This document shows positions 1 to 64,000 of a stretch of 64,000 nt of DNA, in pieces (positions within the stretch are counted from its first letter, which is position 1; the number at the start of each line of letters is the position of its first letter). Origin of the DNA: Leptospiraceae bacterium. Its GTDB lineage: Bacteria; Spirochaetota; Leptospiria; Turneriellales; Turneriellaceae. Below the pieces are notes generated by a model. That model worked only from the letters and a program-made list of their open reading frames with translations. It had not been told where the DNA came from and made no database searches. The position numbers and the translations under genes were made by a program. Location of the stretch: NCBI GenBank assembly GCA_020440825.1, contig JAGRNJ010000012.1:1-64000 (forward strand), read 5' to 3'.

Positions 1-1425
1 GGTTGGCCCAGCACTACAGCTCGGTGTACCGGCGGTAGAATAGCAAATCGTTGTGCCAGGCGACGTGCTCGTAATCGAAATATTCTGTGCATTGCCGTAG
101 GTTCCTGCTATGGGGCTAAATAGCGGGGCATTGACAATACCGCCGCTCGGGGTTGATGTCGCCTGCACCCCTGCCGCATAGTTTGTTGCCCCATCATAGG
201 CAAATGCGGTATAGTAGTATTGTGTTCCATTCGCAACCGTTGTATCTACATACGAAGTACCAAGTGACGTATAGACAACGGTGCCATCGTTCGCATTCGC
301 CGGATAACTGCCGGTTTTGCGAACAATTCGAATACCTGCCAAATCTGAATCGGCCGGATTTACCCAGCTCAACGAAATCTGCCCATCGCCGGGAGCCGCT
401 GCAAAAGAAACAGCATTGGCCGGCGGAGTAGAATCTACTGCATACGCAAGCTTGATGACCGGTGAACTACTAAGTCCCAATTTACAAGCCATAGTTTGAA
501 TGATTGCGACTGTCGGCACAGAAATTGGGGCAATGTATGTCGTGCCGACAGAACAGTTCCCAGAGGCATTACAACTTGGTGTGGTGAGATTGGTTGTATA
601 ACAGATTGTCGCACCCACTGTTGCATTGGTAAGAGTGATATTTTGTGCCGAGCTGTAATAGCCAATGGCTGGTGTGTATGTAGGTGGCAAGGTTACATTT
701 GCCCCCAATATTTGAAAGCTGATCTTATGAACTGTTGCCTCAAGATTGCCATTCGAATCGCGTGCACGCCAGTGCAGCGCAACAGATTTATTTATCGTGA
801 TTGTGCCTGACGCGCCAACAAGCACTCCGCCATTACCCTCAAAATCTGGGCTTGAACCATTGAGAGTATAGGCGATACCATTGCAGGCAATGTTGTCAGT
901 ACAGGTCAAGGTAACTGACTGTACTGAATTAAACGCACCACCTGAACTATTGGCCGCAGAAGTCGGAGCGATTGAATCATTTCGTATGTCGGTGATGATC
1001 GTATTGTTAGCGATACAATCTCCAGTAAGATCAAAGCCCGTGACTTTTCCTGTGGCATCAGCTGTGAGCGTGATCGGGTTACCGCCAGTTTGATCAGTAT
1101 AGATTTTTATCTCATCATTCAATTCAACATTGAGATAGTAATCACTGACCCCATCACCGTTCACATCAAGGCCTGCGAGCTGGCCGTGAATTAAATATAT
1201 ATAATTCATGTCGGTAATACCATCGCCATTTAAATCAATACCTTCAGCAACTCCATCTCCGTTCATATCAATTGCCCTGGCAGCAATTTTGCCACCGCAG
1301 GCACGTGCCAGATAAATCAATCCGTTGGCTTTATAAGCACCACCGCTCGAGTCTCGAAAAGCATCATTGAAGCCCGTACAGCCGATAAATGATAAAATGA
1401 TAATAAGACAGAATATTTTTTTCAT
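1..1425 (-). CDS. Surface lipoprotein with EF-hand-like, CHB_HEX_C-like and FN3-like units (3' end outside window)
   Basis: The minus strand is open for 475 codons from ATG 1425 to the window edge, so the C-terminus is missing. A GGAGCG ribosome site lies just upstream and the gene follows the preceding CDS by 11 bases, suggesting one operon. The N-terminus is a lipoprotein signal with a likely lipidated Cys16 (FIGC). Residues 53, 64 and 87 start three DxNxDG loops (DMNGDG, DLNGDG, DVNGDG), resembling dockerin or thrombospondin type 3 calcium loops. Further on are units with the 'ATICYTTN..TPSC' pattern of the chitobiase C-terminal-like domain (CHB_HEX_C), and a fibronectin III-like unit around residues 340-430 (DGQISLSWVNP). 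Leptospira has many exported proteins of this build. The role is probably surface structure or adhesion (inference). No enzyme domain is visible in the part present. Confidence 0.8.
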   Translation of the reverse strand, partial: MKKIFCLIIILSFIGCTGFNDAFRDSSGGAYKANGLIYLARACGGKIAARAIDMNGDGVAEGIDLNGDGITDMNYIYLIHGQLAGLDVNGDGVSDYYLNVELNDEIKIYTDQTGGNPITLTADATGKVTGFDLTGDCIANNTIITDIRNDSIAPTSAANSSGGAFNSVQSVTLTCTDNIACNGIAYTLNGSSPDFEGNGGVLVGASGTITINKSVALHWRARDSNGNLEATVHKISFQILGANVTLPPTYTPAIGYYSSAQNITLTNATVGATICYTTNLTTPSCNASGNCSVGTTYIAPISVPTVAIIQTMACKLGLSSSPVIKLAYAVDSTPPANAVSFAAAPGDGQISLSWVNPADSDLAGIRIVRKTGSYPANANDGTVVYTSLGTSYVDTTVANGTQYYYTAFAYDGATNYAAGVQATSTPSGGIVNAPLFSPIAGTYGNAQNISITSTSPGTTICYSTAGTPSCSAGPT

Positions 1426-1436
1426 CTTACGCTCCA

Positions 1437-2510
1437 TCAAAATCTGTACCCAATCCCCAGACCGACACCCGGCATTATGAGTGGGGTTTGCCCATCATAC
1501 AGAAGCGCTACAGAAAGCCCTAATGATGCTGCAATATTGCGGCTCAGAAAAAAATCAATGTGTAAACCAGTGTCAATTGACCCAACAGAATAGTTTACAG
1601 ATTCTTTCACATAACCATACTGCAAATTTATTTTACCACTATAGAAACCTCCGGCAAGATAAGGTGCTATAACAATATCCTGAATATATCCCCAGCCAGA
1701 GAATTGCCATGCATACGTAAAGCCAGCGGCAAAATGTACCATATTCATATCAGTTACCCGCTTTTTACCGGTGACTGCCACATAGCTAACCTCTGCATAG
1801 GGTTGCACGTAGGGCAGGATAAATGAAAAGCTTGTGTCTAAATGCACGCCGAGCGTTGGTTTTAAATAATCACCTGGTACCAGTTGTGGGATTGAAGAAA
1901 TTAATTGAGCATGCAATTTAAAATCGTAAAAAATTCGACCAGTATATTCTTCAATTACTAATCGCTCCCGTGGCGAAATGGGAGGCAGCTCAGAAGCCAT
2001 TTCAATGCTAATCTCTTTTGAGAGATCGTCTATTAAATTGAAAACTGATGCATCGAGTTTTCCCTGCTTACTTTTGGCCACAACAATTCTGCCGGTTTTC
2101 ACATCGATTACTTTAGCCCCAAACTGCACAATGTTATCAACAGTAGTAAAACTGCCCATAACGACAACATCTGCGCCAACTTCCCGCCCAATTTGCGATG
2201 CTTGCGACTCTGTTATTGTGCTCGATTTATCAATAAACAGTTTTAGCATCGCTTCCTTGCCTAAATCTCTCGGCAATACTTCAAATTTCTTAGTCGATTC
2301 TAATGGGCCAATCATCGCTTCTGGCACACTAACCCCCAAATAAGCTGTACCAGCGTTTTTCTGTAGATTAGAGAAATCAAGAATCAGAACATGGCGATTC
2401 ACCAGCCCTGTCTCTACATCACCTTTTTCTGAATTTTGTGCAGATAGCAATCCAGGTAAGGTAAGATATAATAAAAAAATTATATAATATTTTTGTTTAA
2501 CCGCAAACAT
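1437..2510 (-). CDS. Outer membrane protein with TolB/CsgG-like N-domain and beta-barrel C-domain
   Basis: 357 residues. A signal peptide (about residues 1-24, ending LLSAQ) precedes a domain at about 35-175 that looks like the periplasmic alpha/beta fold of FlgO, CsgG or TolB-N proteins: 'HVLILDFSN', then 'VGADVVVMGSFTTVDNIVQFGAKVIDVKTGRIV'-type spacing. The second half alternates short amphipathic strands rich in Tyr, Gly and Phe and ends in GIGYRF, the aromatic terminus expected of a BAM-inserted barrel of about eight strands. It sits upstream of the surface lipoprotein, so both may be made together. Function is not known. An envelope assembly or secretion-linked role is plausible from the N-domain family, but this is inference. 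Confidence 0.75.
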   Translation of the reverse strand: MFAVKQKYYIIFLLYLTLPGLLSAQNSEKGDVETGLVNRHVLILDFSNLQKNAGTAYLGVSVPEAMIGPLESTKKFEVLPRDLGKEAMLKLFIDKSSTITESQASQIGREVGADVVVMGSFTTVDNIVQFGAKVIDVKTGRIVVAKSKQGKLDASVFNLIDDLSKEISIEMASELPPISPRERLVIEEYTGRIFYDFKLHAQLISSIPQLVPGDYLKPTLGVHLDTSFSFILPYVQPYAEVSYVAVTGKKRVTDMNMVHFAAGFTYAWQFSGWGYIQDIVIAPYLAGGFYSGKINLQYGYVKESVNYSVGSIDTGLHIDFFLSRNIAASLGLSVALLYDGQTPLIMPGVGLGIGYRF

Positions 2511-2639
2511 CAGTTTCTCTCTAGCAAAACTGATTACCAGTTAGATTTTCGTATACCACAATTTAGGCAAGCTACCCCCCATATAGAGGGGTTGCTATTT
2601 TTACTGCTAAAACACTGGTTTTGTATTTTATTTTGATCT

Positions 2640-2735
2640 TTTTTTAAGGTGCTTCTGCGCTAAACGCACGGGAAAACATCCATGTTTTCAGGAATATCTT
2701 CAAAACTTTCAGTTTTTTAGAGATTCCTTAATAAA
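2640..2735 (+). repeat. MITE-like palindromic intergenic repeat, copy A (shortened)
   Basis: This element contains two hairpins. The first is GAAAACAT/ATGTTTTC at 2672-2689. The second has outer arms AGGAATaTCT (2690-2699) and AGAgATTCCT (2719-2728) around an inner AAAAC/GTTTT pair. The right end reads AGAGATTCCTTAATAAA and the left end TTTAAGG. The same order of segments is found on the minus strand at 38393-38510, where arms differ by changes that keep pairing. It lies between two divergent genes, just upstream of the marR promoter region. Confidence 0.65.
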
Positions 2736-2766
2736 AAAAGTTGACGACCGAACCCTTGTGTATCAT

Positions 2767-2780
2767 GTTGTCATAGCAAC
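2767..2780. promoter_or_regulatory. Putative MarR operator O1
   Basis: The 14-base inverted repeat GTTGTCATAGCAAC has GTTG/CAAC arms. It reads almost identically to the reverse complement (GTTGTTATAGCAAC) of the repeat at 3236-3249 on the far side of the regulator gene. It lies immediately before ATG 2782, and a TTGACG box lies at 2741-2746, so bound protein would block the regulator's own transcription. Binding is inferred from position and symmetry. Confidence 0.6.
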
Positions 2781-2781
2781 A

Positions 2782-3219
2782 ATGATCAGAATCGAAGACT
2801 CAATTGCCTATCAGATATACATTGCAGCACGGCATCTGCGTCGTCAGTTTCTGGCAATGGGCCGTAAGCATGATATCGACCTGCACCAGGAGCAGTGGTT
2901 TATTCTTAACAAACTGCGGCGAGGGCCCGGCCAAAGCCAGATTGAGCTGACAGATTTCTTTGGTGATCGGCCTACGATGACCAGGGCCTTGCAGTCTCTT
3001 GAAAAGAGAAAACTTCTCTATCGCATCTCTGATCCCGAAGATGCACGAATAAAAAAAGTTTTTCTGACAAAAAAAGGCGAACGTCTGCATGATGATTTTG
3101 CAGCTATTACAGCGAAAGCCCGCACTGAACTGTTCACCGGAATATCAGAAAAAGAAATGCAGACATTTCACCTGGTAATTGATAAGCTGAAACGAGCCCT
3201 GGGAGATCAGGGCGGATGA
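2782..3219 (+). CDS. MarR-family transcriptional regulator
   Basis: 145 residues from ATG 2782. A longer GTG start at 2758 is possible, but it would put the inverted-repeat operator inside the gene, so I prefer ATG. The MarR winged helix is clear: an N-terminal dimer helix, a recognition region 'GPGQSQIELTDFFGDRPTMTRAL', and the wing 'RISDPEDARIKKVFLTKKGE' with the conserved D-R-R-like turn (DPEDARIKKV). MarR proteins repress nearby genes and release DNA on binding phenolic or oxidizing ligands. The likely targets are itself and the downstream exported proteins, because a matching operator follows the gene. The ligand cannot be told. No clear Shine-Dalgarno is present. Confidence 0.85.
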   Translation: MIRIEDSIAYQIYIAARHLRRQFLAMGRKHDIDLHQEQWFILNKLRRGPGQSQIELTDFFGDRPTMTRALQSLEKRKLLYRISDPEDARIKKVFLTKKGERLHDDFAAITAKARTELFTGISEKEMQTFHLVIDKLKRALGDQGG

Positions 3220-3235
3220 CCTCCTTGCACAATTT

Positions 3236-3249
3236 GTTGCTATAACAAC
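3236..3249. promoter_or_regulatory. Putative MarR operator O2
   Basis: GTTGCTATAACAAC is an inverted repeat. Its reverse complement differs from the copy at 2767-2780 by a single base. It lies in the 68-base gap between marR and the NTF2-like gene, about 40 bases before that start, as expected for a controlled promoter. A possible TTGCAC box at 3225-3230 overlaps its upstream flank. Confidence 0.6.
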
Positions 3250-3287
3250 GGATTTATTTAAATCAAAAATAACTTTAGGAGAACAAT

Positions 3288-3716
3288 ATGAGACTTTTCA
3301 CAACAAAAATACTGACATCCCTGGCTTTCACTTTTTTAGCCACAAGCTGCTTCGCTTCCCCGGCAAAAGAAATTGAAAGTGCTTTCAAAAACTATGTGCA
3401 GGGTGCAGACAAACGCAGTGTTGCACTGCTCGACAAGGTACTACACGCTAACTTTAGATCAGGGTTCAGTATGAAGAATGATCCCAAAGTAATGTTAGGT
3501 GATAAAGAGGGGTATCTTTCACTTATCAAGGCTGGCAAAATTGGCGGAGCTGCAAGAAACGTAAAAGTACAGGACGTTCAGCATTTTGGTAACACGGGAG
3601 TAGTTCGAGCTCAACTGACCAATTCTAAGACTGCTTTCGACGGTGTATTTGTGTTTATCAATGAAGGCAATGGCTGGCAGTTGATGCAAGATATGCAGGT
3701 GGTCGAATTCAAATAG
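3288..3716 (+). CDS. Exported NTF2-like (putative lumazine-binding type) protein
   Basis: 142 residues with a good AGGAG site seven bases upstream. Residues 1-23 are a signal peptide. The sequence LATSC suggests either lipidation at Cys21 or type I cleavage after CFASPA. The remaining ~120 residues have the layout of the SnoaL/NTF2 cone fold, closest in feel to Pfam 'putative lumazine-binding': an initial helix 'EIESAFKNYVQGADKRSVALLDKVLHANFR', then strands ending 'DGVFVFINEGNGWQLMQDMQVVEF'. In this family the pocket binds small molecules, and the substrate here is unknown. The operator upstream and the terminator after it suggest a single-gene unit controlled by the MarR protein. Confidence 0.7.
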   Translation: MRLFTTKILTSLAFTFLATSCFASPAKEIESAFKNYVQGADKRSVALLDKVLHANFRSGFSMKNDPKVMLGDKEGYLSLIKAGKIGGAARNVKVQDVQHFGNTGVVRAQLTNSKTAFDGVFVFINEGNGWQLMQDMQVVEFK

Positions 3717-3729
3717 CGAAAAACACATC

Positions 3730-3778
3730 GGCAATCGGATTTTCGAGGTCGGAACCCCGTTGCCTTTTCTTTATTTTC
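3730..3778 (+). terminator. Rho-independent terminator after the NTF2-like gene
   Basis: GGCAATCGG (3730-3738) pairs with CCGTTGCC (3757-3764) with one bulged base. A T-rich run (TTTTCTTTATTTT) follows. It begins 13 bases after the stop codon. Confidence 0.7.
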
Positions 3779-3809
3779 ACGATCATCCTTAAAATATAAT
3801 AGAGGTATT

Positions 3810-4334
3810 ATGAGAAATCACAAAAAGAAAATTGCTGCAATTTTATTCTTATTATTCGCAAACACTACATCCCAGGGGAGTTCATCCGCCATGCATAAAA
3901 AATATTCCTTCGATGAATTTACATTAGAATACCGATGGTCCTCCGATTTTCAGCAAATACAGTTTACCATATCTGCTCCTACAAACGGATGGGTAGCACT
4001 TGGTTTGAACACGCACAACCAGTTGACTGGCAGTGACCTCACAATGTTTGCCGTACACAATGGCATTCCCGTGCTCGATGACTGCTACATTGTGGCGCCA
4101 GGTGACCATAAGGCAGATGTTACATTAGGCGGTAAAAACGATCTGCGCCTTAATATGCAGAGCGTTAACCTGGGACATACAATTCTTCAATTTGAGCGGG
4201 ATGCCATTATAAGTGATCGCTACAATCTTTCGCTAAAGCCCGGACAGAAGATTTGGGTGCTACTCGCGTATTCTACTCACCCTCAGTTTGACCATCACTC
4301 GCGCAAGAGAATTCACAGGCAAATTGAATTGTAA
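3810..4334 (+). CDS. Exported DOMON-domain protein
   Basis: 174 residues. A signal peptide (about 1-24) precedes one domain with DOMON hallmarks: 'GWVALGLN' at about residue 61, 'LTGSDLTMFAVHNG', then 'DDCYIVAPGDHKADVTLGGKNDL', and a final strand 'GQKIWVLLAYSTHP'. DOMON domains bind heme or sugars as extracytoplasmic beta-sandwiches, often in electron-transfer chains. No partner redox domain is fused here, so it would be a soluble periplasmic carrier or sensor. The C-terminus is His/Arg-rich (HHSRKRIHRQ). It follows the MarR-NTF2 unit but has a terminator before it, so co-regulation is not shown. Heme binding is inference. Confidence 0.75.
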   Translation: MRNHKKKIAAILFLLFANTTSQGSSSAMHKKYSFDEFTLEYRWSSDFQQIQFTISAPTNGWVALGLNTHNQLTGSDLTMFAVHNGIPVLDDCYIVAPGDHKADVTLGGKNDLRLNMQSVNLGHTILQFERDAIISDRYNLSLKPGQKIWVLLAYSTHPQFDHHSRKRIHRQIEL

Positions 4335-4389
4335 ACGGCACATGGTCGGTACTCAAACCTGAACTTCTGCCTCCTTTTGAAATTCAGAC

Positions 4390-4854
4390 TCAATTTTTCA
4401 TGAACGACAAATTAATCTTACCCAGAAAATTGATCAATGCGAAAAAAAGTCCGATTAATATTAATGCAAAAAATGAAATACCGAAAGATCCCCGTTTTGC
4501 CTGAAAGCCATGATCTATAAAAATATTTCCCAGAATGACAACAACCAGTGCGCCAAAGCCGAGGCCCAACATCGACACCTCTGCCTGGCTGAACTCAGTC
4601 GTTTGGATCAATGCATCCAGTACCTTACCGGAAAAAAGCGTTATTATGAGCACCAACAATGGTCCAGAAAAAATCATTAAAGCAGTCATGACGAAAGGAT
4701 TCATTGAGTAGTTTTTTGCCGGTGGGGACCCTCTTGCCATAATTCCTATAAAACCTATTAAAAAGATTGTAATTGGCAGCGTCACCATGAATAAGAATAA
4801 AGTTCCTTTCAAAAGGGTCATCAGGCTCATGGTTTGAAAAAATGCTTCTTTCAT
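4390..4854 (-). CDS. Four-helix integral membrane protein, unknown function
   Basis: 154 residues, almost wholly hydrophobic, with about four transmembrane helices (near residues 12-40, 52-76, 92-112 and 124-148). A short polar loop 'ARGSPPAKNYSMNP' follows the first helix. No family motif is recognised. It stands alone on the minus strand, convergent with the DOMON gene (55 bases between stops) and upstream of nothing on its strand. Composition and codon use look like a true gene. Function unknown. Confidence 0.65.
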   Translation of the reverse strand: MKEAFFQTMSLMTLLKGTLFLFMVTLPITIFLIGFIGIMARGSPPAKNYSMNPFVMTALMIFSGPLLVLIITLFSGKVLDALIQTTEFSQAEVSMLGLGFGALVVVILGNIFIDHGFQAKRGSFGISFFALILIGLFFALINFLGKINLSFMKN

Positions 4855-5274
4855 CTACGAAACCTGCAAAAAAGACTGAGAGTTACAACCTTATTTTGCA
4901 ATTCTACAGATCTTGAAAGTTATGATTTTCAACAGTTTAAAGCTTAAATAGCAGAAATCCTTCTATCAAAAACTCTGAAATAACAGGTAAATGGTTAATT
5001 GCAAGTTGTATTTCCTTGACGTTGTGTCTCAAATATTCATATTTGCTGAATTTACTGAAAATTTGAAGAAATTGAAGACAATCGGCCCACGATGAGGTAA
5101 TTTCTATACAAAAATCCGGGGTTAAACCCGGGCCAGAGAGAACTATAAACAGAAAACCGGGGTAGAGTCTGAATTTCAAAGAGCATTGCAAATTGGGCAA
5201 TTCAACTCGTTGAAAGCAATCAGAACTACCAATCGGCAGAAGCGCAGGGCCAGAAAAAATAAAGAGGTGATGCA
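4855..5274 (+). promoter_or_regulatory. 420-base non-coding leader/promoter region of gltBD
   Basis: I see no convincing gene here. A possible promoter is TTGACG (5016-5021) with ATATTT (5039-5044) at 17-base spacing. That would leave a leader of about 225 bases before gltB. A short GC-rich hairpin CCGGG-gttaaa-CCCGG lies at 5116-5131. No known riboswitch consensus was recognised. The ribosome site GAGGTG lies directly before gltB. Confidence 0.4.
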
Positions 5275-8200
5275 ATGCGCACAACTACTCATGATTCAAC
5301 GACCCCTACTCAATTCCCCGAAAAGATCGGGATGTATGATTCATCTTTTGAACACGACGCCTGTGGTGTCGGTTTTATCGTAGATATTAAAGGCCGAAAG
5401 TCTCATAAGATTCTTCAAATGGGCATTCAAGCCCTCGACAATATTGAACATCGGGGAGCCGTAGGTGCAGACCCTGAAACCGGTGATGGTGCAGGCCTGC
5501 TTATTCAAATGCCCGATGCCTTCTTTCGCAAAGTAACCAAACCATTGGGAATAGAATTACCTGCACCCGGTCGCTATGGTGTTGGCTTTCACTTTTTACC
5601 TTCGAATGCAGCTGCTCGTAAACAAATTGAAGGCATCATTCAAAAAATTATCATTGATGAAGGTTTTGATCTTTTAGGCTTTCGGGACGTCCCGGTTGAC
5701 AATAGCGTGCCGGGCAAAGGTGCACAGGTCAATCTTCCTGTGATGAAACAAAGCTTTATTGCAGCTCCCAGCGATTTGAAAGACGATGATTTTGAACGCA
5801 AGCTGTATGTCATCCGCCGGGTAATTGACCTGCGAGTGCGCAGTGAACTGAAACTGGGACGCAATAGTTACTACGTGCCCTCGTTCAGCAGCAAAACCAT
5901 TGTCTATAAAGGCATGTTATTGGCAAAACAGGTACCACTGTTTTTCAAAGACCTCTCTGATCCCGATATGGTGACTGCTTTGTGCATGATTCATATGCGG
6001 TTTTCAACCAATACCTTCCCAACCTGGGACCTTGCTCATCCGTTTCGAATGATTGCCCACAACGGAGAGATCAACACATTGCGCGGCAATATTAACTGGA
6101 TGAAAACCCGTGAAGCAGTCATGAGTTCACCGTTATTTGGTCCTGACCTGAAAAGAATGCTGCCTGTGGTTATGGAAGGGCAATCTGACTCAGCAACCTT
6201 TGATACTGTGCTCGAATTACTGGTTATGAGCGGACGCAGTCTACCGCATGCAATCATGATGATGATTCCTGAAGCCTGGTCTAAAAATGACCTCATGGAT
6301 CCTGAACGAAAAGCTTTTTATGAGTATCATGCAACCATGATGGAACCCTGGGATGGTCCCGCTGCTGTTTCATTTACCGACGGTAATGTAATCGGTGCAA
6401 CTCTCGATAGAAATGGTTTACGTCCGGCACGCTACCTGGTTACCAAAGATGATCTGGTCATCATGGCTTCTGAAGCAGGGGTGCTCGATGTTCCGGCCGA
6501 GAATATTGCCGTGAGTGGCAAACTTGAACCAGGTAAAATGTTCCTTATCGATCTCAGCAAAGGCCGCATTGTTGATGACGAAGAAGTGAAAAAAGAAATC
6601 ATTTCAAGCCAGCCCTATGGAAAATGGCTTGAGAAAAATATCATTCGTATGGATGAATTGCCCGACCCAGAATTCGTGCATGAAGCAGATCATGACACCA
6701 TTTTTGAGAGGCAGAAGGCATTTGCCTATACTAAAGAAGATCTGACAACCGTCTTACGCCCAATGGCCATTGACGGGGCAGAAGCAACCGGTTCTATGGG
6801 AACTGATGCGGCACTTGCCGTACTCTCTGAGTTGCCCCAACTGCTGTTTAGATATTTTAAGCAGCTATTTGCACAGGTAACCAATCCGCCGATTGATGCA
6901 ATTCGAGAAGAGCTGGTCATGGAGCTCACAACCTATATTGGTCCAGAGCAGAATCTTCTGGCAGAGACCCCCGAGCATGCGCATAGAATTGAACTACCCC
7001 ACCCTGTTTTATCCAATAAAGATCTGGAAAAATTGCGAAACATTGCCCAGGGCCATTTCAATTCAATTACGATTCCGATTTTATTTGACCCGGGCAAAAA
7101 GCATGACATGCGCAACCAACTTGATCGCATTTGCAGCGAAGCGGCAGACGCTGTGCGAAACGGCACCAACCTCATTATCTTAAGTGACAGAGGTATCAGC
7201 GAAGAACAGGCAGCGATTCCAAGTCTATTGGCTGTATCGGGATTGCATCACTACCTCATACGAGCGGGCTTAAGAACAAAAACCGGCCTGGTAATTGAAT
7301 CAGGTGAGCCGAGAGAGGTGCACCATTTTGCATTGCTCATGGGTTACGGGGCGAATGCAATCAATCCGTATCTGGCGTATGAGACCTTGTCTGATATGTA
7401 CAGAACCGGCTTTTTGCCAGAAATAAATTCAGAAAAAGACCTCGAAAAGAATTACCGCAAAGCCATTGCCAAAGGGATGTTCAAAATCTTCAGTAAAATG
7501 GGCATCAGTACCCTGCAGTCTTATTGCGGGGCGCAGATTTTCGAAGTAATTGGTCTCGACTCTGAAATAGTGAATCATTATTTTACAGGAACCTCCACTC
7601 GAATTGAAGGTCTGAGCCTCGAGATGTTAGAAGAAGAAACTCGAAGACGCCATAAAGATGCGTACGGCAAACACCGTAGCGCCTCTACGCTGATCAGTGG
7701 CGGCTTATATCATTTCAGAGTCGATGGGGAAGCTCACTTGTGGAACCCTTTATCAATCGCGAAACTGCAGCAGTCGACCAAAGAAAACAGCCTTGAGAAA
7801 TACAAAGAGTATGCAAAAATAATTAATGACCAGTCAAAACGCCGGGTTACCCTGCGTTCGCTCTTTGAGTTTGATACTGCAGCAAAACCTCTCTCTCTCG
7901 ATGAAGTAGAACCTGCAAAAGAAATTGTCAAGAGATTCGCGACCGGTGCAATGAGTTTCGGTTCAATCTCATGGGAAGCCCACACCAATCTGGCCATCGC
8001 CATGAATCGCATTGGTGGTAAATCAAACACTGGCGAAGGTGGTGAATCTGCCGACCGCTTTATCACACTTGCCAATGGCGACAGTATGCGCTCTGCAATC
8101 AAGCAGGTCGCATCGGGCAGATTTGGTGTAACTGCAGAATATCTGGTCAATGCAGATGAGTTGCAGATCAAGATGGCCCAGGGTGCAAAACCGGGAGAAG

Positions 8201-9828
8201 GCGGTCAGTTGCCCGGCTTCAAGGTAGACTCTGTGATTGCCAAAGTGCGTCACAGCACACCGGGCGTTACCTTAATCTCTCCCCCGCCACACCATGACAT
8301 TTATTCGATCGAAGATTTGAAACAGTTGATCTTTGACCTCAAGAATATTAACCCTAAAGCAAGAATCAGTGTAAAACTGGTTTCTGAGGTAGGGGTTGGT
8401 ACGGTTGCAGCCGGCGTTGCAAAAGCCCATGCCGATCATATTCTTATCTCAGGACATGATGGCGGCACAGGTGCCTCACCGATCAGTTCTATTCAATATG
8501 CCGGGTCTCCCTGGGAGCTGGGTTTATCTGAAACCCACCAGACCCTGGTCTTAAATGGTCTGCGTGACCGGGTCTATGTACAGGCCGACGGACAAATGAA
8601 AACCGGACGGGATGTAGTTGTAGCTGCACTATTGGGGGCAGAAGAATTCGGCTTCTCGACCGCACCTTTAGTTACCATGGGCTGCATTATGATGCGTAAA
8701 TGCCATCTTAATACCTGCCCGGTAGGAATTGCAACACAAGACAAAGAACTGCGGGCAAAGTTTAATGGTATGCCTGAATATGTGGTCAACTTTATGTTTT
8801 TTGTGGCAGAAGAAGTACGGGAATACATGGCATTGATGGGTTTTAAGACCATGAATGAAATGATAGGCCAGGCCGATCGTCTGCGACCTGCAGTTCCGAA
8901 AACGCATTGGAAAGCCCGCGGCCTCGATTTCAGCCGAATGATCGTTAAACCTGAACCACTGTTCGGCACAGCTCTTTATCGGCAGAAAGACCAGCAACAT
9001 GGAATTGAGACACAGCTTGATCACAAACTGATCGAAAAAGCAAAACCTGCCATTGAAAATGGAACACAGGTCACCATAGATATCCCGGTTAAAAATACTA
9101 ACCGCAGCGTTGGCGCACTGCTCTCTGGAGAAGTTGCTAAAAAATATGGCAATGAAGGTCTGCCACATGGAACAATCAAAGTAAACATGACCGGTACGGC
9201 GGGACAAAGCTTTGGTGTTTTTCTCGCAAAAGGCATAGATCTGTCTTTGACCGGGCTCTCAAATGATTATACCGGTAAAGGACTCTCTGGCGGGCGGTTA
9301 ATTGTACGCGCACCTGAAGAAGCGACCTATGATCCTGCCAAGAATATCATCATCGGCAATACCTGTCTTTATGGTGCAACTCTTGGTGAGGCCTACTTCA
9401 ATGGTCTGGCAGGCGAACGGTTTGCTGTAAGAAACTCAGGAGCGAATGCAGTTATTGAAGGCGTCGGAGACCATGGCTGTGAATACATGACCGGTGGCCG
9501 GGTTGTAGTCTTGGGCCCGGTAGGTCGAAACTTTGCAGCCGGAATGTCAGGCGGAATTGCATACGTCTGGGATCCCGAAGAAAAGTTTGAAAAATATGTA
9601 AACCGGGAAATGGTAGAAATTGAAGACATGGTCGAAGAGAAAGATATCGAAGAGCTGAAAATTCTTATCGAAAATCATGTAACTCACACAGGTTCAAAAA
9701 GAGGCGCGTTTATTCTCAGCAATTGGGATAAACAGATTAAAAACTTCTTGAAAATCATTCCGGGCGAGTACAAGAAAGCACTCGCAAGACTCGCAGAAGA
9801 GTCGTCATCTTTGGCAGAGGCAGGCTAA
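5275..9828 (+). CDS. gltB: Glutamate synthase (NADPH) large subunit
   Basis: 1517 residues, the normal length for bacterial GltB. It makes two glutamates from glutamine and 2-oxoglutarate. Cys30 (HDACGVGF) is the expected N-terminal nucleophile of the class II glutaminase after removal of a 29-residue propeptide. The central FMN-binding barrel includes '[10 protein letters not shown]' and '[10 protein letters not shown]'. The 3Fe-4S ligands are in '[17 protein letters not shown]' (C-x5-C-x4-C) near residue 1140. The C-terminal GXGXG beta-helix domain is present ([18 protein letters not shown]). GAGGTG before ATG 5275 fixes the start. gltD begins two bases after the stop, so the two subunits are translated together. 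Confidence 0.98.
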
Positions 9829-9829
9829 C

Positions 9830-11272
9830 ATGGGTAAACCAACAGGATTCAAAGAATATCAACGGGCATCACTCAAGAGAGACCCGGTTGAGAAACGCTT
9901 AAAAAATTATAAAGAGTTTGAACACTCTTTTGACTCTGATGAGGCAAAAATTCAAGGCGCACGCTGTATGGATTGCGGAATTCCTTTTTGCCATGGTGAC
10001 ACCGGTTGCCCCGTTGATAATTTAATTCCAGAATGGAATGATCTGGTTTATCGGGGGCACATGCAAGAGGCAATTGAGAATCTGCACTCAACCAATAACT
10101 TTCCCGAATTTACCGGACGTCTTTGCCCGGCTCCCTGTGAGTCTGCCTGTGTTTTGGGAATCAATGAACCACCTGTCTCTATAAAAGCAATTGAGCGAAC
10201 CATTATCGATACGGCTTTTGAAAACGGCTGGGTTAAACCGAAACCACCCAAAGAATTGACCGGGAAAACCGTTGCAGTTGTGGGCAGTGGCCCTGCAGGT
10301 CTGGCCGCCGCCCAGCAATTGGCCCGATCTGGCCATCGTGTGACTCTGTACGAGAAAAATGATCGTATCGGCGGTCTATTGCGCTATGGAATTCCCGATT
10401 TTAAAATGGAAAAATGGCATATTGACCGGCGTATGGAACAGATGAAGGCCGAAGGTGTTATCTTCAAAACCAGTGTGAACATAGGTGTTGATATGCCGGT
10501 CAAAGATCTGGTCGATAAATTTGATGCAGTTGTTCTAGCCGGTGGTTCAGAGAAACCCAGAGATCTACCGATTCCCGGCCGTGAACTCAATGGCGTCTAT
10601 TTCGCGATGGAATTCTTAACCCGAAATAATAAAAATGTGGCGGGAGACAAAGTAGCAGATCTGATTTCAGCGAAAGGAAAAGATGTGATCGTCATCGGGG
10701 GCGGAGACACTGGCTCTGACTGTGTGGGCACGTCAAACCGGCATGGGGCAAAGTCAGTGACACAGCTCGAGATTTTTCCCATGCCACCGACTGAACGTCC
10801 GTCTTCAACCCCATGGCCATACTGGCCTGCCATTCTGCGTACCTCAAGCAGCCACCAGGAAGGGGCAGAGCGCAAATGGGCAGTCAATACCAAACGTTTT
10901 ATCGACAATGGTTCGGGTGCCGTGAAAGCAATTGAACTGGTCGAAGTTAAATTTGAAAACGGTCAGTTCATTGAGATTGAAGGCTCTGCAAAAGAAATTC
11001 CGGCTGATCTGGTGTTACTGGCCATGGGCTTTGTACATCCCGTACATGAAGGGCTGTTGAAACAGATACAGGACATGGGAGCAGAACTAGATTCCCGCGG
11101 CAATGTTAAAGCCGAGTATGGGGATCATGCAAATGCCCACCGCACAAAAATAGACAAAGTATTTGTGGCAGGAGATATGCGACGAGGTCAATCGCTTATC
11201 GTTTGGGCAATCGCAGAAGGTCGTAAAGCTGCAAACTCTGTAAATGCATTTCTGGGAGTTACCGTAAACTAA
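9830..11272 (+). CDS. gltD: Glutamate synthase (NADPH) small subunit
   Basis: 480 residues, typical GltD. It passes electrons from NADPH through FAD and 4Fe-4S centres to GltB. The N-terminal iron-sulfur Cys sets are visible: '[19 protein letters not shown]' at about residue 47, and '[12 protein letters not shown]' at about 97. The FAD fold begins at '[14 protein letters not shown]', and the NADPH site has '[16 protein letters not shown]'. The C-terminal '[22 protein letters not shown]' is the conserved second FAD contact. It directly follows gltB. Confidence 0.98.
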
Positions 11273-11282
11273 TTTACGTAAC
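11258..11282. terminator. Hairpin between gltD and the convergent pseudouridine synthase gene
   Basis: GTTAC-c-GTAAA pairs with TTTAC-GTAAC with one bulged C and a four-base loop that covers the gltD stop codon. It sits in the 20-base gap between convergent stops. There is no long T run, so termination strength is uncertain. Confidence 0.4.
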
Positions 11283-11292
11283 AAAGTAGCTC

Positions 11293-12324
11293 TTAGTCTG
11301 CTTTTGACTTAAGGCCTTCCCAGAACTTGTGAAAGCGTTCTGGCAGGTCTATTCTGAAACTCACAGGTTTATCTGTCTCGGGGTGCGTAAACCCCAGCTG
11401 TATTGCGGCAAGTGCCATCTTGCATTCATGCAAAGCAGCCAGTTTTCTCTTTCCGGTATTGAATCTTTTTGCCAGTCTGCGCTCATCACCATACATACTG
11501 TCACCTGCAACGGGATTTCCCAGAGCTGCAAATGTAGCACGTATCTGGTGAGTACGCCCGGTCTCGAGCTCAATCTCAAGCCAGGAGAAACTCGAGCGTT
11601 CGGCAATTACTTTGTAGCGCAAAGCTGCACTGCGTGCATTTTCTGGAATCATGTATAGCAGATCTTCTTCGGTCATCTGGCTCTCTTCAGTGAGGGCGGG
11701 GAATTCTTCAAAAAACATCTTTCTGCGTTCTTTCGGGTGGCGTCGAATGGTACCACTCACTCTTTTTTCAGGAGCCCGCAGCTCACCCCAGACGATTGCC
11801 GAGTAGATTTTTTTTACTGTTCTTTCTTGAAACTGGGCACTGAGTTTTGCATGAGCCCTGGCATTTTTGGCTATCACCATTACACCTTCTGTTTCACGAT
11901 CAAGCCTGTGCACAATACCAGGCCTGTCGGCAGCAAAACCCGGGGCCAGTTGTTTAAATGCTGCCAGAAGACCATGTACAAGAGTGTCATCTCCCGTACC
12001 TATACCCGGGTGAACCGTTATGCCCGGCGGTTTATGAATCACAGCAAGGCTGTTATCCTGAAAAAGAATCGGGAACTTTAAATCTCTTGGTTCCAGTTTG
12101 GCAGGCGGTGGTTCTTCGGGCAATTGAACCTGAATGATCCGGGGTTCTTTTACCTGCAGGGAAGATTTTACAAGAGGAAGGCCATCCGCCTTAACCGCCC
12201 CGCTCTCTATAAGCTTTTGAATTCTGGAACGGGAAAATTCTTCGCCCAGTTGCTCGGTCAAAAAATGATCGAGACGTACCCCGGGCGGCAATTCATAAGT
12301 ATTCAAGATAACATCATTCGGCAC
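11293..12324 (-). CDS. Large-subunit rRNA pseudouridine synthase, RluD family
   Basis: About 343 residues from a GTG at 12324 that overlaps the lspA stop by 11 bases. A TTG at 12306 is the alternative, and the frame is open further upstream inside lspA. An S4 RNA-binding domain comes first (GVRLDHFLTEQLG ... SRSRIQKLIESGAV). The catalytic domain follows with 'PGIVHRLDRETEGVMVIAKN', whose Asp in HRLDRET is the catalytic residue of the RluA/RluC/RluD group. 'ELETGRTHQIRATFAALGNPVAGDSMYG' is the matching C-terminal motif. It isomerizes uridines in 23S rRNA. Which site cannot be fixed from sequence alone. Confidence 0.9.
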   Translation of the reverse strand: MPNDVILNTYELPPGVRLDHFLTEQLGEEFSRSRIQKLIESGAVKADGLPLVKSSLQVKEPRIIQVQLPEEPPPAKLEPRDLKFPILFQDNSLAVIHKPPGITVHPGIGTGDDTLVHGLLAAFKQLAPGFAADRPGIVHRLDRETEGVMVIAKNARAHAKLSAQFQERTVKKIYSAIVWGELRAPEKRVSGTIRRHPKERRKMFFEEFPALTEESQMTEEDLLYMIPENARSAALRYKVIAERSSFSWLEIELETGRTHQIRATFAALGNPVAGDSMYGDERRLAKRFNTGKRKLAALHECKMALAAIQLGFTHPETDKPVSFRIDLPERFHKFWEGLKSKAD

Positions 12325-12850
12325 GGTCCCGCTCACGGGCAGCTTTCTCGATTTGAAAGAAGGCGATTGCCAGCAGTACAGCCCCCGTTGAAATAAAGGC
12401 ATCTGCAATATTGTATGTGGGCCAGCGTGCATTGCCAATGCCCATATCAATGAAGTCTACCACCCCATGGCGAAAGAATCGATCTGTAAAATTGCCAACT
12501 GCCCCACCCAGAATAAACGAGATTGCAAAATTAAAGGCAGTATTGCCGTCTTCTGTTTTGATATAGTAGAACAGAAGAAAGAGAATCGCAAAGCCGGTCA
12601 AAAATTGAAAGAACATTGCATTATTCTGCATGATGCCGAATACCCCGCCGGTATTATATACAAGTTGAAAGCGAAAAACATCTGAGACAATATTGATCAC
12701 CTGCCCGGAACTCAGTTCTTTTACCGCCCAGACTTTGGTAAAAAAATCTGCCACCCAGATGAGAGTGATAATGCTGATAAATCGCAGGGTTATTTTTTCT
12801 TTGATACTGGTTTTCAGATCTGCCATTGCCATGCTTGTTTTGGCAATCAT
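12314..12850 (-). CDS. lspA: Lipoprotein signal peptidase (signal peptidase II)
   Basis: 178 residues with four transmembrane helices. The two catalytic aspartates are in 'GNFTDRFFRHGVVDFIDMG' and 'YNIADAFI', matching the N-x-x-D-R and N-x-A-D motifs of LspA. It cleaves lipidated prolipoproteins before the modified Cys, which fits the many lipoproteins in this window. The first eight residues (MIAKTSMA) may be extra, since Met9 at 12826 is also a possible start. It is translationally linked to the pseudouridine synthase gene by overlap, a pairing common in bacteria. Confidence 0.93.
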   Translation of the reverse strand: MIAKTSMAMADLKTSIKEKITLRFISIITLIWVADFFTKVWAVKELSSGQVINIVSDVFRFQLVYNTGGVFGIMQNNAMFFQFLTGFAILFLLFYYIKTEDGNTAFNFAISFILGGAVGNFTDRFFRHGVVDFIDMGIGNARWPTYNIADAFISTGAVLLAIAFFQIEKAARERDRAE

Positions 12851-12877
12851 TTCACGTAGTCAACGATTTAATGCAAC

Positions 12878-13177
12878 TCATTGTCTGCCGCTTATTTCCC
12901 AACCCTGCTCTTTTGCAAGTGCCTCAAAACTTTTAAGCGAAAGCCAGTGTTTGACCCAGTATCGTACAGTTTCTTCTGCGTATGTAAGCCGCGTCTCTAC
13001 CTCAGGTGCCATAGATTCAACTTTGTGGTAATAATCGCCTTTTTGATTGTCAAACCCCCATTCATGGCGTTCAAGATTATAGCGATGATCACCCGTCATT
13101 TTTTTACCCTGACGCAACATTTGCATGACAGTATTGACTTCAAATTCTAACTGTTGTTCAGATTTTTGAGAATCCAT
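12878..13177 (-). CDS. Small hydrophilic protein, unknown function
   Basis: 99 residues, charged and mostly helical in appearance, with Trp/Tyr-rich stretches 'HEWGFDNQKGDYYHKVES' and 'VRYWVKHWLSLKSFEALAKEQGWEISG'. No domain recognised. It lies 27 bases upstream of lspA on the same strand and could share its transcript. No clear ribosome site is present. An overlapping plus-strand frame of 89 codons looks like its shadow because it is Phe/His/Cys-rich and lacks any motif. Real gene likely but not certain. Confidence 0.55.
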   Translation of the reverse strand: MDSQKSEQQLEFEVNTVMQMLRQGKKMTGDHRYNLERHEWGFDNQKGDYYHKVESMAPEVETRLTYAEETVRYWVKHWLSLKSFEALAKEQGWEISGRQ

Positions 13178-13365
13178 TGCAATTTTTATTTTTACTTTTA
13201 GTCTTACTGGTTGATTTTTAATCTGCGCTTTATCAGATTTCTCGTTGGCATCTGAATGTAAATTATTATTCGAGCGTGAAACCAGTAGAAAAATTCATCA
13301 TTCGTGAATAGTTACAATACCAAAGCCAGAAACTTGTCGACTCCTTTCAAAACCCCAAAGTCTGG

Positions 13366-13411
13366 TCGCCGAAAAAGAAGGCTGAAAGTATCTATACCAA
13401 TACCTCAGCCT
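13366..13411 (-). terminator. Terminator after the SDR-like gene
   Basis: AGGCTGA (13379-13385) pairs with TCAGCCT (13405-13411). A nested GTAT/ATAC pair lies inside the loop. Read on the minus strand, the stem is followed by CTTCTTTTTC. It lies about 46 bases past the stop at 13457. Confidence 0.6.
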
Positions 13412-13456
13412 GAAGGTTCTCTCTCTTGCGGCCGAAAAAAAGAAATGGCTCGGGCT

Positions 13457-14335
13457 CTAAACTTCAACCAAAGATGCCTGTAGACTTACTGAATCAGCCA
13501 ATTCAAAAGCCGGGCTATTTTCAATTAGAAACTCGGGTACATCTGGCAGGTCATGCTGCAACCATCTCGAACCACCGACAATATTGATTATCGGTGCAGT
13601 TTCTGGTGACAATGCAAGCTCGATCGCAGAGATCATGTCATTACTTGTAGTGGCTGAATACTCATTCTGCAGGTAATGAGCTAATTGCCTCTTCTCACAA
13701 GATTGTGCATAATGGGTAAAGTATTCGGGAAAACCCAGGCCCGATTCTTTCCAGCCTTGTCTTAATTCAGCGGCCCCTTCAAATGCATCTTTTCTGATGG
13801 CTCTTTGAATCATAATACAGATTCCGCGGATGGATTTACTGGGAAACAAGCCTGCCCGCACAATTCGAAAACGTTCCGGATTCTCAACAGCAATTTTCTC
13901 AATGGCATATTTCGCAAATGCCATGGAGCCATAGGCAGCCTTTAGAGAATCTAACCAGTAGAAACTGGAAAACCCAATATTACTAGATGTGTCAAGATCC
14001 TGCGCAAGCTCTATAAAAGGATTCACTGAAAATTGAAAACACTCTTCAACATCCCGAAGGCTGGCATCTCGAATCGGAGTGCCAACATTGCCAAAGGCCG
14101 GGCAAAAAATTAATGTATCTACTTTTGATTTCAGCTGGTCTTGAATTTGCAAAGCTGCCTTTGGCTTTGATAAATCAATGCCTGTGATCGTTTCATCTAC
14201 TTCTGGCATTGCTTCTGTGCGGGAAGTTGTCCCTATTATGTGAGCATGGGCATCCGCCTTGCGCACTGCGGCAATTGCCGAACTGCCCGCCACACTGGCC
14301 GAGCCTACAATCAGATATTTTTTATTCTCTTTCAT
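13457..14335 (-). CDS. NAD(P)-binding Rossmann-fold, SDR-like protein
   Basis: 292 residues with a strong AAGGAG site. The N-terminus 'KYLIVGSASVAGSSAIAAVRK' is a glycine-containing dinucleotide loop, although the pattern is looser than classical GxxxGxG. 'DTLIFCPAFGNVG' matches the NNAG-like strand, and 'AAYGSMAFAKYAIEKIA' occupies the Tyr/Lys catalytic helix region. The C-terminus is unlike common SDR enzymes. Substrate unknown. A palindromic site matching one at the TetR gene lies 105 bases upstream, so this is the probable regulated target of that repressor. Its own terminator makes it a single-gene unit. Confidence 0.7.
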   Translation of the reverse strand: MKENKKYLIVGSASVAGSSAIAAVRKADAHAHIIGTTSRTEAMPEVDETITGIDLSKPKAALQIQDQLKSKVDTLIFCPAFGNVGTPIRDASLRDVEECFQFSVNPFIELAQDLDTSSNIGFSSFYWLDSLKAAYGSMAFAKYAIEKIAVENPERFRIVRAGLFPSKSIRGICIMIQRAIRKDAFEGAAELRQGWKESGLGFPEYFTHYAQSCEKRQLAHYLQNEYSATTSNDMISAIELALSPETAPIINIVGGSRWLQHDLPDVPEFLIENSPAFELADSVSLQASLVEV

Positions 14336-14439
14336 TTTTTTCTCCTTGTTCCTCTCTTTTTTCTCTATAAATGAGTTTGTTTAATTGAGTACGGCTTTGG
14401 CGGATAGCCTGCATTGCCATATTCCGCACCTCGAATATG

Positions 14440-14471
14440 TGAATGAATGTTCATTCATTTATTGTTGTCAA
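14440..14471 (-). promoter_or_regulatory. TetR-type operator and promoter of the SDR-like gene
   Basis: TGAATGAA-TG-TTCATTCA (14440-14457) is a perfect 8-base inverted repeat. Its core, AATGA-N4-TCATT, is the same as that at 15173-15186. On the minus strand a TTGACA box (14471-14466) precedes it, so the operator covers the spacer and -10 area. Confidence 0.65.
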
Positions 14472-14566
14472 TTTTTTTATCAATGGCCATTGTAATAATA
14501 CTTCCCCCATAACTTTTTTAACCTGATGGCTCCCGTAGAGCTATTGTATTTGTTAAAATCTAAATT

Positions 14567-15160
14567 TCAGGAAATCTCCTGAACGGTAAATTTTCGTAAA
14601 AAGAATTCTGATAGAATTTCAATAGGGCGGGAACTGCGGGCAGATTTTGCCCTCAAGATCGCACCTTCAATGCTATTGAGAATAATCTCAGCCAGAGTGT
14701 TTGCATCTTCGTCTTGCGAGAGCTGCCCGTTTTCCTGCGCTTCTTTGAGGGCAGCAGCAATGTGACTTTGCACCCGTGAAAAAACTTTCTCTACCTGGCT
14801 GGCAAATTTATCGCTGACCCCCGACATTTCCTGAGAGAGATTCCCGGCGAAACAGCCCTGCGAGAACTGCATTGACTCGGTCATCTGTTTCATGCGCTCA
14901 AAAAATGCCGCAAAACGTGCCTTGGCCGACATGGTTCGATTGCGCAGAACTTCAAATACCCCTTTCTCCCACTGCTCAGCATAAGAATCAAGTACAGCAG
15001 AAATAAACTCTTCTTTATTTTTAAAATAATTATAGAAAGAACCCCGTAAAATAGCAGCTTTTTCAGATATATCTGCCATGCTGGTTCCATTAAAGCCACG
15101 AGTCGCAACCAGACCCAGACAATCTTGAATAATCTTTTCTCGAGTGGTCTTCGCCTGCAT
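14567..15160 (-). CDS. TetR/AcrR-family transcriptional repressor
   Basis: 197 residues. The N-terminal helix-turn-helix is typical: 'TREKIIQDCLGLVATRGFNGTSMADISEKAAILRGSFYNYFKNKEEF'. The recognition helix lies near 'RGSFYNYF' (residues ~35-45). The C-terminal ligand domain resembles the TetR_C types that end '...AIL.SKS.R' (AILRAKSARSS). It likely represses itself and the SDR-like gene downstream on the same strand, since both have the same inverted repeat at their promoters. The inducer is unknown. Confidence 0.9.
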   Translation of the reverse strand: MQAKTTREKIIQDCLGLVATRGFNGTSMADISEKAAILRGSFYNYFKNKEEFISAVLDSYAEQWEKGVFEVLRNRTMSAKARFAAFFERMKQMTESMQFSQGCFAGNLSQEMSGVSDKFASQVEKVFSRVQSHIAAALKEAQENGQLSQDEDANTLAEIILNSIEGAILRAKSARSSRPIEILSEFFLRKFTVQEIS

Positions 15161-15170
15161 TCCTCACTTA

Positions 15171-15193
15171 TGAATGACCGTTCATTTAGTCAA
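15171..15193 (-). promoter_or_regulatory. TetR-type operator and promoter at the repressor gene
   Basis: AATGA-CCGT-TCATT (15173-15186) is an inverted repeat 12 bases before the repressor start codon. TTGACT (15193-15188, minus strand) lies directly upstream, the same arrangement as at 14440-14471. This points to autoregulation. Confidence 0.6.
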
Positions 15194-15317
15194 GTTTTAA
15201 TTGGCTGTTTTCTAGTATACACTAATTTCAAGGCTAACGAAATGGAAGTTTGGGGGAGATCAACATTTTCTGGCATTTTCATTCAAGAGTTAATTTTTTC
15301 CAGAGAATTTTAAGTTT

Positions 15318-16019
15318 ATGAAATTGAAATTAAATAATAATTTTTTATGGGGCATTTTCATTCTTCTGTCAGGTGCACTGATTACTTTGTCATATTATCA
15401 TAAATTCTCGATGACTTTGACCGAAACTTTCGGATTTATTACAGGCGCATGGTGTGTTATCCTGGTTGTAAAACAGAACTTATGGAATTTCCCTATCGGA
15501 ATTTTGAATAATATTTTTTTTATTATCCTGTTTTATAAAGCCAGATTATTCGCAGATATGGGTCTGCAGTTTGTGTATATTCTGCTCGGTTTATTTGGCT
15601 GGTGGCAATGGCTTTTCGGAGGTAAGGCGGGCAGAAATACTCTACAGGTTTCCCGCTCGTCTGCGGGTGAGGCGTTGGTACTGGCAAATTCTGGAGCATT
15701 CGCTACTTACTTTCTGACATTATATCTGCAAAGTATTGATGGAGCTTCTCCTTTTCTCGATGCACTGACTACAGTCGGGAGTCTTATTGCACAGTATTTG
15801 TTGATTTTCAAACGTATTGAAAACTGGTTTGTGTGGATTAGCGTTGACATCGTGTATATTGGCCTGTATATTTCGCGGGATCTCTATCTCACATCATTTC
15901 TCTATGCCGTTTTTATCAGCTTATGTGTTTCGGGTCTGATTGCCTGGCGAAAGCAGCAGAAGGCATCATCCCGTGTACCTTCAGGTTCTGAGAAAAACTT
16001 TATCGAAGAAAAACCTTGA
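15318..16019 (+). CDS. pnuC: PnuC-family vitamin precursor transporter
   Basis: 233 residues with about seven transmembrane helices. The family marks are present: 'NLWNFPIGILNNIFF', 'ADMGLQFVYILLGLFGWWQWL' in two parts (ADMGLQFVYIL, GWWQWL), and 'ENWFVWISVDIVYIGLYI'. PnuC proteins carry nicotinamide riboside by facilitated diffusion. Relatives carry riboflavin or thiamine, and the substrate cannot be set by eye. No kinase gene or riboswitch is seen beside it. The gene is probably monocistronic, because a separate promoter lies at its stop codon. Confidence 0.88.
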   Translation: MKLKLNNNFLWGIFILLSGALITLSYYHKFSMTLTETFGFITGAWCVILVVKQNLWNFPIGILNNIFFIILFYKARLFADMGLQFVYILLGLFGWWQWLFGGKAGRNTLQVSRSSAGEALVLANSGAFATYFLTLYLQSIDGASPFLDALTTVGSLIAQYLLIFKRIENWFVWISVDIVYIGLYISRDLYLTSFLYAVFISLCVSGLIAWRKQQKASSRVPSGSEKNFIEEKP

Positions 16020-16045
16020 CACTTTGATAGATTCTCATTTACATT
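16016..16045 (+). promoter_or_regulatory. Promoter of the Ig-like lipoprotein gene (possibly leaderless)
   Basis: TTGACA (16016-16021) and TACATT (16040-16045) are spaced by 18 bases. The start codon is at 16052, about seven bases after the -10 box, and there is no clear ribosome site, so the mRNA may begin at the start codon. Confidence 0.55.
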
Positions 16046-16051
16046 AAGAAT

Positions 16052-17188
16052 ATGCTGAAACAGACAGTTTCAAGGTTACGTTTTCTATTATTCAGTACTC
16101 TGATTCTGTCAGCGAGCTGCCAACAGTTAAATATAGTTCAAGAATTAGACAACTATAAAAAATCAAAAGAAGGCCAGACAGGTTTTCGGGTTCTTTCAAC
16201 AGATCCTGTCAGTGGTACCCAAAATGTCGGGTTAAGTCCCATAGTCAGTGTCGTTTTCAGTGAGCCGGTAAATACCTCAACAGTCAATGCGAATGTTACA
16301 GTTCGTCTTGGCTCCTGCGCCTCGACCATTGTATCTGCCGGGTACAGCTCAACTTCTGCCGATTTTCGCACGATTGTTTTCAATCTCACTGCACTGGCAA
16401 ACTCTACCAGCTATGTAATCTGTGTAGAAGGCGGTCTTACTGCGACAAACGGCGAAACCATCGGTACAAAGCGCTATGAAGCAGTATTTACAACCCTGGG
16501 TACCGGGGTACCAACGATCACCAGTATTACTTCATCGACAACAGATGGAGTGTACAAAGCAGCCAATCTTATTACGATTCAAATGAATGTCAGTGAAGTA
16601 GTCAATGTTACTGGTGGTACTCCTTCTTTAATCTTAGACTCAGGTGCCAATGCCTTGTATGTTTCGGGCACGGGCACAACCACCCTTGTATTTGAATATA
16701 ACATCACTGTGGGGAATTCTTCTAATGATTTGAATGTAACTTCGATCAATATTCCGGGAGGGGCATTTATTCAAAACGCCTCGCTCAACAATTTAAGCCT
16801 GACATTACCGGCAGGCAATAATCTGGCAGATCTGAAAAATCTGCAGATCGATGCTGTTTTACCTGCGCCGACATCTATGAACTCACCGCAAACCGGAAAT
16901 GCGCAGGGCCCGAATGCGCCAATCACAATAACTCTGGTATATGATAATGAAACCAGTGTGAACGGTACCGGGGTGACAATTACTGTGGCACCTCTGACCT
17001 TAAATCTGGCATGCTCGCCAGCAGGAAATCAATTCAATTGTACTGGAAATCTCCCTGCAACAGGGGTCGGAAGCGGTACCCTTAGCACAGTTCAAATAAC
17101 TGCGGGTACCATCACAGATGCTGCAGGCAATAACGGCACTGCAACAACAGTACCGGGCACAATCGATATTCCATACAATGTACCATAG
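16052..17188 (+). CDS. Lipoprotein with bacterial Ig-like (Big_5-type) domain
   Basis: 378 residues. The signal peptide ends in lipobox LSASC (Cys23). Residues ~45-150 form a Big_5-type Ig-like unit: 'VLSTDPVSGTQNVGLSPIVSVVFSEPV', 'ADFRTIVFNLTALANSTSYVICVEGGL'. This is followed by repeats with 'GVYKAANLITIQMNVSEVV' and 'GPNAPITITLVYDNE', which resemble further beta-sandwich surface units. The whole mature part is Thr/Asn/Ser-rich with few charges, as in secreted surface proteins. A role in surface display or adhesion is inference. No enzyme motif. Confidence 0.85.
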   Translation: MLKQTVSRLRFLLFSTLILSASCQQLNIVQELDNYKKSKEGQTGFRVLSTDPVSGTQNVGLSPIVSVVFSEPVNTSTVNANVTVRLGSCASTIVSAGYSSTSADFRTIVFNLTALANSTSYVICVEGGLTATNGETIGTKRYEAVFTTLGTGVPTITSITSSTTDGVYKAANLITIQMNVSEVVNVTGGTPSLILDSGANALYVSGTGTTTLVFEYNITVGNSSNDLNVTSINIPGGAFIQNASLNNLSLTLPAGNNLADLKNLQIDAVLPAPTSMNSPQTGNAQGPNAPITITLVYDNETSVNGTGVTITVAPLTLNLACSPAGNQFNCTGNLPATGVGSGTLSTVQITAGTITDAAGNNGTATTVPGTIDIPYNVP

Positions 17189-17282
17189 AAAACTCGATAT
17201 TCCTAAAATGAATCTTTCGAAAAATGAATTACTGATACCTTGAGTAAACAATAATCCAACGAAAATTTCTGATCAATCGCGA

Positions 17283-17897
17283 TTAATCACTTTCTGTTGA
17301 AAGTAAAAATGTAACTTCGCAAATCACAGAATTAAAAATTATCAATGTAGTATCGATAACATCCTTAAAGAAATCATTCCAGTCGATTGAAGTTAAATAC
17401 ACGTCTAACGAATTTCTGTGATCGCCTTGCAACTCTAAAATCAATGATTCAGATAAAATCATTGCCTCTTCTCTATTCTGAATATTCTCGGAATACAAGC
17501 CTGCTTCGACCAGAATTCCAAACAACTGCTTTTTAAGCTCTTCGAGAGAGATCTTTTCAAGAGATTCCGGTATCGATTGAAACAATTCAGTATTTATTTC
17601 AAAAGGAAAGCTTTCAGATACCGATGTTATTTCCCAAAATTCCGGCCGAAAGACCAGATTATGCCAGTTATTCTGTGGCAAAACATTTACATCAGGATTA
17701 GATGATAAAAACTTAAAGCGAAATGCTGATGCCCTTCCCGTTTTCTCAAGGGCTGAATTAAGCCTTGATAAATATTCAATTAATATCTGTGATAGCGGGA
17801 CAGATTTGACCTTACACTGTTCCAGGTCAAACCTTGAGCTGTTTTCTTCTGAAGAGTTTACAGGCATATGATAGATATAGTCTGGCAGGAATTTCAA
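17283..17897 (-). CDS. Hypothetical acidic protein
   Basis: 204 residues from a TTG start. ATG at 17867 is an alternative that drops ten residues. The protein is soluble, acidic and helix-rich in its second half (ESLEKISLEELKKQLFGILVEAGL). No motif or family recognised. It is flanked by plus-strand genes on both sides, convergent with the Ig-like lipoprotein and divergent from the protease. Composition supports a coding gene. Function unknown. Confidence 0.6.
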   Translation of the reverse strand: MKFLPDYIYHMPVNSSEENSSRFDLEQCKVKSVPLSQILIEYLSRLNSALEKTGRASAFRFKFLSSNPDVNVLPQNNWHNLVFRPEFWEITSVSESFPFEINTELFQSIPESLEKISLEELKKQLFGILVEAGLYSENIQNREEAMILSESLILELQGDHRNSLDVYLTSIDWNDFFKDVIDTTLIIFNSVICEVTFLLSTESD

Positions 17898-18081
17898 CCC
17901 GGTAAAGCTATTTCTGCTTTAATAATTCGATTGGGAAACGTTGAAATTGTGTCTCTATCAGAAATCTGGTAATCTATGAAAAATGCATCTTTGACCAAAG
18001 GGGTTCATTCTTATGAAAACCGAAGGTCAATCTGTATCTAAAAGATGATTGACCCGATTTCAATACAACGAAAATAAACCC

Positions 18082-19530
18082 ATGGATCAAAATAATTCAG
18101 CGGAAAACCCAACATCGGCTTTATCTCCCGAAATGAGAATGGCAGAAGAAAATTATTTGCAAAAAAAACGGGTACGCAATCGAATTATCGGGCTCAGTGT
18201 AGGCTTACTGCTCGTAATTGTGGGCAGCGTTGGCCCAATAGCCGGAACTGCTAAAAATGAAATACCAGAACCGGGCCTGCAGGAACTGTTCAATACCGTT
18301 CTCTATCATGTCAAAAATGATTATGTAGAAGAAGTGCCCAGCCAGGATCTCATGTTCGGGGCAATCAAGGGTATGCTTGGTGCACTTGATGACCCGCATA
18401 CCCGGTTCATGACCCCTGAAGAATTCAATGAACTGCAGGTTGAAACCCGGGGTAATTTTGGCGGGCTGGGTATTGAAATCTCAATGCGGGACAATATTTT
18501 AACCGTGGTCACTCCGATTGACGACACCCCGGCCATGCGGGTTGGCTTAAAGCCGGGCGATAAGATAGTTGAAATCAACAAGAAGAGCACCAGAGATTTA
18601 AGCCTGCCCGATGCTGTTAAGCAACTGCGCGGGGCACCCGGCAGTTCGGTAAACGTTTCTATCTTGCGTGAGGGAGAAGACGAGATTCTGTATTTTGATA
18701 TTGTACGGGAAATTATTCGCATTCAGGTTGTGACCTCTACCTATCTCAACAATAACAAAATCGGCTATGTACGCCTCAAGCAATTCTCACAGACTTCTCC
18801 CCAGGAAATGGCAAAAGTTTTGCAGGAGTTTGTTGATAAAAAAGTCACTGGTATCATACTCGATATGCGCTGGAACCCGGGTGGTCTGCTCGATGCAGCG
18901 CACCGAATATCAAATTTCTTTGTGAAAGAAGGCGTAATAGTCTCAACCCGAGGCCGTAAACCTGAATTAGACCGGGTGTTCAATGCGAACCCGCGAAATC
19001 TTATCGTACCGGGAAATATCAAGGTAATTATTCTGGCAAACGAAGGCTCTGCCTCTGCCAGTGAGATTGTGACCGGAGCCTTGAAAGACCATAAACGCGC
19101 AAAATTTATTGGTATAAAAACTTTCGGCAAAGGGTCTGTGCAGAATGTCATACCCTTGAATTATCAGACAGCAATAGCATTGACCATTCAGAAGTACTAC
19201 ACTCCGTCGAATGTCTCAATTCATAAAAAAGGCATTGAGCCAGACATTGAAGTTAAACCGCCTGAATTTACCAAAGATGACCGCCGGTATTACAAGAACA
19301 TTCGCGAGAAAAAACTGATACAAAACTTTGTGAAAGCAGACACAAAATATACCCCGGCGACGATAGAAAGCTTCAAAAAGCTGGTTGAAGAAAACGGATA
19401 CCCTCTCTCAACTTTCGCCCTCAAGAGAACTCTGAAAGAAGAAATTGACCGTAATGAAACCCGGCCAATTGTAGATCTGGAATTTGATAACCAGTTACAA
19501 AGAGCCATTGAAGAACTCAAAAAAGGATAA
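18082..19530 (+). CDS. C-terminal processing peptidase, S41 family
   Basis: About 482 residues from ATG 18082. A TTG at 18049 would add eleven. A single membrane anchor (IIGLSVGLLLVIVGSVGPIAG) places the protease in the periplasm. A PDZ domain follows (GGLGIEISMRDNILTVV ... LKPGDKIVEINKKS). The catalytic Ser lies in 'NEGSASASEIVTGAL' and the Lys in 'KTFGKGSVQ', the Ser-Lys pair of CtpA/Prc enzymes. These trim the C-termini of envelope proteins or degrade them. The HIT gene downstream overlaps its 3' end, so they are probably co-transcribed. Confidence 0.95.
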   Translation: MDQNNSAENPTSALSPEMRMAEENYLQKKRVRNRIIGLSVGLLLVIVGSVGPIAGTAKNEIPEPGLQELFNTVLYHVKNDYVEEVPSQDLMFGAIKGMLGALDDPHTRFMTPEEFNELQVETRGNFGGLGIEISMRDNILTVVTPIDDTPAMRVGLKPGDKIVEINKKSTRDLSLPDAVKQLRGAPGSSVNVSILREGEDEILYFDIVREIIRIQVVTSTYLNNNKIGYVRLKQFSQTSPQEMAKVLQEFVDKKVTGIILDMRWNPGGLLDAAHRISNFFVKEGVIVSTRGRKPELDRVFNANPRNLIVPGNIKVIILANEGSASASEIVTGALKDHKRAKFIGIKTFGKGSVQNVIPLNYQTAIALTIQKYYTPSNVSIHKKGIEPDIEVKPPEFTKDDRRYYKNIREKKLIQNFVKADTKYTPATIESFKKLVEENGYPLSTFALKRTLKEEIDRNETRPIVDLEFDNQLQRAIEELKKG

Positions 19531-19969
19531 CCGGAGTGATCTCGCTTTCTCTCTTCACCCGAGACTCGAAAGCGATAGTATAGAGATAGACGAGCTTGTC
19601 TTGTCAAATCTGCGGCTGCACAACAATGCCGGCTGGCCCTGGTTTATTCTGATTCCAAGAATAACAGACCTGAGAGAATATCATGAGCTGCAGCCTGAGC
19701 AGTGCGCGATGTTGAGCAATGAAACCCGGATAGTCTCAAAGTTCATTTTACATCACTTCTCTGTTCACAAAATCAATATCGGTGCTTTAGGCAATATTGT
19801 ACCCCAGTTTCATTTTCATGTCATAGGTCGCTCAAGCGATGATCCCGCCTGGCCGGGGCCGGTTTGGGGCAGCTTAGCGAATAGCGTTTACAGACCCGAT
19901 GATATTCAAAATATTGCAATCGAATGGAAAAAATTCAAGGAACCTTATTTTCGTGAATTTCAACAGTAA
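19508..19969 (+). CDS. HIT-family (histidine triad) protein, QxHxH variant
   Basis: About 153 residues from TTG 19508, preceded by AAAGAG and overlapping the protease gene by 23 bases. A TTG at 19484 is also open. The family start 'SLHPRLESDS', 'WPWFILIPRITDLREYHEL' and the motif 'NIVPQFHFHVIGR' are clear. In the H-x-H-x-H triad the first His is Gln, as in a common bacterial subgroup (PQLHxHVIxR). 'DDPAWPGPVWG' is the typical tail. HIT proteins hydrolyse or transfer nucleotides. The substrate is unknown. Confidence 0.88.
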   Translation: MKNSKKDNRSDLAFSLHPRLESDSIEIDELVLSNLRLHNNAGWPWFILIPRITDLREYHELQPEQCAMLSNETRIVSKFILHHFSVHKINIGALGNIVPQFHFHVIGRSSDDPAWPGPVWGSLANSVYRPDDIQNIAIEWKKFKEPYFREFQQ

Positions 19970-20021
19970 GAATTTCGCATTTGTTAAATGGAAGAAATCG
20001 GGGCGGAGGCCCTTCTTCTCA

Positions 20022-20753
20022 ATGCTGAATGATTCGTTAAAAAAAACAATATATTTGACCCTAACCATTCTTGTCCTGGGAAACTGTTATTTTGATGCAA
20101 ACCCGCCGACTGCCGAGCGATTGGCAGAATTTGAACCTCTAGTATCTATTTCGGGAATAAACTTCCCGGCCTCGAGAAAAGTATATTTGCGCTACTGGGA
20201 TAAAACCGGGGCAAGAAGTGCAGGGCTTGCACAAAACTACCAGACAGACGCACGGGGAGAACTGCTCTTTTCTTTTCCTCTGGCAGATTCTACCACCTCA
20301 GCAGCTTTCTGGTTGCTGGTAGATACCGATGCATCGAACACATTCAATGCAGGAGATTTCTCATGCTTGAAAACAGGGTTGACATTTTCTACCTCATCGC
20401 CGGGCAATTTTACTTCTTTAAATCGCACTACAGATTGTCTGACGATGACGGCCGTTACCTCAACCTTTGTCAATGGCAATGGTGCATCTGCATCTCTGCG
20501 CCACCGTTGTGTGACCTCACCTGCAGGCCTCACTCAGTATTCGTCATCGGTCGGTCAGAACATTTTTAACTCAAATAAGACGTGGAGTTTAGAGGACTGG
20601 TTCCCCTTGTTTGTCTTTGATGCAGACGGCGGCGGGAATTTCAGTTCGGCAGTGACCGCGCTGGCATTGCCACCTGCTTCGGGAACCAACTGGAATACAA
20701 TCTGTTTTGCTTCTTCAGGGGCGCAATTTACAGTTACAAATTGGAGTCACTGA
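20022..20753 (+). CDS. Small lipoprotein paired with an outer membrane receptor-like protein
   Basis: About 243 residues from ATG 20022, with GGAGG 13 bases upstream. The frame extends further upstream but without a signal. The lipobox is VLGNC (Cys at about residue 22). The mature part looks like a beta-rich calcium-loop protein: 'VDTDASNTFNAGDFSC' and 'VFDADGGGNFSSAV' are DxDxSxxxxxGD-type loops. It contains several Cys. The stop lies four bases before the next start, so the two are co-translated. It may be the surface lipoprotein partner of the barrel (inference). Confidence 0.75.
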   Translation: MLNDSLKKTIYLTLTILVLGNCYFDANPPTAERLAEFEPLVSISGINFPASRKVYLRYWDKTGARSAGLAQNYQTDARGELLFSFPLADSTTSAAFWLLVDTDASNTFNAGDFSCLKTGLTFSTSSPGNFTSLNRTTDCLTMTAVTSTFVNGNGASASLRHRCVTSPAGLTQYSSSVGQNIFNSNKTWSLEDWFPLFVFDADGGGNFSSAVTALALPPASGTNWNTICFASSGAQFTVTNWSH

Positions 20754-20757
20754 TAGA

Positions 20758-23148
20758 ATGAAGAAGATCATTACCATATGTTTATTCCTGACTGGTTTTT
20801 CTCTATTTGCAACCGGGTTACAAGACCCGACAACCATACGATTTGATGCAGAAACCAACATGACCCAGGAGTATCTGCAGGTCTTGCCCGGCGGGAATTC
20901 AGTCAATACCTGGCTTGAGAGCATGTTCTTGCCGGCAGTTGTGACCAATGCAGATACCGGCTCTTTTTCTTTAACAGAAAGCTCGTATTTTAATGCCTAT
21001 GGTTCTTCTGCTCTATGGCAGCGGCACTACCTGAATGGTCTGGATATTACCAACCCGTCTGACCCTGGCCGGGCTTTCTTTGAAATGCCGGCATTTGCCA
21101 TCGCCAGCGTCAATTATGCCAATGTCGGCAATACCGGCAGATTTAAGGGATTGCATCTGCAGACTGCACACCAGTTTGATGAACTGCAGTATGCATTCGT
21201 AAGCCATCTGGGCGGGTCTTCGTTTTTTGGACCTGGAATTTTCGATCGGGAACCTGCACAGCTATGGGGAGCACCAAGTGACCGGCGCAGATTTGCACCC
21301 TCTCATGAATTTGCTGGCCAAAAGAGCATAGAATTTGCAGGCTCAAGACTTTCTGCACTTGCAGAATCCATTTTTCACAATAAAAATTACATCACCTTAC
21401 AAGACCCCGAAGCCTCATCGCGTCACACAGTTTTATTATCATGGCAACGACCAGAATCTGCAATACAACTGGGTGTACAGACCCGAAATCGTGAAAACTA
21501 TGGTGCCGAAGACGGAGAGCTTGAAGTAAATACCAGAAAATATTCTCGCACTGCAATCTTCACCAGCTGGCAGACTGCGATAAACGACGGTACATTGAAT
21601 CTTGGGGCAGGGTTTGCAGTTACAAAACTGGGCAACCCTGACACCTTGTCGCAAACCAGAAAGATTGAAGATGAAATCAATTTACGTCCCTGGGAGAATC
21701 CGTTTTCGGCGCAGGATTTCTGGTTAGGCGGAAATTTTCAAAAAGAAAATATTCATTACCCGGTTTCTCTGGTGGGAGAAAAAGGAAAAGGCTTTCTTTA
21801 TTTGCAGACCCGTTATGAACACATTGCCAAAAACAGTGTGCAGAATTCATCCGCCCTGGCACGTACCTTCAATAATGCTCCTGTAGATGTAATTGTTCAG
21901 AATTCAGACTATGATTTGTCTCAGAATAATCTGTTCTTAAAAGCCCTGCTCGGCGAGCGGGACACCGCAGGCAGGTTCAAATGGAGCTGGGACTTCGGTG
22001 CCAGCGTAGACGCAAGGGCGTCTGCCAATACTCTGCAGGCCATACCGGTGCAACCTGTGGGGGGAGTCTCTGCAAGCTGGCAGTTTGACAATAATAGTGA
22101 ACTTTTTTTCTCCCTGCGTCATGAAGCCGAACGGCTGACGTTTCAGGAAGATGTCATGCTGAATGCCGGCAGTGGCAGTGCTTCACATTATCGGTGGAGC
22201 GACTCAAACAACGATAAAATGTTTAGCCAGGGTGAAGCCGGCACTCTGCAAAAGATTACCGGCGGCTCTCGTTTCGATCGGGCCACCGGGCTGGCGCCTC
22301 CGGTTTATGAAGAGCTTTCAATCGGCTGGCAAACTGCACCGCAGAATTCCTGGAGTTATCTGGTGCAGGGTGTGTTACGCTATCAAAGAAATCTGTTGCA
22401 GGTTGATTATGCCGATGATTTTAAGCCCAGCTATGCTCAAGCCTTGCGCCAGGAATCAATTACCGGTTATGCCTGGAACAGAACGGATGGACTATTGGGC
22501 CAGGAACGCTATAAAATTGAAAACTCTCAGGCAGATGCCCTGTTCCTTGCACTTGAAATGCAAATCTGGAAAAAACAGGTAACTTCTTTTTGGTTCATGA
22601 ATCTCACCGGGGGGGCATATCTGCATCTGGCACGTACCATGCCCGGCAATGATATTTATCGAAATGATATTGGCAGAATTTCTGCCGAAACGGCTGATTT
22701 CAATGCTCAGCTGAACTCTCTGGCTCGAACAGACTATGACCGGGGCTATATCTTCAAATTGATCGCTGGCTTTGAACTCATGCAGGGACTGGTCTGGACA
22801 CATATTCTACGCTACCGCGATGGAACTCCTGTTGCACACGCACGCTTTATTGACGGATTGAACCAGGGCTCAGTTGTCATCAATGACAGTGAGCGGGGTG
22901 GCGGCGAAACCGGGGTGGGTCGATATGCTTTTTTTATGTCATGGGATACCCGGCTTATCTATCAGGGAAAAACATTTTCAAGCAACAGCGAACATGACTC
23001 AAACTGGTTTATAGCTCTGGATATTTATAACCTCAATGACTTCAGGCTGGAACTGAAAGAAAGATTCCTGGCTGGCAATGCATATCGTGACCCGGTCGAG
23101 AGCATTGTACCCCGCATGATCCGTATTTCGGGCGGTATACGCTGGTAA
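20758..23148 (+). CDS. Outer membrane protein resembling a TonB-dependent receptor
   Basis: About 796 residues from ATG 20758, with GGAG upstream and a clear signal peptide ending FATG. Residues ~30-130 look like a plug domain: 'QEYLQVLPGGNSVNTWLESM' up to 'HYLNGLDITNPSDPG' and 'MPAFAIASVNYANVG', as where TonB receptors have 'G.DV.....G..P'. The remainder shows alternating amphipathic strands and ends 'RISGGIRW', an aromatic C-terminus for barrel insertion. I do not see a clear TonB box, so TonB dependence is not shown. Substrate unknown. It follows the lipoprotein gene directly. Confidence 0.75.
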   Translation: MKKIITICLFLTGFSLFATGLQDPTTIRFDAETNMTQEYLQVLPGGNSVNTWLESMFLPAVVTNADTGSFSLTESSYFNAYGSSALWQRHYLNGLDITNPSDPGRAFFEMPAFAIASVNYANVGNTGRFKGLHLQTAHQFDELQYAFVSHLGGSSFFGPGIFDREPAQLWGAPSDRRRFAPSHEFAGQKSIEFAGSRLSALAESIFHNKNYITLQDPEASSRHTVLLSWQRPESAIQLGVQTRNRENYGAEDGELEVNTRKYSRTAIFTSWQTAINDGTLNLGAGFAVTKLGNPDTLSQTRKIEDEINLRPWENPFSAQDFWLGGNFQKENIHYPVSLVGEKGKGFLYLQTRYEHIAKNSVQNSSALARTFNNAPVDVIVQNSDYDLSQNNLFLKALLGERDTAGRFKWSWDFGASVDARASANTLQAIPVQPVGGVSASWQFDNNSELFFSLRHEAERLTFQEDVMLNAGSGSASHYRWSDSNNDKMFSQGEAGTLQKITGGSRFDRATGLAPPVYEELSIGWQTAPQNSWSYLVQGVLRYQRNLLQVDYADDFKPSYAQALRQESITGYAWNRTDGLLGQERYKIENSQADALFLALEMQIWKKQVTSFWFMNLTGGAYLHLARTMPGNDIYRNDIGRISAETADFNAQLNSLARTDYDRGYIFKLIAGFELMQGLVWTHILRYRDGTPVAHARFIDGLNQGSVVINDSERGGGETGVGRYAFFMSWDTRLIYQGKTFSSNSEHDSNWFIALDIYNLNDFRLELKERFLAGNAYRDPVESIVPRMIRISGGIRW

Positions 23149-23185
23149 AAGATTGACGGGTGCGTCAGCTAATTAAAAAACAACC

Positions 23186-24415
23186 ATGGAATGGTTTTCT
23201 CAAAACGCTGCATTAGTCGGTGTGGCCATTATGCCACTTACCTACGGATTCGTAGGCTGGTTTACAAACCTGGTTGCTCTCAAGATGACTTTCTATCCCT
23301 TAAAGTTTATCGGAATATGGGAGCCGTGGCTGGGCTGGCAGGGCATTGTCCCGCGAAAAGCATCTGGACTTGCGTTAAAATCAGTGCAAATGCTGACAGA
23401 GAAACTGTTTAAGGTAGAAGAATTTTTTGAAAAGGTTGATGCAGAAAAACTTTACGAGCAATTCAAACCGGTTTTACCTGAGACTGTGCCAGAAGCGACT
23501 CGCCATATAATCGATGAAATGCACCCTAAATTAAAAAGCCAGTTGCAAGAATCAGATATTGAAAAAATTATCGAGCGTGCCTGCCATGAAAGTGAACAGA
23601 AACTTCATGAAATCACAGGTCATCTTAAAGAAGATATAGGAAAAGTATTTAATTTCAAAACATTAGTCTTGCGCCATTTGACCGGTGATAACGTGCATCG
23701 AATCGTAGATATTTTTCAGGCGGTAGGTCATAAAGAATTCAAGTTTATTGAAAAAAGCGGTTTGTACTTTGGGGCTTTATTGGGCGGGGTGCAAATTGTA
23801 TTGTGGCATTTTTTCCCTCTCTGGTGGACTCTGCCTATACAAGGGGTCATCGTGGGCTACCTGACCAACTGGCTTGCATTGACGATGATTTTTCGCCCAT
23901 TGAGAGAAAAATCTTTCGGTTTTATTCGATACCAGGGATTATTTTTGAAAAGGCAGACAGACGTTGCAGATAAATATGCAGAACTCTTTGCAACCCAGGT
24001 CTTGAGCGCACGCAACATTATGGATGAAATTCTTTATCGACGCGTGGCTCGTTCAGTCGTCGATACGATTCAGGAAGATGTAGCTGCTATGCTCAAAGAA
24101 AAAGATCCGCACGGCAAAATGGCCAATGAAATCATTCATGCGCAGGATACAACCCAGAGTTCAAAGAAAGAAGCCATAGCAAAAATTACAGAAAAACTCT
24201 CTGGTCAGGCTGCAACCATGGAAAAAATCATGGGTCGCGCAATGAATGTACGCAATATGATCTTCCAGCGAATGAAAGAACTGCCTCCTGAAGATTTTGA
24301 ACCGATTCTGCGTACTGCTTTTCAAGAAGATGAATATATCCTCATTTTACTCGGTGCAGTGCTTGGTGCATTGGTTGGTCTCGGCCAGGGTGTTTATATG
24401 TTCATTGCGGGATAA
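23186..24415 (+). CDS. DUF445 family membrane protein
   Basis: 409 residues. It starts with a hydrophobic helix and the family motif 'GWFTNLVALKMTFYPLKFIG', which recurs in the middle as 'GYLTNWLALTMIFRPLREK'. This internal repeat is typical of DUF445 (YheB-like) proteins. A long helical domain lies between (residues ~75-185). The C-terminus ends in another membrane helix (LILLGAVLGALVGLGQGVYMFIAG). The function of the family is not firmly known. In Bacilli some members affect spore or envelope traits. It is 88 bases upstream of the amidoligase-type operon on the same strand. Confidence 0.88.
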   Translation: MEWFSQNAALVGVAIMPLTYGFVGWFTNLVALKMTFYPLKFIGIWEPWLGWQGIVPRKASGLALKSVQMLTEKLFKVEEFFEKVDAEKLYEQFKPVLPETVPEATRHIIDEMHPKLKSQLQESDIEKIIERACHESEQKLHEITGHLKEDIGKVFNFKTLVLRHLTGDNVHRIVDIFQAVGHKEFKFIEKSGLYFGALLGGVQIVLWHFFPLWWTLPIQGVIVGYLTNWLALTMIFRPLREKSFGFIRYQGLFLKRQTDVADKYAELFATQVLSARNIMDEILYRRVARSVVDTIQEDVAAMLKEKDPHGKMANEIIHAQDTTQSSKKEAIAKITEKLSGQAATMEKIMGRAMNVRNMIFQRMKELPPEDFEPILRTAFQEDEYILILLGAVLGALVGLGQGVYMFIAG

Positions 24416-24503
24416 TCAAGCCCGAGCTTGAAAGACTTTACGATTATAATTTTTTCGATACATTAATACTTGCCGATTCATTTGTATTGCTTATTTTTTG
24501 TAC

Positions 24504-25469
24504 ATGCCATCACTTTCGGGTAAGACTTTTGTTGCAATGGGTGAAGATCTGGCGGCGTATGGTTTCCCAGGTGGGCATCCATTTGATCGGTTTCGTCATG
24601 CAGCTTTTGCACAAGGGCTAGAAAATGCTGATCTTCTTTCAGAGATAGTGGTGACCGAACCAGCCAGAGCTTTACCTGAAGACCTCTATTCATTTCATAC
24701 TCGGGAATATGTTTCTCTGGTACAAGAGAAATCTCTCACCGGACAGGGTTATCTCGATGATGGTGATACCCCTGCCTTTCTGGGAGTTTACGAAGCCGCA
24801 GCCACAGTGGCCGGCACAGCCTTAGATCTGCTTGAGCGGGTACTCAGTACTGAACATACAAATGCATTCCTGCCTATCGGAGGCTTGCACCATGCTCGAC
24901 GCGACTCTGCGTCTGGCTTCTGTGTCTTTAATGATTGCGGTATTGTAATCGAAAAACTTTTCCAGAAAGGGTTTCGCCGAGTCGCATATATTGATATTGA
25001 TGCCCACCATGGGGATGGGGTGTACTACAGCTTTGAAGGCAATCCGCATTTGATCTTTGCAGATCTACATGAAGGAGGCATCTACCCGGGAACCGGTTCT
25101 TCGACTGAAACCGGCGCGGGTGAAGCAAAAGGTAAAAAGCTGAATATTCCGGTACCCGCCGGTGCACGCGATGAGGTATTTTTTCATGAATGGCAGAAGA
25201 TTGAAAACTTTGTGGATGCACAACATCCAGATTTTCTTTTACTGCAATGTGGTTGTGACAGTATAGCCGGCGATCCCATTACTTCATTAAGTTTTACTTT
25301 TGCTGCTCATCAGTATGCTGCCGAACGACTTAAAGCACTGGCAGAAAAACACTGCCACGGAAGATTGATCGCCTTCGGCGGCGGTGGATACAATAAAAAA
25401 AATATAAGTATTGTCTGGCCAAAGGTTGTTTCGGCTTTGACGTCTCATGCAGACCCGCTTACCACTTAA
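24504..25469 (+). CDS. Histone deacetylase-family (AcuC/acetylpolyamine amidohydrolase-like) protein
   Basis: About 321 residues from ATG 24504. Zinc-enzyme motifs are intact: 'GGLHHARRDSASGFCVFND', 'YIDIDAHHGDGV' (D-x-H of the metal site), and 'LLQCGCDSIAGDP' for the second Asp. 'GGGGYNKKN' marks the C-terminal active-site loop with the catalytic Tyr. Family members remove acyl groups from Lys, polyamines or other amides. It is the first gene of a five-gene operon and overlaps the next gene by 23 bases. With ligases next door, it may remove an acyl group or trim a modified product (inference). Confidence 0.9.
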   Translation: MPSLSGKTFVAMGEDLAAYGFPGGHPFDRFRHAAFAQGLENADLLSEIVVTEPARALPEDLYSFHTREYVSLVQEKSLTGQGYLDDGDTPAFLGVYEAAATVAGTALDLLERVLSTEHTNAFLPIGGLHHARRDSASGFCVFNDCGIVIEKLFQKGFRRVAYIDIDAHHGDGVYYSFEGNPHLIFADLHEGGIYPGTGSSTETGAGEAKGKKLNIPVPAGARDEVFFHEWQKIENFVDAQHPDFLLLQCGCDSIAGDPITSLSFTFAAHQYAAERLKALAEKHCHGRLIAFGGGGYNKKNISIVWPKVVSALTSHADPLTT

Positions 25470-26148
25470 AATCTTAAGCCAGCCCGATGATGTAACTTGC
25501 GGCCCCACTTGTCTGCATTCTGTTTACCAGTATTACTCTCGCAAAATAAATTTAAATCGCGTCATTAAAGACGTACAAGGTCTCGATGCCGGGGGTACTT
25601 TGGGTGTTTTTCTGGGTATCGATGCCCTCAAAAATAATTTCAAGGCAACTATGTATACCTACAATCTGAGATTGTTTGACCCCACCTGGTTTTTCCCGGG
25701 GGTAGACTTGCATGAAAAGCTTAATTTACAGATGAAAAGAAAAGCGGGCAAGAAGAAACTTATTACAGCCAGCCGTGGATACCTGAAATTTCTGGAATTG
25801 GGCGGAAAGATTAAATATGAAGATCTCACAGGCAAACTGATACGAAAATTTCTGATATCTGGCACTCCCGTATTGACCGGTTTGTCAGCAACTTATCTTT
25901 ATGGCACCCCGCGAGAGATTGGCGAAACTAACGAATATGATGACCTCGGTGGTGAAGCCAGCGGACACTTTGTTGTCTTGTGCGGATACGATAAGATTGA
26001 AAAAAAAGTAACGGTTGCTGACCCGTTATTTCCGAATCCCCGGTTTAAGAGTCAATATTATCAGGTGAGTGTAAACCATCTTATTTCGTCTATTTTACTT
26101 GGCATACTGACGTATGACTCTAACCTGCTGGTAATCGAACCAAAATAA
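25447..26148 (+). CDS. C39-like papain-fold peptidase
   Basis: 233 residues. The catalytic Cys is in 'QPDDVTCGPTCLHSV', matching the C39 peptidase 'Q.....CG.....' motif with its oxyanion Gln. The His is in 'GHFVVLCGYD' and the Asp in 'VTVADP'. There is no transporter, no signal peptide and no membrane segment, so it is a cytoplasmic stand-alone enzyme, not a bacteriocin exporter. The start lies inside the deacetylase gene, and the RLAN/RimK gene follows after ten bases. It could cut a peptide or remove an amide-linked tag made by the neighbouring ligases (inference). Confidence 0.85.
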   Translation: MQTRLPLKILSQPDDVTCGPTCLHSVYQYYSRKINLNRVIKDVQGLDAGGTLGVFLGIDALKNNFKATMYTYNLRLFDPTWFFPGVDLHEKLNLQMKRKAGKKKLITASRGYLKFLELGGKIKYEDLTGKLIRKFLISGTPVLTGLSATYLYGTPREIGETNEYDDLGGEASGHFVVLCGYDKIEKKVTVADPLFPNPRFKSQYYQVSVNHLISSILLGILTYDSNLLVIEPK

Positions 26149-26158
26149 AGGAATCTTA

Positions 26159-27619
26159 ATGCCTGCTATAATTGTTGTCAATCATCCCCGAGACTGGGAC
26201 TTTAATCTACCAAGTATTCCTGTTGTTTCTGCGCGGGATTATCTTACAAAAGAAGAGTATTCTGATAATACCGATCTAAAAGTCTATAACCTCTGCAAGT
26301 CATACAAATACCAGTCCCTCGGCTATTATGTATCGTTGCTTGCAACTGCACGAAACCATAAACCGGTACCTGATATTTCGACAATACAAGAGATGCGTAC
26401 TGTAGCAGTTGTCAAAATATTTACAGAAGAACTGGATGATCTAATTCAGAAAACATTAGCAAAACTTTCAGACAACCGATTTGAACTCAGTATATATTTT
26501 GGTCATAATGTCGAAAAACGCTACGACAAACTGAGTGCCAGTCTCTACCGGCTTTTTCAAGCACCGTTATTGCGTGCCTATTTCGTTAAACAGAAAAAAT
26601 GGAGCGTTCAAAAAATTATTCCCATTACGACAGGTGAAATTCCAGAAGATCATAAACCTTATGTGGAAGATTTTGCACGAAATTATTTTACCTCAAAAAA
26701 TGAGTCAGGAAAACGCCGCAAGAAATACCGTTTTGACATGGCCATACTCGTTAACCCTGAAGAGAAAGAACCACCCTCTGGCAAAGCTGCTTTGCAGAAG
26801 TTTGAACAGGCTGCCGAAGATTGTGGTTTTCATGTAGACTTTATTACAAAAGAAGATTACCGTTTTCTCAGCGAATACGATGCTCTTTTTATTCGTGAAA
26901 CAACGAATGTAAATCATCATACTTACCGTTTTGCACAACGGGCACAGGCACAGGGAATTGTGGTAATTGATGATCCGGTTTCTATATTGCGTTGCAGCAA
27001 TAAAGTTTTTCTCGCAGAATTGCTGCGCAAAGAGAATATTCCTGCTCCCGAAACCAAAATTTTGCACAAAGAAAACTACGCAGGCCTGGCAGATCAACTT
27101 CGTTACCCCATTGTTCTCAAACAACCTGACAGTCAATTCAGCCAGGGAGTCCTGAAAGCTGCCAATGCAGCTGAATATCTTGAAAAAACCTCTACCCTGC
27201 TTGAGAAGTCAGATCTTATTATCTCTCAAGAATTTCTCTCAACAGATTTTGACTGGCGAATCGGGATTTTCAATGGCGTTCCTCTATTTGCTTGCAAATA
27301 CTTTATGGCTTCTGGCCACTGGCAGATAATGAATTGGGAAAAGTCTGATGAAAAAAGCAGGTATGGAGATTCCGAAACCTTTGCTCTCGAAGATGTTCCG
27401 AAAGGTATAATTAAAATGGCGCTCAAATCGACCAGAAAATTTGGTAAAGGTTTATACGGAGTCGACCTGAAGCAAGCAGGCAATTCTTACTATTTAATCG
27501 AAGTAAATGATAATCCCAATATTGACAAGGGAATTGAAGACAAAGTTGCAGGTGATAAACTTTACCAGACAATAATACAGGAAATTCTTACTAGGGTTGA
27601 AAAGGAAAAATCAAAATGA
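26159..27619 (+). CDS. RimK-like ATP-grasp ligase with N-terminal RLAN domain
   Basis: 486 residues with an AAAGGAA site. Residues 1-~170 match the RimK-like ATP-grasp N-terminal domain (RLAN): 'VVNHPRDWDF', 'VVSARDYLT', 'YQSLGYYVSLLA'. The ATP-grasp part has 'ETTNVNHHTYRFAQRA', 'IDDPVSILRCSNKVFLAELL', 'PIVLKQPDSQFSQGV' (Lys 321) and the metal motif 'LIEVNDNPN' (447-454). RimK relatives join an amino acid, often Glu, to a carboxylate. The substrate is not known. It overlaps the GCS2 gene by four bases, so the two ligases are made together. Confidence 0.92.
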   Translation: MPAIIVVNHPRDWDFNLPSIPVVSARDYLTKEEYSDNTDLKVYNLCKSYKYQSLGYYVSLLATARNHKPVPDISTIQEMRTVAVVKIFTEELDDLIQKTLAKLSDNRFELSIYFGHNVEKRYDKLSASLYRLFQAPLLRAYFVKQKKWSVQKIIPITTGEIPEDHKPYVEDFARNYFTSKNESGKRRKKYRFDMAILVNPEEKEPPSGKAALQKFEQAAEDCGFHVDFITKEDYRFLSEYDALFIRETTNVNHHTYRFAQRAQAQGIVVIDDPVSILRCSNKVFLAELLRKENIPAPETKILHKENYAGLADQLRYPIVLKQPDSQFSQGVLKAANAAEYLEKTSTLLEKSDLIISQEFLSTDFDWRIGIFNGVPLFACKYFMASGHWQIMNWEKSDEKSRYGDSETFALEDVPKGIIKMALKSTRKFGKGLYGVDLKQAGNSYYLIEVNDNPNIDKGIEDKVAGDKLYQTIIQEILTRVEKEKSK

Positions 27620-28818
27620 GCCAGCCTGTTTTGTCACTCTTCAAAGGGTATGGCATTGAAATTGAATATATGCTCGTTGAGAGGCAAACCTTAAAAGTTT
27701 CGCCAGTCTGTGATAAAGTAATAACCAGTCTGGCGGGAGAAACAGTAAATGAATTTGAAATGGGTCCTGTCGCTATTTCAAATGAACTGGCAAATCATGT
27801 CATCGAACTGAAAACCAATGGTCCTGCTGGCAGTCTGGAAAATCTTGCTGAAGATTTTCATACTGCAACCTTAAAAATTGAATCAACGGCACAAAATTTT
27901 GGGGCTACTTTATTAGGCACAGGCATGCATCCCACCATGATTCCTGCCAACGATACCCAATTGTGGCCCCATGGACAATCTGAAATTTACTCGGCATATG
28001 ATGCTATTTTTGGTTGTAAAGGGCATGGCTGGTCTAACCTGCAAAGTGTACATATCAACCTGCCGTTTGCTAATGATGAAGAATTCTTTTTACTGCACAA
28101 TGCTATTCGAGCGATTCTTCCTTTAATACCTGCGTTGAGTGCCTCTACTCCTGTTTGTGAATCAAAATTTGCTGCAAATAAAGACCAGCGTTTAAAAATT
28201 TATTCTGAAAACCAGAAAATTGTCCCGCAGATTACCGGGGTGGTGATTCCCGAGAGTATACACAACGCAGCAGAATATGAGCAGGTAATTTTTGAGCCTA
28301 TGTATGCCCAAATGCGAAAAAAGTTTAATGCAGATCATCTTTGTCATGAATGGCTCAACAGCCGCGGAGCAATTGCCAGGTTCGATAGAAATGCGATTGA
28401 AATTCGGGTAATCGATACCCAGGAATCAGCAAAGGCCAACCTCTCAGTAGTTAAAGCAGTTGTAAATGCAGTTCAGTTTTTTTCAAAACCTGAGTTTGCT
28501 TCTCTGGCAGAAACATTAGACCAGCAGCTTCTTGTTGAAACCTTCTGGAATTGTGTTCAATTCGGTTCTCAATGTGTCACCAACACGTTAACAGAGAAAT
28601 TGATGCCAGATGCGCAATCACAGAAATCCGCTCAGGATTTTTGGCAGTTTTTTTTACCTGCCGATGAGAAATTCTCTGAAGTTTACCTGAGACAAGGTAC
28701 ATTAGCAGAAAGAATAGTCGCCAATTACCCTGAGAGAGAAACTTCGAAAGAGCAGATTATTACAATCTACAGACAATTGAATGACTGCCTGCTCTCAAAT
28801 TCTGTGTTTGAATTATAG
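27616..28818 (+). CDS. GCS2-type carboxylate-amine ligase
   Basis: 400 residues with AAGGAAA before ATG 27616. It belongs to the glutamate-cysteine ligase 2 fold: 'GYGIEIEYMLVERQT' is the N-terminal metal-binding E-x-E motif, and 'WSNLQSVHINLPF' and 'RFDRNAIEIRVIDTQESAKANL' are the conserved later strands (R and E contacts). Canonical members make gamma-glutamyl compounds. Many members, like this one next to RimK-like genes, have unknown substrates. The four-base overlap upstream and three-base gap downstream show tight coupling. Confidence 0.9.
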   Translation: MSQPVLSLFKGYGIEIEYMLVERQTLKVSPVCDKVITSLAGETVNEFEMGPVAISNELANHVIELKTNGPAGSLENLAEDFHTATLKIESTAQNFGATLLGTGMHPTMIPANDTQLWPHGQSEIYSAYDAIFGCKGHGWSNLQSVHINLPFANDEEFFLLHNAIRAILPLIPALSASTPVCESKFAANKDQRLKIYSENQKIVPQITGVVIPESIHNAAEYEQVIFEPMYAQMRKKFNADHLCHEWLNSRGAIARFDRNAIEIRVIDTQESAKANLSVVKAVVNAVQFFSKPEFASLAETLDQQLLVETFWNCVQFGSQCVTNTLTEKLMPDAQSQKSAQDFWQFFLPADEKFSEVYLRQGTLAERIVANYPERETSKEQIITIYRQLNDCLLSNSVFEL

Positions 28819-28821
28819 AAA

Positions 28822-29508
28822 ATGTCGGCAAGCAATCAACAGATTGTAATCACCGTAGAGCATGCTTCAAATTTTATTCCTGATACCTTGCTGCAATATT
28901 TCAAATCTCAAAAGGGAATTCTGGACTCTCACCGGGCATATGACAAATTTACATCGATAATTGCAGATAACCTGTCGAAGCGACTGCAGGCTCCATGCAT
29001 AATAGGCCGAAACAGCCGTTTGATTTGTGATTTGAACCGCAGTTTACATTCAAGGAGACTGTTTTCAGAGTTTGTTAAAGATGAGTTAACGCAAAAAGAT
29101 AAGGAAAAGCTTATCTTCACTTACTATTCGCCGTTCAGAAAAAAAACCAGAGATACTATTGAAAAAATTATAGAAGAACAGAAATCAGTTTTGCATCTGT
29201 CTATTCATTCTTTTAATCCTGAATTAAATATTAACCGTCAGAATGTTGAGCTGGGTCTGCTATATGACCCTTCGAGAGAGGCTGAAAAACAGTTCGCCTT
29301 AAATTTCCGCAGATTTCTGGCGCAAGAATTTCGGGTACGTTTGAATTTCCCCTATCGTGGCACTGACGATGGCCACACAACCGCGCTGCGTAAAGTATTT
29401 AAATCTGACGATTATCTTGGTATTGAATTAGAGTTTAATCATGGGCTGCCTGATACTCGAATATTCGATATGGTAGACAAGATATATAGTTTTCTCTCTT
29501 CCCAATGA
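28822..29508 (+). CDS. N-formylglutamate amidohydrolase-like protein
   Basis: 228 residues. 'VITVEHASNFIPD' is the family start, with Glu-His as metal ligands. 'RAYDKFTSIIADNLSKRL' (usually H-x-A-x-D), 'NRSLHSRRLF', 'VLHLSIHSFNPEL' (His ligand region) and 'GIELEFNHGL' complete the pattern. Family members cleave N-formylglutamate or related N-acyl/gamma-glutamyl amides. There is no hut gene nearby, so histidine breakdown is unlikely. It ends the operon and may remove Glu-type groups added by the two ligases (inference). Confidence 0.88.
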   Translation: MSASNQQIVITVEHASNFIPDTLLQYFKSQKGILDSHRAYDKFTSIIADNLSKRLQAPCIIGRNSRLICDLNRSLHSRRLFSEFVKDELTQKDKEKLIFTYYSPFRKKTRDTIEKIIEEQKSVLHLSIHSFNPELNINRQNVELGLLYDPSREAEKQFALNFRRFLAQEFRVRLNFPYRGTDDGHTTALRKVFKSDDYLGIELEFNHGLPDTRIFDMVDKIYSFLSSQ

Positions 29509-29515
29509 AAATGGT

Positions 29516-30046
29516 TTAAATGGAATTTTGCAACAGAATAATTTTATCTAGAATCTGTTCAACCGTTGCCATTTTTCCCTTGCCAAGATCTCCGCATACT
29601 GCCTCACCATTCTGTGGATCGAGAATTTCATAACCGTATTCGGCCAATATCTGTAGATTTTTCTGTACAGCTTTATGAGCATACATAAAGGGATTCATTG
29701 AAGGGGCAAACCAACGTGGGCCCGAAAATGAAAGTAAGGTAGTTGTAATAATATCGTCGGCCCGCCCCATCGCAGCCCGTGCTATACAATCAGCACTGGC
29801 AGGTGCAATTACAAACAGATCTGCCTTTTCACGTACAGAAATATGAGGCATGGCCTCTTTAACATGATCTCTTCCCGCATACACCGGGGAATCAGAGAGA
29901 GCCTCAAATAAAACTGGCGAAATCCAGCTTGCTGCTGAATTGCTCATCAAGACCTGCACCTCAATCGATCGTTTACGTAACTCGCGGGTCAAGTCCAGAG
30001 CTTTATAAATCGCGATCGATGCAGTCACTCCCAGCAATACCTTCAT
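29516..30046 (-). CDS. coaC: Phosphopantothenoylcysteine decarboxylase-type flavoprotein
   Basis: 176 residues, a single HFCD-fold domain. 'LLGVTASIAIYKALDLTREL' is the FMN loop, 'VIAPASADCIAR' matches the PASANT region, and 'APSMNPFMY' is the PxMNxxMW substrate motif. 'GEAVCGDLGKGKM' holds the conserved Cys of the decarboxylase clamp. It lacks the CoaB synthetase half, so the second step must be encoded elsewhere. This step forms 4'-phosphopantetheine on the way to coenzyme A. It is convergent with the amidohydrolase gene, seven bases between stops. Other flavoprotein decarboxylases share these motifs, so the precise substrate is inference. Confidence 0.85.
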   Translation of the reverse strand: MKVLLGVTASIAIYKALDLTRELRKRSIEVQVLMSNSAASWISPVLFEALSDSPVYAGRDHVKEAMPHISVREKADLFVIAPASADCIARAAMGRADDIITTTLLSFSGPRWFAPSMNPFMYAHKAVQKNLQILAEYGYEILDPQNGEAVCGDLGKGKMATVEQILDKIILLQNSI

Positions 30047-30135
30047 GGTCTAAACATGAGCATAAGACCGCATTGCAAAGCGTATTTTACAGATGAAATT
30101 ACTTGCCATACTATGAATTTGAATAAAGTTTGCTG

Positions 30136-31308
30136 ATGGATCACGGTGAAAAAACCCAGGTTGAAAAAATTTCTTATCTGTTGCATTCCAACCCAGAGAA
30201 ATTAAATTTTCTTTCCCAACTCTCAAAGACAGAACTGGAATCTTTGCATAATCTCATCATGCAGCGTATCTATGCTGAAACTTCTCCCACCTGGGAAAAA
30301 CTGGCTGCAGTGGCACGTTTCATGCCCAATTTTATCAATGCAAAAATTTCTGAAGATATTCTGGGAGAAGAAATAACCGCCAACTTGAGCTACCATTTGC
30401 CAGCGAAAGATTCTATTGCTGTCGCAAGCCACCTGTCGACCAGATTCCTGGCAAAAGTTGTCGAACGACTGGTTCCTGAAAAGGCAATTCCCATGATTCT
30501 GGATTATCCGATGCGGGATTTGCTGCGTATTGTCAGAGAACTGGTTGCCAATGAAAAATTTTATACCCTGGGATCTTTCATAGATCATCTACCGCATGAA
30601 AAACTGCACCAGATAGCTCAGGAACTGGACTCAGAATCAGATCTCATGCAGATCGGTAAGTTTGCCGGCCGTAAAGATCATCTGGCAGGGTTGATTTCGG
30701 GTTTTGATGACGACCGTCTGACAAAACTTGTCGAAGCCTCGAATAATCTGGGATTGTTTTCAGAAATGCTGGAAATTATGGGGCATTTTACAGAAGATGA
30801 TCAAATACGTTTCGCCAGAATCAGTGACCAATTTTCAGATGAAATTCTTTTAAACCTGATTGCAGCAGGTACTGAACTGAATCTTCTATCAGAGTTTATG
30901 AATGTTATTGCCCGGTTTGATGAACAGCAACAACTCAGAATTGGAAACCTGGTTCCTCAAATGAGCGACGACTCCTTAATTGAATTTGTGCGGGCTGCAA
31001 GTCATACTGAACATGCCAATACCCTGCTGGCAATTGCCGAGCGCCTTGATGTAGAGCAATTCAAAAGAGCAGGTCCTTTACTTTCACGCCTGAGTGAAAA
31101 TGAACTGTATCAGCTGGCAAACAGTGGGTACAAATTAAAAAGGGAAAAAACGATATTCCTGTTTATGAAGTTTATACCTGCTGAAAGCCAAACTCTCGCC
31201 CGCAATGTTTTTCAAAGATTTGAGAAATCAGAGAGGCAAGATATCGAACGAATGGCACATGAGGCCGGTTTTTTACATGATATTCAGTTTTTATTCAATG
31301 AGACCTGA
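30136..31308 (+). CDS. Alpha-helical repeat protein, unknown function
   Basis: About 390 residues from ATG 30136. The protein is entirely helical and lacks a signal peptide. Units of about 33-38 residues recur with a pattern like 'hhhAShhSTRFLAKVVERLhPEKAIPMIhD', 'LhRIVRELVANEKFYTLGSFIDHLP', and 'EHANTLLAIAERLDVEQFKRAG', suggesting a HEAT- or MgtE-N-like solenoid for protein binding. I recognise no named family. A possible TTGCCA/TAAAGT promoter lies just upstream with a very short leader. Function unknown. Confidence 0.7.
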   Translation: MDHGEKTQVEKISYLLHSNPEKLNFLSQLSKTELESLHNLIMQRIYAETSPTWEKLAAVARFMPNFINAKISEDILGEEITANLSYHLPAKDSIAVASHLSTRFLAKVVERLVPEKAIPMILDYPMRDLLRIVRELVANEKFYTLGSFIDHLPHEKLHQIAQELDSESDLMQIGKFAGRKDHLAGLISGFDDDRLTKLVEASNNLGLFSEMLEIMGHFTEDDQIRFARISDQFSDEILLNLIAAGTELNLLSEFMNVIARFDEQQQLRIGNLVPQMSDDSLIEFVRAASHTEHANTLLAIAERLDVEQFKRAGPLLSRLSENELYQLANSGYKLKREKTIFLFMKFIPAESQTLARNVFQRFEKSERQDIERMAHEAGFLHDIQFLFNET

Positions 31309-31353
31309 TACTACACCGCCTCATTCGATTGTATATACTCTTCAGAAAGGTTT

Positions 31354-32223
31354 TCAATTCGAAATACCTGGACGGGCGCAAAAAAGTTTTCCCACGCCGT
31401 CTGTGCAGTTTATCTGGTGCTGACCCAATAGTAGAAAAGTGTCAAACGGCTGTAATAAAAAGTCCCGATTGTCAATTTGAAGGTTGAGTGAACCCTCAAT
31501 CATAGTCAGCACCATTAGATCAGAATTTGACTCAATTTTTTGATTGGGTGACAAATTATAAAAATCGACCTGAAAGAAAGGTGATGATAAAGAGGTTTCT
31601 GTAGTAGTGATTTTTGGCTTAAGATTTCTTGTTACAGTATAAGCATTCTGTAAATGCAGTTCACGTCCTCTACCAAAATCATCAATTCTAAAAGTATGGT
31701 CAGAAGGCTGTTGAATTTCGAAAAAGAATAATTCTCCCTGGGTACCGTGAATCAGTCCGGGAGAAAGTATCACAATATCGTCTTTCTTTAATTTGACAGA
31801 ATTGCACAGTGATAACAGATTCCCCGAACTTTGAAGAATTTTAGACCGATCTTTATAATCTTTCATACCAAGATAGGTTATCGCATCTTCTGCTGCATGC
31901 AATATTACCCAGGCCTCAGCTTTACCTCGACCAGCTAGCTTCAGTTGCTCAATGTCTTCATCAGCGGGATGTACCTGTAATGATAAAGGTTCCCGGGTAG
32001 ATAAAATCTTAATCATAAAAGGGAACTGGTCGGTATTACCATTGATACGCCAATAATCGCGAAAGGTTTGTCCAGATTCAGTTAGTACAGGAAATTGTGG
32101 TAAATCAGAAATGAGAACAAGTTCTCCTATGTTCTCACCTGTTTCTTGAGATACCCCAAGATGACCGCCACCCCAGGGTTTGCCAACCCTGCAGGGAGCC
32201 AGCTTCAGAATATCAGATTTCAT
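31354..32223 (-). CDS. manA: Mannose-6-phosphate isomerase, class I
   Basis: 289 residues, on the short side for the class but complete. Zinc ligands are visible in 'SLQVHPADEDI' (Gln and His), 'GRGKAEAWVIL' (Glu) and 'LSPGLIHGTQGE' (His). 'HTFRIDDFGRGRELHLQNA' is the conserved Arg-containing active-site strand. It interconverts mannose-6-phosphate and fructose-6-phosphate for sugar supply to surface polysaccharide. The start overlaps the end of the PPC lipoprotein gene by 11 bases, with AGGAAAAAG as ribosome site inside that gene, so translation is coupled. Confidence 0.93.
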   Translation of the reverse strand: MKSDILKLAPCRVGKPWGGGHLGVSQETGENIGELVLISDLPQFPVLTESGQTFRDYWRINGNTDQFPFMIKILSTREPLSLQVHPADEDIEQLKLAGRGKAEAWVILHAAEDAITYLGMKDYKDRSKILQSSGNLLSLCNSVKLKKDDIVILSPGLIHGTQGELFFFEIQQPSDHTFRIDDFGRGRELHLQNAYTVTRNLKPKITTTETSLSSPFFQVDFYNLSPNQKIESNSDLMVLTMIEGSLNLQIDNRDFLLQPFDTFLLLGQHQINCTDGVGKLFCARPGISN

Positions 32224-33808
32224 TTTCTTTTTCCTGGCCTGCAGGTTTTACGAGTAATTTATACTGGTTTCGAAACAGGTTTTCTTCTGCGCTCACACAA
32301 TACACCTGTAGAATACTGCCCGGTTCTAACTGGCTGGATGCTGAAATCGATTCTCCTGACTTTTTACTTTCTCGACGCTCGAAAACCGCGCCTTTTTTAT
32401 CGGCAATTTTGAGACCAAGGGAACAGCCCTCGAGACCATCTATTTCAATTTGAAATTTTCCAGATTTTTCGAGCTTCAATCGATAGTAATCAATATCTGT
32501 ATTGGGATTAATGAAGCCAAGCATTGTGGCCGAAGCCCAGATTTCATTTGATGTTTTAACAGAGTTGTTCGGTTCCCGCTCTGTAAGTTCGACCACATTT
32601 TCTCGCGTTAATTCTACTTCATACGCCAGGGGATCCGGCGAATTAAAATCTTTTGCCGACACTTTCAAGTACATTCTGGAAGCAGGCTGTAAAATGAGAT
32701 TTGAGATACCTTCTTTCTGGCCTTTTCCAGAGTCATCATAAACAGAAATAGTTTTTTTCTGAGCATCGAAAACTTCGAGTATCACATTTAGACTTTCATC
32801 AGGGTGTACAATTACAGATATCTGTTCGGGATAATCTTCGGTACTCTCAATCAAATAAAAGTCCTGATCAAACTTTTCAGCTATTTCACCATAGGTACGG
32901 GTTTCAAGCAGCTTTGAAGCGGTTGAAATATTGTCATTCGGTTCAAATTCATACTTGCTTTCATGCTCAGAAAAACCAACCCTGAGTTCATAATAGTCTT
33001 TCGAATTTATTCTGAAATCTTTTGCTGTAATACCAAGATAAATGATCGTGGGACCGGTAATACCATAGGCAGCCAGTTTTTCACCCTGGCCTACCGCTCG
33101 CTCATCAATTGTTCTCAAGACATTCTTGTTATTGTCAAACACACGAAGCACCGGGTCGATGCCGGTAATACCGCTGAGATCAGCATTGATTCGGTATTTA
33201 CGTGATTCAGGCAGACGAACAATGAATAAATCTTTTTCTACTTCAGAACTTATACCATTTTCGTTCGCACTGTAGACATTTGAATAGAACCCGGTAATTA
33301 CTTCATTGATTTCGGCCGCCTGTTCAAAATCATCATTAGGTTCACGCTCAACAGGATTCGGTGGTAACTGGGTTGCTATTTCAAATTCATAATGAAATGA
33401 ATCAATATACTCTTGATCGTGAATCGGTTTCGTCAGAGTAATCTCAATGATACCATACGGCGGCTCAATGAGCAGCGGGCCAAACGATTCTCCTGAACTG
33501 CTCTGTGCATCATTGATTGTTTTGAATGGTACTGGCGAATTTGACTGGAATAGTCGAATCAAAGGGTCGGCACCGCGTACCCCTGATAACTGTCCGGAAA
33601 TCATTATCGGGGTTTCTGTTATAATTTTGAAATGATCTTTATCAATGCCTTTCGCAGAATAATACGAACCCTGGAACGGTTTACCTGCAATAATTTCCTG
33701 CGCTCCGGCTGCAGTATTGTTGGTTGGTTCTTTTTCAGATTGAAAACGGTTACAATGAAACCCCAAAAGAACAAGAATTGAGGCACAAATATTTAAAACT
33801 CTGGGCAT
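32213..33808 (-). CDS. Lipoprotein with four PPC-type beta-sandwich domains
   Basis: 531 residues. The signal peptide ends in GFHC (Cys19). Four units of about 120-130 residues each start with a variant of E-P-N-D/N: 'EPTNNTAAGAQEI', 'EPNDDFEQAAEI', 'EPNDNISTASKL' and 'EPNNSVKTSNEI'. Each then has D-x-D-x-F/Y ('DKDHFKI', 'EKDLFIV', 'FDQDFYLI', 'DIDYYRL') and the L/V-x-V-F/Y strand. This is the pre-peptidase C-terminal (PPC) domain, normally a secreted protease appendage, here tandem with no catalytic domain. Probably an outer-leaflet or periplasmic binding protein (inference). Confidence 0.85.
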   Translation of the reverse strand: MPRVLNICASILVLLGFHCNRFQSEKEPTNNTAAGAQEIIAGKPFQGSYYSAKGIDKDHFKIITETPIMISGQLSGVRGADPLIRLFQSNSPVPFKTINDAQSSSGESFGPLLIEPPYGIIEITLTKPIHDQEYIDSFHYEFEIATQLPPNPVEREPNDDFEQAAEINEVITGFYSNVYSANENGISSEVEKDLFIVRLPESRKYRINADLSGITGIDPVLRVFDNNKNVLRTIDERAVGQGEKLAAYGITGPTIIYLGITAKDFRINSKDYYELRVGFSEHESKYEFEPNDNISTASKLLETRTYGEIAEKFDQDFYLIESTEDYPEQISVIVHPDESLNVILEVFDAQKKTISVYDDSGKGQKEGISNLILQPASRMYLKVSAKDFNSPDPLAYEVELTRENVVELTEREPNNSVKTSNEIWASATMLGFINPNTDIDYYRLKLEKSGKFQIEIDGLEGCSLGLKIADKKGAVFERRESKKSGESISASSQLEPGSILQVYCVSAEENLFRNQYKLLVKPAGQEKENEI

Positions 33809-33857
33809 TTTGTCATAGTATGAAAACGCCTTGAGACAGAAAAGTATTTCTAGAAGC

Positions 33858-34181
33858 TCAGTTATGCTGACGCTCGTTCGAGGCTGGTGTGTACCAAAGG
33901 TGAATCTGCGATTGATCTTGCAGACGGCTCGTAGTGAGTCGATTCACACCCCTCTCTAAAACCCGGTTGCGTTCTTCATTAGACATTTGCTGAAATTTTT
34001 CTGCCCGAAAAAGAGCCTTCATAATCTGCTTTCCGTCTGCACCTTTGTCGAGAGCCGACTCAACAGCCTGGGACATTTTTTCACGGTCATTATCTTGAGC
34101 ATAAATAGACAGGCGAATAAGATCGAATAAGTATACAGGCGGATTGTCGTCTGTAAAACCAGTGATTTCCATGTTTTTCAT
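33858..34181 (-). CDS. Small soluble protein, unknown function
   Basis: 107 residues with a good AGGAGAT ribosome site. Helical and charged: 'YLFDLIRLSIYAQDNDREKMSQAVESALDKGADGKQIMKAL' and 'EERNRVLERGVNRL'. No recognised motif. The promoter (TTGACA, 17 bases, TAAGTA) has a perfect inverted repeat in its spacer, so it is probably regulated. It stands alone, 49 bases downstream of nothing on its strand but directly upstream of the PPC lipoprotein start. Confidence 0.65.
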   Translation of the reverse strand: MKNMEITGFTDDNPPVYLFDLIRLSIYAQDNDREKMSQAVESALDKGADGKQIMKALFRAEKFQQMSNEERNRVLERGVNRLTTSRLQDQSQIHLWYTPASNERQHN

Positions 34182-34205
34182 AATATCTCCTGCACTTGAG
34201 ATTAC

Positions 34206-34234
34206 TACTTATTGTGCAGCGCACAACCTGTCAA
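34206..34234 (-). promoter_or_regulatory. Promoter with inverted-repeat operator for the 107-residue protein
   Basis: On the minus strand, TTGACA (34234-34229) and TAAGTA are spaced by 17 bases. The spacer holds TTGTGC-agc-GCACAA (34212-34226), a perfect six-base inverted repeat. The repressor is not identified. Confidence 0.55.
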
Positions 34235-34388
34235 CTCTTTTTAACCTTTTGCAAATACCAGACACCCTATGCCTGAAAGTTTATTCAGCGAGCATCGCCA
34301 TCGGTACAGCAATTTTGAATCTAAAGAGACCAATTTATTAGAATCCTTATGTTTATATGCATTGAAAACAGTTTGCCGTGCCAAATAG

Positions 34389-35249
34389 ATGTTAAAAAAA
34401 TACCGGGACATGAGTGGTTATTTGACAAGACAAGAACTGGATACAGCAATGCAATTTGTACGTTCTAAAATTGATTTTCCGGTCCAGGCTGGTCTTGTAC
34501 TCGGGTCGGGTCTCGGTAATTTTGCCGAGAGTATATCTGATCCTGTCATTATTCCGTTTGAGCAAATACCGTTTTTTCCCAAGAGTACAGTACCGGGACA
34601 TTCAGGAAAATTTTATGCCGGCTTTATACAAAACACTTCAGTACTTGCAATGCAGGGTCGGGTGCATTATTATGAAGGCCACCACATTTCAAAAGTGGGC
34701 ATGGGAATTCGTATTATGTCAGAACTGGGTATCCGCCAGGTAATTCTCACAAATGCTGCCGGCAGTGTCAATACTGAGTATAAACCGGGTGACTATATGA
34801 TCATTGCAGACCATTTGAATCTGCTGGGGACTCATCCGCTCATAGGCCCGAATGATGAGAGCTTTGGCCCAAGGTTTGTTGACCAGTCACATGTTTACTC
34901 GCAAAGGCTTATCGGCTATGCTCGGGAATGCGCGCAAAGTGTTTCTATTCAAAATTTGCGCGAAGGTGTGTATGCCGCAATGAGCGGGCCTACTTATGAA
35001 ACACCAGCTGAAATTCGAATGCTGAGAACCCTGGGTGCAGATGCCGTTGGCATGAGTACAGTACCAGAGGCAATTGTGGCAAGACACTGCGATATGCAGG
35101 TACTTGGCATAAGCCTGATTACCAATTTTGGGGCAGGTATTTCAACCCACGACCTGCACCACTCAGAAGTAATGGATACTGCAAATCTCAAAAATTCAGA
35201 ATTCAAACAATGGCTTACCTCAATACTGAGCAAAATTGACGAGGAGTAA
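34389..35249 (+). CDS. punA: Purine nucleoside phosphorylase (trimeric type)
   Basis: 286 residues from ATG 34389, with ATG 34410 as the alternative start. 'GLVLGSGLGNFAE' is the phosphate loop, 'VPGHSGKFYAGF' and 'MQGRVHYYEGH' bind phosphate and ribose, and 'SGPTYETPAEIRMLRTLGADAVGMSTVPEAIVARH' is the signature in the active site. 'GISLITNFGAGIS' carries the purine-binding Asn. It cleaves inosine and guanosine to base and ribose-1-phosphate. gcvPB starts two bases after its stop. Confidence 0.95.
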   Translation: MLKKYRDMSGYLTRQELDTAMQFVRSKIDFPVQAGLVLGSGLGNFAESISDPVIIPFEQIPFFPKSTVPGHSGKFYAGFIQNTSVLAMQGRVHYYEGHHISKVGMGIRIMSELGIRQVILTNAAGSVNTEYKPGDYMIIADHLNLLGTHPLIGPNDESFGPRFVDQSHVYSQRLIGYARECAQSVSIQNLREGVYAAMSGPTYETPAEIRMLRTLGADAVGMSTVPEAIVARHCDMQVLGISLITNFGAGISTHDLHHSEVMDTANLKNSEFKQWLTSILSKIDEE

Positions 35250-35250
35250 T

Positions 35251-36684
35251 ATGCAACACTTTACCCGAATGACCGTACGCAAAGAAGCCAGCCTGGTAAG
35301 ATTTGCGGTGAAAGAAGATCTAAAGCCGGTCAACAGCAAGCTTGACCATCCGCTCTTAAAAAAGCCCCGTAAAAAAGAACCCGATTTTCCCCAGCTGGCA
35401 GAAACCGATCTTGTACGCCATTATTATCGTTTAGCCAGATTGAATTTTTCCTGGGAAGACGGTTTATATCCGTTAGGCAGCTGTACAATGAAATACAACC
35501 CATTGCTCAATGAGGCTGTTGCTGCAGAGCCTGCATTTAATGCCCTGCATCCTGCTTTACCGGCTGAACACAGCCAAGGTGCTCTGCAAATCATTGTCGA
35601 AACCGAAAAAATGATTACCCAGTTGCTTGACCTGGCCCATGTTACACTTGCACCGGCAGCGGGAGCACATGGTGAACTGACCGGTACCATGATGATGCGC
35701 GCCTGGTTCGAAGCAAAAAATGATAAAAGAAAATATATACTCATTCCCGACAGTGCACATGGTACGAATCCCGCATCAGCAGCAATGGCAGGCTTCGAAG
35801 TTAAAAAAATTGCTGTTCGCCCCAATGGTACCACTGATCTCGATTCGCTTAAAAAAGCATTAGATCATGAAACAGCCGCACTAATGTTGACGAATCCCAA
35901 TACAATGGGAATCTTTGAAAACGAAATTCATGAAATAAAAAAGCTGCTCGATTCGGTCGGAGCACTTCTATATATGGATGGGGCAAACTTAAATGCAATT
36001 GTGGGGCGCGTCTCACTCGGCAAAATGGGAGTTGATCTCACCCAATTGAACCTGCATAAAACTTTTTCGACTCCGCATGGCGGTGGTGGCCCGGGCCAGG
36101 GAGCACTGGGGGTATCTGAGCGCATGCTGCCTTTTCTTCCGGGTCCCCAATTGCGGGAAAACGCCGGTAAAATAGAATTCTTTAATCCTGAAAAATCAAT
36201 AGGCCGCATCAAAGGCAGCTATGGCCAGTTCGGCAATATACTGCGAGCCTGGAGCTACATTTTACGATGGGGAAATCAAACTCGGGAGATCTCGGGCCGT
36301 GCGGTTTTAAATTCAACCTATATTCGAAAAAAACTGGGCGGAGTACTCACCCCGGCATCAGATTTACCCTCAATGCATGAAACAGTTTATTCAGAGAAAC
36401 CGTTAAAAGACCGCGGTTTAACAACAGTAAACCTGGCAAAAGCGTTGCTCGATCGAGGTTTCTACGCTCCTACCATTTATTTTCCATTAAATGTACCGGG
36501 TGCGATTATGGTTGAACCAACTGAAACGGAAAGTAAAGAAGAGCTTGATCTTTTTATCGAAACAGTGCGTTCCATCATGACTGAAGATCCTGAAAAGATT
36601 CGCCAGTCTCCACAAAATGCTCCGGTAATTAAGATAGATGAGACTTCAGCAGCCCGTAACCCCCGGTTAAGCTGGAGAATGTAA
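35251..36684 (+). CDS. gcvPB: Glycine dehydrogenase (decarboxylating) subunit 2
   Basis: 477 residues from ATG 35251 with GAGGAG upstream. This is the PLP-binding half of the split P-protein. The lysine that binds PLP is in 'NLHKTFSTPHGGGGPG'. 'PLGSCTMKYNP', 'GAHGELTGTMMMRAWFEAK' (GAHGELTG plus neighbours) and 'DSAHGTNPASAAMAGF' are conserved. It decarboxylates glycine and loads the H-protein lipoamide. The partner subunit gcvPA, gcvH and gcvT are not in the window. Coupled to punA by a two-base gap. Its 3' end overlaps the convergent DUF115 gene by 18 bases. Confidence 0.95.
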   Translation: MQHFTRMTVRKEASLVRFAVKEDLKPVNSKLDHPLLKKPRKKEPDFPQLAETDLVRHYYRLARLNFSWEDGLYPLGSCTMKYNPLLNEAVAAEPAFNALHPALPAEHSQGALQIIVETEKMITQLLDLAHVTLAPAAGAHGELTGTMMMRAWFEAKNDKRKYILIPDSAHGTNPASAAMAGFEVKKIAVRPNGTTDLDSLKKALDHETAALMLTNPNTMGIFENEIHEIKKLLDSVGALLYMDGANLNAIVGRVSLGKMGVDLTQLNLHKTFSTPHGGGGPGQGALGVSERMLPFLPGPQLRENAGKIEFFNPEKSIGRIKGSYGQFGNILRAWSYILRWGNQTREISGRAVLNSTYIRKKLGGVLTPASDLPSMHETVYSEKPLKDRGLTTVNLAKALLDRGFYAPTIYFPLNVPGAIMVEPTETESKEELDLFIETVRSIMTEDPEKIRQSPQNAPVIKIDETSAARNPRLSWRM

Positions 36685-38376
36685 AGCACCCAGGGTCTTT
36701 TTCAGCATCAATGCAACATTCTCTGCAGATTTTTTAAGCGCTATGACAAAGGCCGTCGGTTCAACCTGGGCTCCCTGCTCGGTGATTTTTAGAATCTGTG
36801 ACTGAGCACCAAGCGATGCAATATCTTTAGCAAGTGGCAGGTGCCTTAATTTTGATTCAAGATCATGCAGATTGCCTTTGAGCAACACCCGTTTGCAATG
36901 GTTGACAAGTTCTAATAACTCTTCGCGCAAAACCTGAAGTTTTTTTATCAAAGCAGCTTCTTGTATTTTTCTCTCTTCTGAAATTTGTGAATTTTTAAGC
37001 TCAGTAAAGTTCAGATTTACTTTCGCCTCAACACTTTGTAATTCATCATTGAGAGTCGAATGTCGCCAGTTCTTTAGCCGGGCACCTCTCGCAGTACAAT
37101 TTAGAATTTCAGCAGAACTTGTCTCGCCAGATCGTCTCTCGAACCAGTCTTGAATAATTTTTAATTTTGCATTTGAGAAAATTCGTTGATCTGTTTTGAC
37201 AATAGAATCAACCGCGAGTTTAGGCAATGCACTCATCTGTCGATAATTATGGTTTTCAGCGGTAATAAAACGATTGCAGTTGGCAAATAACAGACTTTCC
37301 AGTGCAGCCCCTTTAACGTGTGCCTGGCCTCCACTGAAGGCAAAGTCCTGACCTACCAGCAGAATCTTTTTTGTGGCAATTTTAGTCGCGAAATCAAATG
37401 CATTCGTACTGACCGACCCACCATGCCGAATCTCTCCGCGCAGACCAAAGATATCACTGAAGATTGTGTATAACCGAAAGGCATTGTCCCAGTTTACTAT
37501 AACCGCATGAGATATATTGTGTAAAAGTCCGGGGGAGACAACAGGATCAACAACCCAGACAGACTTATCGGTAAAACGTGAATAGGCAAAAAAATGATTT
37601 ATCCACTGCGGATCAGCAGCAAAAACAACATCAGGAAAAATCTGGTTCTTTACCAGAGGAATAAGGGCAGTATCTGCCGCAGCAAGTAAAAACTTCTGCC
37701 GATATTTCTGAAGCTCGGGAATACTGTCGGCAAGCGAAGGCCCGGCCCCGGCAATAACGACATGATCTACCTGAAGATGATTCGTCAGCTCTTCATAGGC
37801 AGAACATGTCACAAGTTGCGGAAGATTCAGCAATATGTTTCTATTCCAGATATCCTGAAACTTGACAATCGTCGCCTGATTAACACTGCGCCTTTCTAAT
37901 AATGCCAGTAATTGCTTCTGCAAAGGTATATACAGATCTGGTAAAGCATTGAATGCAGGCCGAAACGGCAATATGCGAATTTTCTGAACATTTTTACCCT
38001 GCAACCATAATAGAATATCTTCAAGATCATCCTGGGCTGAATTCTCGGGATGATAAATTGAAATAATATTTTCCAGTTCTTTCAAATTGTCATTTTGCAG
38101 TAAATATTGCAATACATCTGCATCGGGTTCAATCAACAATATTTCTTTGTATTGATTTTTGGCCTCTGCTAGAATATAACCCAGACCACTGCCCAAAAGA
38201 ATTAAAAATTCACCATCTTGTTCAAGACCAAGCAGCTGGCGAGCAGCCTCACGCCTGGGGTCTCTTTTCGAGTGGTACAGAATACCATTCTTACGAAATT
38301 CTTCTGCATTGAGAATGCTAGATCTCTCAAGCGGATATGTAGTCCCCAGGAACAATTCTTTAAAATTTTTTGACAT
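36667..38376 (-). CDS. DUF115 (motility accessory factor / MptE-like) protein
   Basis: About 569 residues from ATG 38376. The frame is open 30 codons further up, but that part is the intergenic repeat (Arg/Phe-rich nonsense). The DUF115 core is 'DHVVIAGAGPSLADSIPEL' and 'AADTALIPLVKNQIFPDVVFAADPQ', then 'HGGSVSTNAFDFATKI' and 'ILLVGQDFAFSGGQAHVKGA'. N-terminal 'FLILLGSGLGYILAEA' is a second Rossmann-like segment. The C-terminus has a coiled coil. Related proteins transfer nonulosonic acids to flagellin or act on glycan transfer. Here the acceptor is unknown. Confidence 0.85.
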   Translation of the reverse strand: MSKNFKELFLGTTYPLERSSILNAEEFRKNGILYHSKRDPRREAARQLLGLEQDGEFLILLGSGLGYILAEAKNQYKEILLIEPDADVLQYLLQNDNLKELENIISIYHPENSAQDDLEDILLWLQGKNVQKIRILPFRPAFNALPDLYIPLQKQLLALLERRSVNQATIVKFQDIWNRNILLNLPQLVTCSAYEELTNHLQVDHVVIAGAGPSLADSIPELQKYRQKFLLAAADTALIPLVKNQIFPDVVFAADPQWINHFFAYSRFTDKSVWVVDPVVSPGLLHNISHAVIVNWDNAFRLYTIFSDIFGLRGEIRHGGSVSTNAFDFATKIATKKILLVGQDFAFSGGQAHVKGAALESLLFANCNRFITAENHNYRQMSALPKLAVDSIVKTDQRIFSNAKLKIIQDWFERRSGETSSAEILNCTARGARLKNWRHSTLNDELQSVEAKVNLNFTELKNSQISEERKIQEAALIKKLQVLREELLELVNHCKRVLLKGNLHDLESKLRHLPLAKDIASLGAQSQILKITEQGAQVEPTAFVIALKKSAENVALMLKKTLGALHSPA

Positions 38377-38392
38377 TCTTTTAAAAAAACTC

Positions 38393-38510
38393 AGGAATCT
38401 CTGAAAACGATAAGTTTTGAAGAGATTCCTCGAAAAACAGGATGTTTTTCGAGCGCACGCGCGCATTTTCTCTGAAAAAGTTCATGAATGCACTTTCTCA
38501 GAGAATCCTT
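38393..38510. repeat. MITE-like palindromic intergenic repeat, copy B (full)
   Basis: Three stems in series. AGGAATCTCT (38393-38402) pairs with AGAGATTCCT (38421-38430), with AAAAC/GTTTT inside. CTCGAAAAACA (38429-38439) pairs with TGTTTTTCGAG (38443-38453), a perfect 11-base stem with a 3-base loop. TTCTCTGA (38468-38475) pairs with TCAGAGAA (38498-38505). The two ends are inverted versions of each other (AGGAATCTCTGA and TCAGAGAATCCT), so the whole is a palindrome. The minus strand matches copy A at 2640-2735 segment by segment. Confidence 0.7.
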
Positions 38511-38582
38511 AAATAATAAAGCTGCAATAAGCGTCAATCAAAAGTATTACAGCTTCAAAAGCGGTCGGTCGATATTGATTCT

Positions 38583-38873
38583 ATGAATACAGTTCATGAG
38601 AAGACAGAACGCCTGAGCTCGTATCTTGATCTTCTGGAGAATCAGAACCGCCAGCTCGAGTTGACTATTGAGGAATGCCGAGAGAAAAGATTGCGACGTC
38701 AGCAGAGCTATCAAAAACATGTTCCCGTGGAATATAAAAGTGAACCTGTTCAATATGAGCAGGAAACTGTTGCAGATTTTCATGACATTCGCCATGACCT
38801 CGATTCAGCAATTTCTCAACTTGACTCTTTTCGTATCGCCCGTACCCGACTTGAGAACCTGCTGGTAACCTGA
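38583..38873 (+). CDS. Small coiled-coil protein, unknown function
   Basis: 96 residues. The first 40 and last 35 residues are heptad-like (ERLSSYLDLLENQNRQLELTIEE, LDSAISQLDSFRIARTRLENLL in part), joined by a basic/acidic linker. No clear ribosome site before ATG 38583 and no domain recognised. It sits alone between divergent and convergent neighbours. The opposite frame (82 codons) is a shadow. Probably real on composition. Confidence 0.5.
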   Translation: MNTVHEKTERLSSYLDLLENQNRQLELTIEECREKRLRRQQSYQKHVPVEYKSEPVQYEQETVADFHDIRHDLDSAISQLDSFRIARTRLENLLVT

Positions 38874-38886
38874 ATTTTACAAGTCT

Positions 38887-39750
38887 TTACGAATATTCAA
38901 AAATTCCTTTTCCCGTTTTTCTCCCGAAATGCCCTGCTTCGACAAGTTTTCGAAGTAAAACCGGTGGCCGGTATTTAGAGTCCTGAAAATTTTCAAACAT
39001 TGTCTGGGTCACTGAAAACACAACGTCTAAACCGATAAAATCTGCCAGACTCAAAGGACCCATAGGATGATTATACCCCAGTTTAATTGCAGTATCGATC
39101 TCTTCTGCACTGGCCAAACCTTCCTGCAGAGCAAACAGTGCTTCATTGATCAAGACGATTCCCAGTCTCGAAGTTATAAATCCCGGTGCATCTTTACAGA
39201 CCACACTCGTTTTACCCATGGCAGTGCAGAGTTCTCTGGCAAATTCGATGGTTTCAGGGGAAGTATCCATCGCTGCAATGATTTCTATCAGTTTCATAAC
39301 CCGGGCGGGATTGAAAAAGTGTAACCCCAGAGTATTTTTACGTCGTTCTTTATTTACACAAAGTGCCAGCTTAGTCAATGAAAGTGAAGATGTATTGCTG
39401 GCCAAAACAGTTTCATCTGTCGCAAATTCATTTATTTGAGAAAATATTTTTTCTTTTACCTGCATATTTTCAGATGCGGCTTCAATCACGAGATCTGGGG
39501 CACTGAATTTTGCAAGTTGCTTGAAATCACCCAGGAATTCTACCTCGGCAAATTGAATCTCAGGATTCTTGAGTCGGTCTTTTCGGTTCCATTTTTCAAG
39601 TCGATCAGATGCATTTTTCAATTGAACTTCATTGCTGTCGATAAGCAATATTTTACTTTGAGGAAAAGCAGTTGCAGCTACAGACGTTATACCTGTGCCC
39701 ATTGCCCCCGCGCCGATAATTGTAATGGTTTTTAGGTTCGATATATTCAT
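38887..39750 (-). CDS. hbd: 3-hydroxyacyl-CoA (3-hydroxybutyryl-CoA) dehydrogenase
   Basis: 287 residues, the size of the short-chain enzyme. 'ITIIGAGAMGTGITSVAA' is the NAD loop. 'NTSSLSLTKLA', 'GLHFFNPARVMKLIEI' (catalytic His) and 'CKDAPGFITSRLGIVLINEALF' are the family motifs. C-terminal 'KLGYNHPMGPLSLADFIGLDV' and 'GHFGRKTGKGIFEY' complete the enzyme. It oxidizes 3-hydroxyacyl-CoA to 3-ketoacyl-CoA or the reverse. GGGA lies before ATG 39750. A strong terminator lies only 20 bases upstream, so its transcription source is unclear. Confidence 0.93.
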   Translation of the reverse strand: MNISNLKTITIIGAGAMGTGITSVAATAFPQSKILLIDSNEVQLKNASDRLEKWNRKDRLKNPEIQFAEVEFLGDFKQLAKFSAPDLVIEAASENMQVKEKIFSQINEFATDETVLASNTSSLSLTKLALCVNKERRKNTLGLHFFNPARVMKLIEIIAAMDTSPETIEFARELCTAMGKTSVVCKDAPGFITSRLGIVLINEALFALQEGLASAEEIDTAIKLGYNHPMGPLSLADFIGLDVVFSVTQTMFENFQDSKYRPPVLLRKLVEAGHFGRKTGKGIFEYS

Positions 39751-39767
39751 TTTTTCCCTGCCTGAAT

Positions 39768-39798
39768 AAAAAAAGGATAACCTGCGTTATCCTTTTTT
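39768..39798. terminator. Strong bidirectional terminator between the H1-like gene and hbd
   Basis: AAAAAAAGGATAA (39768-39780) pairs with TTATCCTTTTTT (39787-39798) across a CCTGCG loop. Both strands have A/T tracts. It ends the H1-like gene and lies just before the hbd ribosome site. Confidence 0.85.
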
Positions 39799-39823
39799 AG
39801 TGATCTGAACAGATTTTCTTCTG

Positions 39824-40006
39824 TTACTTTTTTTTCGCTTTGGCTTTCGCTTTGGCTTTTGGTTTTGCTGTTTTTTTTGCTTTTTCAGCTTCTTTTGCTT
39901 GTTTCAGCTCAGCTGCAAGCTTTGTCGCCTCTTGTTTCAGAGCCGCCTGTTTTTCTTTATTTTTTGCAATTGCTTTAGTCACAACTGCTACACTTTTTAC
40001 TGCCAT
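39824..40006 (-). CDS. Small Lys/Ala-rich histone H1-like protein
   Basis: 60 residues, about half Lys and Ala. The N-terminal two thirds (MAVKSVAVVTKAIAKNKEKQ and following) can form one amphipathic helix. The tail is KAKAKAKAKKK, coded by an imperfect GCTTTGGCTTTC direct repeat. AAGGAGTAG upstream is a strong ribosome site. It is likely a nucleoid-associated or RNA-binding protein like bacterial H1-type tails (inference). The direct repeat TGCCAAyAAT occurs twice in its upstream region (about 40030-40052). A strong terminator follows. Confidence 0.75.
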   Translation of the reverse strand: MAVKSVAVVTKAIAKNKEKQAALKQEATKLAAELKQAKEAEKAKKTAKPKAKAKAKAKKK

Positions 40007-40124
40007 GTACTCTACTCCTTAAATGAGATTGTTGGCATAAAATATTATTGGCATAGATTTTCAATCTAAAAAATATTTTACATTTTTTTTGAAACAAAAT
40101 TCATATTTTCAGGGATATATAAAT

Positions 40125-40460
40125 ATGATATTAACAGTTTCAAAAAAAATATTTGATCTATTCAATTTAAAAAATTCGACCCAAAAGGCAGATTGTATCG
40201 AAATAATTTTTAAACTGACGGGACAAAAAGTCGATCTGCCAAATTTTTTCTGGGAAGTCGAGGTACCCTTAGCTCGCAACAGACAACTGAAAACCCTGAC
40301 TGTGATTTTTTCAATCGAATCAACGTGGCTTCCTTTTATCTACCGTAGAAATATTCTCGCAAAAATAGAAAAAGAATTCCTGGCAAAACTATATACAACA
40401 ACTATTTCTGATAATAATACTCAAGCAGAATTCGGTAACGATCATAATTCAGTCGCGTAG
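40125..40460 (+). CDS. Hypothetical small protein
   Basis: About 111 residues from ATG 40125. A TTG at 40089 could extend it. It contains hydrophobic and basic segments, 'LTVIFSIESTWLPFIYRRNIL' in part, without a recognised motif. No ribosome site is evident. Its 3' end overlaps the transglycosylase gene on the other strand by 59 bases. Evidence for a real gene is composition alone. Confidence 0.35.
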   Translation: MILTVSKKIFDLFNLKNSTQKADCIEIIFKLTGQKVDLPNFFWEVEVPLARNRQLKTLTVIFSIESTWLPFIYRRNILAKIEKEFLAKLYTTTISDNNTQAEFGNDHNSVA

Positions 40461-42681
40461 TCTTCAGATAGTGATGGGTCTGGTGAATGGGAATACGCTC
40501 AATAAACAATTCGGGATCTTCATTGTACATTGAATTCCACTCTTGCATTCTACCGGGCCCCGCATTATAAGAAACCGCTACCTTATCGAAGTTACCATTC
40601 CAGATAGATTGCATATCGGCATAAAATTTTGTACCTAACCGTATACTTTGCACAGGTATGGTGAGATTCAACGGATTATACCTTAATCTTTTGTTTAAAA
40701 CCCTGGCAGTGGCAGGCATAACCTGCATGAGGCCTCTCGCACCCGCATAACTATGCGCTTTTTCATTAAAACCTGACTCCTGTTTCATTAGTCCGTATAT
40801 TCTTGCTTCTTCTACCCCGAATTCTGAAGATGCAGCACTCACCAGATTTCTAAAGGGAGCCGGATACAAAACCTCAAGTGCTTCACGATTCAACGTAAAA
40901 AAATCTATCTGCTTTTTATTATAACGTGCGTGTAACTTTGTGTAATAATGTATGGCAGATAACTTTCCTGATAAACGGGCAACGCAGGAATGCGCAAGAT
41001 TCCTCTGGATTTCATTCAGTTCTCCCAGATATAGATCAGAAAGAAAACGTGTATAAAGACCAAAAAATAGCATACCTTTTTTCTGAAATTCAGTTGCAAC
41101 AGGTAAACATGCATCCACTTCTGCATTCCAGGTTGACCAGAAAGCGTCGACCGAGATATTATCTCTTTTTTTCTGCTCCCAGAATTTTTTCAGCAATGTT
41201 TCATTTTTACCATTTTTTAAAAGATACGGTAAGATTTCTTCGCCAGTGAAGTCATCCGCGTTGAAATTTTCATTAACAATACCGGCAATTTCTTCGAGAG
41301 CCGGCAATACATAGGCATTTTCCGGTGAATTTTCATAAACCGAACGAAACCATTGCAGAGCAGATTCAGTATTCTCATTTTCCAGATAATATCTGCCAAG
41401 ATGGAATCGGGCACCGCCACTAACTGTCTGTTTAGCCGTAGCGTTTGCCAAACCTGTGAGACAATCCCGGTATTTTTCTGTAAAGCCTGCGAGTTTATAG
41501 TCTATACAAAGGCTCATCCAGTTTTTTTCGCCATAATAACTATTCGCATCAAATTGTTGAAAATACTTTAAACTTTCTTCATCACGGTCATTTGTTTTTT
41601 CTTTGTAAGCTGCCATTACTCTTGCGTAGCGGGCTTCTTCAGAAAATGTGTTTGCAGGAATATACTTTAGAATTTCAATATATCGGTCTTTTTTGCGCAA
41701 TCGCAAGCCCATATCGGTATAAAATTCAGTTTTCAACTTTTCTGGTAAGTTTTTTTCAACGCCCGAAACAGCTTGAGCAAGTTCTGAATAAGATCGACGG
41801 TCTATTGCAGAACGCTCAAAAGTCTGGTAATAAAAAAACTTCATTTCTGCATTCAGGGCCGAAACGTTCACTGAGTTCAAGAGAGATTTCGTTTTCGCAT
41901 GGTTGTTTTTTATTCTATGTGCTTCTGCGAGCCGAACTTTCAGAGCATCTGTTACTTTATTTTTCCTGTCCCGGGAATCGACCCGTTCTAATCCAGAAGC
42001 GGCCTGCAAATACGTTGAATCATTTTCAGGAAATGTCAATGTCTTTTCAAAATAGCGAAAAGCATCTGAGAAATTTTTAATTGATTCAGCCGCAAGACCT
42101 GCTCTCAAGTACAATTCGGGTTCATTTGCAGACTTTGCCAGCATTTCAATATCATTCAATCTGCTTTTATCGGTTTCATAGATGATATTCCCCTGCAGTA
42201 TTTTCAAATATCTGCGCAGGGAATCTGGAATATTAAATTTTTCAGCTAATTCTGTAAATTCCTGAGCTTCGGTGTAATTCTTTCTGGCAAATGAGGTTCT
42301 CGCCAGATAATATACGGCCTCTGGTGCGACCTCAGAAATTTCACCGGTTAAAAGTTTTTTTACCGTGGCCAGGGCTGTATCTGCAGAATCTGCTTCAATG
42401 ATGTTCTCTCGAGAAATAGATCTAACAAGAAAACGATATGCATTCGCATAATCTTTGTTTGCAAAAGCAAAATAGCCTATCGCAAAAGCACGCACTGCAG
42501 ATGGCTGGCTGCCCGCTTTTGATTTTAATTCAGCATAGCCCGAGGAATAATGTTCGGCAAAGAATTCAAACTCATCTTGATAGTCACGCAGACTGTTTGG
42601 CGATGTAGCTTTTACCGGGGTTGAGCATGAGGGAAGCAGGTAAATTACAGCAAGTGCAATAAATGTTGAGAATTTTGACAC
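40402..42681 (-). CDS. Lytic murein transglycosylase, Slt70-like lipoprotein
   Basis: 759 residues from a GTG start. Lipobox LPSC (Cys19). Long helical TPR-like superhelix (residues ~30-570), then the SLT catalytic domain: 'EEARIYGLMKQESGFNEKAHSYAGARGLMQVMPATA', where Glu in QESGFN is catalytic, and 'YNAGPGRMQEW' closes the domain. It cleaves peptidoglycan to 1,6-anhydro products. The promoter TTGACA (42714-42709) with CACATT (42692-42687) sits so near that the mRNA may start at the GTG. Divergent from mltG, another transglycosylase. Confidence 0.92.
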   Translation of the reverse strand: MSKFSTFIALAVIYLLPSCSTPVKATSPNSLRDYQDEFEFFAEHYSSGYAELKSKAGSQPSAVRAFAIGYFAFANKDYANAYRFLVRSISRENIIEADSADTALATVKKLLTGEISEVAPEAVYYLARTSFARKNYTEAQEFTELAEKFNIPDSLRRYLKILQGNIIYETDKSRLNDIEMLAKSANEPELYLRAGLAAESIKNFSDAFRYFEKTLTFPENDSTYLQAASGLERVDSRDRKNKVTDALKVRLAEAHRIKNNHAKTKSLLNSVNVSALNAEMKFFYYQTFERSAIDRRSYSELAQAVSGVEKNLPEKLKTEFYTDMGLRLRKKDRYIEILKYIPANTFSEEARYARVMAAYKEKTNDRDEESLKYFQQFDANSYYGEKNWMSLCIDYKLAGFTEKYRDCLTGLANATAKQTVSGGARFHLGRYYLENENTESALQWFRSVYENSPENAYVLPALEEIAGIVNENFNADDFTGEEILPYLLKNGKNETLLKKFWEQKKRDNISVDAFWSTWNAEVDACLPVATEFQKKGMLFFGLYTRFLSDLYLGELNEIQRNLAHSCVARLSGKLSAIHYYTKLHARYNKKQIDFFTLNREALEVLYPAPFRNLVSAASSEFGVEEARIYGLMKQESGFNEKAHSYAGARGLMQVMPATARVLNKRLRYNPLNLTIPVQSIRLGTKFYADMQSIWNGNFDKVAVSYNAGPGRMQEWNSMYNEDPELFIERIPIHQTHHYLKTTRLNYDRYRILLEYYYQK

Positions 42682-42686
42682 GTAGG

Positions 42687-42719
42687 AATGTGAAAAATTG
42701 CTTACATGATGTCAATCAT
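42687..42719 (-). promoter_or_regulatory. slt promoter with ATGAT-gtca-ATCAT inverted repeat
   Basis: On the minus strand, TTGACA (42714-42709) and CACATT (42692-42687) are spaced by 16 bases. An inverted repeat ATGAT/ATCAT (42706-42719) covers the -35 box. It lies between the divergent transglycosylase genes, so one factor could control both. Confidence 0.45.
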
Positions 42720-42736
42720 ATCAGAATAGCGAAACA

Positions 42737-43741
42737 ATGACCCGAAAAATTAAAATGGGCCTGCTAATCTCGGCCTCTGCACTCGCTTTGACCATGCTGG
42801 CAGGATACCTGGTTTTTTATTTTGCCGATCGCGCAGCCGGTGATGGTTCGGTAACTCTTGACTTTAATGTAAAGAATGGCTGGGGCAGTTCGATTGTAAC
42901 CCGGGAACTCTATAATGAAAAACTGATTCGAAGTAGAACCAGTTTTCGTTATCTGCTTAGAATAACAGGCAATTCAAATAACATTAAAAGAGGAATATAC
43001 ACCCTCAACAACGGCATGACCCCTCTCGAAATTATTGATCTTCTAACGAGCGGCAAAACCAAAACAGTTTCGTTTACCATTCCAGAGGGACTTCACAACA
43101 GGCAGATAGCAGAAGCCCTGGCCAATCGTGGTCTATTCAGTTCCCAGGATGAGTTTCTGCATATGGCGGCCGATAATAAATTACTGCAAAAATATAAAAT
43201 TCAAGGTCGTACTGTAGAAGGCTACCTGTTCCCTGAGACCTATGTAATTCCGGTTGGTTTTCCTAAAGAGAAAATTTTTGAAGTGATGATTGAAGAATTC
43301 TTCAGCCAGTTGAAAAAAATAGAGAACTATCCATCCGACCCGAAAAAACTGCATGAACTGGTTACTCTCGCCAGTCTGGTTGAACGGGAAGCACGCAAAG
43401 AAGAAGAACGACCGGTTATTGCCGGTGTTCTACAGAACAGATTAGATGACAACCAACTGTTGCAGGTCGACGCTTCGATACAATACCTCTTTCCGCGACA
43501 GCGCAAGAAAGTCTATTATAAAGATCTTGAAATTGACTCTCCCTATAATACTTATAAAAACAAAGGGTTGCCACCTGGCCCTATTTCGAATCCCGGTTTA
43601 TCATCTTTGCGGGCAGCGCTTAAACCAGAAAAACATGATTTTTATTTTTATGTGGCAAAGCCGGATGGATCCCACTATTTTGCAAAAAATTACCGGGAAC
43701 ATCTTAAAGCAAAAAAAGAATATATCGGCAGCTCAGACTGA
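42737..43741 (+). CDS. mltG: Endolytic murein transglycosylase
   Basis: 334 residues. One N-terminal membrane helix, a LysM-like subdomain (residues ~40-110), then the YceG/MltG domain: 'SFTIPEGLHNRQIAEALA', 'EGYLFPETY', 'LASLVEREARKEEERPVIAGVLQNRL' with the catalytic Glu in LVEREA, and 'SPYNTYKNKGLPPGPISNPG'. The C-terminal 'FYFYVAKPDGSHYFAKNYREH' is the usual end. It cuts nascent glycan chains at the membrane. Divergent from the Slt-like gene. Confidence 0.95.
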   Translation: MTRKIKMGLLISASALALTMLAGYLVFYFADRAAGDGSVTLDFNVKNGWGSSIVTRELYNEKLIRSRTSFRYLLRITGNSNNIKRGIYTLNNGMTPLEIIDLLTSGKTKTVSFTIPEGLHNRQIAEALANRGLFSSQDEFLHMAADNKLLQKYKIQGRTVEGYLFPETYVIPVGFPKEKIFEVMIEEFFSQLKKIENYPSDPKKLHELVTLASLVEREARKEEERPVIAGVLQNRLDDNQLLQVDASIQYLFPRQRKKVYYKDLEIDSPYNTYKNKGLPPGPISNPGLSSLRAALKPEKHDFYFYVAKPDGSHYFAKNYREHLKAKKEYIGSSD

Positions 43742-43761
43742 TTTGCCGATCGTCGTAAAAG

Positions 43762-44307
43762 TCAATGTAAAAGCAGATTGAAACGCAGGCCAAGCCAGGT
43801 TGAATAACCTATTCCCTTATAGCGAATGTCCCCATCTTCATTGATGATAAAAATACTCGGAAATCCTGAAATCTGCCATTGTCGAGCAGTAGTCGAGTCT
43901 CCGTACAGTACCGGAATTCTGGTCTCATAATCCCTCATGAAATTTTTTATTTCATCCGGATCATCATAGTCCAGACCAATGAGTAACAGGTGAGTATTTG
44001 TAAATCCCGAACTGTTCTCGTTGTCAGCGAGACTGATAAAATTTGATATTGATAATTTGCAAACTGTACACCATGGTGCAAAGAAATACAAGGCTACTTT
44101 TTTGCCCCGATAGTCCTGTAGATCAAACGTCTTACCTGCATAGGTCTTCAAAATTAAAGGGGGGTGGGTTCTACCTGTCTCTGGCATTTTGCGGGTTTGC
44201 CAAATTTGAATTCCATAGAATAGAAATATTATGAACAAAAGCTGGCCCAGAATACGCAAAAAGCGAGCCAGGGAAATACGAGCAAGTATTTGCTTTAATC
44301 TTTGCAT
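43762..44307 (-). CDS. TlpA/ResA-like membrane-anchored thioredoxin
   Basis: 181 residues. An N-terminal anchor (FLRILGQLLFIIFLFYGIQIW) and a thioredoxin fold with active site 'FFAPWCTVCKLS' (CxxC) and the cis-Pro loop 'ISGFPSIFIIN'. Such proteins reduce apocytochrome c or other exported disulfides. The cytochrome c maturation genes ccmE and ccmF lie about 0.5 kb upstream on the same strand, with a small RNA gene and terminator between them. A CcmG-like role is plausible but inferred. Convergent with mltG, 20 bases between stops. Confidence 0.88.
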   Translation of the reverse strand: MQRLKQILARISLARFLRILGQLLFIIFLFYGIQIWQTRKMPETGRTHPPLILKTYAGKTFDLQDYRGKKVALYFFAPWCTVCKLSISNFISLADNENSSGFTNTHLLLIGLDYDDPDEIKNFMRDYETRIPVLYGDSTTARQWQISGFPSIFIINEDGDIRYKGIGYSTWLGLRFNLLLH

Positions 44308-44425
44308 TTAACTGAAGGGCAATAAAATCAGGATACAGCGGAAAGTTCTTTTATCAAAGATTATACTCTCATGTTCGAAATGGACAGGATTTCTAGATCG
44401 AAAAAGTTTTCAATGAACCCTCAAG

Positions 44426-44454
44426 TTGACTTATAGCAAAAACGATAATATAGT
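44426..44454 (+). promoter_or_regulatory. Near-consensus promoter of the candidate small RNA
   Basis: TTGACT (44426-44431), a 17-base spacer, and TATAGT (44449-44454). This is the best-matched promoter in the window. No protein-coding start follows that would escape the terminator 100 bases on. Confidence 0.75.
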
Positions 44455-44459
44455 AAGAG

Positions 44460-44595
44460 GCATTGGTTACTCCCGATATCAATGTTTTCGACAAAGAACA
44501 TCTTTTCCTCTTCAAGCTGTGGGAAACCAGGTTTGAGTGGTTTGAGAAACCAACTTAAAAAGGAGTCTAGAATTTTTTTAGACTCCTTTTTTTTT
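44460..44595 (+). ncRNA. Candidate structured small RNA (about 135 nt)
   Basis: Expected start is six to seven bases after TATAGT, and the end is the T run at 44587-44595. Foldable parts: CATTG/CAATG pair near 44461-44485, hairpin ATGTT...AACAT at about 44481-44500, hairpin TGGTTT-gag-AAACCA at about 44538-44552, and the terminator AGGAGTCTA/TAGACTCCT (44561-44587). An ATG at 44482 opens a frame that runs through the terminator and has no ribosome site, so it is not a good gene. I see no SRP, 6S, RNase P or tmRNA consensus. No function is assigned. Confidence 0.6.
44558..44595. terminator. Strong bidirectional terminator
   Basis: AGGAGTCTA (44561-44569) pairs with TAGACTCCT (44579-44587). 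An AAAA tract precedes it and nine Ts follow. It ends the small RNA on the plus strand and the zinc-ribbon gene, whose stop is inside the T tract, on the minus strand. Confidence 0.9.
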
Positions 44596-44821
44596 ACCAG
44601 CCTTTCTTATGCCAGAAATCTTCGGCAGAGAAAGAAAAATTGCACTTTTTACAGGTCATTTCACTTGCACTTGATCCGCATTTGGGACAGTATCTTTTTT
44701 TATAGAAATCCTGATCACGCTCAGACGGATCCATTTTCATTTTCATGATTTTCCCGTATTCACAAGTGCAGGCGAACTGTTTTTCTTTTCCGCAGTAAGG
44801 GCAATTCGGTAAGCGTCGCAT
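44594..44821 (-). CDS. Small zinc-ribbon protein
   Basis: 75 residues with four Cys pairs: 'CPYCGKEKQFACTC' and 'YCPKCGSSASEMTCKKC'. These form two zinc ribbons. The middle is Lys/Met-rich. No further domain, so nucleic-acid or protein binding is a guess. It follows ccmF by 29 bases and ends the long minus-strand operon at a strong terminator. Confidence 0.75.
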   Translation of the reverse strand: MRRLPNCPYCGKEKQFACTCEYGKIMKMKMDPSERDQDFYKKRYCPKCGSSASEMTCKKCNFSFSAEDFWHKKGW

Positions 44822-44850
44822 GACGTTTTATTGACCGCAACGCCAGAGCG

Positions 44851-46962
44851 TCAAGAGTTTTGCGCTGCAACCGGGCGAACTGAGTAAGTACGCTTGCCCA
44901 GTTTCAGAGTTGCTCCCTCGCCAATAGGCAGCAGCAGCAACAGTGATGATATTACAAAAAAACCAAAACCAAACCACACCCAGAATACAAGAGGGTTCAC
45001 CCAAACCTGTACAATCATACGACCGGTTTCATCATCTGTACCGCCAATCTGGACATACAAATCGGCATAAGGGGTAGAAACAATGGATGGCTCAGACGTT
45101 GTCTGTGTGTCATCGTATCTGCCGCTCGATAAAGAAAACATAGGGTAAGTTCGAATTTCACTGGTATCCTGGCCCAGTAACTGATTGTTTTGCCAGAATC
45201 TCATGGTGGCCATTTTTGTGAGATATAACGGCACCCGGGCATATTCGGGAAACTGTTTATCTTCGAGTTTGGCCATTTCTATATAGTAACCTTCAAAATG
45301 CTGGCCCTCACCCTGGGCAAGGGTGAGTCTGGTTTCATTGCCAAATGATTTACCCGCAAAGCCGGTAAACAGAATGGCGAGAGATATATGCACCATATAA
45401 CCAAGATAGCGGCGTTTATTCTGAAATAAGGTCAGAATGAAAGCAATAAATGCAGGTTCACGGGTAACTGATTTACGAGCCCTGGCTGCCCGAATAAATT
45501 CTTCAACCACACCCACAATAACAAAACCAGCTAACGAGAAGGTTAGGCCTGCATAAAAATGAAAGTCATCCCAGGTTTTTGCCCCCATGCCAAACCGAGC
45601 GGCGGTATACGACAAGGCAATTACCAGAAATACCATGGAAGGCAGCAGAAAATTTTTCCTGAGTGTCGCAGCGCTTGTAGATCGCCAGGTTAGCAGAGGC
45701 CCTGCTCCCGTAAGGAACAGAATCAGAAGTCCCTGGGGAACAATAAATCTGTTGAACCAGATTGCCGAGAGTGCTACCTTTTGACCGGCGAAGAATTCAT
45801 GTATCGCGGGATACATAGTACCCCAGATTACTGTAAACAATACTGTCAGCAACAGTACATTGTTGAACAAAAAGCCTGCTTCTCGACTTAGAAAAGAGTG
45901 AAAAGGCCGGTCTGATTTCAACATCGGCAGGCGTTTGATAATTGCAAATCCACTGAAGACAATTGTCACCAGCATAAATGCCGCAAAAAATGGACCCAGG
46001 TTTGATGAGGCAAAGGCATGCACAGATTCGACAACTCCTGAGCGGGTTAAAAAAGTACCGAAAACAGTCATTACGAATGACAACGACACCAGAGTCATAT
46101 TCCAGATTTTCAACATACCCCTGCGTTCCTGCACGATAATAGAATGCAGAAAAGCAGTACCGGTTAGCCAGGGCATCAGAGAAGCATTTTCAACCGGATC
46201 CCATGCCCAATAGCCACCCCAGCCAAGCTCTTCATAAGCCCATTTACCACCCAACAGCATACCTGTGCCCAGAAAGAACCAGGAAAAAATAGTCCAGCGA
46301 CGTATATGTTTGGTCCATTCAAGGTCGAGCCGGCCGCTGATCAAGGCCGACATGGCGATTGCATACGGTACAGCGAACGAAACATAGCCAAAATACAGAA
46401 TAGGCGGATGGATGATCATGGCCCAGTGTTGCAGCAGCGGATTCAAACCCCGTCCGTCTGCGGGAGAAAAACTTTCACCACCAGCCGAGATCAAACGAAA
46501 CGGATCAGAAGTCGGGGAAAAATTGGTAATCGCTGAAAAAAATCCACTGATGACCATCAAAATGGCAATCATGCCGGGCACCAGCGCCGGTTCTTTATTC
46601 TTGAGACTGTGAATTGCAATAAACGAAAACATTGCCAGCAGAAAGTTCCACCAGAGCATTGAACCAGCCTGCCCGGCCCATAAACTCGTGAATCTGTAAA
46701 AAACCGGCAGAGTTAAATTTACATTTTCAGCGGCATACATCACCGACAAATCTGGTTTTACCAGAATGATCAGCAGCACAACGACTGCCGAAAACAATAT
46801 AATGAAATTTAAATTCAAGGCCTGTATGGCCAGTGCAAACCAGCCCGGCCCTTTCGGCTTAGATTGCCCAAAAGATTCGCGCAGGGCCATCCCCCCCGCA
46901 AAAGCTGCAAAGACTGCTATCGCCAGTGAAAATGCATTGAGCAGAGAACCGAGTTGAACCAT
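44851..46962 (-). CDS. ccmF: Cytochrome c-type biogenesis protein CcmF
   Basis: 703 residues with about 15 transmembrane helices. The WWD heme-handling motif is 'GWGGYWAWDPVENASLMPWL' (part). Conserved His in 'LLQHWAMIIHPPILYFGY' and 'TAFLHSIIVQERRG' are expected heme ligands. The C-terminal large periplasmic segment (ESFG/ETRL onward) and final helix match the family. It ligates heme to apocytochromes with CcmE-bound heme. The start overlaps the ccmE stop (TAATG). Confidence 0.95.
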   Translation of the reverse strand: MVQLGSLLNAFSLAIAVFAAFAGGMALRESFGQSKPKGPGWFALAIQALNLNFIILFSAVVVLLIILVKPDLSVMYAAENVNLTLPVFYRFTSLWAGQAGSMLWWNFLLAMFSFIAIHSLKNKEPALVPGMIAILMVISGFFSAITNFSPTSDPFRLISAGGESFSPADGRGLNPLLQHWAMIIHPPILYFGYVSFAVPYAIAMSALISGRLDLEWTKHIRRWTIFSWFFLGTGMLLGGKWAYEELGWGGYWAWDPVENASLMPWLTGTAFLHSIIVQERRGMLKIWNMTLVSLSFVMTVFGTFLTRSGVVESVHAFASSNLGPFFAAFMLVTIVFSGFAIIKRLPMLKSDRPFHSFLSREAGFLFNNVLLLTVLFTVIWGTMYPAIHEFFAGQKVALSAIWFNRFIVPQGLLILFLTGAGPLLTWRSTSAATLRKNFLLPSMVFLVIALSYTAARFGMGAKTWDDFHFYAGLTFSLAGFVIVGVVEEFIRAARARKSVTREPAFIAFILTLFQNKRRYLGYMVHISLAILFTGFAGKSFGNETRLTLAQGEGQHFEGYYIEMAKLEDKQFPEYARVPLYLTKMATMRFWQNNQLLGQDTSEIRTYPMFSLSSGRYDDTQTTSEPSIVSTPYADLYVQIGGTDDETGRMIVQVWVNPLVFWVWFGFGFFVISSLLLLLPIGEGATLKLGKRTYSVRPVAAQNS

Positions 46963-47414
46963 TATTGACCTGAACTGTATTTTTTAAGGTTATCGGGATG
47001 CCCGAGCTTCATTTCACTGCCAGCCGCTTCATATTTTGACGCACACTTAGCCATAGCTTTATCGGCAATGAATCTGTTAGAGGCTGCATCATAACGGCCA
47101 TCTAAAGCTGCGTCGGCCCCGTCTTTGAAAGTATCGGGCAGCAAAGTTTTACCCGTAAAATAGACATTCATTTCTGTGGCCCCATCAAAAATTGTAAAAT
47201 TGGCCTCAGCACCTGATTTTTGTATGGTACCCTCTTTGACCTTGCCATATACCGTCATATAGCGGTTGTCAGAAATTGCGCCCGGTTTTGCGAGCATTGC
47301 ATGCAGTTCCTGCAGTTTATAATGTGGATGACTTGCTTCGCCCGAGGTTGAAATCACAAGGGAAACGACAGCTGCGCCGATGAGTACAATGATGGCCGCA
47401 ATTTTGACTTTCAT
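46962..47414 (-). CDS. ccmE: Heme chaperone CcmE, CxxxY type
   Basis: 150 residues: one N-terminal membrane helix (IAAIIVLIGAAVVSLVIS) and an OB-fold. 'RYMTVYGKVKEGTI' and 'ANFTIFDGATEMNVYFTGKTLLPDTFKDG' match CcmE. The heme-binding site is Cys124-x3-Tyr128 (MAKCASKY), not the His-x3-Tyr of E. coli. The Cys form is known from some sulfate reducers and archaea, where heme is carried on Cys. It is co-translated with ccmF. Other ccm genes are not in the window. Confidence 0.92.
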   Translation of the reverse strand: MKVKIAAIIVLIGAAVVSLVISTSGEASHPHYKLQELHAMLAKPGAISDNRYMTVYGKVKEGTIQKSGAEANFTIFDGATEMNVYFTGKTLLPDTFKDGADAALDGRYDAASNRFIADKAMAKCASKYEAAGSEMKLGHPDNLKKYSSGQ

Positions 47415-47450
47415 AAGAGTAAATTATGTTTGTTGAGACAGCTTGGCAAC

Positions 47451-49226
47451 TTAAATCGCCGGCCCCATTGTACGCGGCGACTTATTTTCTATCGCATATT
47501 GCAGCATTGTGGTACTGGCAAACAGAACAGCATATTTTTTTGCCCGGGTTATTCCCGTGTAGACGATTTCTCTCATTGCCAGCGGGGTTTTGACATCGGG
47601 AAAGACCATCAATACCGAGCCGTACTCAGACCCCTGGCTCTTGTGAACTGTAATTGCCAATGCCGGAACCAGCTGGGAAAATCGATCACTGTGCAGGGTT
47701 ACCCACCCATTTGCCCCCTGAAAATAAGCCCTGAGCTCGCCTTTAAAGTTGAGCAGAATTCCCGTGTCGCCATTGTAAATACCCAGATTTCGATCGTTGC
47801 GGGTCATCATTACACAAAGTCCCTGAAAAAAATTCCCTCGATTTTCTTCGCCAAGCAAAGATTTCAGAATTCGCATACAGTTAGCATTGAGTGAGGTTAT
47901 ACCCCAGTAGCCTTCATTGACTAATCCCAGAACTTGCCTCTGTTGCATCAAGTTGAGAAGCTGTGCAACAATTTCGAAATCTTCATGCTGCGTTTTCGAA
48001 AATTTTCGAACCAGAGTAACAAACTCTGTATCGGCAAATTGCCCTTTGAGCCAGCTTGTAAGAACATTCTCGAGCTGATCTTTTTGACCGGCGTCATAAT
48101 GATAAATTGAAGAATCTTTGTCTGTCTCTAAAGTTCGAATAAAGGCAAGATCATCAGACAAATGAAGTTTCTCAATTTCATTGACTGTCGACGATGACCC
48201 CTCAATAATCATTTTAGACACTGTTTGAAACCTGGCACTGAAACGGTGGCTTTGCTGTAATTCTGTAATGTTTTTTTTATTACAGTTATTGAAAATCCAC
48301 TGCAGTACATCACCGGCTTGTACTGAGGGCAGCTGAAACTGATCACCCAGAAAAATGATACGGGAATCAAACCTGCACCGTGAGAGCAGATTTGCCATCA
48401 TCGCAGAATCAATCATTGAAACTTCATCGACCAGAATAAGAGAATAATCCAGCGGGGCGATTCCCGGTGTCTGACCTTTATAAATTCCCAGGGCTTTGTG
48501 CAAGGTCATCGATTGAATCTGGTAGACCCGTTCTTTGATCTGGTTGTCGTCTGTCAGTTTAGCCATGGTAAGGCGGATGGATTCCTGCATTCTACGGGCT
48601 GCCCGTCCCGTAGGAGCACACAATAAAATCTGCTCTGAAAAATAGTCAAACCGGGAAATCAGGTTTGATAGTATTGCTGCCAGCAGAGTTGTTTTTCCTG
48701 TACCCGGCCCTCCGACAATCAATGAAAATCGATGCTGCAGTGCTTTATTGAGAGCCTGTATCTGCAGGGTATTCAATGCAATTTTAGAATGCTTCGATTT
48801 CAATTCGGGAGCAGAAGTCTCTTTTTCTGAAACCTGCAGCCCTGCATTTATGATAAACTTTTTGATTATCTGATAGTCTTTGAACTGTCGAGCAAAGAAA
48901 ACCCAGATACCATTTGCATTTTTCTGAAATACAAGCGGCCGGTAATCAGATTCATGCCGGGCGACCAGATTTGATCGTGAGGGGTTGTCTGCCAGAGATT
49001 TCCATAGTTCAGGCAGATTCTCTTCAAAATTTTTCAAGTCAATTCTTTCGGCCAGGTTTTTTACATTTTCGATATCATTCAAATTGAGCGCGGTCGAGCC
49101 GCCCTGTAAGTTCAACCACAACAAACGAATCAGCAGTTTGAGCTGCAGATGTTCATCGTTGCCTGATACCAGTCGGTCGGCAAGTTCATGGGATACATCG
49201 ACTTTTCTCTCGCCCAGGTTTATCAT
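47451..49226 (-). CDS. recD: Exodeoxyribonuclease V alpha subunit RecD
   Basis: 591 residues. Walker A is 'LIVGGPGTGKTTLLAAIL' (Gly172-Thr180). Helicase motifs 'LVDEVSMIDSAMMANLL', 'IFLGDQFQLPSVQAGDVL' and the C-terminal 'ALAITVHKSQGSEYGSVLMVFP' and 'VYTGITRAKKYAVLFA' are present. RecD is the 5'-3' helicase of RecBCD for double-strand break repair and DNA degradation. It overlaps recB by four bases. Confidence 0.95.
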   Translation of the reverse strand: MINLGERKVDVSHELADRLVSGNDEHLQLKLLIRLLWLNLQGGSTALNLNDIENVKNLAERIDLKNFEENLPELWKSLADNPSRSNLVARHESDYRPLVFQKNANGIWVFFARQFKDYQIIKKFIINAGLQVSEKETSAPELKSKHSKIALNTLQIQALNKALQHRFSLIVGGPGTGKTTLLAAILSNLISRFDYFSEQILLCAPTGRAARRMQESIRLTMAKLTDDNQIKERVYQIQSMTLHKALGIYKGQTPGIAPLDYSLILVDEVSMIDSAMMANLLSRCRFDSRIIFLGDQFQLPSVQAGDVLQWIFNNCNKKNITELQQSHRFSARFQTVSKMIIEGSSSTVNEIEKLHLSDDLAFIRTLETDKDSSIYHYDAGQKDQLENVLTSWLKGQFADTEFVTLVRKFSKTQHEDFEIVAQLLNLMQQRQVLGLVNEGYWGITSLNANCMRILKSLLGEENRGNFFQGLCVMMTRNDRNLGIYNGDTGILLNFKGELRAYFQGANGWVTLHSDRFSQLVPALAITVHKSQGSEYGSVLMVFPDVKTPLAMREIVYTGITRAKKYAVLFASTTMLQYAIENKSPRTMGPAI

Positions 49227-52200
49227 TTCGAAACTACCTTTAAGATACCAGAGTTCGGGTTATCTTTGCGCAAACCCCGCAGGTACAGATAATAATAACC
49301 ACCATACAGATTTTTCTTTGTGCTTAAATGAGCGATGACAGCCTTTTCATAAATCTGGGCCTGCAGTAAATATTTCTTTTGAAAATCACTCTTCACAGAA
49401 TCAAGCTGGTAATTTTTTAATAATGATGATTTGTAATCGACAAAATAATATTTCCCCTGCCATTCAAAAAATAAATCGATGAACCCGGTTACGAATCCCG
49501 AACTTCTGTCTTTTCGAATTTCCGGAATTTCCTGTTCTATGATCGTGTCAGACATCAAAAAACCCAACTCTTTGATGGTCTTAGAATCGGGTATGTCGCA
49601 TAGTGAGCAGGTTTCATTTATAAAGGGGCAATGCATTACATTCCACAAGATGCCAGCCGTTTCTGTAACAATCAAGTCAAGATCATCGGTGATTTTGCCA
49701 TCGGGGTCAAATATCCGAATTCTGTTTTCATTCGCCAGGTCTTCAATAAGAGATTTGTACTGTAGCACTATATCATTCTGGGACTGCCATTGTTTTGCTG
49801 CAGAGAAGGGAATCAGTTCCAGAAGAGAGTGTAAGAAGTAACCTGTGGTATGGCTGGATAGGAGACCCTGATCGACAAACTCTTCTGGCTTATTTTGATC
49901 TGAATCAATTTGTTGTTCATCTTCTGTGGTTTCAATTGTTTGAATATTTGATTGAACCCGCCTGCTCAAAGAACTGAAAGACTGTATACCGTTTCGACGG
50001 TACAGAATATTCTGCATATCTGGACGCTGCCAGGCAGTAACTGAGTTTTTTTCAAAGCCGGGTTTCAATTCATTTGGCAAATTGCAGGGTGCCCGTAAAC
50101 TATCAAAATCTGACTCTGTCTCTGGTTTTTCTTCTTTTCGATACACTGTAATATGTTTCTCACGTTGCAGGCTCTCAAGACCGGGACTCAATAACTTTCC
50201 CACGGCAGTTAAAAAACTGGGAGTTTTGGATGTCAAGACTGGCAGCCAGCAATAATACTGTGCGCGTGTCACTGCTACGTAGCAGATTTTTCTGACTTCA
50301 TCGATGAGATCCAGCTCTCCTTGTGAATTTATCTGGTGCTGCTCTAACAAGTCTTTGTCAGGTTTATTGAAAACCAGATAAGATTTTTTTTCATAATTGC
50401 CTTTTTCATTTTTTTCAGATACAGAAACAACATCAGGATATTTTTGCATAGGTGAATTGAGGCCGGTGATAAATACAACAGGAAATTCCAGTCCCTTCGA
50501 CTTGTGAATGGTCATAACAGATACTGTTGAATCGGTAGAGATACGAAGTGGCTGTTTCAAATCAACTGTTTCAGTGTCGTGAAGAACTTCATTGGCATGG
50601 CGTAGCAGCATTTTGAGGTCTGCTCCAGATTGAATGGCAAAATCAGAAAAATATCGACACAGGGTTTCAAAGTTACTCTGCACGCGTTCTTTATTTTCAA
50701 AATGATCTGTGCAATGAGAGTTGCGTAAAATAATATTTTCAAGACTGGCAAAGACTTTTCCCCATTTTCTTTCTTGAGCCAGCTGGTTCAAATCAAACAA
50801 TTGGCTTTCAAAAACTGCGAGGGCATTTGAAAAAGTCTGGTTATGCAATTGCTCCTGGGAAAAATTTCCGACCGGGGTTAAAGCAGCAGTCAGCAGTTTG
50901 CGACGGTTATGGGGATCATCAATTGCCTGTAGTATAATTTTGAACTCGATCGCTTGAGTTGTCAGCCAGATATTTTCTTTATCTTTGAGCTCCCACGGAA
51001 TACCGTATCTACTCATCGCAGCTGTAATCTCTTGCCCTTCATTTAGATTGCGAATCAGCACCACCATATCTTGCCAGTCAAGAGATCGTTTATCGGCAAT
51101 GAGTAATTCTGCCCTTTTCTCGTACAAGCGCAACATTTCACTGCAAATTTCTTCGGCCATAAGATATTTGCGGTTCTCTTGTTTCAGATCTTCAGAAAAT
51201 TCAGGTACAAACAAGTTGAGAACAGAGCGTTCAATTGTCTGTAGAGTTTTCTCCCAGCCTCCCGAGTTTTTAAGATAAGATTTATGATTTTTCTGCGGAA
51301 ATTTTTTCAGGAATTCATAGCGCCCGGCTGCGCCTTCGAACAGAACAGTAAACAGAGAATTGAAAGCCCCAATAAGATTTTCGGTTGAGCGGTAATTCTC
51401 TTGCAGAATTTTCACGGTTCCATTATTATTCTCTGTAAGACGGTCACAGGCAAGATCAAATAAAGAAACGTCGGCCCCCCGAAAGCCATACATTGACTGC
51501 TTGGTATCCCCGACAATAATCAGAAAATTATCTGTATCTGGCTGGGTAAAGATCTGCTCAAAAATACTCCACTGCAGAGGGTCGGTATCCTGAAACTCAT
51601 CAAGCAGACCAACTTTGAATTTAGCCTGTAATTTTTTTCGAAGATCTGTGCGGTTTTTCAGATCTGCCTCGAGATCTGCAATCATAGATCGGTATGTAAT
51701 TAAGCTTTTTTCCCGCTCATGATCTGATTGCTCATCAGAAATACGTTCAGCGAGATGCAGCATTGCCAAATCTGACAAATCATCTTTAAATTTCTGACTC
51801 TCTTCCAGTAATTTCAGATAATCATGCCATGTCTGATTCAATTCATCTGGCAGATCAATACCATTCTTTTGAGAGTAGATTTGTAGAAATTTTGTGTAAT
51901 CAATTTTTATCTCTTTTACATCCTGGTAAATCATGACTTTACCGAGGATGAATTTATGCCAAAGCAGTTCTTTGCCAGGTGCTGGTATCAGTAGATTTCC
52001 CAGATGCTCCCTGTATCGAGCAAAAACTTCATTCTGTCTCTGCATTATTGTAAGTATTTGCTCAACCAGTATTTGAATGTTTCCGCTTTGCAGGTTTCGG
52101 CGTCCTGGTAATGGTAATTTCTTTTGAAACTGATTGAACAAACTGACACTTTCAACAGTGAACGTTCTTATTCTGCGGGCGGGTAAATCGGCAAAATCAG

Positions 52201-52657
52201 TAAACAATAAAGCCGAATAGTCACTTGAAGTCAAAGGCACTGTACCTGCCTGCAAAGCACGCAGGTAGTGGTTCAAGAGTTTTGAAATAATATTTGATGA
52301 ATTGGTCAATTGAGCAGATTCAATTGCAGCAGAGCCGATATTGTATTCCCGGTTTATTCGATTACAGAATCCGTGAATAGTGTGCAGATAGCATTTGTCG
52401 AAATCTGACAGACTTGATTGCAGACTTGCCCGTTTTCGTTGATCATTCTGGTTTTGCAACTCTGATTGCAGGCGGAGACGTATTCGGTGCCGTAATTGGG
52501 CAGTCGCAGCTTCAGTGTAGGTTAATATAAGTATTTCATCAATTCTATAATCTTCTTCAATAATCAGTTCAGCAACTGTCTTTTCGAGTTCAAATGTCTT
52601 GCCGGTACCTGCCGATGCCCGAATAATTTTATGCCGCTTATTCATTGTTTCAGGCAT
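49223..52657 (-). CDS. recB: Exodeoxyribonuclease V beta subunit RecB
   Basis: About 1144 residues from ATG 52657, which has AAGGAAA and overlaps recC by eight bases. The frame is open a further 17 codons. Walker A 'IIRASAGTGKTFELEKTV' (14-21). UvrD/RecB helicase motifs include 'DEFQDTDPLQWSIFE', 'IVGDTKQSMYGFRGADVSLF' and 'TIHKSKGLEFPVVFITGL'. The C-terminal nuclease has 'GFIDLFFEWQGKYYFVDYKS', with the Asp and Lys of the RecB nuclease motif, so both activities look intact. Confidence 0.97.
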   Translation of the reverse strand: MPETMNKRHKIIRASAGTGKTFELEKTVAELIIEEDYRIDEILILTYTEAATAQLRHRIRLRLQSELQNQNDQRKRASLQSSLSDFDKCYLHTIHGFCNRINREYNIGSAAIESAQLTNSSNIISKLLNHYLRALQAGTVPLTSSDYSALLFTDFADLPARRIRTFTVESVSLFNQFQKKLPLPGRRNLQSGNIQILVEQILTIMQRQNEVFARYREHLGNLLIPAPGKELLWHKFILGKVMIYQDVKEIKIDYTKFLQIYSQKNGIDLPDELNQTWHDYLKLLEESQKFKDDLSDLAMLHLAERISDEQSDHEREKSLITYRSMIADLEADLKNRTDLRKKLQAKFKVGLLDEFQDTDPLQWSIFEQIFTQPDTDNFLIIVGDTKQSMYGFRGADVSLFDLACDRLTENNNGTVKILQENYRSTENLIGAFNSLFTVLFEGAAGRYEFLKKFPQKNHKSYLKNSGGWEKTLQTIERSVLNLFVPEFSEDLKQENRKYLMAEEICSEMLRLYEKRAELLIADKRSLDWQDMVVLIRNLNEGQEITAAMSRYGIPWELKDKENIWLTTQAIEFKIILQAIDDPHNRRKLLTAALTPVGNFSQEQLHNQTFSNALAVFESQLFDLNQLAQERKWGKVFASLENIILRNSHCTDHFENKERVQSNFETLCRYFSDFAIQSGADLKMLLRHANEVLHDTETVDLKQPLRISTDSTVSVMTIHKSKGLEFPVVFITGLNSPMQKYPDVVSVSEKNEKGNYEKKSYLVFNKPDKDLLEQHQINSQGELDLIDEVRKICYVAVTRAQYYCWLPVLTSKTPSFLTAVGKLLSPGLESLQREKHITVYRKEEKPETESDFDSLRAPCNLPNELKPGFEKNSVTAWQRPDMQNILYRRNGIQSFSSLSRRVQSNIQTIETTEDEQQIDSDQNKPEEFVDQGLLSSHTTGYFLHSLLELIPFSAAKQWQSQNDIVLQYKSLIEDLANENRIRIFDPDGKITDDLDLIVTETAGILWNVMHCPFINETCSLCDIPDSKTIKELGFLMSDTIIEQEIPEIRKDRSSGFVTGFIDLFFEWQGKYYFVDYKSSLLKNYQLDSVKSDFQKKYLLQAQIYEKAVIAHLSTKKNLYGGYYYLYLRGLRKDNPNSGILKVVSK

Positions 52658-55600
52658 ATTTTTCCTTGAACTTCGAAATTTGGATTGATCTTGCTTTCTT
52701 TTTCTCAATAGTGAAAAAAGGAGAATAGAGTTTTCTGAAAAATTCTACAGTAAATTGACGGCTGGCAGAAAGTTTGGCAATTTTTCGAATGTCAGACAGG
52801 GGCGAATAAGATCCGAATTTAAATTCTTTTTTATCTTGCAGTTGTATTTTCAAAATGTTGTAGATTTCGTCATCGCTTAATTCAACCAAACTTTGCCAAG
52901 GAATTTTCTCGAGTGAATAATTATCCAGATTTACCGGGGAAGGTCTAACCAGCATTTCAGTAATTTCTGAAATACATTTGGTCAGGGTAGAATCGTCGAG
53001 AACAGATAAAACAAATCGGGTCGACTGAACTTTATTGGAATCTTGTGCGTAGTAAAAATTGGTCAACGTAATCTGTTTTATACCGGTAAAGTAACCGCAT
53101 TGAACGAGAAATAACAAGACAAACAAACGAGATACTGAGTCTGAATTCTGTCCAAATGCAGGCTCTCTTCTCGACAGATTATACAGTACCAATTCATCGG
53201 CAAATACAGCAAGATTATGCAATTCGAAAGTTAAATCAAAATCTGAGTCACATAAATTACCGGTAAAATGTACCATATTTTCTTTTTGCAAGATAAGTTG
53301 GGTCTTTTTCTCGCTTTGCCGATTAAAATAGTGAAACCGCAGAACATCAATGAAGTTCCCTTTTTTTTCCGGTACAACTTCTTCCTTACCGGCTAAGATT
53401 TCCTGAAACATTTTTTCCTGAAAGTTTGCGTATCGATAGAGTGCCATCGACATGTCTCCGGCTTCTTTATCGCCCGATATATCTTCGCTCCACTGTCCGC
53501 TGTATTTGAGAAAGTCCTGTGCTGCCAGAAAACTATGCATAATTGCCGTAAAATCTTCATAGCTCTGGGCTGCTTCAGTCTCTTGTGAGTTTATTTTTAG
53601 CCTGATCAAGTCAATTGTCTGTTGAAAGAATGATTTTGTCAGCCGCTCAAAATATGTGTTTGTGATATTCGAATGAAAATCAAATTCGGAATCTTCGAGT
53701 GAGGCCGTGCTCTGCTCGAGGTCTGATTTTTGAAAACTCTCCAGAAAATAGACCAGGGGATTATTATACAGTTTTCGAATATCATATAAAGTATATGTCT
53801 GAAGTCCTTCGGCTCTCGAATTAAAGTCTGTCTTGTATTGAGTTTCTTTTGACTCTTCTTCTGATCCTAAAACATTTTCCTGAATATTTCGGTGCAGGGA
53901 ATCATATCGATTCGGAAGCGAATCATTTATTTTTGAATACCCTTTGAGAGGAGCATCGACTATCTGTATTGGCAGACCATGACTTTGAGCAGAATTCATG
54001 AAACCCTCGACAACACTTGAAGGGTTTAGATTCTCGCCTGTTTCAGGTGAACTGCCATGGTACATTAAAAACAATTCTTCTCTGGCACTCGACAAAGATT
54101 CCAGAAATATGTAACGTTTTGCATCCGTGTTTTGTATATCGCTTAATTTATCTTCTTCTGTATAAACAGGCAAATGAATAAAATCAAAAAGATTGACTTT
54201 GTTTGTACCGGGAAAATCAGCTTCATTCAAGCCAACTATGAACAGTTTCTTGAAGGGTATTGGTCGCATTGGCAAAAGAGAAGAAATGCTCACACCGCCT
54301 GTCAGATAATGGCCCTTAAAAAAGGGAATTTCTTTTACTTCACTCTCAAGACAGGTTTGCACCATCTGCAGGCTTACATCGAGCTCGATTTTACTGGCAG
54401 AAGCAAAAAGATTTTTTAGAACCCCTGATATCGACTTACTCATCTGCTGTTCAGAAGGCATCGAATCAGGAACTTCAATACAGAACGCGATCATTCCGTT
54501 GAGGGTCTCAAAATCAGCAATTTTATTTCTGCAGGAATGAAAACTTAAGATCTGCTCAAGTACATAACCAAATTCTGCAAAGGCATTTTCAGAAGCGAGT
54601 GTGTTGAATGCAATGCCCTCATAAATATATGCGCCCGGGTCAGCCCCATCTTGCGCGGGCGGTAGAACCGAAGCAATCGCCATGCGGCTGAGCGCAGCAC
54701 TCAGGCTTAAACGGGAATTGGCTGTCTCGTGATCTGAGACAAACCGATAATGATCGAGCTGTGTCTCAATAATCTCCAGATCTTCTGGTGTCCATTGAAA
54801 CTTGAGGGAGACTAATGGTTCTCGAAAGAATTTCAGTACATTGTCACGATCAGGTCCGTCAATGAGTATTTTCAGGAATGCCAATAACGCAGACAGATAA
54901 ATGCTGCCGGTTGTGGCCGAAGAGTCAGCTACCGTATACGGAATCGGGAACTCTGCGCCATTGAATACCATATCAATCGCTGAAAGGTATTTGTCCATTT
55001 GCGGGGTTAAGATGCCTATTTCCTGTAATTGTAAATCTTTCTCTCGCAAAAGCATTGAATGAATAAGGTCATAGACCAGTTCAATTTCCCGGTGCACCCC
55101 GGGTACAGAGCAAATATGATATTTTATTTTTTGAGACCCTGACAAAACAAAACTCGAGTTAAAAGTCTGCTCGCATTGAATTTTGGTTTTCGATTTTTCA
55201 GCAAGATTTGATAAAAGTTTAAAATATTTTTGAGCAGGTTTAAGCCAGGCAGACAAAAACTCGTCTTTCAGTAGAAAAGATTCTTTATCGCCAGATTGCC
55301 CGATAAATGGAATAAAAGAAAGCTGGTAAAGATACACATCAAGAACCGATGACATTTTCAGCAGTACATTCAAGTGCAGTCGTGAAATCTGCGTATTGGC
55401 AAACAGAAATACGGGTGTGGTGTCGTTAAAAGAAAACTGGTCTGACATTTGAAGATAATGTAAAAGTTTTCCAGGAAAATAATTCTCAGTGCTGCTCATA
55501 ACCGAATTAAAAATCTGTATTGCATATTCCAGGCGAGAGGCTGAAACAGAGTCAAGACCTTGTGTTATCTTTTTAACAGCATTCTTTTTTCCCGAAAGCA

Positions 55601-56021
55601 AGTCGTCAGCATAACCGGGACGATGGTAGAATAGGTTTCGAAAACCAGTGCTCAATGTTTTTGCAGTTGCCCAACGTAAAGGAAAGTGGGGTTCTGCATT
55701 GCCGGTCAAACCCGCAAACAGTTTCAGATCATTTGTAAGAATATCAAAAGTTTTCAGCTGAATATCCAGATCACCAGAAAATATTTCTTCCTGGCTGGTC
55801 TGAATTCTGCGTCGAAGTGCTTTTTCAAGAAATACAGTCTCTAAATTCGCTGCAATACCACTATGTTCTGCGAGATACAGTTTAAGCCATTTTTCAACGT
55901 TAAGATTTGGAATGATTATTTCAGGCTTAAAAAATATATTTTCACGATGCTTTTGATTCTCGAGCCGAAATTGCTCGGCAAGGTCTTCAAGTCGATCACA
56001 GGAGACCAGATGAAAGGCCAT
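52650..56021 (-). CDS. recC: Exodeoxyribonuclease V gamma subunit RecC
   Basis: 1123 residues, the normal length. RecC has an inactive helicase-like fold that recognizes Chi. Visible marks are 'PEIIIPNLNVEKWLKLYLAEHSGIAAN', 'HRPGYADDLL' (variable), 'CSVPGVHREIELVYDLI', 'KDLQLQEIGILTPQMDKYLSAIDMVFNG', 'VSISSLLPMRPIPFKKLFIVGLNEADFP' and a C-terminal nuclease-like domain near 'NPLVYFLE'. The order recC-recB-recD is as in many bacteria. The small membrane gene ends one base before its start, so they are joined. Confidence 0.95.
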   Translation of the reverse strand: MAFHLVSCDRLEDLAEQFRLENQKHRENIFFKPEIIIPNLNVEKWLKLYLAEHSGIAANLETVFLEKALRRRIQTSQEEIFSGDLDIQLKTFDILTNDLKLFAGLTGNAEPHFPLRWATAKTLSTGFRNLFYHRPGYADDLLSGKKNAVKKITQGLDSVSASRLEYAIQIFNSVMSSTENYFPGKLLHYLQMSDQFSFNDTTPVFLFANTQISRLHLNVLLKMSSVLDVYLYQLSFIPFIGQSGDKESFLLKDEFLSAWLKPAQKYFKLLSNLAEKSKTKIQCEQTFNSSFVLSGSQKIKYHICSVPGVHREIELVYDLIHSMLLREKDLQLQEIGILTPQMDKYLSAIDMVFNGAEFPIPYTVADSSATTGSIYLSALLAFLKILIDGPDRDNVLKFFREPLVSLKFQWTPEDLEIIETQLDHYRFVSDHETANSRLSLSAALSRMAIASVLPPAQDGADPGAYIYEGIAFNTLASENAFAEFGYVLEQILSFHSCRNKIADFETLNGMIAFCIEVPDSMPSEQQMSKSISGVLKNLFASASKIELDVSLQMVQTCLESEVKEIPFFKGHYLTGGVSISSLLPMRPIPFKKLFIVGLNEADFPGTNKVNLFDFIHLPVYTEEDKLSDIQNTDAKRYIFLESLSSAREELFLMYHGSSPETGENLNPSSVVEGFMNSAQSHGLPIQIVDAPLKGYSKINDSLPNRYDSLHRNIQENVLGSEEESKETQYKTDFNSRAEGLQTYTLYDIRKLYNNPLVYFLESFQKSDLEQSTASLEDSEFDFHSNITNTYFERLTKSFFQQTIDLIRLKINSQETEAAQSYEDFTAIMHSFLAAQDFLKYSGQWSEDISGDKEAGDMSMALYRYANFQEKMFQEILAGKEEVVPEKKGNFIDVLRFHYFNRQSEKKTQLILQKENMVHFTGNLCDSDFDLTFELHNLAVFADELVLYNLSRREPAFGQNSDSVSRLFVLLFLVQCGYFTGIKQITLTNFYYAQDSNKVQSTRFVLSVLDDSTLTKCISEITEMLVRPSPVNLDNYSLEKIPWQSLVELSDDEIYNILKIQLQDKKEFKFGSYSPLSDIRKIAKLSASRQFTVEFFRKLYSPFFTIEKKKARSIQISKFKEKYA

Positions 56022-56420
56022 TTACTGACCAAAAAGTTTATTCATTTCTGCTTCAGAAGGAAAACGAATCGCCATCAGCAAGACCAGACAGATTCCTATT
56101 GTCAGAGACTGAGGGTGTCCGGTTAAATAAAAAGCAACAGCATTGAGTAGAGCTGCCCCTTCGAGAACGGCAAGCTGTATTATTTTATAGGTTGTATACC
56201 TGCTGCCACTGTTTGTCCCGCCAAATTTATCTTTGAAATTCGGTAATAAAAAAGAAAATGCAATCGCAGCAATTGAAACAACAGCACCGGCAATTACAAA
56301 CTCCATAAATTCGACCAATGCCCGGTCAATGAGTATGAACTGGGTGACTGCCAGAAACAAAGCAGGGCCGGTAATCAGTCCCAAAAAAATAATTCTCAGT
56401 ACAAAAATCTGTTGCTGCAT
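56022..56420 (-). CDS. Small membrane protein in the STAS-RecBCD operon
   Basis: About 132 residues from ATG 56420, two bases after the STAS stop. The frame is open upstream inside the STAS gene. Four transmembrane helices (about residues 5-30, 32-58, 75-95, 97-118) and a cytoplasmic end 'RFPSEAEMNKLFGQ'. The loop 'KDKFGGTNSGSRYTTYKII' is basic. No family name. Its stop abuts the recC start. Function unknown. Confidence 0.75.
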   Translation of the reverse strand: MQQQIFVLRIIFLGLITGPALFLAVTQFILIDRALVEFMEFVIAGAVVSIAAIAFSFLLPNFKDKFGGTNSGSRYTTYKIIQLAVLEGAALLNAVAFYLTGHPQSLTIGICLVLLMAIRFPSEAEMNKLFGQ

Positions 56421-56421
56421 A

Positions 56422-56793
56422 TTATCCCAGTAATTTATCCATTTCATCGTCTTCTGCAGAAGGATGGGTTGACTCAAAATCAGATTTTGATTTAAATGTG
56501 AAGAATTTTTCAAGCCGGGCAATTTGAAAAATAGATTGAATTTTGGGCGGCGCACCAAATAAGATCATGGAAATTCCCTGATTTTTTGCCGCATTGAGTG
56601 CCTTAATTAGCGCACCTAAGCCTGAAGAGTCAATATATTCAATGCGGGATAAATTCAGACCGACTATTTTTTCTTTAACCTGCGAGAGAAGTTTCGCAAA
56701 TTCAAGCTCAAACGATTCGGCTTTTTCAATATCGAGCTTACCTGCAGGTTTCAACTCTGTGGCACCTTTACGGATGACGGTACGAATTTCCAT
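56422..56793 (-). CDS. STAS-domain protein (anti-sigma factor antagonist type)
   Basis: 123 residues. STAS fold with the phosphorylatable Ser in 'EYIDSSGLGALIKAL'. 'TELKPAGKLDIEKAESFELEF' and 'GISMILFGAPPKIQSIFQIARLEKFFTF' fit SpoIIAA/RsbV-like proteins. An acidic tail follows (EDDEMDKLLG). Such proteins bind anti-sigma kinases. No kinase, phosphatase or sigma gene is beside it. The promoter is TTGACG (56827-56822) and AATATA (56804-56799). The start codon lies five bases after, so the mRNA may be leaderless. Confidence 0.9.
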   Translation of the reverse strand: MEIRTVIRKGATELKPAGKLDIEKAESFELEFAKLLSQVKEKIVGLNLSRIEYIDSSGLGALIKALNAAKNQGISMILFGAPPKIQSIFQIARLEKFFTFKSKSDFESTHPSAEDDEMDKLLG

Positions 56794-56798
56794 ACCGT

Positions 56799-56827
56799 TA
56801 TATTCTGCATAAACACCTCTACGTCAA
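56799..56827 (-). promoter_or_regulatory. Promoter of the STAS-recCBD-ccm operon
   Basis: TTGACG and AATATA on the minus strand with a 17-base spacer. The ATG at 56793 lies five bases past the -10 box. It is the only clear promoter I see for the genes down to 44594. Confidence 0.5.
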
Positions 56828-56997
56828 TCAAATTTAACAAAATCAATTTTGTAAAGCAGTTAAAAAAACCACTCTTGCAAGTAAAAAAGAGACTTTTAGC
56901 CTGAATTCCCGCCGAAAGAGTGCAGAAAACCCAGTTTTTTGAGCTGCCTTTATTTTTTATTTTACACCCTGAAAGATAAAAAACTGTCTAATCTAAT

Positions 56998-58509
56998 ATG
57001 CTAAAATTCATTGTTTTGCTTGCACTGCTCGTGCTGCCACTCGAAATTATTGCCCAAAAAATACCACTCAGTGAAAATGTAAACAGCAGATATGACGAAC
57101 TTGCCCCGGTGTTATCGCCAGACGGGAAGACACTGTATCTTTGCAGAGAAGGTCATCCGCAGAATACCGGTTTCGACAAACGCCGCGACGATCAGGATAT
57201 CTGGGTCAGTAGACGTACTGAAAATGGCGACTGGACCAAGGCAGAGCGGCTCGATGCAAAATTCAACTCTCCTCTGTATGATTTTCCGATAGGTGTGTCG
57301 GGTGATGGCAGTATCCTGTATATCGGTAATAAATATGCAGACGACGGGGTAGTATCGCCCGGAGTATCTCGCTCACGTCTGATACGGGAAAAGTGGGGCA
57401 AGCCTGAGGGACTCAAAATTATTGATTACTACAATAATGCAGGTCTGGTAAACTACTATATGGCCCCCGATGAACGCACCCTGTTGCTCAATCTTAAACG
57501 GGATGATACATATGGAAAAATGGATCTCTACATAAGCCTGCAGGAAGAAGACGGATCATGGAGCGCCCCGCTCAATCTTGGCAATACCATCAACAGCGGG
57601 TATAATGAAGTGACTCCGTTTATTGCTTCAGACTTGAAAACGCTCTATTTTGCCAGCGACCGGCCGGGAGGCATGGGCGGTTTTGACATGTACTTTGCGC
57701 AACGTCTTGACGATAGCTGGCGAAACTGGAGCGAACCGGTGAATATGGGCGACACCATTAATTCCCAGGGCAATGACATCAGCTATATTATTGACCCGAG
57801 TGGCGAGTATGCAATTTTCTCGAGTGATACAAAAGACAATGGGAAAGACCTGTTTCGCGTTCCTCTGCCCAAAAAATTTCGGCCTGAGACTGCGTTACTG
57901 GTATCTGGGACAATCAAAGATCTGGCCGGTAAACCCTTATCAGCGAGAATCTATTATGAGAGACTGCGGGACGGGGTTAAAGCAGGCCAGACAGAAAGCA
58001 ATGTCGACACAGGAGAATTCAAGTTTACCCTGCCGAAAGGTGAGAAGTACGGATTGCATGCAGAGCTCGACGGCTACCTCTCGATATCAAAGACAATCGA
58101 TAACACAAAGAATACAGGCTCAACCAGCATGAACGTCGATCTTACAATGTCACCAATAAGCCAGGGTACCAAAATCAATCTCAACAATATCTTTTTTTCA
58201 TTAGGTTCCCATACTTTGACCAAAGAATCTCATGCCGAATTAAAACGGCTTGCCAAAATTCTGCAGAAAAACCCCAAAATGAAAGTAGAGGTTGGGGGCC
58301 ATACAGACAGCCAGGGTGCTGAAAAAAGTAATCGTCTGCTTTCCCAGCGCAGGGCCGAGTCGGTACGCAAATTTCTGATTGAACAGGGTGCCTCAGCCGG
58401 TCAGATTTCAGCCAAAGGTTATGGAGCATCAACTCCCGTTGCCAGCAATTCTACCGCAGCCGGCCGCCAGGCAAACCGTCGAGTTGAATTTACGATTCTC
58501 GATCTGTAA
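56998..58509 (+). CDS. PD40 beta-propeller plus OmpA-domain envelope protein
   Basis: 503 residues. A signal peptide (ends EIIAQ) is followed by PD40/WD40-like propeller blades: 'APVLSPDGKTLYL', 'DFPIGVSGDGSILYIG', 'YYMAPDERTLLLN', 'TPFIASDLKTLYFASDRPGGMGGFDMYFA', 'SYIIDPSGEYAIFSS'. A carboxypeptidase-regulatory-like segment follows (~300-390). The C-terminal OmpA domain has 'VEVGGHTDSQGAEKSNRLLSQRRAESVR' and 'GYGASTPVASN...RRVEF', which binds peptidoglycan. It tethers the envelope to the wall. The next gene starts on its stop codon (TAATG). Confidence 0.92.
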   Translation: MLKFIVLLALLVLPLEIIAQKIPLSENVNSRYDELAPVLSPDGKTLYLCREGHPQNTGFDKRRDDQDIWVSRRTENGDWTKAERLDAKFNSPLYDFPIGVSGDGSILYIGNKYADDGVVSPGVSRSRLIREKWGKPEGLKIIDYYNNAGLVNYYMAPDERTLLLNLKRDDTYGKMDLYISLQEEDGSWSAPLNLGNTINSGYNEVTPFIASDLKTLYFASDRPGGMGGFDMYFAQRLDDSWRNWSEPVNMGDTINSQGNDISYIIDPSGEYAIFSSDTKDNGKDLFRVPLPKKFRPETALLVSGTIKDLAGKPLSARIYYERLRDGVKAGQTESNVDTGEFKFTLPKGEKYGLHAELDGYLSISKTIDNTKNTGSTSMNVDLTMSPISQGTKINLNNIFFSLGSHTLTKESHAELKRLAKILQKNPKMKVEVGGHTDSQGAEKSNRLLSQRRAESVRKFLIEQGASAGQISAKGYGASTPVASNSTAAGRQANRRVEFTILDL

Positions 58510-59279
58510 TGGCACAATTGTATAAACGGGTTCAAGGCGGCGGAGAGCACAAGCTCATCATTTTACATGGTCTGTTTGGCTCTTCAAAAAACTGGATTTC
58601 TGTAGCCTCTGCCCTGAAATTTGACGGGCAGATCATTTCTTTAGATGCCCGCAACCATGGTCAGTCATTTCATGCAGAAAGCCACACCCTGGACGATATG
58701 GTCAATGATCTGCGCAATTTCATTGTAGAAGAAGGTATTAAAAAAGTAACACTTTTGGGCCATAGTATGGGTGGGCTCACTGCAATGGTATATGCACTCA
58801 AGTATCCCCAGGAAATCGAAAAATTGATCGTAGTCGATATTGCCCCTCGTTCCTATACTGTAGACTATCGTGAAGAATTTGAAGCCTTACAGCTAGATCT
58901 CACAAATTTTCAAAGCCGAAAACAGATTGATGAACAGCTGCAGGGAATCGTTGACGATCTACGGGTTCGACAGTTTTTACAGACCAATATCGAACGCAAT
59001 GAAAAAGGATATTACTGGGTATTAAACGTACCCGTTCTCAAAAATGCAGACTATAGAGGCAAGTTTGAATTTCATGCAGAGGGCCGAAAATTTCCCTCGG
59101 CTGCATTGTTTATTAAAGGCGGGAAATCAAAGTTTATAAACGATCAAGACTTGCAGACAATCAAACAGTTATTTCCCGCTGCCGAGATAAAGACCCTACC
59201 CGAAGGAGACCACTGGCTGCATTACTCTGATTTCGAAAATTTCATAAACTCGACAAATGAGTTTCTGAACGCCGTTTAG
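58509..59279 (+). CDS. Alpha/beta hydrolase (esterase-like)
   Basis: 256 residues. 'LIILHGLFGSSKNW' is the oxyanion region, 'DARNHGQSFH' and the nucleophile elbow 'TLLGHSMGGLTAMVYAL' (Ser), then 'GDHWLHYSDFENF' with the catalytic His. The pattern is close to YbfF/ABHD11-type esterases. The substrate is unknown. Translation is joined with the OmpA gene. Confidence 0.92.
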   Translation: MAQLYKRVQGGGEHKLIILHGLFGSSKNWISVASALKFDGQIISLDARNHGQSFHAESHTLDDMVNDLRNFIVEEGIKKVTLLGHSMGGLTAMVYALKYPQEIEKLIVVDIAPRSYTVDYREEFEALQLDLTNFQSRKQIDEQLQGIVDDLRVRQFLQTNIERNEKGYYWVLNVPVLKNADYRGKFEFHAEGRKFPSAALFIKGGKSKFINDQDLQTIKQLFPAAEIKTLPEGDHWLHYSDFENFINSTNEFLNAV

Positions 59280-59341
59280 GCGATTGTTTTTCATCCCAGA
59301 AAAGCTGTCAATTTTCTCAATTCTCTTGAGGGCACCTATTG

Positions 59342-59373
59342 AGAGTCACTTTGATACGTATGTAAGTGACTCT
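59342..59373. repeat. Perfect 10-base inverted repeat between convergent genes
   Basis: AGAGTCACTT (59342-59351) and AAGTGACTCT (59364-59373) are perfect complements around TGATACGTATGT. No T run follows either strand. It may be a terminator without a tract or a protein site. Confidence 0.5.
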
Positions 59374-59422
59374 TCCCAAAAATCTGTGGCAAATCAAAAA
59401 AACAAGGTTTTTCTAGCTGCCC

Positions 59423-60253
59423 TTAATTTGCAGCGGCTGTGTACTTTCGTTTGGCAGTCAAAACTTTGTAGGCTCCGAAAACTGCGAGAGGCAAACTCAA
59501 CCACTGGCCCATGGTAAGCACTGTTTCAGCAGAGGTAAATTCACTTTGCACATCTTTTACAAACTCTACCAGAAAACGCATGGTGAAATACAGAAAGACA
59601 AAGTACCACATATAATAACCTTCTGGAACTTTTTCCCGGTTTTTTCGAAACGAAAAATAGAGAATGGCAAAACAGATAAAACCAATCACTGCTTCATATA
59701 GCTGTGAGGGGTGACGCGGAATGCTGTCAATGCGAGTAAACACCACAGACCAGGGTAAGTCTACCGCCCGGCCGAGTATCTCTGAGTTTGCAAAATTACC
59801 GAATCGAATAAACGATGTGGTGATTGTGGCACCGATGGCAATACAGTCTGCCATCCGCCAGAAACTTATTTTGTATCGACGCGTATAAATATACAAGCCC
59901 AAGATTGCCCCGATAAAACCGCCATGGCTGGCAAGACCAGAACCAACCTGGATAATACGAATCGGATTTTTATAAAATGCCGATGGTTCATAAAAAATCA
60001 AATGTACCAGGTGCGCACAGATAATGACCAGAACCAGTATATAAATTAGAGCGTTATCAATATGTACGGGATCAACTTCTCTAAGCGGCAGCAGTTTTCT
60101 TGCCATGGCATATGCAAGAAAAATTCCCGTCGCAAACAAGATGCCATAGTAACGAATTTCGAGAAAACCAAGTTGAAATGCAATGGGATTTAAATCCCAG
60201 ATAAAATACTCACTACCCACGGGGAACTTTGCGGGCGTGCTACAGCACGTCAA
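59423..60253 (-). CDS. lgt: Prolipoprotein diacylglyceryl transferase
   Basis: 276 residues from TTG 60253, which overlaps the kinase stop by four bases. GTG 60220 is an alternative. About seven membrane helices. 'RYYGILFATGIFLAYAMARKLL', 'GLASHGGFIGAILGLYIYTRR', 'FIRFGNFANSEILGRAVDLPW' and 'RHPSQLYEAVIGF' are Lgt motifs. The RFGNFAN segment corresponds to the usual GRxGNFxN signature, with Ile for Gly before Arg. It lipidates the lipobox Cys, upstream of LspA in the pathway. A hairpin CGTGCT-AC-AGCACG lies at 60236-60249. Confidence 0.93.
   Translation of the reverse strand: MTCCSTPAKFPVGSEYFIWDLNPIAFQLGFLEIRYYGILFATGIFLAYAMARKLLPLREVDPVHIDNALIYILVLVIICAHLVHLIFYEPSAFYKNPIRIIQVGSGLASHGGFIGAILGLYIYTRRYKISFWRMADCIAIGATITTSFIRFGNFANSEILGRAVDLPWSVVFTRIDSIPRHPSQLYEAVIGFICFAILYFSFRKNREKVPEGYYMWYFVFLYFTMRFLVEFVKDVQSEFTSAETVLTMGQWLSLPLAVFGAYKVLTAKRKYTAAAN
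60236..60249. promoter_or_regulatory. Hairpin at the start of lgt
   Basis: CGTGCT and AGCACG arms around AC. It covers the first codons after the TTG start and could influence whether the TTG or the later GTG (60220) is used. Confidence 0.35.
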
Positions 60254-62709
60254 TAACGACGCAAGGTTTCTTTTACACTTTCGGTGATACCTTCGGGGCC
60301 TAAGGCAGCGAGTAAACTGTTGCGAATCTCAGGATGACAAAAGACGCTGGCCCTTGCCGCGAAGCTCATCAGCTGGGCATGAATGCTTTCCCAGACATCT
60401 GAGACACGACGGCCATCGTCTGAGCGCGTTGTTAGATTTCTCTGCATCATTTTTGGTTCTGGAATAAAGAATAATTTATCTCGAGAACCGGTTGAAGGCC
60501 GGGGAGCATCGACCAGAATTCTTCGTGGTTTTACAAGCTCTGCCAGCACGCGGGAAGAAACCTGTGGCGCGAGCAACGAAACATTTGGCAGACTGGATGA
60601 ATTCAGTTTAAGCGCGTATTTTTCTTTTATCTTAAGCTGCAGCTGGTTTTGAAAATCTGTCAGGTTATTTAGTTTTTGAATTTTTTCATATTCTGCATCT
60701 GTCAGTAAACCTGCCGATGAGTGAAACACAATCAATCGTTTATAGTAATTTCGAGCTTTGATCATCTCAAGTAATTCTTTACCCGTTAAGTCTGTTCGCT
60801 CTGCCAAAAATTTGAGCATTAAGTCAATGGTCACTTCTGCAGGTTTGTCATGAGCACCGAGAAATTTTTCCAGCTCTGCACTGAATGCAGCAGACTTCCC
60901 TTTGCCTTTGACGCTCACAACCCGAACAACTTCTCGAATCATACTGCGCATCGCACGGGAAGAATGGTGCCAATAAACAGTCTGGTACATCATATAACGT
61001 GCAAAACTCATCGACTCGGCCGCATTGCGTCCCTTTTCATAGGTCCCGATGTTGACTTTCAGCCTGCCGGTTTCAGTTCTAATCATGATTACAGTCAGGC
61101 TGCGAATAAGCCGATCGGGATCAATTGCCAGGCCATAGGGCAACTGACAGCGCCGGGAATCTCGCAAGAGATAATCCAGTTTATCTACGTCGATAGGTCC
61201 GTCAATTATGGATGCCAGCATCATCTCTTTGAGTCTTAATCGACCGAAAATATCCGGGGTGTCTGAGGCTTTTTGCTCAATATCGAGCAGGTTGATCACC
61301 TGATTTAAGTCGACCCCCCAGTAATCTTTTCCTGCAATTAGATCTGCAAGAGTGCGTCCCTGGTTATCCTGGCTTTTATTTTTAAGAAAAGCAAGGGTTA
61401 AAGATTCATGGTGCAGCTCTGGCCGGGCCTCTTCGAGAGTATGTCCGAACGGGTGTTGCCCGAGATCATGCAATAATGCCGAAAGCAATACTGCCTTCAA
61501 ATCTGCGGTATTGACAATCTGCCTGAAAAAAGGATTATGCGGATCCAGAAAAAGATGACGTACATATAGGGTTGCATTGCGGTAAACCCCGAGCGAATGT
61601 TCAAAGCGATTATGGTTGGCAGTAGGATATATTGTTTCAATCAATTCGAGCTGGGGTACAAGCTTCAAACGGGTAAATACCGGATGCTGTAAAATCTGTT
61701 TTAACCTGCCGGTAAAGGCTACAGGGGAACCTTCGGCAACACTCAAAGTTGAAAAACTGTCCGGGTCAATTTCAGGCAGTTTGCGCAGATAGTTCTCGGG
61801 GTATAGTAGCTTCTCAAGGTTTTCAAGTAACTCAACCGCCGATTGAATCTGCAGTTCAGCTATTTCACCTGCCTCAAGTTGAAGCCAGGTTTCTGTTACA
61901 ATCGGGAACTCCTGTCCCCTTTTCTGAAAATCTGAACGAAGTTGCAGATAGTCGGCTTGTGAGAGATTTTTTCCCTGCAGCAGACGGCAGCCAAGCAGAT
62001 GAAGATAGTTAAAATGGTAATCATAATCGCAAATATCGGGAAAGGCAAGGTCTATCATTTTTAAAAAGTAGAGAATAGTCCTTCCCAGAGAATACAGATC
62101 AAAACGGGTATGTATGCTCTTACTTTCTACCTCTGCAATATTTCTCTCCAGAACAGAAGAATTCAATTCACTGGTTAAATCGGGATGAGCAAAAAATGGA
62201 GTAAAATGAATTTGAACTTTTTGACTGGCCGGCAAACTGCAACTGCCCGAAAAATCAATCAGTACTGCTCTACCGTTTTCATTGAGTAGAATATTTTCAG
62301 GTTTAATGTCAAGGTGCACAATATTCTGGGCATGCAGATAGACCAGCCCGGCAGCCAGTTCATACATTCTGGCAGCAAGAAAGAAATTGATTTCGGGTAA
62401 AGAACGGCCTTGAGTAATTAAATTACTAAGAGCCTGCTGTAAATTTCCTGATGTACCGACATCTTCGAGACTCAACCAGCCCTCACGGGAAAAAACATCC
62501 CGGCGTACACGAACCAGCGACGCATTATTCAATCGTGAAAGTATGGCTCTTTCATTTTCAATGAACGAGATGAGTTCGTTTGTCTCACTTACTTTTACAA
62601 CACCGGAATACTCGCCACTTAAACGGTAAACCCGGGAGAGACCGTTAGAACTCAATAGTTGAAAATTCTGGTTGGGTAAGGTCTGGCAGAACTCTTCAAA
62701 AGATTCCAT
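60250..62709 (-). CDS. Protein kinase fused to a SAMHD1-like HD phosphohydrolase
   Basis: 819 residues in two parts. Residues ~15-305 are a Hanks-type kinase: Lys39 (GVVKV), Glu51/53, catalytic loop 'VHLDIKPENILL' (Asp134, Asn139), 'IDFSG' for DFG (Asp152) and 'FDLYSLGR'. Residues ~325-800 are an HD domain of SAMHD1 type: 'HNRFEHSLGV' (His371), 'ALLHDLGQHPFGH' (His414, Asp415) and 'IDVDKLDYLLRD' (Asp509, Lys510). These match the HD residues and the dNTP-contact Lys of SAMHD1. All key residues of both parts are present. SAMHD1-like enzymes hydrolyse dNTPs. Both activities, and any control of one by the other, are inference. It follows the membrane gene by two bases and overlaps lgt. Confidence 0.88.
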   Translation of the reverse strand: MESFEEFCQTLPNQNFQLLSSNGLSRVYRLSGEYSGVVKVSETNELISFIENERAILSRLNNASLVRVRRDVFSREGWLSLEDVGTSGNLQQALSNLITQGRSLPEINFFLAARMYELAAGLVYLHAQNIVHLDIKPENILLNENGRAVLIDFSGSCSLPASQKVQIHFTPFFAHPDLTSELNSSVLERNIAEVESKSIHTRFDLYSLGRTILYFLKMIDLAFPDICDYDYHFNYLHLLGCRLLQGKNLSQADYLQLRSDFQKRGQEFPIVTETWLQLEAGEIAELQIQSAVELLENLEKLLYPENYLRKLPEIDPDSFSTLSVAEGSPVAFTGRLKQILQHPVFTRLKLVPQLELIETIYPTANHNRFEHSLGVYRNATLYVRHLFLDPHNPFFRQIVNTADLKAVLLSALLHDLGQHPFGHTLEEARPELHHESLTLAFLKNKSQDNQGRTLADLIAGKDYWGVDLNQVINLLDIEQKASDTPDIFGRLRLKEMMLASIIDGPIDVDKLDYLLRDSRRCQLPYGLAIDPDRLIRSLTVIMIRTETGRLKVNIGTYEKGRNAAESMSFARYMMYQTVYWHHSSRAMRSMIREVVRVVSVKGKGKSAAFSAELEKFLGAHDKPAEVTIDLMLKFLAERTDLTGKELLEMIKARNYYKRLIVFHSSAGLLTDAEYEKIQKLNNLTDFQNQLQLKIKEKYALKLNSSSLPNVSLLAPQVSSRVLAELVKPRRILVDAPRPSTGSRDKLFFIPEPKMMQRNLTTRSDDGRRVSDVWESIHAQLMSFAARASVFCHPEIRNSLLAALGPEGITESVKETLRRY

Positions 62710-62711
62710 AG

Positions 62712-63506
62712 TTATGAAAGTTTTTTCAGGTCGAACCGCATCCAGACAATCAACGCAACATATGCCAGAATAAAACCATACAGACTCATCCCATAGGCGG
62801 CAGAAATCTCAAGAATACGATTGTGGTAGGCCGGAATCACTTTGATCGAAACCAGAATTGCAACGATGAGAAAAATTATTAAAGGGATGGAGTACTTGCT
62901 TCTTGCAGGTTTTTCATTTTTATTCTGCTCAGCAAGATTGGTACCCATCATCATCAGAAAAATACCGGCAAAATAGAATACCGCAGAAAAAAACAGTGAC
63001 ACTGAAAATGCAATACTGAGCCAGAAAATATTTCCCAAAGAAACGGGAATCAGAATGGCTGCTAACCCGGCGGCTAATGGCACAAACAGTGTGACCGGTA
63101 AAAAATAGGTAAATTTCAGCCGGGTTTCAGAGTTATCGGCAGAGTTCTTTATCATCCAGAGTCCCGCCAGATAAAATACAAACTGAAAGAAAGTGCTGAC
63201 TGCGATCGCAAAAAATAATGCGATTGAATTGTCAATAAAATACTGAATCACCGGGCCCGAAACAACCAGTGCGGGCAGTAAAAAACCATAATAAGGAAGA
63301 TGGTAGATGAGTTTGAAGTACACTTGATTGTTCAGATAACGGCGAATGGCAATTCGCATTCCTGCAAAATAAAAGATATAACCGCCCAACAGACTTAGAT
63401 AATACGCAGCAAAAACTGCACCATGAAAATCATGGTATACGGGTATCAACAGTGCAGAAACAAGAAGTACAATAAAGAAATAGATCAAAAATGGTACAAA
63501 AATCAT
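62712..63506 (-). CDS. Multi-span membrane protein, unknown function
   Basis: About 264 residues from ATG 63506. TTG 63524, overlapping the upstream stop, would add six. About eight hydrophobic helices in pairs, with repeated 'FYFAG/FYLAG' ends (YIFYFAGMRIA, FVFYLAGLWMI, AVFYFAGIFLM), suggesting three or four internal units. No family name. It lies between the oxidoreductase and the kinase-HD genes in one operon and may be a membrane partner of the latter (inference). Confidence 0.75.
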   Translation of the reverse strand: MIFVPFLIYFFIVLLVSALLIPVYHDFHGAVFAAYYLSLLGGYIFYFAGMRIAIRRYLNNQVYFKLIYHLPYYGFLLPALVVSGPVIQYFIDNSIALFFAIAVSTFFQFVFYLAGLWMIKNSADNSETRLKFTYFLPVTLFVPLAAGLAAILIPVSLGNIFWLSIAFSVSLFFSAVFYFAGIFLMMMGTNLAEQNKNEKPARSKYSIPLIIFLIVAILVSIKVIPAYHNRILEISAAYGMSLYGFILAYVALIVWMRFDLKKLS

Positions 63507-63520
63507 ATCTACAACGCCAT

Positions 63521-64000
63521 TCAATCTGCAAATTCAGTTGACAAGAGTAATTTACCTCGGGTGGTTCTGCTTTCTATCGAAGTATGCGCGGTACCTGCAT
63601 TTTCCAGCGGATAAGTTGCATGAATATGCGGTGCCAGTTTTCCTGCCCGCCATTCTTTCAAAATCTGAGACATCAACCCGCGCAGGTGATCAAGATGATC
63701 CCACAATAAAAGCAATTGAACCCCGGCGAGAGAAATATTACGGGAGATCAAATCAAGCGGATGAACTCTGGCTCGAATATATTCACTCGCAGATTTTATT
63801 GCGCCAATCGGCTGCAACAGAAGATGACCATCGGGTGGCAGAATGCCTGCCCCCCCGATGGTAACCGCTCTGCCCATTGGCTTCAACAGACCTAATGATT
63901 TTACCAGAGCTGTACCCCCTAAAGAATCAAGCAGCAGATCAATTCCTGAATTGTTGGTAATTTCCTGTACCCGCTCAACAAAATCTTCATGAGAAGAGTC
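63521..64000 (-). CDS. Zinc-type alcohol dehydrogenase / quinone oxidoreductase-like protein (N-terminus outside window)
   Basis: The 3' 159 codons of an MDR-family gene that continues past the right edge. 'NNSGIDLLLDSLGGTALVKSLGLLKPMGRAVTIG' and 'LAPHIHATYPLENAGTAH' are the typical NAD(P)-fold end and C-terminal strand of quinone reductase-like proteins. The substrate is unknown. It is the first visible gene of the minus-strand operon leading to the kinase-HD protein and lgt. Confidence 0.85.
   Translation of the reverse strand, partial: DSSHEDFVERVQEITNNSGIDLLLDSLGGTALVKSLGLLKPMGRAVTIGGAGILPPDGHLLLQPIGAIKSASEYIRARVHPLDLISRNISLAGVQLLLLWDHLDHLRGLMSQILKEWRAGKLAPHIHATYPLENAGTAHTSIESRTTRGKLLLSTEFAD

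Follow-up and report, generated by a model that had tools for sequence, protein, structure and literature searches.

The locus described here raises a question of unity and of purpose: do five tightly packed co-directional genes, encoding predicted amide-bond ligases and hydrolases, belong to one system, and what might that system make? The genes lie in a window of 64,000 nucleotides, the whole stretch of Leptospiraceae DNA that was analysed (contig JAGRNJ010000012.1, positions 1 to 64,000). A preliminary description, made from the sequence alone, had proposed a five-gene operon in which two ligases write an amino-acid amide and three hydrolases remove it. We find that the last four genes form a conserved, uncharacterised member of a known amidoligase-peptidase class, and that the first, an HDAC-like gene, is a separate lineage gene that happens to sit before the cassette.

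Organization of the gene block

The coordinates and Pfam scores of the five genes (Table 1) agree with the arrangement and domain names first proposed, and the domains of all five proteins exceed the curated Pfam cut-offs. The HDAC and C39 genes overlap by 23 bases, a gap of 10 bases separates C39 from RLAN-RimK, RLAN-RimK and GCS2 overlap by 4 bases, and FGase follows GCS2 after 3 bases. The GC content of HDAC is 0.47 and that of the cassette genes is 0.39-0.42. A DUF445 gene on the same strand lies upstream and ends 88 bases before the HDAC ATG, and downstream a convergent CoaBC-decarboxylase-like gene has its 3′ end 7 bases past the FGase stop. This short gene (29516-30046, minus strand) encodes the decarboxylase (flavoprotein) half of a CoaBC-like protein only.

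Table 1. Genes of the block, in window coordinates.
Gene product	Position	Strand	Length (aa)	Pfam match and start codon
HDAC-like deacetylase	24504..25469	+		Hist_deacetyl, 242 bits (cut-off 27.9); ATG 24504, TTG start 24498 also possible
C39-like (papain-fold) cysteine peptidase	25447..26148	+	233	Peptidase_C39_2, 40.1 bits (cut-off 24)
RLAN-RimK	26159..27619	+	486	RLAN, 158 bits (cut-off 25); RimK, 37 bits (cut-off 21)
GCS2-type (YbdK-like) carboxylate-amine ligase	27616..28818	+	400	GCS2, 98 bits (cut-off 21)
FGase (N-formylglutamate amidohydrolase-like hydrolase)	28822..29508	+	228	FGase, 77 bits (cut-off 28.9)

The preliminary description had named separate promoters and terminators inside the block as evidence against an operon. 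Promoter-like and terminator-like sites in the region (n = 14 and n = 7) are no more frequent than in shuffled sequences (16.0 and 7.3), so these patterns give no argument for an internal break, and a pattern scan of this kind is unable to demonstrate a single transcript.

A four-gene cassette conserved in order and strand

We searched for RLAN in the genome itself, in 100 relatives, in 296 genomes of the phylum and in a pattern scan of 84,980 species. RLAN is single-copy in its own genome and occurs in 24 of the relatives and in 39 of the genomes of the phylum; the pattern scan revealed at least 585 relatives, and we read the best 80 loci among them. The locus set contains 112 distinct RLAN loci besides the window, 95 of them with enough flank. 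The C39, RLAN-RimK, GCS2 and FGase genes follow one another in this order on one strand in 51 of the 95, and in the window, too, the four lie side by side in this arrangement. More than ten phyla carry the full set, including Bacteroidota, Pseudomonadota, Thermodesulfobacteriota, Planctomycetota, Ignavibacteriota, Omnitrophota, Nitrospirota, Fibrobacterota, Balneolota, Acidobacteriota and Spirochaetota. Such conservation of order and strand across more than ten phyla is beyond chance, and none of the 95 loci has a core member on the opposite strand.

Incomplete sets also occur among these 95 loci. C39, RLAN and GCS2 are found together in 62, of which 11 are without FGase; C39 is the sole partner of RLAN in four; and RLAN has none of the three partners in 21, only part of which carry a GNAT acetyltransferase gene instead. 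The seeming absence of GCS2 in some loci is a threshold or gene-calling effect (in L116, GCS2 is present at 92.7 bits).

The junctions of the cassette mostly overlap or nearly touch, with a median gap of −1 for both C39-RLAN and GCS2-FGase; the median RLAN-GCS2 gap of about 52 is partly a product of internal start codon choice. Pairwise distances of the four proteins correlate, most strongly for RLAN-GCS2 (rho = 0.50) and GCS2-FGase (rho = 0.53), which partly reflects shared vertical descent. On the RLAN tree the cassette has a patchy spread, and the window clusters weakly (SH-aLRT 83) with a full cassette from a member of its order. Among the neighbours of RLAN loci we found only clade-local genes, and no further conserved gene able to name a pathway.

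The HDAC gene is distributed independently of the cassette

A neighbourhood comparison had been suggested for the recurrence of both HDAC and FGase, and it separates the two: FGase recurs in the cassette and HDAC does not, so that the proposed operon stands as a conserved four-gene block and loses HDAC as a functional member. Among 113 RLAN loci, HDAC adjoins the cassette in the window only; in the one other locus with an HDAC gene nearby (L156), it is the third gene beyond GCS2. HDAC orthologues (50-57% identity) are present in ten order-level relatives, eight of which are without RLAN (G003, G004, G005, G008, G011, G012, G015, G017), and in the remaining two (G014, G016) the RLAN gene and the HDAC orthologue are on different contigs. 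No cassette gene lies beside an HDAC orthologue in these ten genomes, the sole match to a window gene there being a weak one in L183. On this distribution we rejected HDAC as a cassette member, and the conserved unit has two hydrolases, FGase and C39, rather than the three first proposed. Because HDAC is distributed independently of the cassette and differs from it in GC content, we regard its 23-base overlap with C39 as a local junction.

The HDAC protein has a Hist_deacetyl domain with intact zinc and catalytic motifs, and its PDB matches are HDAC6, clr6 and HDAC8. An intact enzyme, encoded on the same strand with an overlapping frame, could function as a fifth member, removing the acetyl group from an N-acetylated intermediate, in a system complete only in this lineage, and N-acetylation is plausible in the sister GNAT systems described below. 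Its adjacency to the cassette in a single locus, orthologues mostly in genomes without RLAN and never beside cassette genes, and a base composition unlike that of the cassette make this highly improbable. Co-transcription of HDAC with the cassette is plausible in this window; a shared function is not supported. Removing HDAC from the picture avoids a false acetylation lead. One HDAC orthologue (L184, G004:C1:496209-498198) is split, with query residues 9-157 and 161-315 encoded about 1.1 kb from each other, a layout suggestive of an insertion.

Two predicted ligases and two predicted hydrolases

The RLAN-RimK protein consists of an RLAN domain (residues ~25-170) followed by a RimK/LysX-type ATP-grasp domain (~190-480); PF14401 lies N-terminal to PF08443, both over cut-off, and K282, K321, E448 and N450 are invariant. 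Its AlphaFold2 model (pLDDT 92) shows RimK, LysX/ArgX and the D-Ala ligases (Ddl) as structural matches of the ATP-grasp half; for the RLAN half, the matches listed include no solved structure. All matches to characterised NCBIfam families are far below cut-off: the RimK alpha-L-glutamate ligase family TIGR00768 gives 69 bits (cut-off 143.4), and the N-acetylglutaminylglutamine synthetase family TIGR03103 (cut-off 569 bits) gives no match. The best PDB match of the GCS2 model (pLDDT 91) is YbdK (1r8g, TM 0.65/0.74), followed by plant glutamate-cysteine ligase and, more weakly, PafA. Its scores against the glutamate-cysteine ligase and YbdK families (62.4 of 371 bits and 54.6 of 176.4 bits) are far below the cut-offs. 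RLAN-RimK and GCS2 thus both model as ligases.

The conserved cassette begins with C39 and ends with FGase. Gln12, Cys18, His174 and Asp192 of C39, the Peptidase C39 catalytic set, are invariant in an alignment of 36 homologues, and the nearest solved relatives in the PDB are the ComA/PCAT peptidase domains. E13, H14, R66, R73, H125, H129, E202 and E204 of FGase are invariant in an alignment of 34 homologues, and its nearest PDB entries are 2odf (E = 5e-37) and then 2q7s. Considered as a HutG (N-formylglutamate deformylase), FGase has the PF05013 domain over cut-off and no NCBIfam match. We consider the invariant residues of the cassette enzymes to be putative catalytic residues.

A sister arrangement with a GNAT acetyltransferase

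Besides the cassette form, 16 RLAN loci contain a GNAT acetyltransferase and are without the GCS2/FGase part. GNAT is fused to a DUF3335-type C39 domain in four loci (L052, L062, L065, L069), is fused to the N-terminus of RLAN-RimK in three (L071:2067-4142, L072:8924-10927, L133:9509-11479), and is a separate ORF in others, among them L074, L075, L090 and L131. Two of the RLAN-RimK fusions (L071, L072) come from the window's own family, the other sampled genomes of which are without the cassette. The GNAT-RLAN fusion has no match to TIGR03103. We found no GNAT match in full-cassette loci using the GNAT-C39 profile, the only profile with which GNAT partners were sought and one that may miss divergent acetyltransferases. 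On the RLAN tree, the GNAT form requires three changes compared with 8.7 in shuffles. As RLAN-RimK is found with either GCS2/FGase or GNAT, both partners may serve to add an acyl cap to an amine. In one GNAT-form locus, from Verrucomicrobia, an ornithine/arginine-type decarboxylase gene follows RLAN-RimK (L090:4033-5373).

Proposed function of the cassette

Two ATP-dependent amide ligases of different folds, together with an amidohydrolase and a cysteine peptidase, imply the making and breaking of amide bonds on one substrate. We give about an even chance to a cytoplasmic route to a short capped peptide or amino-acid amide, assembled by RLAN-RimK and GCS2 and trimmed or recycled by FGase and C39. 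Positions 25447-29508 would accordingly encode a four-gene cytoplasmic amide-bond cassette that may be inherited and transferred as a unit. RLAN-RimK would activate a carboxylate at the expense of ATP and join it to an amino acid, and GCS2 would cap an amine of that small molecule or short peptide through a second amide bond, probably of the gamma-glutamyl type. FGase, whose relatives are known as N-acyl amino acid hydrolases, would hydrolyse the N-acyl cap, and the C39-like peptidase would cleave or trim the peptide, leading to its turnover or maturation. N-acetylglutaminylglutamine amide offers an analogy for the product, which would most likely be a soluble, capped short peptide: there, a GNAT/ATP-grasp enzyme acetylates one glutamine and joins a second to yield a capped dipeptide (PMC8070244). 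This pathway and the GNAT alternative favour a capped short peptide over protein modification. Against it stand the position of RLAN-RimK outside every characterised family, the 21 of 95 loci in which RLAN has none of its three cassette partners, the four with C39 as sole partner, and the share of vertical descent in the distance correlations. A broader proposal, possible but doubtful, is that the product is a capped short-peptide metabolite not yet described, shared by more than ten phyla, with GCS2/FGase and GNAT as interchangeable capping modules around RLAN-RimK.

RimK adds amino acids to ribosomal protein S6, and PafA attaches Pup. As RimK itself acts on a protein, RLAN-RimK could have a protein target too. 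The cassette could then carry out a reversible modification, with RLAN-RimK and GCS2 adding amino acids or a short peptide to the protein and C39 and FGase taking them off again. We consider this unlikely, since no conserved tag or target gene accompanies the cassette, the GNAT alternative looks like a small-molecule pathway, and the relatives of FGase act on N-acyl amino acids. What speaks for a protein target is that the ATP-grasp half counts RimK among its closest solved relatives, that RimK is paired in Pseudomonas with the reversing protease RimB (PMC12239564), and that GCS2 is related to the Pup ligase PafA (PMC2588565), as the structure match also indicates.

A glutathione or other thiol pathway would make GCS2 the glutamate-cysteine ligase and the ATP-grasp protein the second ligase. 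In fold, and weakly in sequence, GCS2 is similar to plant glutamate-cysteine ligase, and the second step of glutathione synthesis is carried out by an ATP-grasp enzyme, but GCS2 scores far below all glutamate-cysteine ligase equivalog cut-offs. On contig C11 the genome also has a gshA-type gene next to one for a GshB that scores over cut-off, so the cassette is not its only GCS/GSH-synthetase pair, and because of these separate genes we rejected a glutathione role as very unlikely. C39 enzymes cleave double-glycine leaders, and C39 could serve as the leader peptidase of a ribosomal-peptide (graspetide-like) pathway. Graspetides are made by ATP-grasp enzymes (PMC8939145). Among short ORFs within 900 bases upstream or downstream of 50 cassettes, however, none is conserved beyond close relatives, and no transporter family recurs broadly among the neighbours. 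With no short ORF next to the cassette conserved across groups, a RiPP precursor was rejected, and the chance of such a pathway is slight in the extreme.

Relation to known systems

Iyer and colleagues reportedly predicted RLAN-RimK/GCS2/peptidase amidoligase neighbourhoods by comparative genomics in 2009, and the Pfam text for PF14401 presumably describes RLAN as fused to a RimK-like ATP-grasp domain near GCS2 and a peptidase. Like those neighbourhoods, the window has a RimK-like ATP-grasp protein with a fused RLAN domain, together with genes for GCS2 and a peptidase; added here are measurements of the complete order including FGase, of its spread and of the GNAT alternative. A search of the literature available to us found no paper on RLAN-RimK or on the C39/RLAN-RimK/GCS2/FGase combination. 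The asnO-ngg-aminopeptidase operon for the osmolyte N-acetylglutaminylglutamine amide is alike in its acyl cap, its ATP-grasp peptide bond and its peptidase gene, and pairs GNAT with ATP-grasp as the sister RLAN systems do, but it is without RLAN, GCS2, C39 and FGase, and the RLAN proteins do not match its synthetase family, TIGR03103. The rim operon (RimK with the protease RimB) and the rlo operon of Pseudomonas likewise set a RimK-type ATP-grasp against an opposing protease; there, however, the peptidase is aspartic (retropepsin-like) rather than C39, RimK has no RLAN domain, and GCS2 and FGase are absent. YbdK-type carboxylate-amine ligases share the fold and the GCS2 domain, whereas the window GCS2 is far below the YbdK family cut-off in sequence and is encoded inside a ligase-hydrolase cassette.

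That four enzymes stay in the same order across more than ten phyla and yet have no assigned product marks a sizeable annotation gap. Their function is a directly testable question, given the tight order, the two alternative partner modules and the distinct genes for glutathione synthesis, and the four proteins are small and soluble.

Variants of the cassette

Individual loci depart from the common layout. In a Fibrobacter, GCS2 and FGase are separated by a tyrosine-phosphatase-like gene (L117:12794-14140). FGase carries a C-terminal extension of about 340 aa with no family match in one locus (L067:5641-7272) and one of about 200 aa with a weak HD-domain match in another (L119:12696-13964). 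In a full relative of the same order, an N-acetylmuramoyl-L-alanine amidase-like gene overlaps the end of the cassette (L061:4887-6281).

Follow-up and report, generated by a model that had tools for sequence, protein, structure and literature searches.

The window analysed here, a stretch of 64,000 nucleotides from an uncultivated spirochaete-like bacterium, contains an intergenic region between tlpA and a convergent zinc-ribbon gene of the ccm operon, which an initial annotation had proposed to encode a new regulatory RNA. The question raised by this locus is whether it really carries an RNA gene and, if so, of which kind and with what likely role. To our knowledge, few small RNAs have been described in spirochaetes other than Borrelia and Leptospira. 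Sequence comparison gives good support to the reading of positions 44460-44593 (+) as a conserved RNA. In our view these positions encode a stand-alone small RNA, non-coding and equipped with a promoter and a terminator of its own, which is present in two families of the order and most likely acts in trans through a CUCCC motif with the help of Hfq; we give this reading a probability of about 0.6.

Anatomy of the predicted RNA gene

The features of the locus are the following:

44423 to 44454, plus strand: promoter TTGACT-17-TATAGT, within a block AAGTTGA-N13-CGATA that recurs at 4/4 loci
44460 to 44593, plus strand: predicted small RNA of about 134 nt, with the 5' end placed at 44459-44461 from the -10 box and the 3' end in the T run
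44457 to 44488, plus strand: 5' hairpin with CUCCC exposed in the apical loop, -8.6 kcal/mol with CUCCC kept in the loop
44470 to 44474, plus strand: CUCCC, which lies in the apical loop in 4/4 genomes and is proposed as the seed for pairing
44496 to 44508, plus strand: GAACATCTTTTCC, a pyrimidine-rich single strand, with CATCTTYT retained in 4/4 genomes
44512 to 44552, plus strand: two middle hairpins, sequence not conserved
44557 to 44595, plus strand: intrinsic terminator with nine Ts, common to the convergent zinc-ribbon gene (from sequence and folding)
43762 to 44307, minus strand: AhpC/TSA-type thioredoxin-fold protein (tlpA), left neighbour
44594 to 44821, minus strand: 75-aa zinc-ribbon protein without a Pfam match; its gene is convergent with the RNA and is the neighbour that is conserved
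44851 to 46962, minus strand: ccmF, upstream of the zinc-ribbon gene (Pfam CcmF_C and Cytochrom_C_asm; synteny)

The initial annotation had described a TTGACT-17-TATAGT promoter, about 135 nt with several hairpins and no plausible gene, and a strong nine-T terminator serving also the convergent zinc-ribbon gene, and each of these elements was recovered. The -35-like TTGACT (44426-44431) is separated by a spacer of 17 bases from TATAGT (44449-44454), with 10/12 consensus matches; as a scan gave 4 promoter-like sites in 1.2 kb for 2.3 expected, the promoter alone is no better than chance. The terminator at 44557-44595 was absent from the output of a simple terminator scan, which found none, and is plain on folding, with a stem AAAAAGGAGTCTA...TAGACTCC(TTTTT) and, after it, a run of nine Ts (44587-44595). 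Within this T run falls the stop codon of the minus-strand zinc-ribbon gene (44594-44596), and the terminator can therefore serve both genes. About 100 nt lie between promoter and terminator, which gives, with the terminator, the predicted transcript length, and the RNA from 44455 onward folds at -42.6 kcal/mol compared with -29.8 +/- 3.7 kcal/mol for dinucleotide shuffles (z of -3.5, 0/200 as good).

An 88-aa ORF (44482-44748, plus strand) overlaps the RNA and extends past the terminator, where it runs antisense to the zinc-ribbon gene. A coding role was rejected because of this passage across the terminator and because reading by eye showed no frame in common with the relatives. The locus thus has its own promoter, an intrinsic terminator and no conserved ORF (coding being excluded by eye), as expected of a stand-alone small RNA gene.

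Comparison with known RNA families

Using 4227 Rfam models, including those for SRP, 6S, tmRNA and RNase P, we obtained no family at the gathering cut-off in the window or in loci L026, L146 and L133, in agreement with the initial annotation, which had been unable to match the sequence to any of these four RNAs. Matches below the cut-off were weak only, far below it, and fell mostly on the terminator hairpin. The candidate 6S RNA was set aside, as this RNA does not match the Rfam 6S model; the same model found no 6S RNA in the whole genome G000 (assembly 88% complete). The RNA of the window represents a new family within an already known kind of RNA. Two of the outcomes that the initial annotation had named as speaking against it, an Rfam match and a lack of conservation, were not seen, the RNA being kept in relatives.

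Relatives at the same intergenic place

Inspection of the sequence that follows the zinc-ribbon gene elsewhere in the order revealed diverged relatives, in the same position and encoded on the opposite strand to that gene, in G003 (locus L107), which belongs to the same family (f1) as the window, and in two members of family f4, G017 (L026, a stretch that is L145 of this genome) and G015 (L146), the latter looked at after the motif had already been seen in the other three loci. In each relative, CTCCC lies within a hairpin, CATCTTYT follows 15 to 25 bases later, and another hairpin closes the element. Upstream, all four loci have a block AAGTTKA-N13/14-CGAWA about equally far from the hairpin; the copy in the window takes in TTGACT and the first part of the -10 region. 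This block is a feature common to the orthologous loci, not a genome-wide motif. Its resemblance to a sigma-28 promoter (TAAAGTTT-N11-GCCGATAA) was considered and rejected, since the spacing does not fit and the order shows no enrichment of the pattern relative to its reversed control. The f4 members (L026, 7365-7503, minus strand; L146, 1357-1497, plus strand) also carry a second pyrimidine-rich sequence, CUCUCC, just before the terminator hairpin, which is absent from the f1 members.

The zinc-ribbon gene was found in eight genomes of the order, with the RNA beside it in four. Motif search and reading did not find the RNA at the zinc-ribbon genes of G005, G014 and G016, and in G002 the contig ends. 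The seven genomes of genus g5 examined have no detectable zinc-ribbon gene, and no copy of the RNA was found in the remaining genomes of the window's family. In G014 (L144), within 100 bases after the zinc-ribbon gene, a terminator-like hairpin is immediately preceded by a perfect hairpin, GGGTAC-CTCCT-GTACCC; the latter also has a CUCC loop, shows no clear sequence similarity to the RNA described here and is possibly part of a repeat element.

The zinc-ribbon gene adjoins ccmF in the window, G003 and G017, and in the window ccmE lies, with ccmF, upstream of it; the window ccmF is 56% identical to that of L026, a Spirochaetia metagenome assembly. In G015, ccmF was not found within the stretch examined around the zinc-ribbon gene. 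The 75-aa protein has several CxxC motifs and is conserved downstream of ccmF in the window, G003 and G017. The left neighbour varies: the window has tlpA and mltG, G003 a different gene and L026 a metal-ATPase-like gene (named by eye), and tlpA is therefore not part of the RNA locus: the RNA travels with the zinc-ribbon side, not with tlpA. The tie to nearby genes suggested by the initial annotation stands for the ccm/zinc-ribbon genes, as a neighbourhood only, and is not supported for tlpA, which is not the neighbour in other genomes.

This arrangement bears on a role mainly in cis, in which the convergent RNA and the common terminator would insulate the zinc-ribbon/ccm operon and read-through would yield antisense to znr-ccmF. 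Four genomes share this convergent orientation of RNA and zinc-ribbon gene and the terminator overlaps the znr stop codon, as such a role would suggest, but an antisense would need no conserved loop, no CAUCUUUU motif and no compensatory changes, and low read-through is expected of a nine-T terminator; we consider a cis role unlikely.

The 5' hairpin and its strand

With CUCCC held open, all four loci make a plus-strand apical hairpin, of -8.6, -7.7, -13.0 and -10.7 kcal/mol (window, G003, then the f4 members). For the window RNA, part of CUCCC is paired in the minimum-energy structure computed without constraint; the form with CUCCC in the loop corresponds to the centroid. Shuffles of the flanks were as good as the CUCCC-open hairpin in 13, 96, 0 and 5 of 2000 cases for the four loci, G003 being the weakest hairpin case, and the fold z across the four loci ranges from -3.5 to -7.4. 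The stems of G017 and G015 align gap-free, the loop being exactly CUCCC in both; of the 14 stem pairs of G017, counted by hand, three show a compensatory change in G015, three more a one-sided change with pairing retained, and two outer ones are broken. CUCCC can thus occupy the apical loop in all four loci, exposed and conserved as expected of a C-rich seed.

One exposed, conserved loop with variable flanks would suit a binding site, and the CUCCC hairpin might be a protein-binding or sponge element, that is, a decoy for an RNA-binding protein or for a G-rich small RNA. We know of no protein partner with a CUCCC-loop motif, and a decoy would be expected to carry more than a single copy per RNA. 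The presence in B. subtilis of a G-rich sponge of C-rich sRNAs (PMC8216469) provides a precedent, and we find such an element slightly less credible than a role in cis.

Read on the minus strand, the loop becomes GGGAG, which is near a ribosome-binding site or a CsrA site and which in the window (L211) precedes an ATG, as might be expected if the element were the 3' UTR of the zinc-ribbon operon or the 5' UTR of the next gene. Against this, the G-U pairs of the plus strand turn into A-C and the minus-strand fold is weaker at every locus (-1.9, -3.8, -9.2 and -4.0 kcal/mol, same order of loci), the short minus-strand ORF of the window (10 codons) is without equivalent by eye in the other loci, and the next gene differs between genomes. 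A minus-strand element is therefore improbable.

Conservation and searches for further copies

Local alignments of the regions without terminators were compared with 1000 dinucleotide shuffles. The window and G017 align with a score of 213 (124 +/- 15 shuffled; 0/1000 as high), G017 and G015 with 290 (0/1000), the window and G003 with 180 (1/1000) and the window and G015 with 173 (4/1000). Alignments of G003 with the f4 members are not significant alone (147 with G015, 68/1000; 135 with G017, 285/1000). The covariance model was built from the f4 pair only, the aligner used across f1 and f4 not anchoring CUCCC, and it did not recover the f1 members. As this model misses f1 and G003-f4 similarity is not significant, the homology between f1 and f4 rests on place, motifs and window-f4 similarity; judging from these alignments, G003 is tied in via the window and its place, not via direct similarity to the f4 members.

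Copies were searched for by DNA similarity (61 genomes), with the f4 covariance model (48 genomes) and with the motif and the G003 sequence (18 genomes). DNA similarity alone found no relative of the RNA, and the f4 model gave no convincing match in other families of this class. The motif CTCCC-N8-30-CATCTTYTC has 22 matches in 18 genomes, three of them at this place; the remaining 19 are unlike this RNA and lie nearly all inside long open frames. Extra copies outside the four loci were rejected, those examined being only terminator-like, low-complexity or in-gene matches. That the region is ordinary intergenic sequence, a promoter-like site and a bidirectional terminator with no functional RNA, is very improbable, for although a promoter-like site alone is expected by chance and many family members are without a found relative, conservation across two families, compensatory pairing and the fixed loop all argue against it.

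Proposed function and candidate targets

For the stand-alone, trans-acting small RNA that we favour, the working part would be the 5' hairpin showing CUCCC in its apical loop, followed by the U/C-rich single strand CAUCUUUU. In trans, the loop would pair with ribosome-binding sites of the GGGAG type in a restricted number of mRNAs, Hfq would help at the U-rich parts of the RNA, and the pairing would block translation or alter mRNA decay. The pairing between CUCCC and GGGAG is proposed because the exposed CUCCC, the U-rich strand and tail and a genome with Hfq make an RNA built like RoxS, FsrA and PmaR; the Hfq gene is above cut-off in 18/18 genomes of the order. Location, common motifs, structure, strand preference, absence from Rfam and the Hfq gene in the genome are directly established; we infer that the RNA is transcribed, where its 5' end lies, that it pairs in trans with targets and that it binds Hfq.

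In the window, an SD-like 4-mer lies ahead of the first ATG in 11/41 genes (4 in the in-gene control) and GGAG in 3, and few obvious mRNA targets are therefore present there; duplex-energy target prediction within the window was not informative. The proposal of a new regulatory RNA made in the initial annotation holds as regards a stand-alone RNA gene (position, promoter block, loop motif, compensatory pairing, two families), whereas its suggested regulation of envelope redox or cytochrome genes is not borne out, no GGGAG being present where ccmE, ccmF, the zinc-ribbon gene, tlpA and mltG start. Genome-wide, CGGGAGT-N3-10-ATG occurs 41 times compared with 27 for the reversed pattern, a mild enrichment that includes the RNA locus itself as one occurrence. 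Among 29 CGGGAGT sites read, few of the ATGs open a real gene; the convincing ones, by eye, include dnaN-like (L213) and fliQ-like (L224) ORFs, the leaders of which may be taken as leads, not as targets.

Strong GGGAG ribosome-binding sites seem uncommon in this genome. A more ambitious reading, in which this RNA would be the founding member of a small RNA family ancestral to an uncultivated spirochaete order and linked to the ccm/zinc-ribbon operon and CUCCC would control the minority of genes with GGGAG sites as a selective global switch, is in our opinion doubtful. With its clear anatomy and its relatives in two families, the RNA is usable for a covariance model and for testing, and if CUCCC is the pairing seed, the C-rich-loop regulation of Firmicutes and alphaproteobacteria would extend to a distant phylum.

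Comparison with known small RNAs

The small RNAs mapped in Leptospira interrogans are about 100 nt long and mostly without Rfam relatives (PMC5243855); compared by description, not sequence by sequence, the RNA of the window is like them in coming from a spirochaete, in its similar size and in having no Rfam family. In RoxS and FsrA, C-rich regions bind the mRNA targets, and one C-rich region of RoxS sits in a 5' stem-loop (PMC8216469). With the C-rich-region sRNAs of Firmicutes (RoxS/RsaE, FsrA, CsfG), this RNA has in common that it is a short stand-alone RNA with an exposed C-rich sequence, and it differs from them in having no Rfam match, in belonging to another phylum and in its single five-base CUCCC loop. 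PmaR of Agrobacterium tumefaciens has a stem ending in an accessible C-rich loop that is needed for target regulation (PMC6234868). PmaR uses no anti-SD region, acts mostly by positive regulation and belongs to another phylum, with no sequence relation known, but both RNAs present a stem capped by a C-rich loop.

What the first reader, a model, noticed from the sequence alone, without database searches (positions are those of the whole stretch)
60250..62709. Protein kinase fused to a SAMHD1-like dNTPase-type HD domain
Seen: one open frame joins an N-terminal Hanks kinase with all catalytic residues (Lys39, Asp134, Asn139, Asp152) to an HD domain whose motifs RFEHSLGV, LLHDLGQHPFGH and IDVDKLDYLLRD match SAMHD1, including the Lys after the last metal Asp. 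Known: SAMHD1 hydrolyses dNTPs, restricts viruses, and is controlled by phosphorylation in human cells. Inference: this could be a built-in kinase switch on a dNTP hydrolase, for DNA-precursor control or phage defence. The fusion is not one I know as characterised.
Basis: partly seen in the sequence, partly recalled or inferred. Interest (0 to 1): 0.88.

Follow-up and report, generated by a model that had tools for sequence, protein, structure and literature searches.

The report
Kinase fused to SAMHD1-like nucleotide hydrolase
A bacterial gene encodes one protein that joins a protein kinase to an enzyme related to the human antiviral dNTP-destroying protein SAMHD1; relatives are very rare but one sits inside a phage genome, so it may be a self-regulated, single-gene switch that cuts off DNA building blocks, perhaps against phages.

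Summary
Minus-strand gene 62709-60250 encodes one intact 819-aa protein: a Hanks-type kinase domain (about 1-305), an HD domain of the SAMHD1/EF1143/aq_1910 branch (about 330-660) and a conserved C-terminal region. Profiles, fold predictions and conserved residues support both halves. 'SAMHD1-like dNTPase' needs two caveats. All four complete fusions carry Gln where SAMHD1 has His210; all 57 stand-alone relatives checked have His. SAMHD1 H210A loses activity, but E. coli Dgt, a true dGTPase, has Asn there. The SAMHD1 GTP-activator motif is also absent.

The fusion is rare: 3 of 13 genomes of the host's family, one probable fragment in the phylum, none in two planctomycete surveys (294 and 398 genomes), where stand-alone HD proteins form the sister group. 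One 866-aa fusion (31% identical) lies on a phage contig between terminase and portal genes. In one family member the kinase half has lost its catalytic residues, so phosphotransfer is not always kept. It is the only protein kinase above the Pfam cut-off in its genome.

Best reading: a one-gene nucleotide-pool hydrolase gated by a built-in kinase or pseudokinase domain, plausibly anti-phage. Activity, substrate and defence are untested. No description of this architecture was found.

The parts
60250..62709 (-). Whole gene: 819-aa kinase-HD fusion, ATG start at 62709
61795..62709 (-). Kinase domain, residues about 1-305: Lys39 (beta3), Glu53 (helix C), HLD134xK136xxN139, D152FS, helix-F Asp204; degenerate Gly-rich loop; extra conserved C-lobe segment about 219-248
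   Evidence: Pfam Pkinase; residues against phage kinases; model; Foldseek
61723..61794 (-). Linker, residues about 306-329, whose start (LPEID) resembles the N-terminus of stand-alone planctomycete HD proteins
   Evidence: the A1 profile matches those proteins from position about 308
60730..61722 (-). HD phosphohydrolase domain plus HD-associated region, residues about 330-660: Q353, R368, H371, H414/D415, Q418, H423, E426, H434/E435, D509, K510, Y513, D517, Y579
61453..61464 (-). Codons 416-419 (LGQH) that hold the diagnostic Gln418, equivalent to SAMHD1 His210
60250..60729 (-). C-terminal region, residues about 661-819, conserved among the fusions (DAPxPS, HPEIR, LLAALGPEG)
   Evidence: model confidence moderate
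59423..60253 (-). lgt (prolipoprotein diacylglyceryl transferase), overlaps the fusion's stop by 4 bases; neighbourhood not conserved in relatives, so not part of the system
62712..63524 (-). Predicted membrane protein of unknown function, 2 bases upstream of the fusion; probably co-transcribed, but not found beside the fusion in relatives

Best explanation
A single-gene, self-contained nucleotide-pool hydrolase. The C-terminal half is a metal-dependent (d)NTP triphosphohydrolase of the SAMHD1/EF1143 branch. The N-terminal Hanks-type kinase domain is its built-in regulator: it binds ATP and, where catalytically intact, probably phosphorylates its own chain, which replaces the GTP/dNTP allosteric control used by SAMHD1. 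When released by a trigger not yet known (most plausibly phage infection), the HD half would deplete DNA precursors and stop replication. SHOWN: the fusion, both folds, the retained catalytic residues, the fusion-specific His-to-Gln change, rarity, and a copy on a phage contig. INFERRED: hydrolytic activity and substrate, ATP binding, autophosphorylation, direction of regulation, and the defence role (I put defence at about 0.45, a regulated (d)NTP hydrolase at about 0.6).
For: Both domains above the Pfam cut-offs in one chain; kinase and SAMHD1/EF1143 folds by structure search. HD metal ligands, the general acid His423 (SAMHD1 His215), Glu426 at the Asp218 position, His434, Lys510, Tyr513, Asp517, Gln353, Leu354 and Tyr579 are kept in all four fusions. 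His423 and Glu426 have the same spacing to the HD motif as the H126/E129 catalytic dyad of the anti-phage dGTPase CloA and as HDIGNPPFGHFGE of E. coli Dgt. The activator motif D137/Q142/R145 is absent (Q/T/K, T/E/K, N/S/K, K/K/A), so control must be different. The fusion is one clade (support 100/99) in which the kinase and Gln418 go together. It is the only kinase above the Pfam cut-off in its genome, so an intramolecular role is natural. Patchy distribution and a phage-contig copy beside portal, head protease, terminase, Sak4-like protein and a serine integrase fit mobile defence cargo. A bacterial dNTPase with a dedicated regulator is already known in defence: Clover (PMC12265719).
Against: Gln418 replaces a His whose Ala mutant in SAMHD1 loses catalysis and active-site nucleotide (PMC7045340). 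The kinase half of L003 lacks the catalytic residues, so phosphotransfer cannot be the shared mechanism. The Gly-rich loop is degenerate in three of four members. The window is not a defence island: its neighbours are RecBCD-like, cytochrome c biogenesis and lgt genes, and no PADLOC model matches beyond the kinase region. The phage-contig case is a single instance.
Confidence: 0.5

Rival explanations
1. Housekeeping control of DNA precursors, not defence: the kinase half couples dNTP breakdown to ATP level or growth state.
For: Chromosomal, in a local gene string with lgt and ordinary neighbours, with base composition like the neighbours; stand-alone relatives are widespread (240 of 398 Planctomycetia genomes, one copy each), which looks like a housekeeping gene.
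Against: The fusion itself is patchy (3 of 13 family genomes), its neighbours are not conserved, and one copy is on a phage contig.
Confidence: 0.25
2. The HD half is altered or weak: it binds nucleotide as a sensor, and the kinase half (acting on other proteins) is the output.
For: Gln418 in all fusions at a position needed for substrate binding in SAMHD1; activator motif lost; kinase residues intact in three of four fusions, including the phage one.
Against: In L003 it is the kinase that is dead, while all HD residues are kept: the selective pressure is on the HD half. E. coli Dgt works with Asn at the same position.
Confidence: 0.13
3. The HD half is an active phosphohydrolase or nuclease on a substrate other than the canonical dNTPs, for example modified phage dNTPs, rNTPs or a signalling nucleotide; Gln418 marks the change of specificity.
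For: Fusion-specific His-to-Gln substitution with all other catalytic residues retained.
Against: Residues that select deoxyribose in SAMHD1 (Gln149, Leu150, Tyr374) are all kept as Gln353, Leu354, Tyr579 (their role is from general knowledge of SAMHD1).
Confidence: 0.2
4. Chance fusion or assembly artefact.
For: The organism is known here only from a draft genome of 173 contigs.
Against: Full-length homologues at 41-44% identity in two other genomes and 31% on a phage contig, all in frame and monophyletic.
Confidence: 0.01

Closest known systems
SAMHD1 (animal and fungal dNTPase)
   Same: HD fold and almost all active-site residues; antiviral dNTP depletion regulated by phosphorylation is the obvious analogy
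   Different: No SAM domain; own kinase in cis instead of CDK in trans; His210 is Gln; GTP-activator motif absent
EF1143 (Enterococcus faecalis dNTPase, 2o6i/3irh) and relatives aq_1910 (2hek), BT4208 (2q14)
   Same: Closest solved structures by sequence; same HD plus HD-associated layout
   Different: No kinase; His at the Gln418 position; activator motif of the DxxxxQxxR type present in this branch but not in the fusions
Stand-alone COG1078-type HD proteins of Planctomycetota (L007-L010)
   Same: Sister clade of the fusions in the HD tree (97/87), about 31-34% overall identity
   Different: 443-464 aa, no kinase in any of the surveyed genomes, His at the Gln418 position
Clover CloA/CloB anti-phage defence and defence dGTPases
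   Same: Bacterial HD-family dGTPase with a dedicated regulator that keeps it off until infection (PMC12265719)
   Different: CloA belongs to the Dgt-type dGTPases and is regulated by a nucleotide made by a separate NTase; no NTase gene neighbours the fusions
Defence kinases (PD-T4-6, MAD6, MkoA, PglW)
   Same: Best PADLOC and NCBIfam kinase matches
   Different: Match limited to the kinase core; none is joined to an HD hydrolase

Membership tests
Hanks-type protein kinase (PF00069) | Significant profile match and kinase fold | tested here: met
   60.3 bits against cut-off 31.7; model pTM 0.76, top structure matches all kinases
Hanks-type protein kinase (PF00069) | Catalytic Lys, helix-C Glu, HxD Asp, Asn, DFG Asp, helix-F Asp | tested here: met
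   K39, E53, D134, N139, D152, D204 in the window protein; the last five are invariant against 12 phage kinases plus L072
Hanks-type protein kinase (PF00069) | Gly-rich loop GxGxxG | tested here: not met
   SSNGLSRVY; only the phage homologue L072 has RGGAGIVVKV
Hanks-type protein kinase (PF00069) | Phosphotransfer activity | not testable with these tools
   Family member L003 is a predicted pseudokinase (HLSLNPDC, TQFA)
SAMHD1/EF1143-type dNTPase | HD metal ligands (H167, H206, D207, D311 of SAMHD1) | tested here: met
   H371, H414, D415, D509
SAMHD1/EF1143-type dNTPase | General acid His215 with its acidic partner Asp218, and His233 | tested here: met
   H423, E426 (Glu for Asp), H434; roles from PMC7311409
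SAMHD1/EF1143-type dNTPase | His210, substrate coordination | tested here: not met
   Gln418 in 4 of 4 fusions, His in 57 of 57 distinct stand-alone relatives; role from PMC7045340
SAMHD1/EF1143-type dNTPase | GTP-activator site motif (D137, Q142, R145) | tested here: not met
   Q341, T346, K349; motif from PMC12042053
SAMHD1/EF1143-type dNTPase | dNTP triphosphohydrolase activity and tetramer | not testable with these tools
   Needs purified protein
Dgt dGTPase (TIGR01353) | Score above the family cut-off | tested here: not met
   22.2 bits against 152.35; shares only the local HDLG-amide-xPFGHxxE motif
RelA/SpoT or tRNA-nucleotidyltransferase HD groups | Better match than to SAMHD1-type HD | tested here: not met
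   No such family in the Pfam or NCBIfam hits
Known anti-phage system (PADLOC), e.g. Clover | Whole-protein model match and partner genes | tested here: not met
   PADLOC matches confined to the kinase core; no NTase among the neighbours searched

The most novel reading that the evidence does not exclude
A new class of one-gene bacterial immune protein: a SAMHD1-family dNTP hydrolase held in check or fired by a kinase domain in the same chain, spread by temperate phages, with the kinase fold in some lineages reduced to a pseudokinase sensor. It would be a bacterial parallel, in one polypeptide, to the phospho-control of human SAMHD1.
Probability: 0.3. Interest if true: 0.82.

Novelty: new variant of a known kind. 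Interest (0 to 1): 0.62.

Why it matters
SAMHD1 is the textbook antiviral dNTPase, and how it is switched, including the role of phosphorylation, is still argued over. A compact bacterial protein in which kinase and hydrolase are one chain would let that coupling be studied directly. The fusion-specific His-to-Gln change gives a ready mutant test, and the phage-borne copy suggests an unrecognised defence or superinfection-exclusion gene that current defence-gene catalogues do not contain.

Tried and rejected
Rejected: chance or artefact (homologues in other genomes); Dgt or RelA-type HD; conserved operon with lgt or the membrane protein; defence island in the window. Searches that gave no fusion: tblastn against plasmids and named phages, genome-contig scan (only stand-alone HD proteins), 294 Planctomycetota and 398 Planctomycetia genomes (overlapping samples), further viral scans (searches gave only the same contig). 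A weak phage hit to the kinase region (LR745208) is a DnaJ-kinase, unrelated. The first full-length model had low confidence in the kinase half (pLDDT below 50), so a second model of that half alone with phage kinases was made; it borrows distant sequences, so its detail should not be over-read. Relative orientation of the two domains is unknown. Literature searches found no description of a kinase fused to a SAMHD1-type HD domain, but the library holds only open-licence papers.

Full report
WHAT IS THERE. The gene runs on the minus strand from ATG 62709 to the stop at 60250 and encodes 819 aa without interruption. The kinase half matches Pfam Pkinase (48-216, E 2.5e-16) and the rest matches HD (368-458) and HD_assoc_2 (529-662), all above the curated cut-offs. 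By sequence the nearest solved structures for the HD half are aq_1910 (2hek), BT4208 (2q14), EF1143 (2o6i) and SAMHD1, E 1e-11 to 1e-19; by structure they are SAMHD1 orthologues and EF1143 (model; pLDDT mostly 75-93 in the HD part). The kinase half, modelled with phage kinases as company, gives a complete kinase fold (pTM 0.76) whose matches are all kinases (PDK1, Aurora, LIMK1; E about 1e-12).

KINASE RESIDUES. Lys39 (beta3), Glu53 (helix C), Asp134, Lys136, Asn139, Asp152 and Asp204 are present; Glu53, Asp134, Lys136, Asn139, Asp152 and Asp204 are invariant in an alignment with 12 phage kinases and the phage fusion. The Gly-rich loop is degenerate in the window protein and L002, and missing in L003. 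The phage copy L072 has a normal one. In L003 HLDIKPEN has become HLSLNPDC and IDF has become TQF, so it is a predicted pseudokinase.

HD RESIDUES. Equivalents of SAMHD1 Q149, L150, R164, H167, H206, D207, H215, H233, D311, K312, Y315, D319 and Y374 are the same in all four fusions; D218 is Glu. H215 and D218 are the catalytic acid pair of SAMHD1 (PMC7311409), and the window's H423/E426 have the spacing of the H126/E129 dyad of the defence dGTPase CloA (PMC12265719). The exception is position 418. All four fusions have Gln; 33 of 33 stand-alone relatives and 27 of 27 loci (57 distinct genes in all, three being repeats) have His. In SAMHD1 the H210A change disrupts catalysis and active-site nucleotide binding (PMC7045340). 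E. coli Dgt has Asn there (HDIGNPPFGH), so an amide is compatible with dGTP hydrolysis in a related enzyme. The GTP-activator motif of SAMHD1 is absent in all fusions, though it is also incomplete in many stand-alone relatives.

DISTRIBUTION. In the host's class, all 48 genomes held were searched: three carry the fusion, all in the window's own family (3 of 13), each in a different genus. In 393 genomes of the phylum the only further candidate is G066, whose contig starts inside the gene (query 559-813). Planctomycetota have close stand-alone HD proteins (26 of 294 genomes at E up to 1e-40; 240 of 398 Planctomycetia at E up to 1e-50) and no listed match reaches into the kinase part. In the HD tree the fusions form one clade (100/99), sister to the planctomycete proteins (97/87). 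IMG/VR holds one fusion, L072 (866 aa, 31% identity, E 5e-85). Its contig carries portal, head protease, terminase, a Sak4-like protein and a serine integrase; the fusion lies between terminase and portal on the opposite strand. That is a usual place for cargo genes of temperate phages, which often include defence genes (general knowledge).

CONTEXT. In the window the gene follows a membrane protein by 2 bases and overlaps lgt by 4, but lgt in four relatives has none of these neighbours and the other fusions have different ones. Nearby are RecBCD-like and cytochrome c biogenesis genes. L003 is preceded by two receiver-domain genes, the second overlapping its start. The fusion is the only protein above the Pkinase cut-off in its genome.

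INTERPRETATION. The HD half is kept intact everywhere, while the kinase half varies from canonical (L072) through slightly degenerate (window, L002) to dead (L003). This points to the HD hydrolase as the output and the kinase fold as its regulator, acting by ATP binding in all and perhaps by autophosphorylation in most. The coincidence of kinase gain with Gln418 suggests that catalysis or specificity was retuned when the new control was added. Phage carriage and patchiness favour a role in phage conflict, but this rests on one contig and no experiment. Side evidence that this HD branch releases triphosphate: a stand-alone relative in the phylum (L026) is fused to a CYTH domain, a fold known for hydrolysing inorganic triphosphate (general knowledge).

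NOVELTY. Both domains are known; their fusion, the Gln signature and the phage copy were not found described in the literature available. I therefore call it a new variant of a known kind.

Noticed in passing
L026:553-2580 (-), genome G368 of the same phylum: SAMHD1-type HD protein fused at its C-terminus to a CYTH (triphosphate-tunnel) domain, E 1.1e-12: it might hydrolyse the triphosphate that the HD half releases.
   Followed up: partly
L072:4488-7088, IMGVR_UViG_3300042261_002397: Phage contig whose kinase-HD fusion lies between terminase and portal genes on the opposite strand, near a serine integrase; used as main evidence but its host is unknown.
   Followed up: partly
L003:2-1089: Two response-regulator receiver genes directly upstream of the pseudokinase-HD gene; the second has an extra C-terminal region without a Pfam match and overlaps the fusion's start, so in this lineage a two-component input may replace the kinase.
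   Followed up: no
L078:4938-6362, IMGVR_UViG_3300035703_001958: A 474-aa SAMHD1-type HD protein on a viral contig that also encodes an Hsp70 and long repeat-like proteins; it looks like a giant-virus fragment that carries its own SAMHD1-like gene.
   Followed up: partly
window 47451-56021: RecBCD-like gene string (RecD-like helicase, UvrD/RecB-like, RecC with Exonuc_V_gamma); PADLOC matches here are helicase cross-hits.
   Followed up: partly
L149:2518-3552 (LR745208, 485-kb phage): DnaJ domain fused to a protein kinase in a very large phage.
   Followed up: no
whole window: Host not named; genome sizes of the family (one relative of 4.4 Mb in 2 replicons) made me suspect Turneriellaceae (Spirochaetota), not tested.
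   Followed up: no
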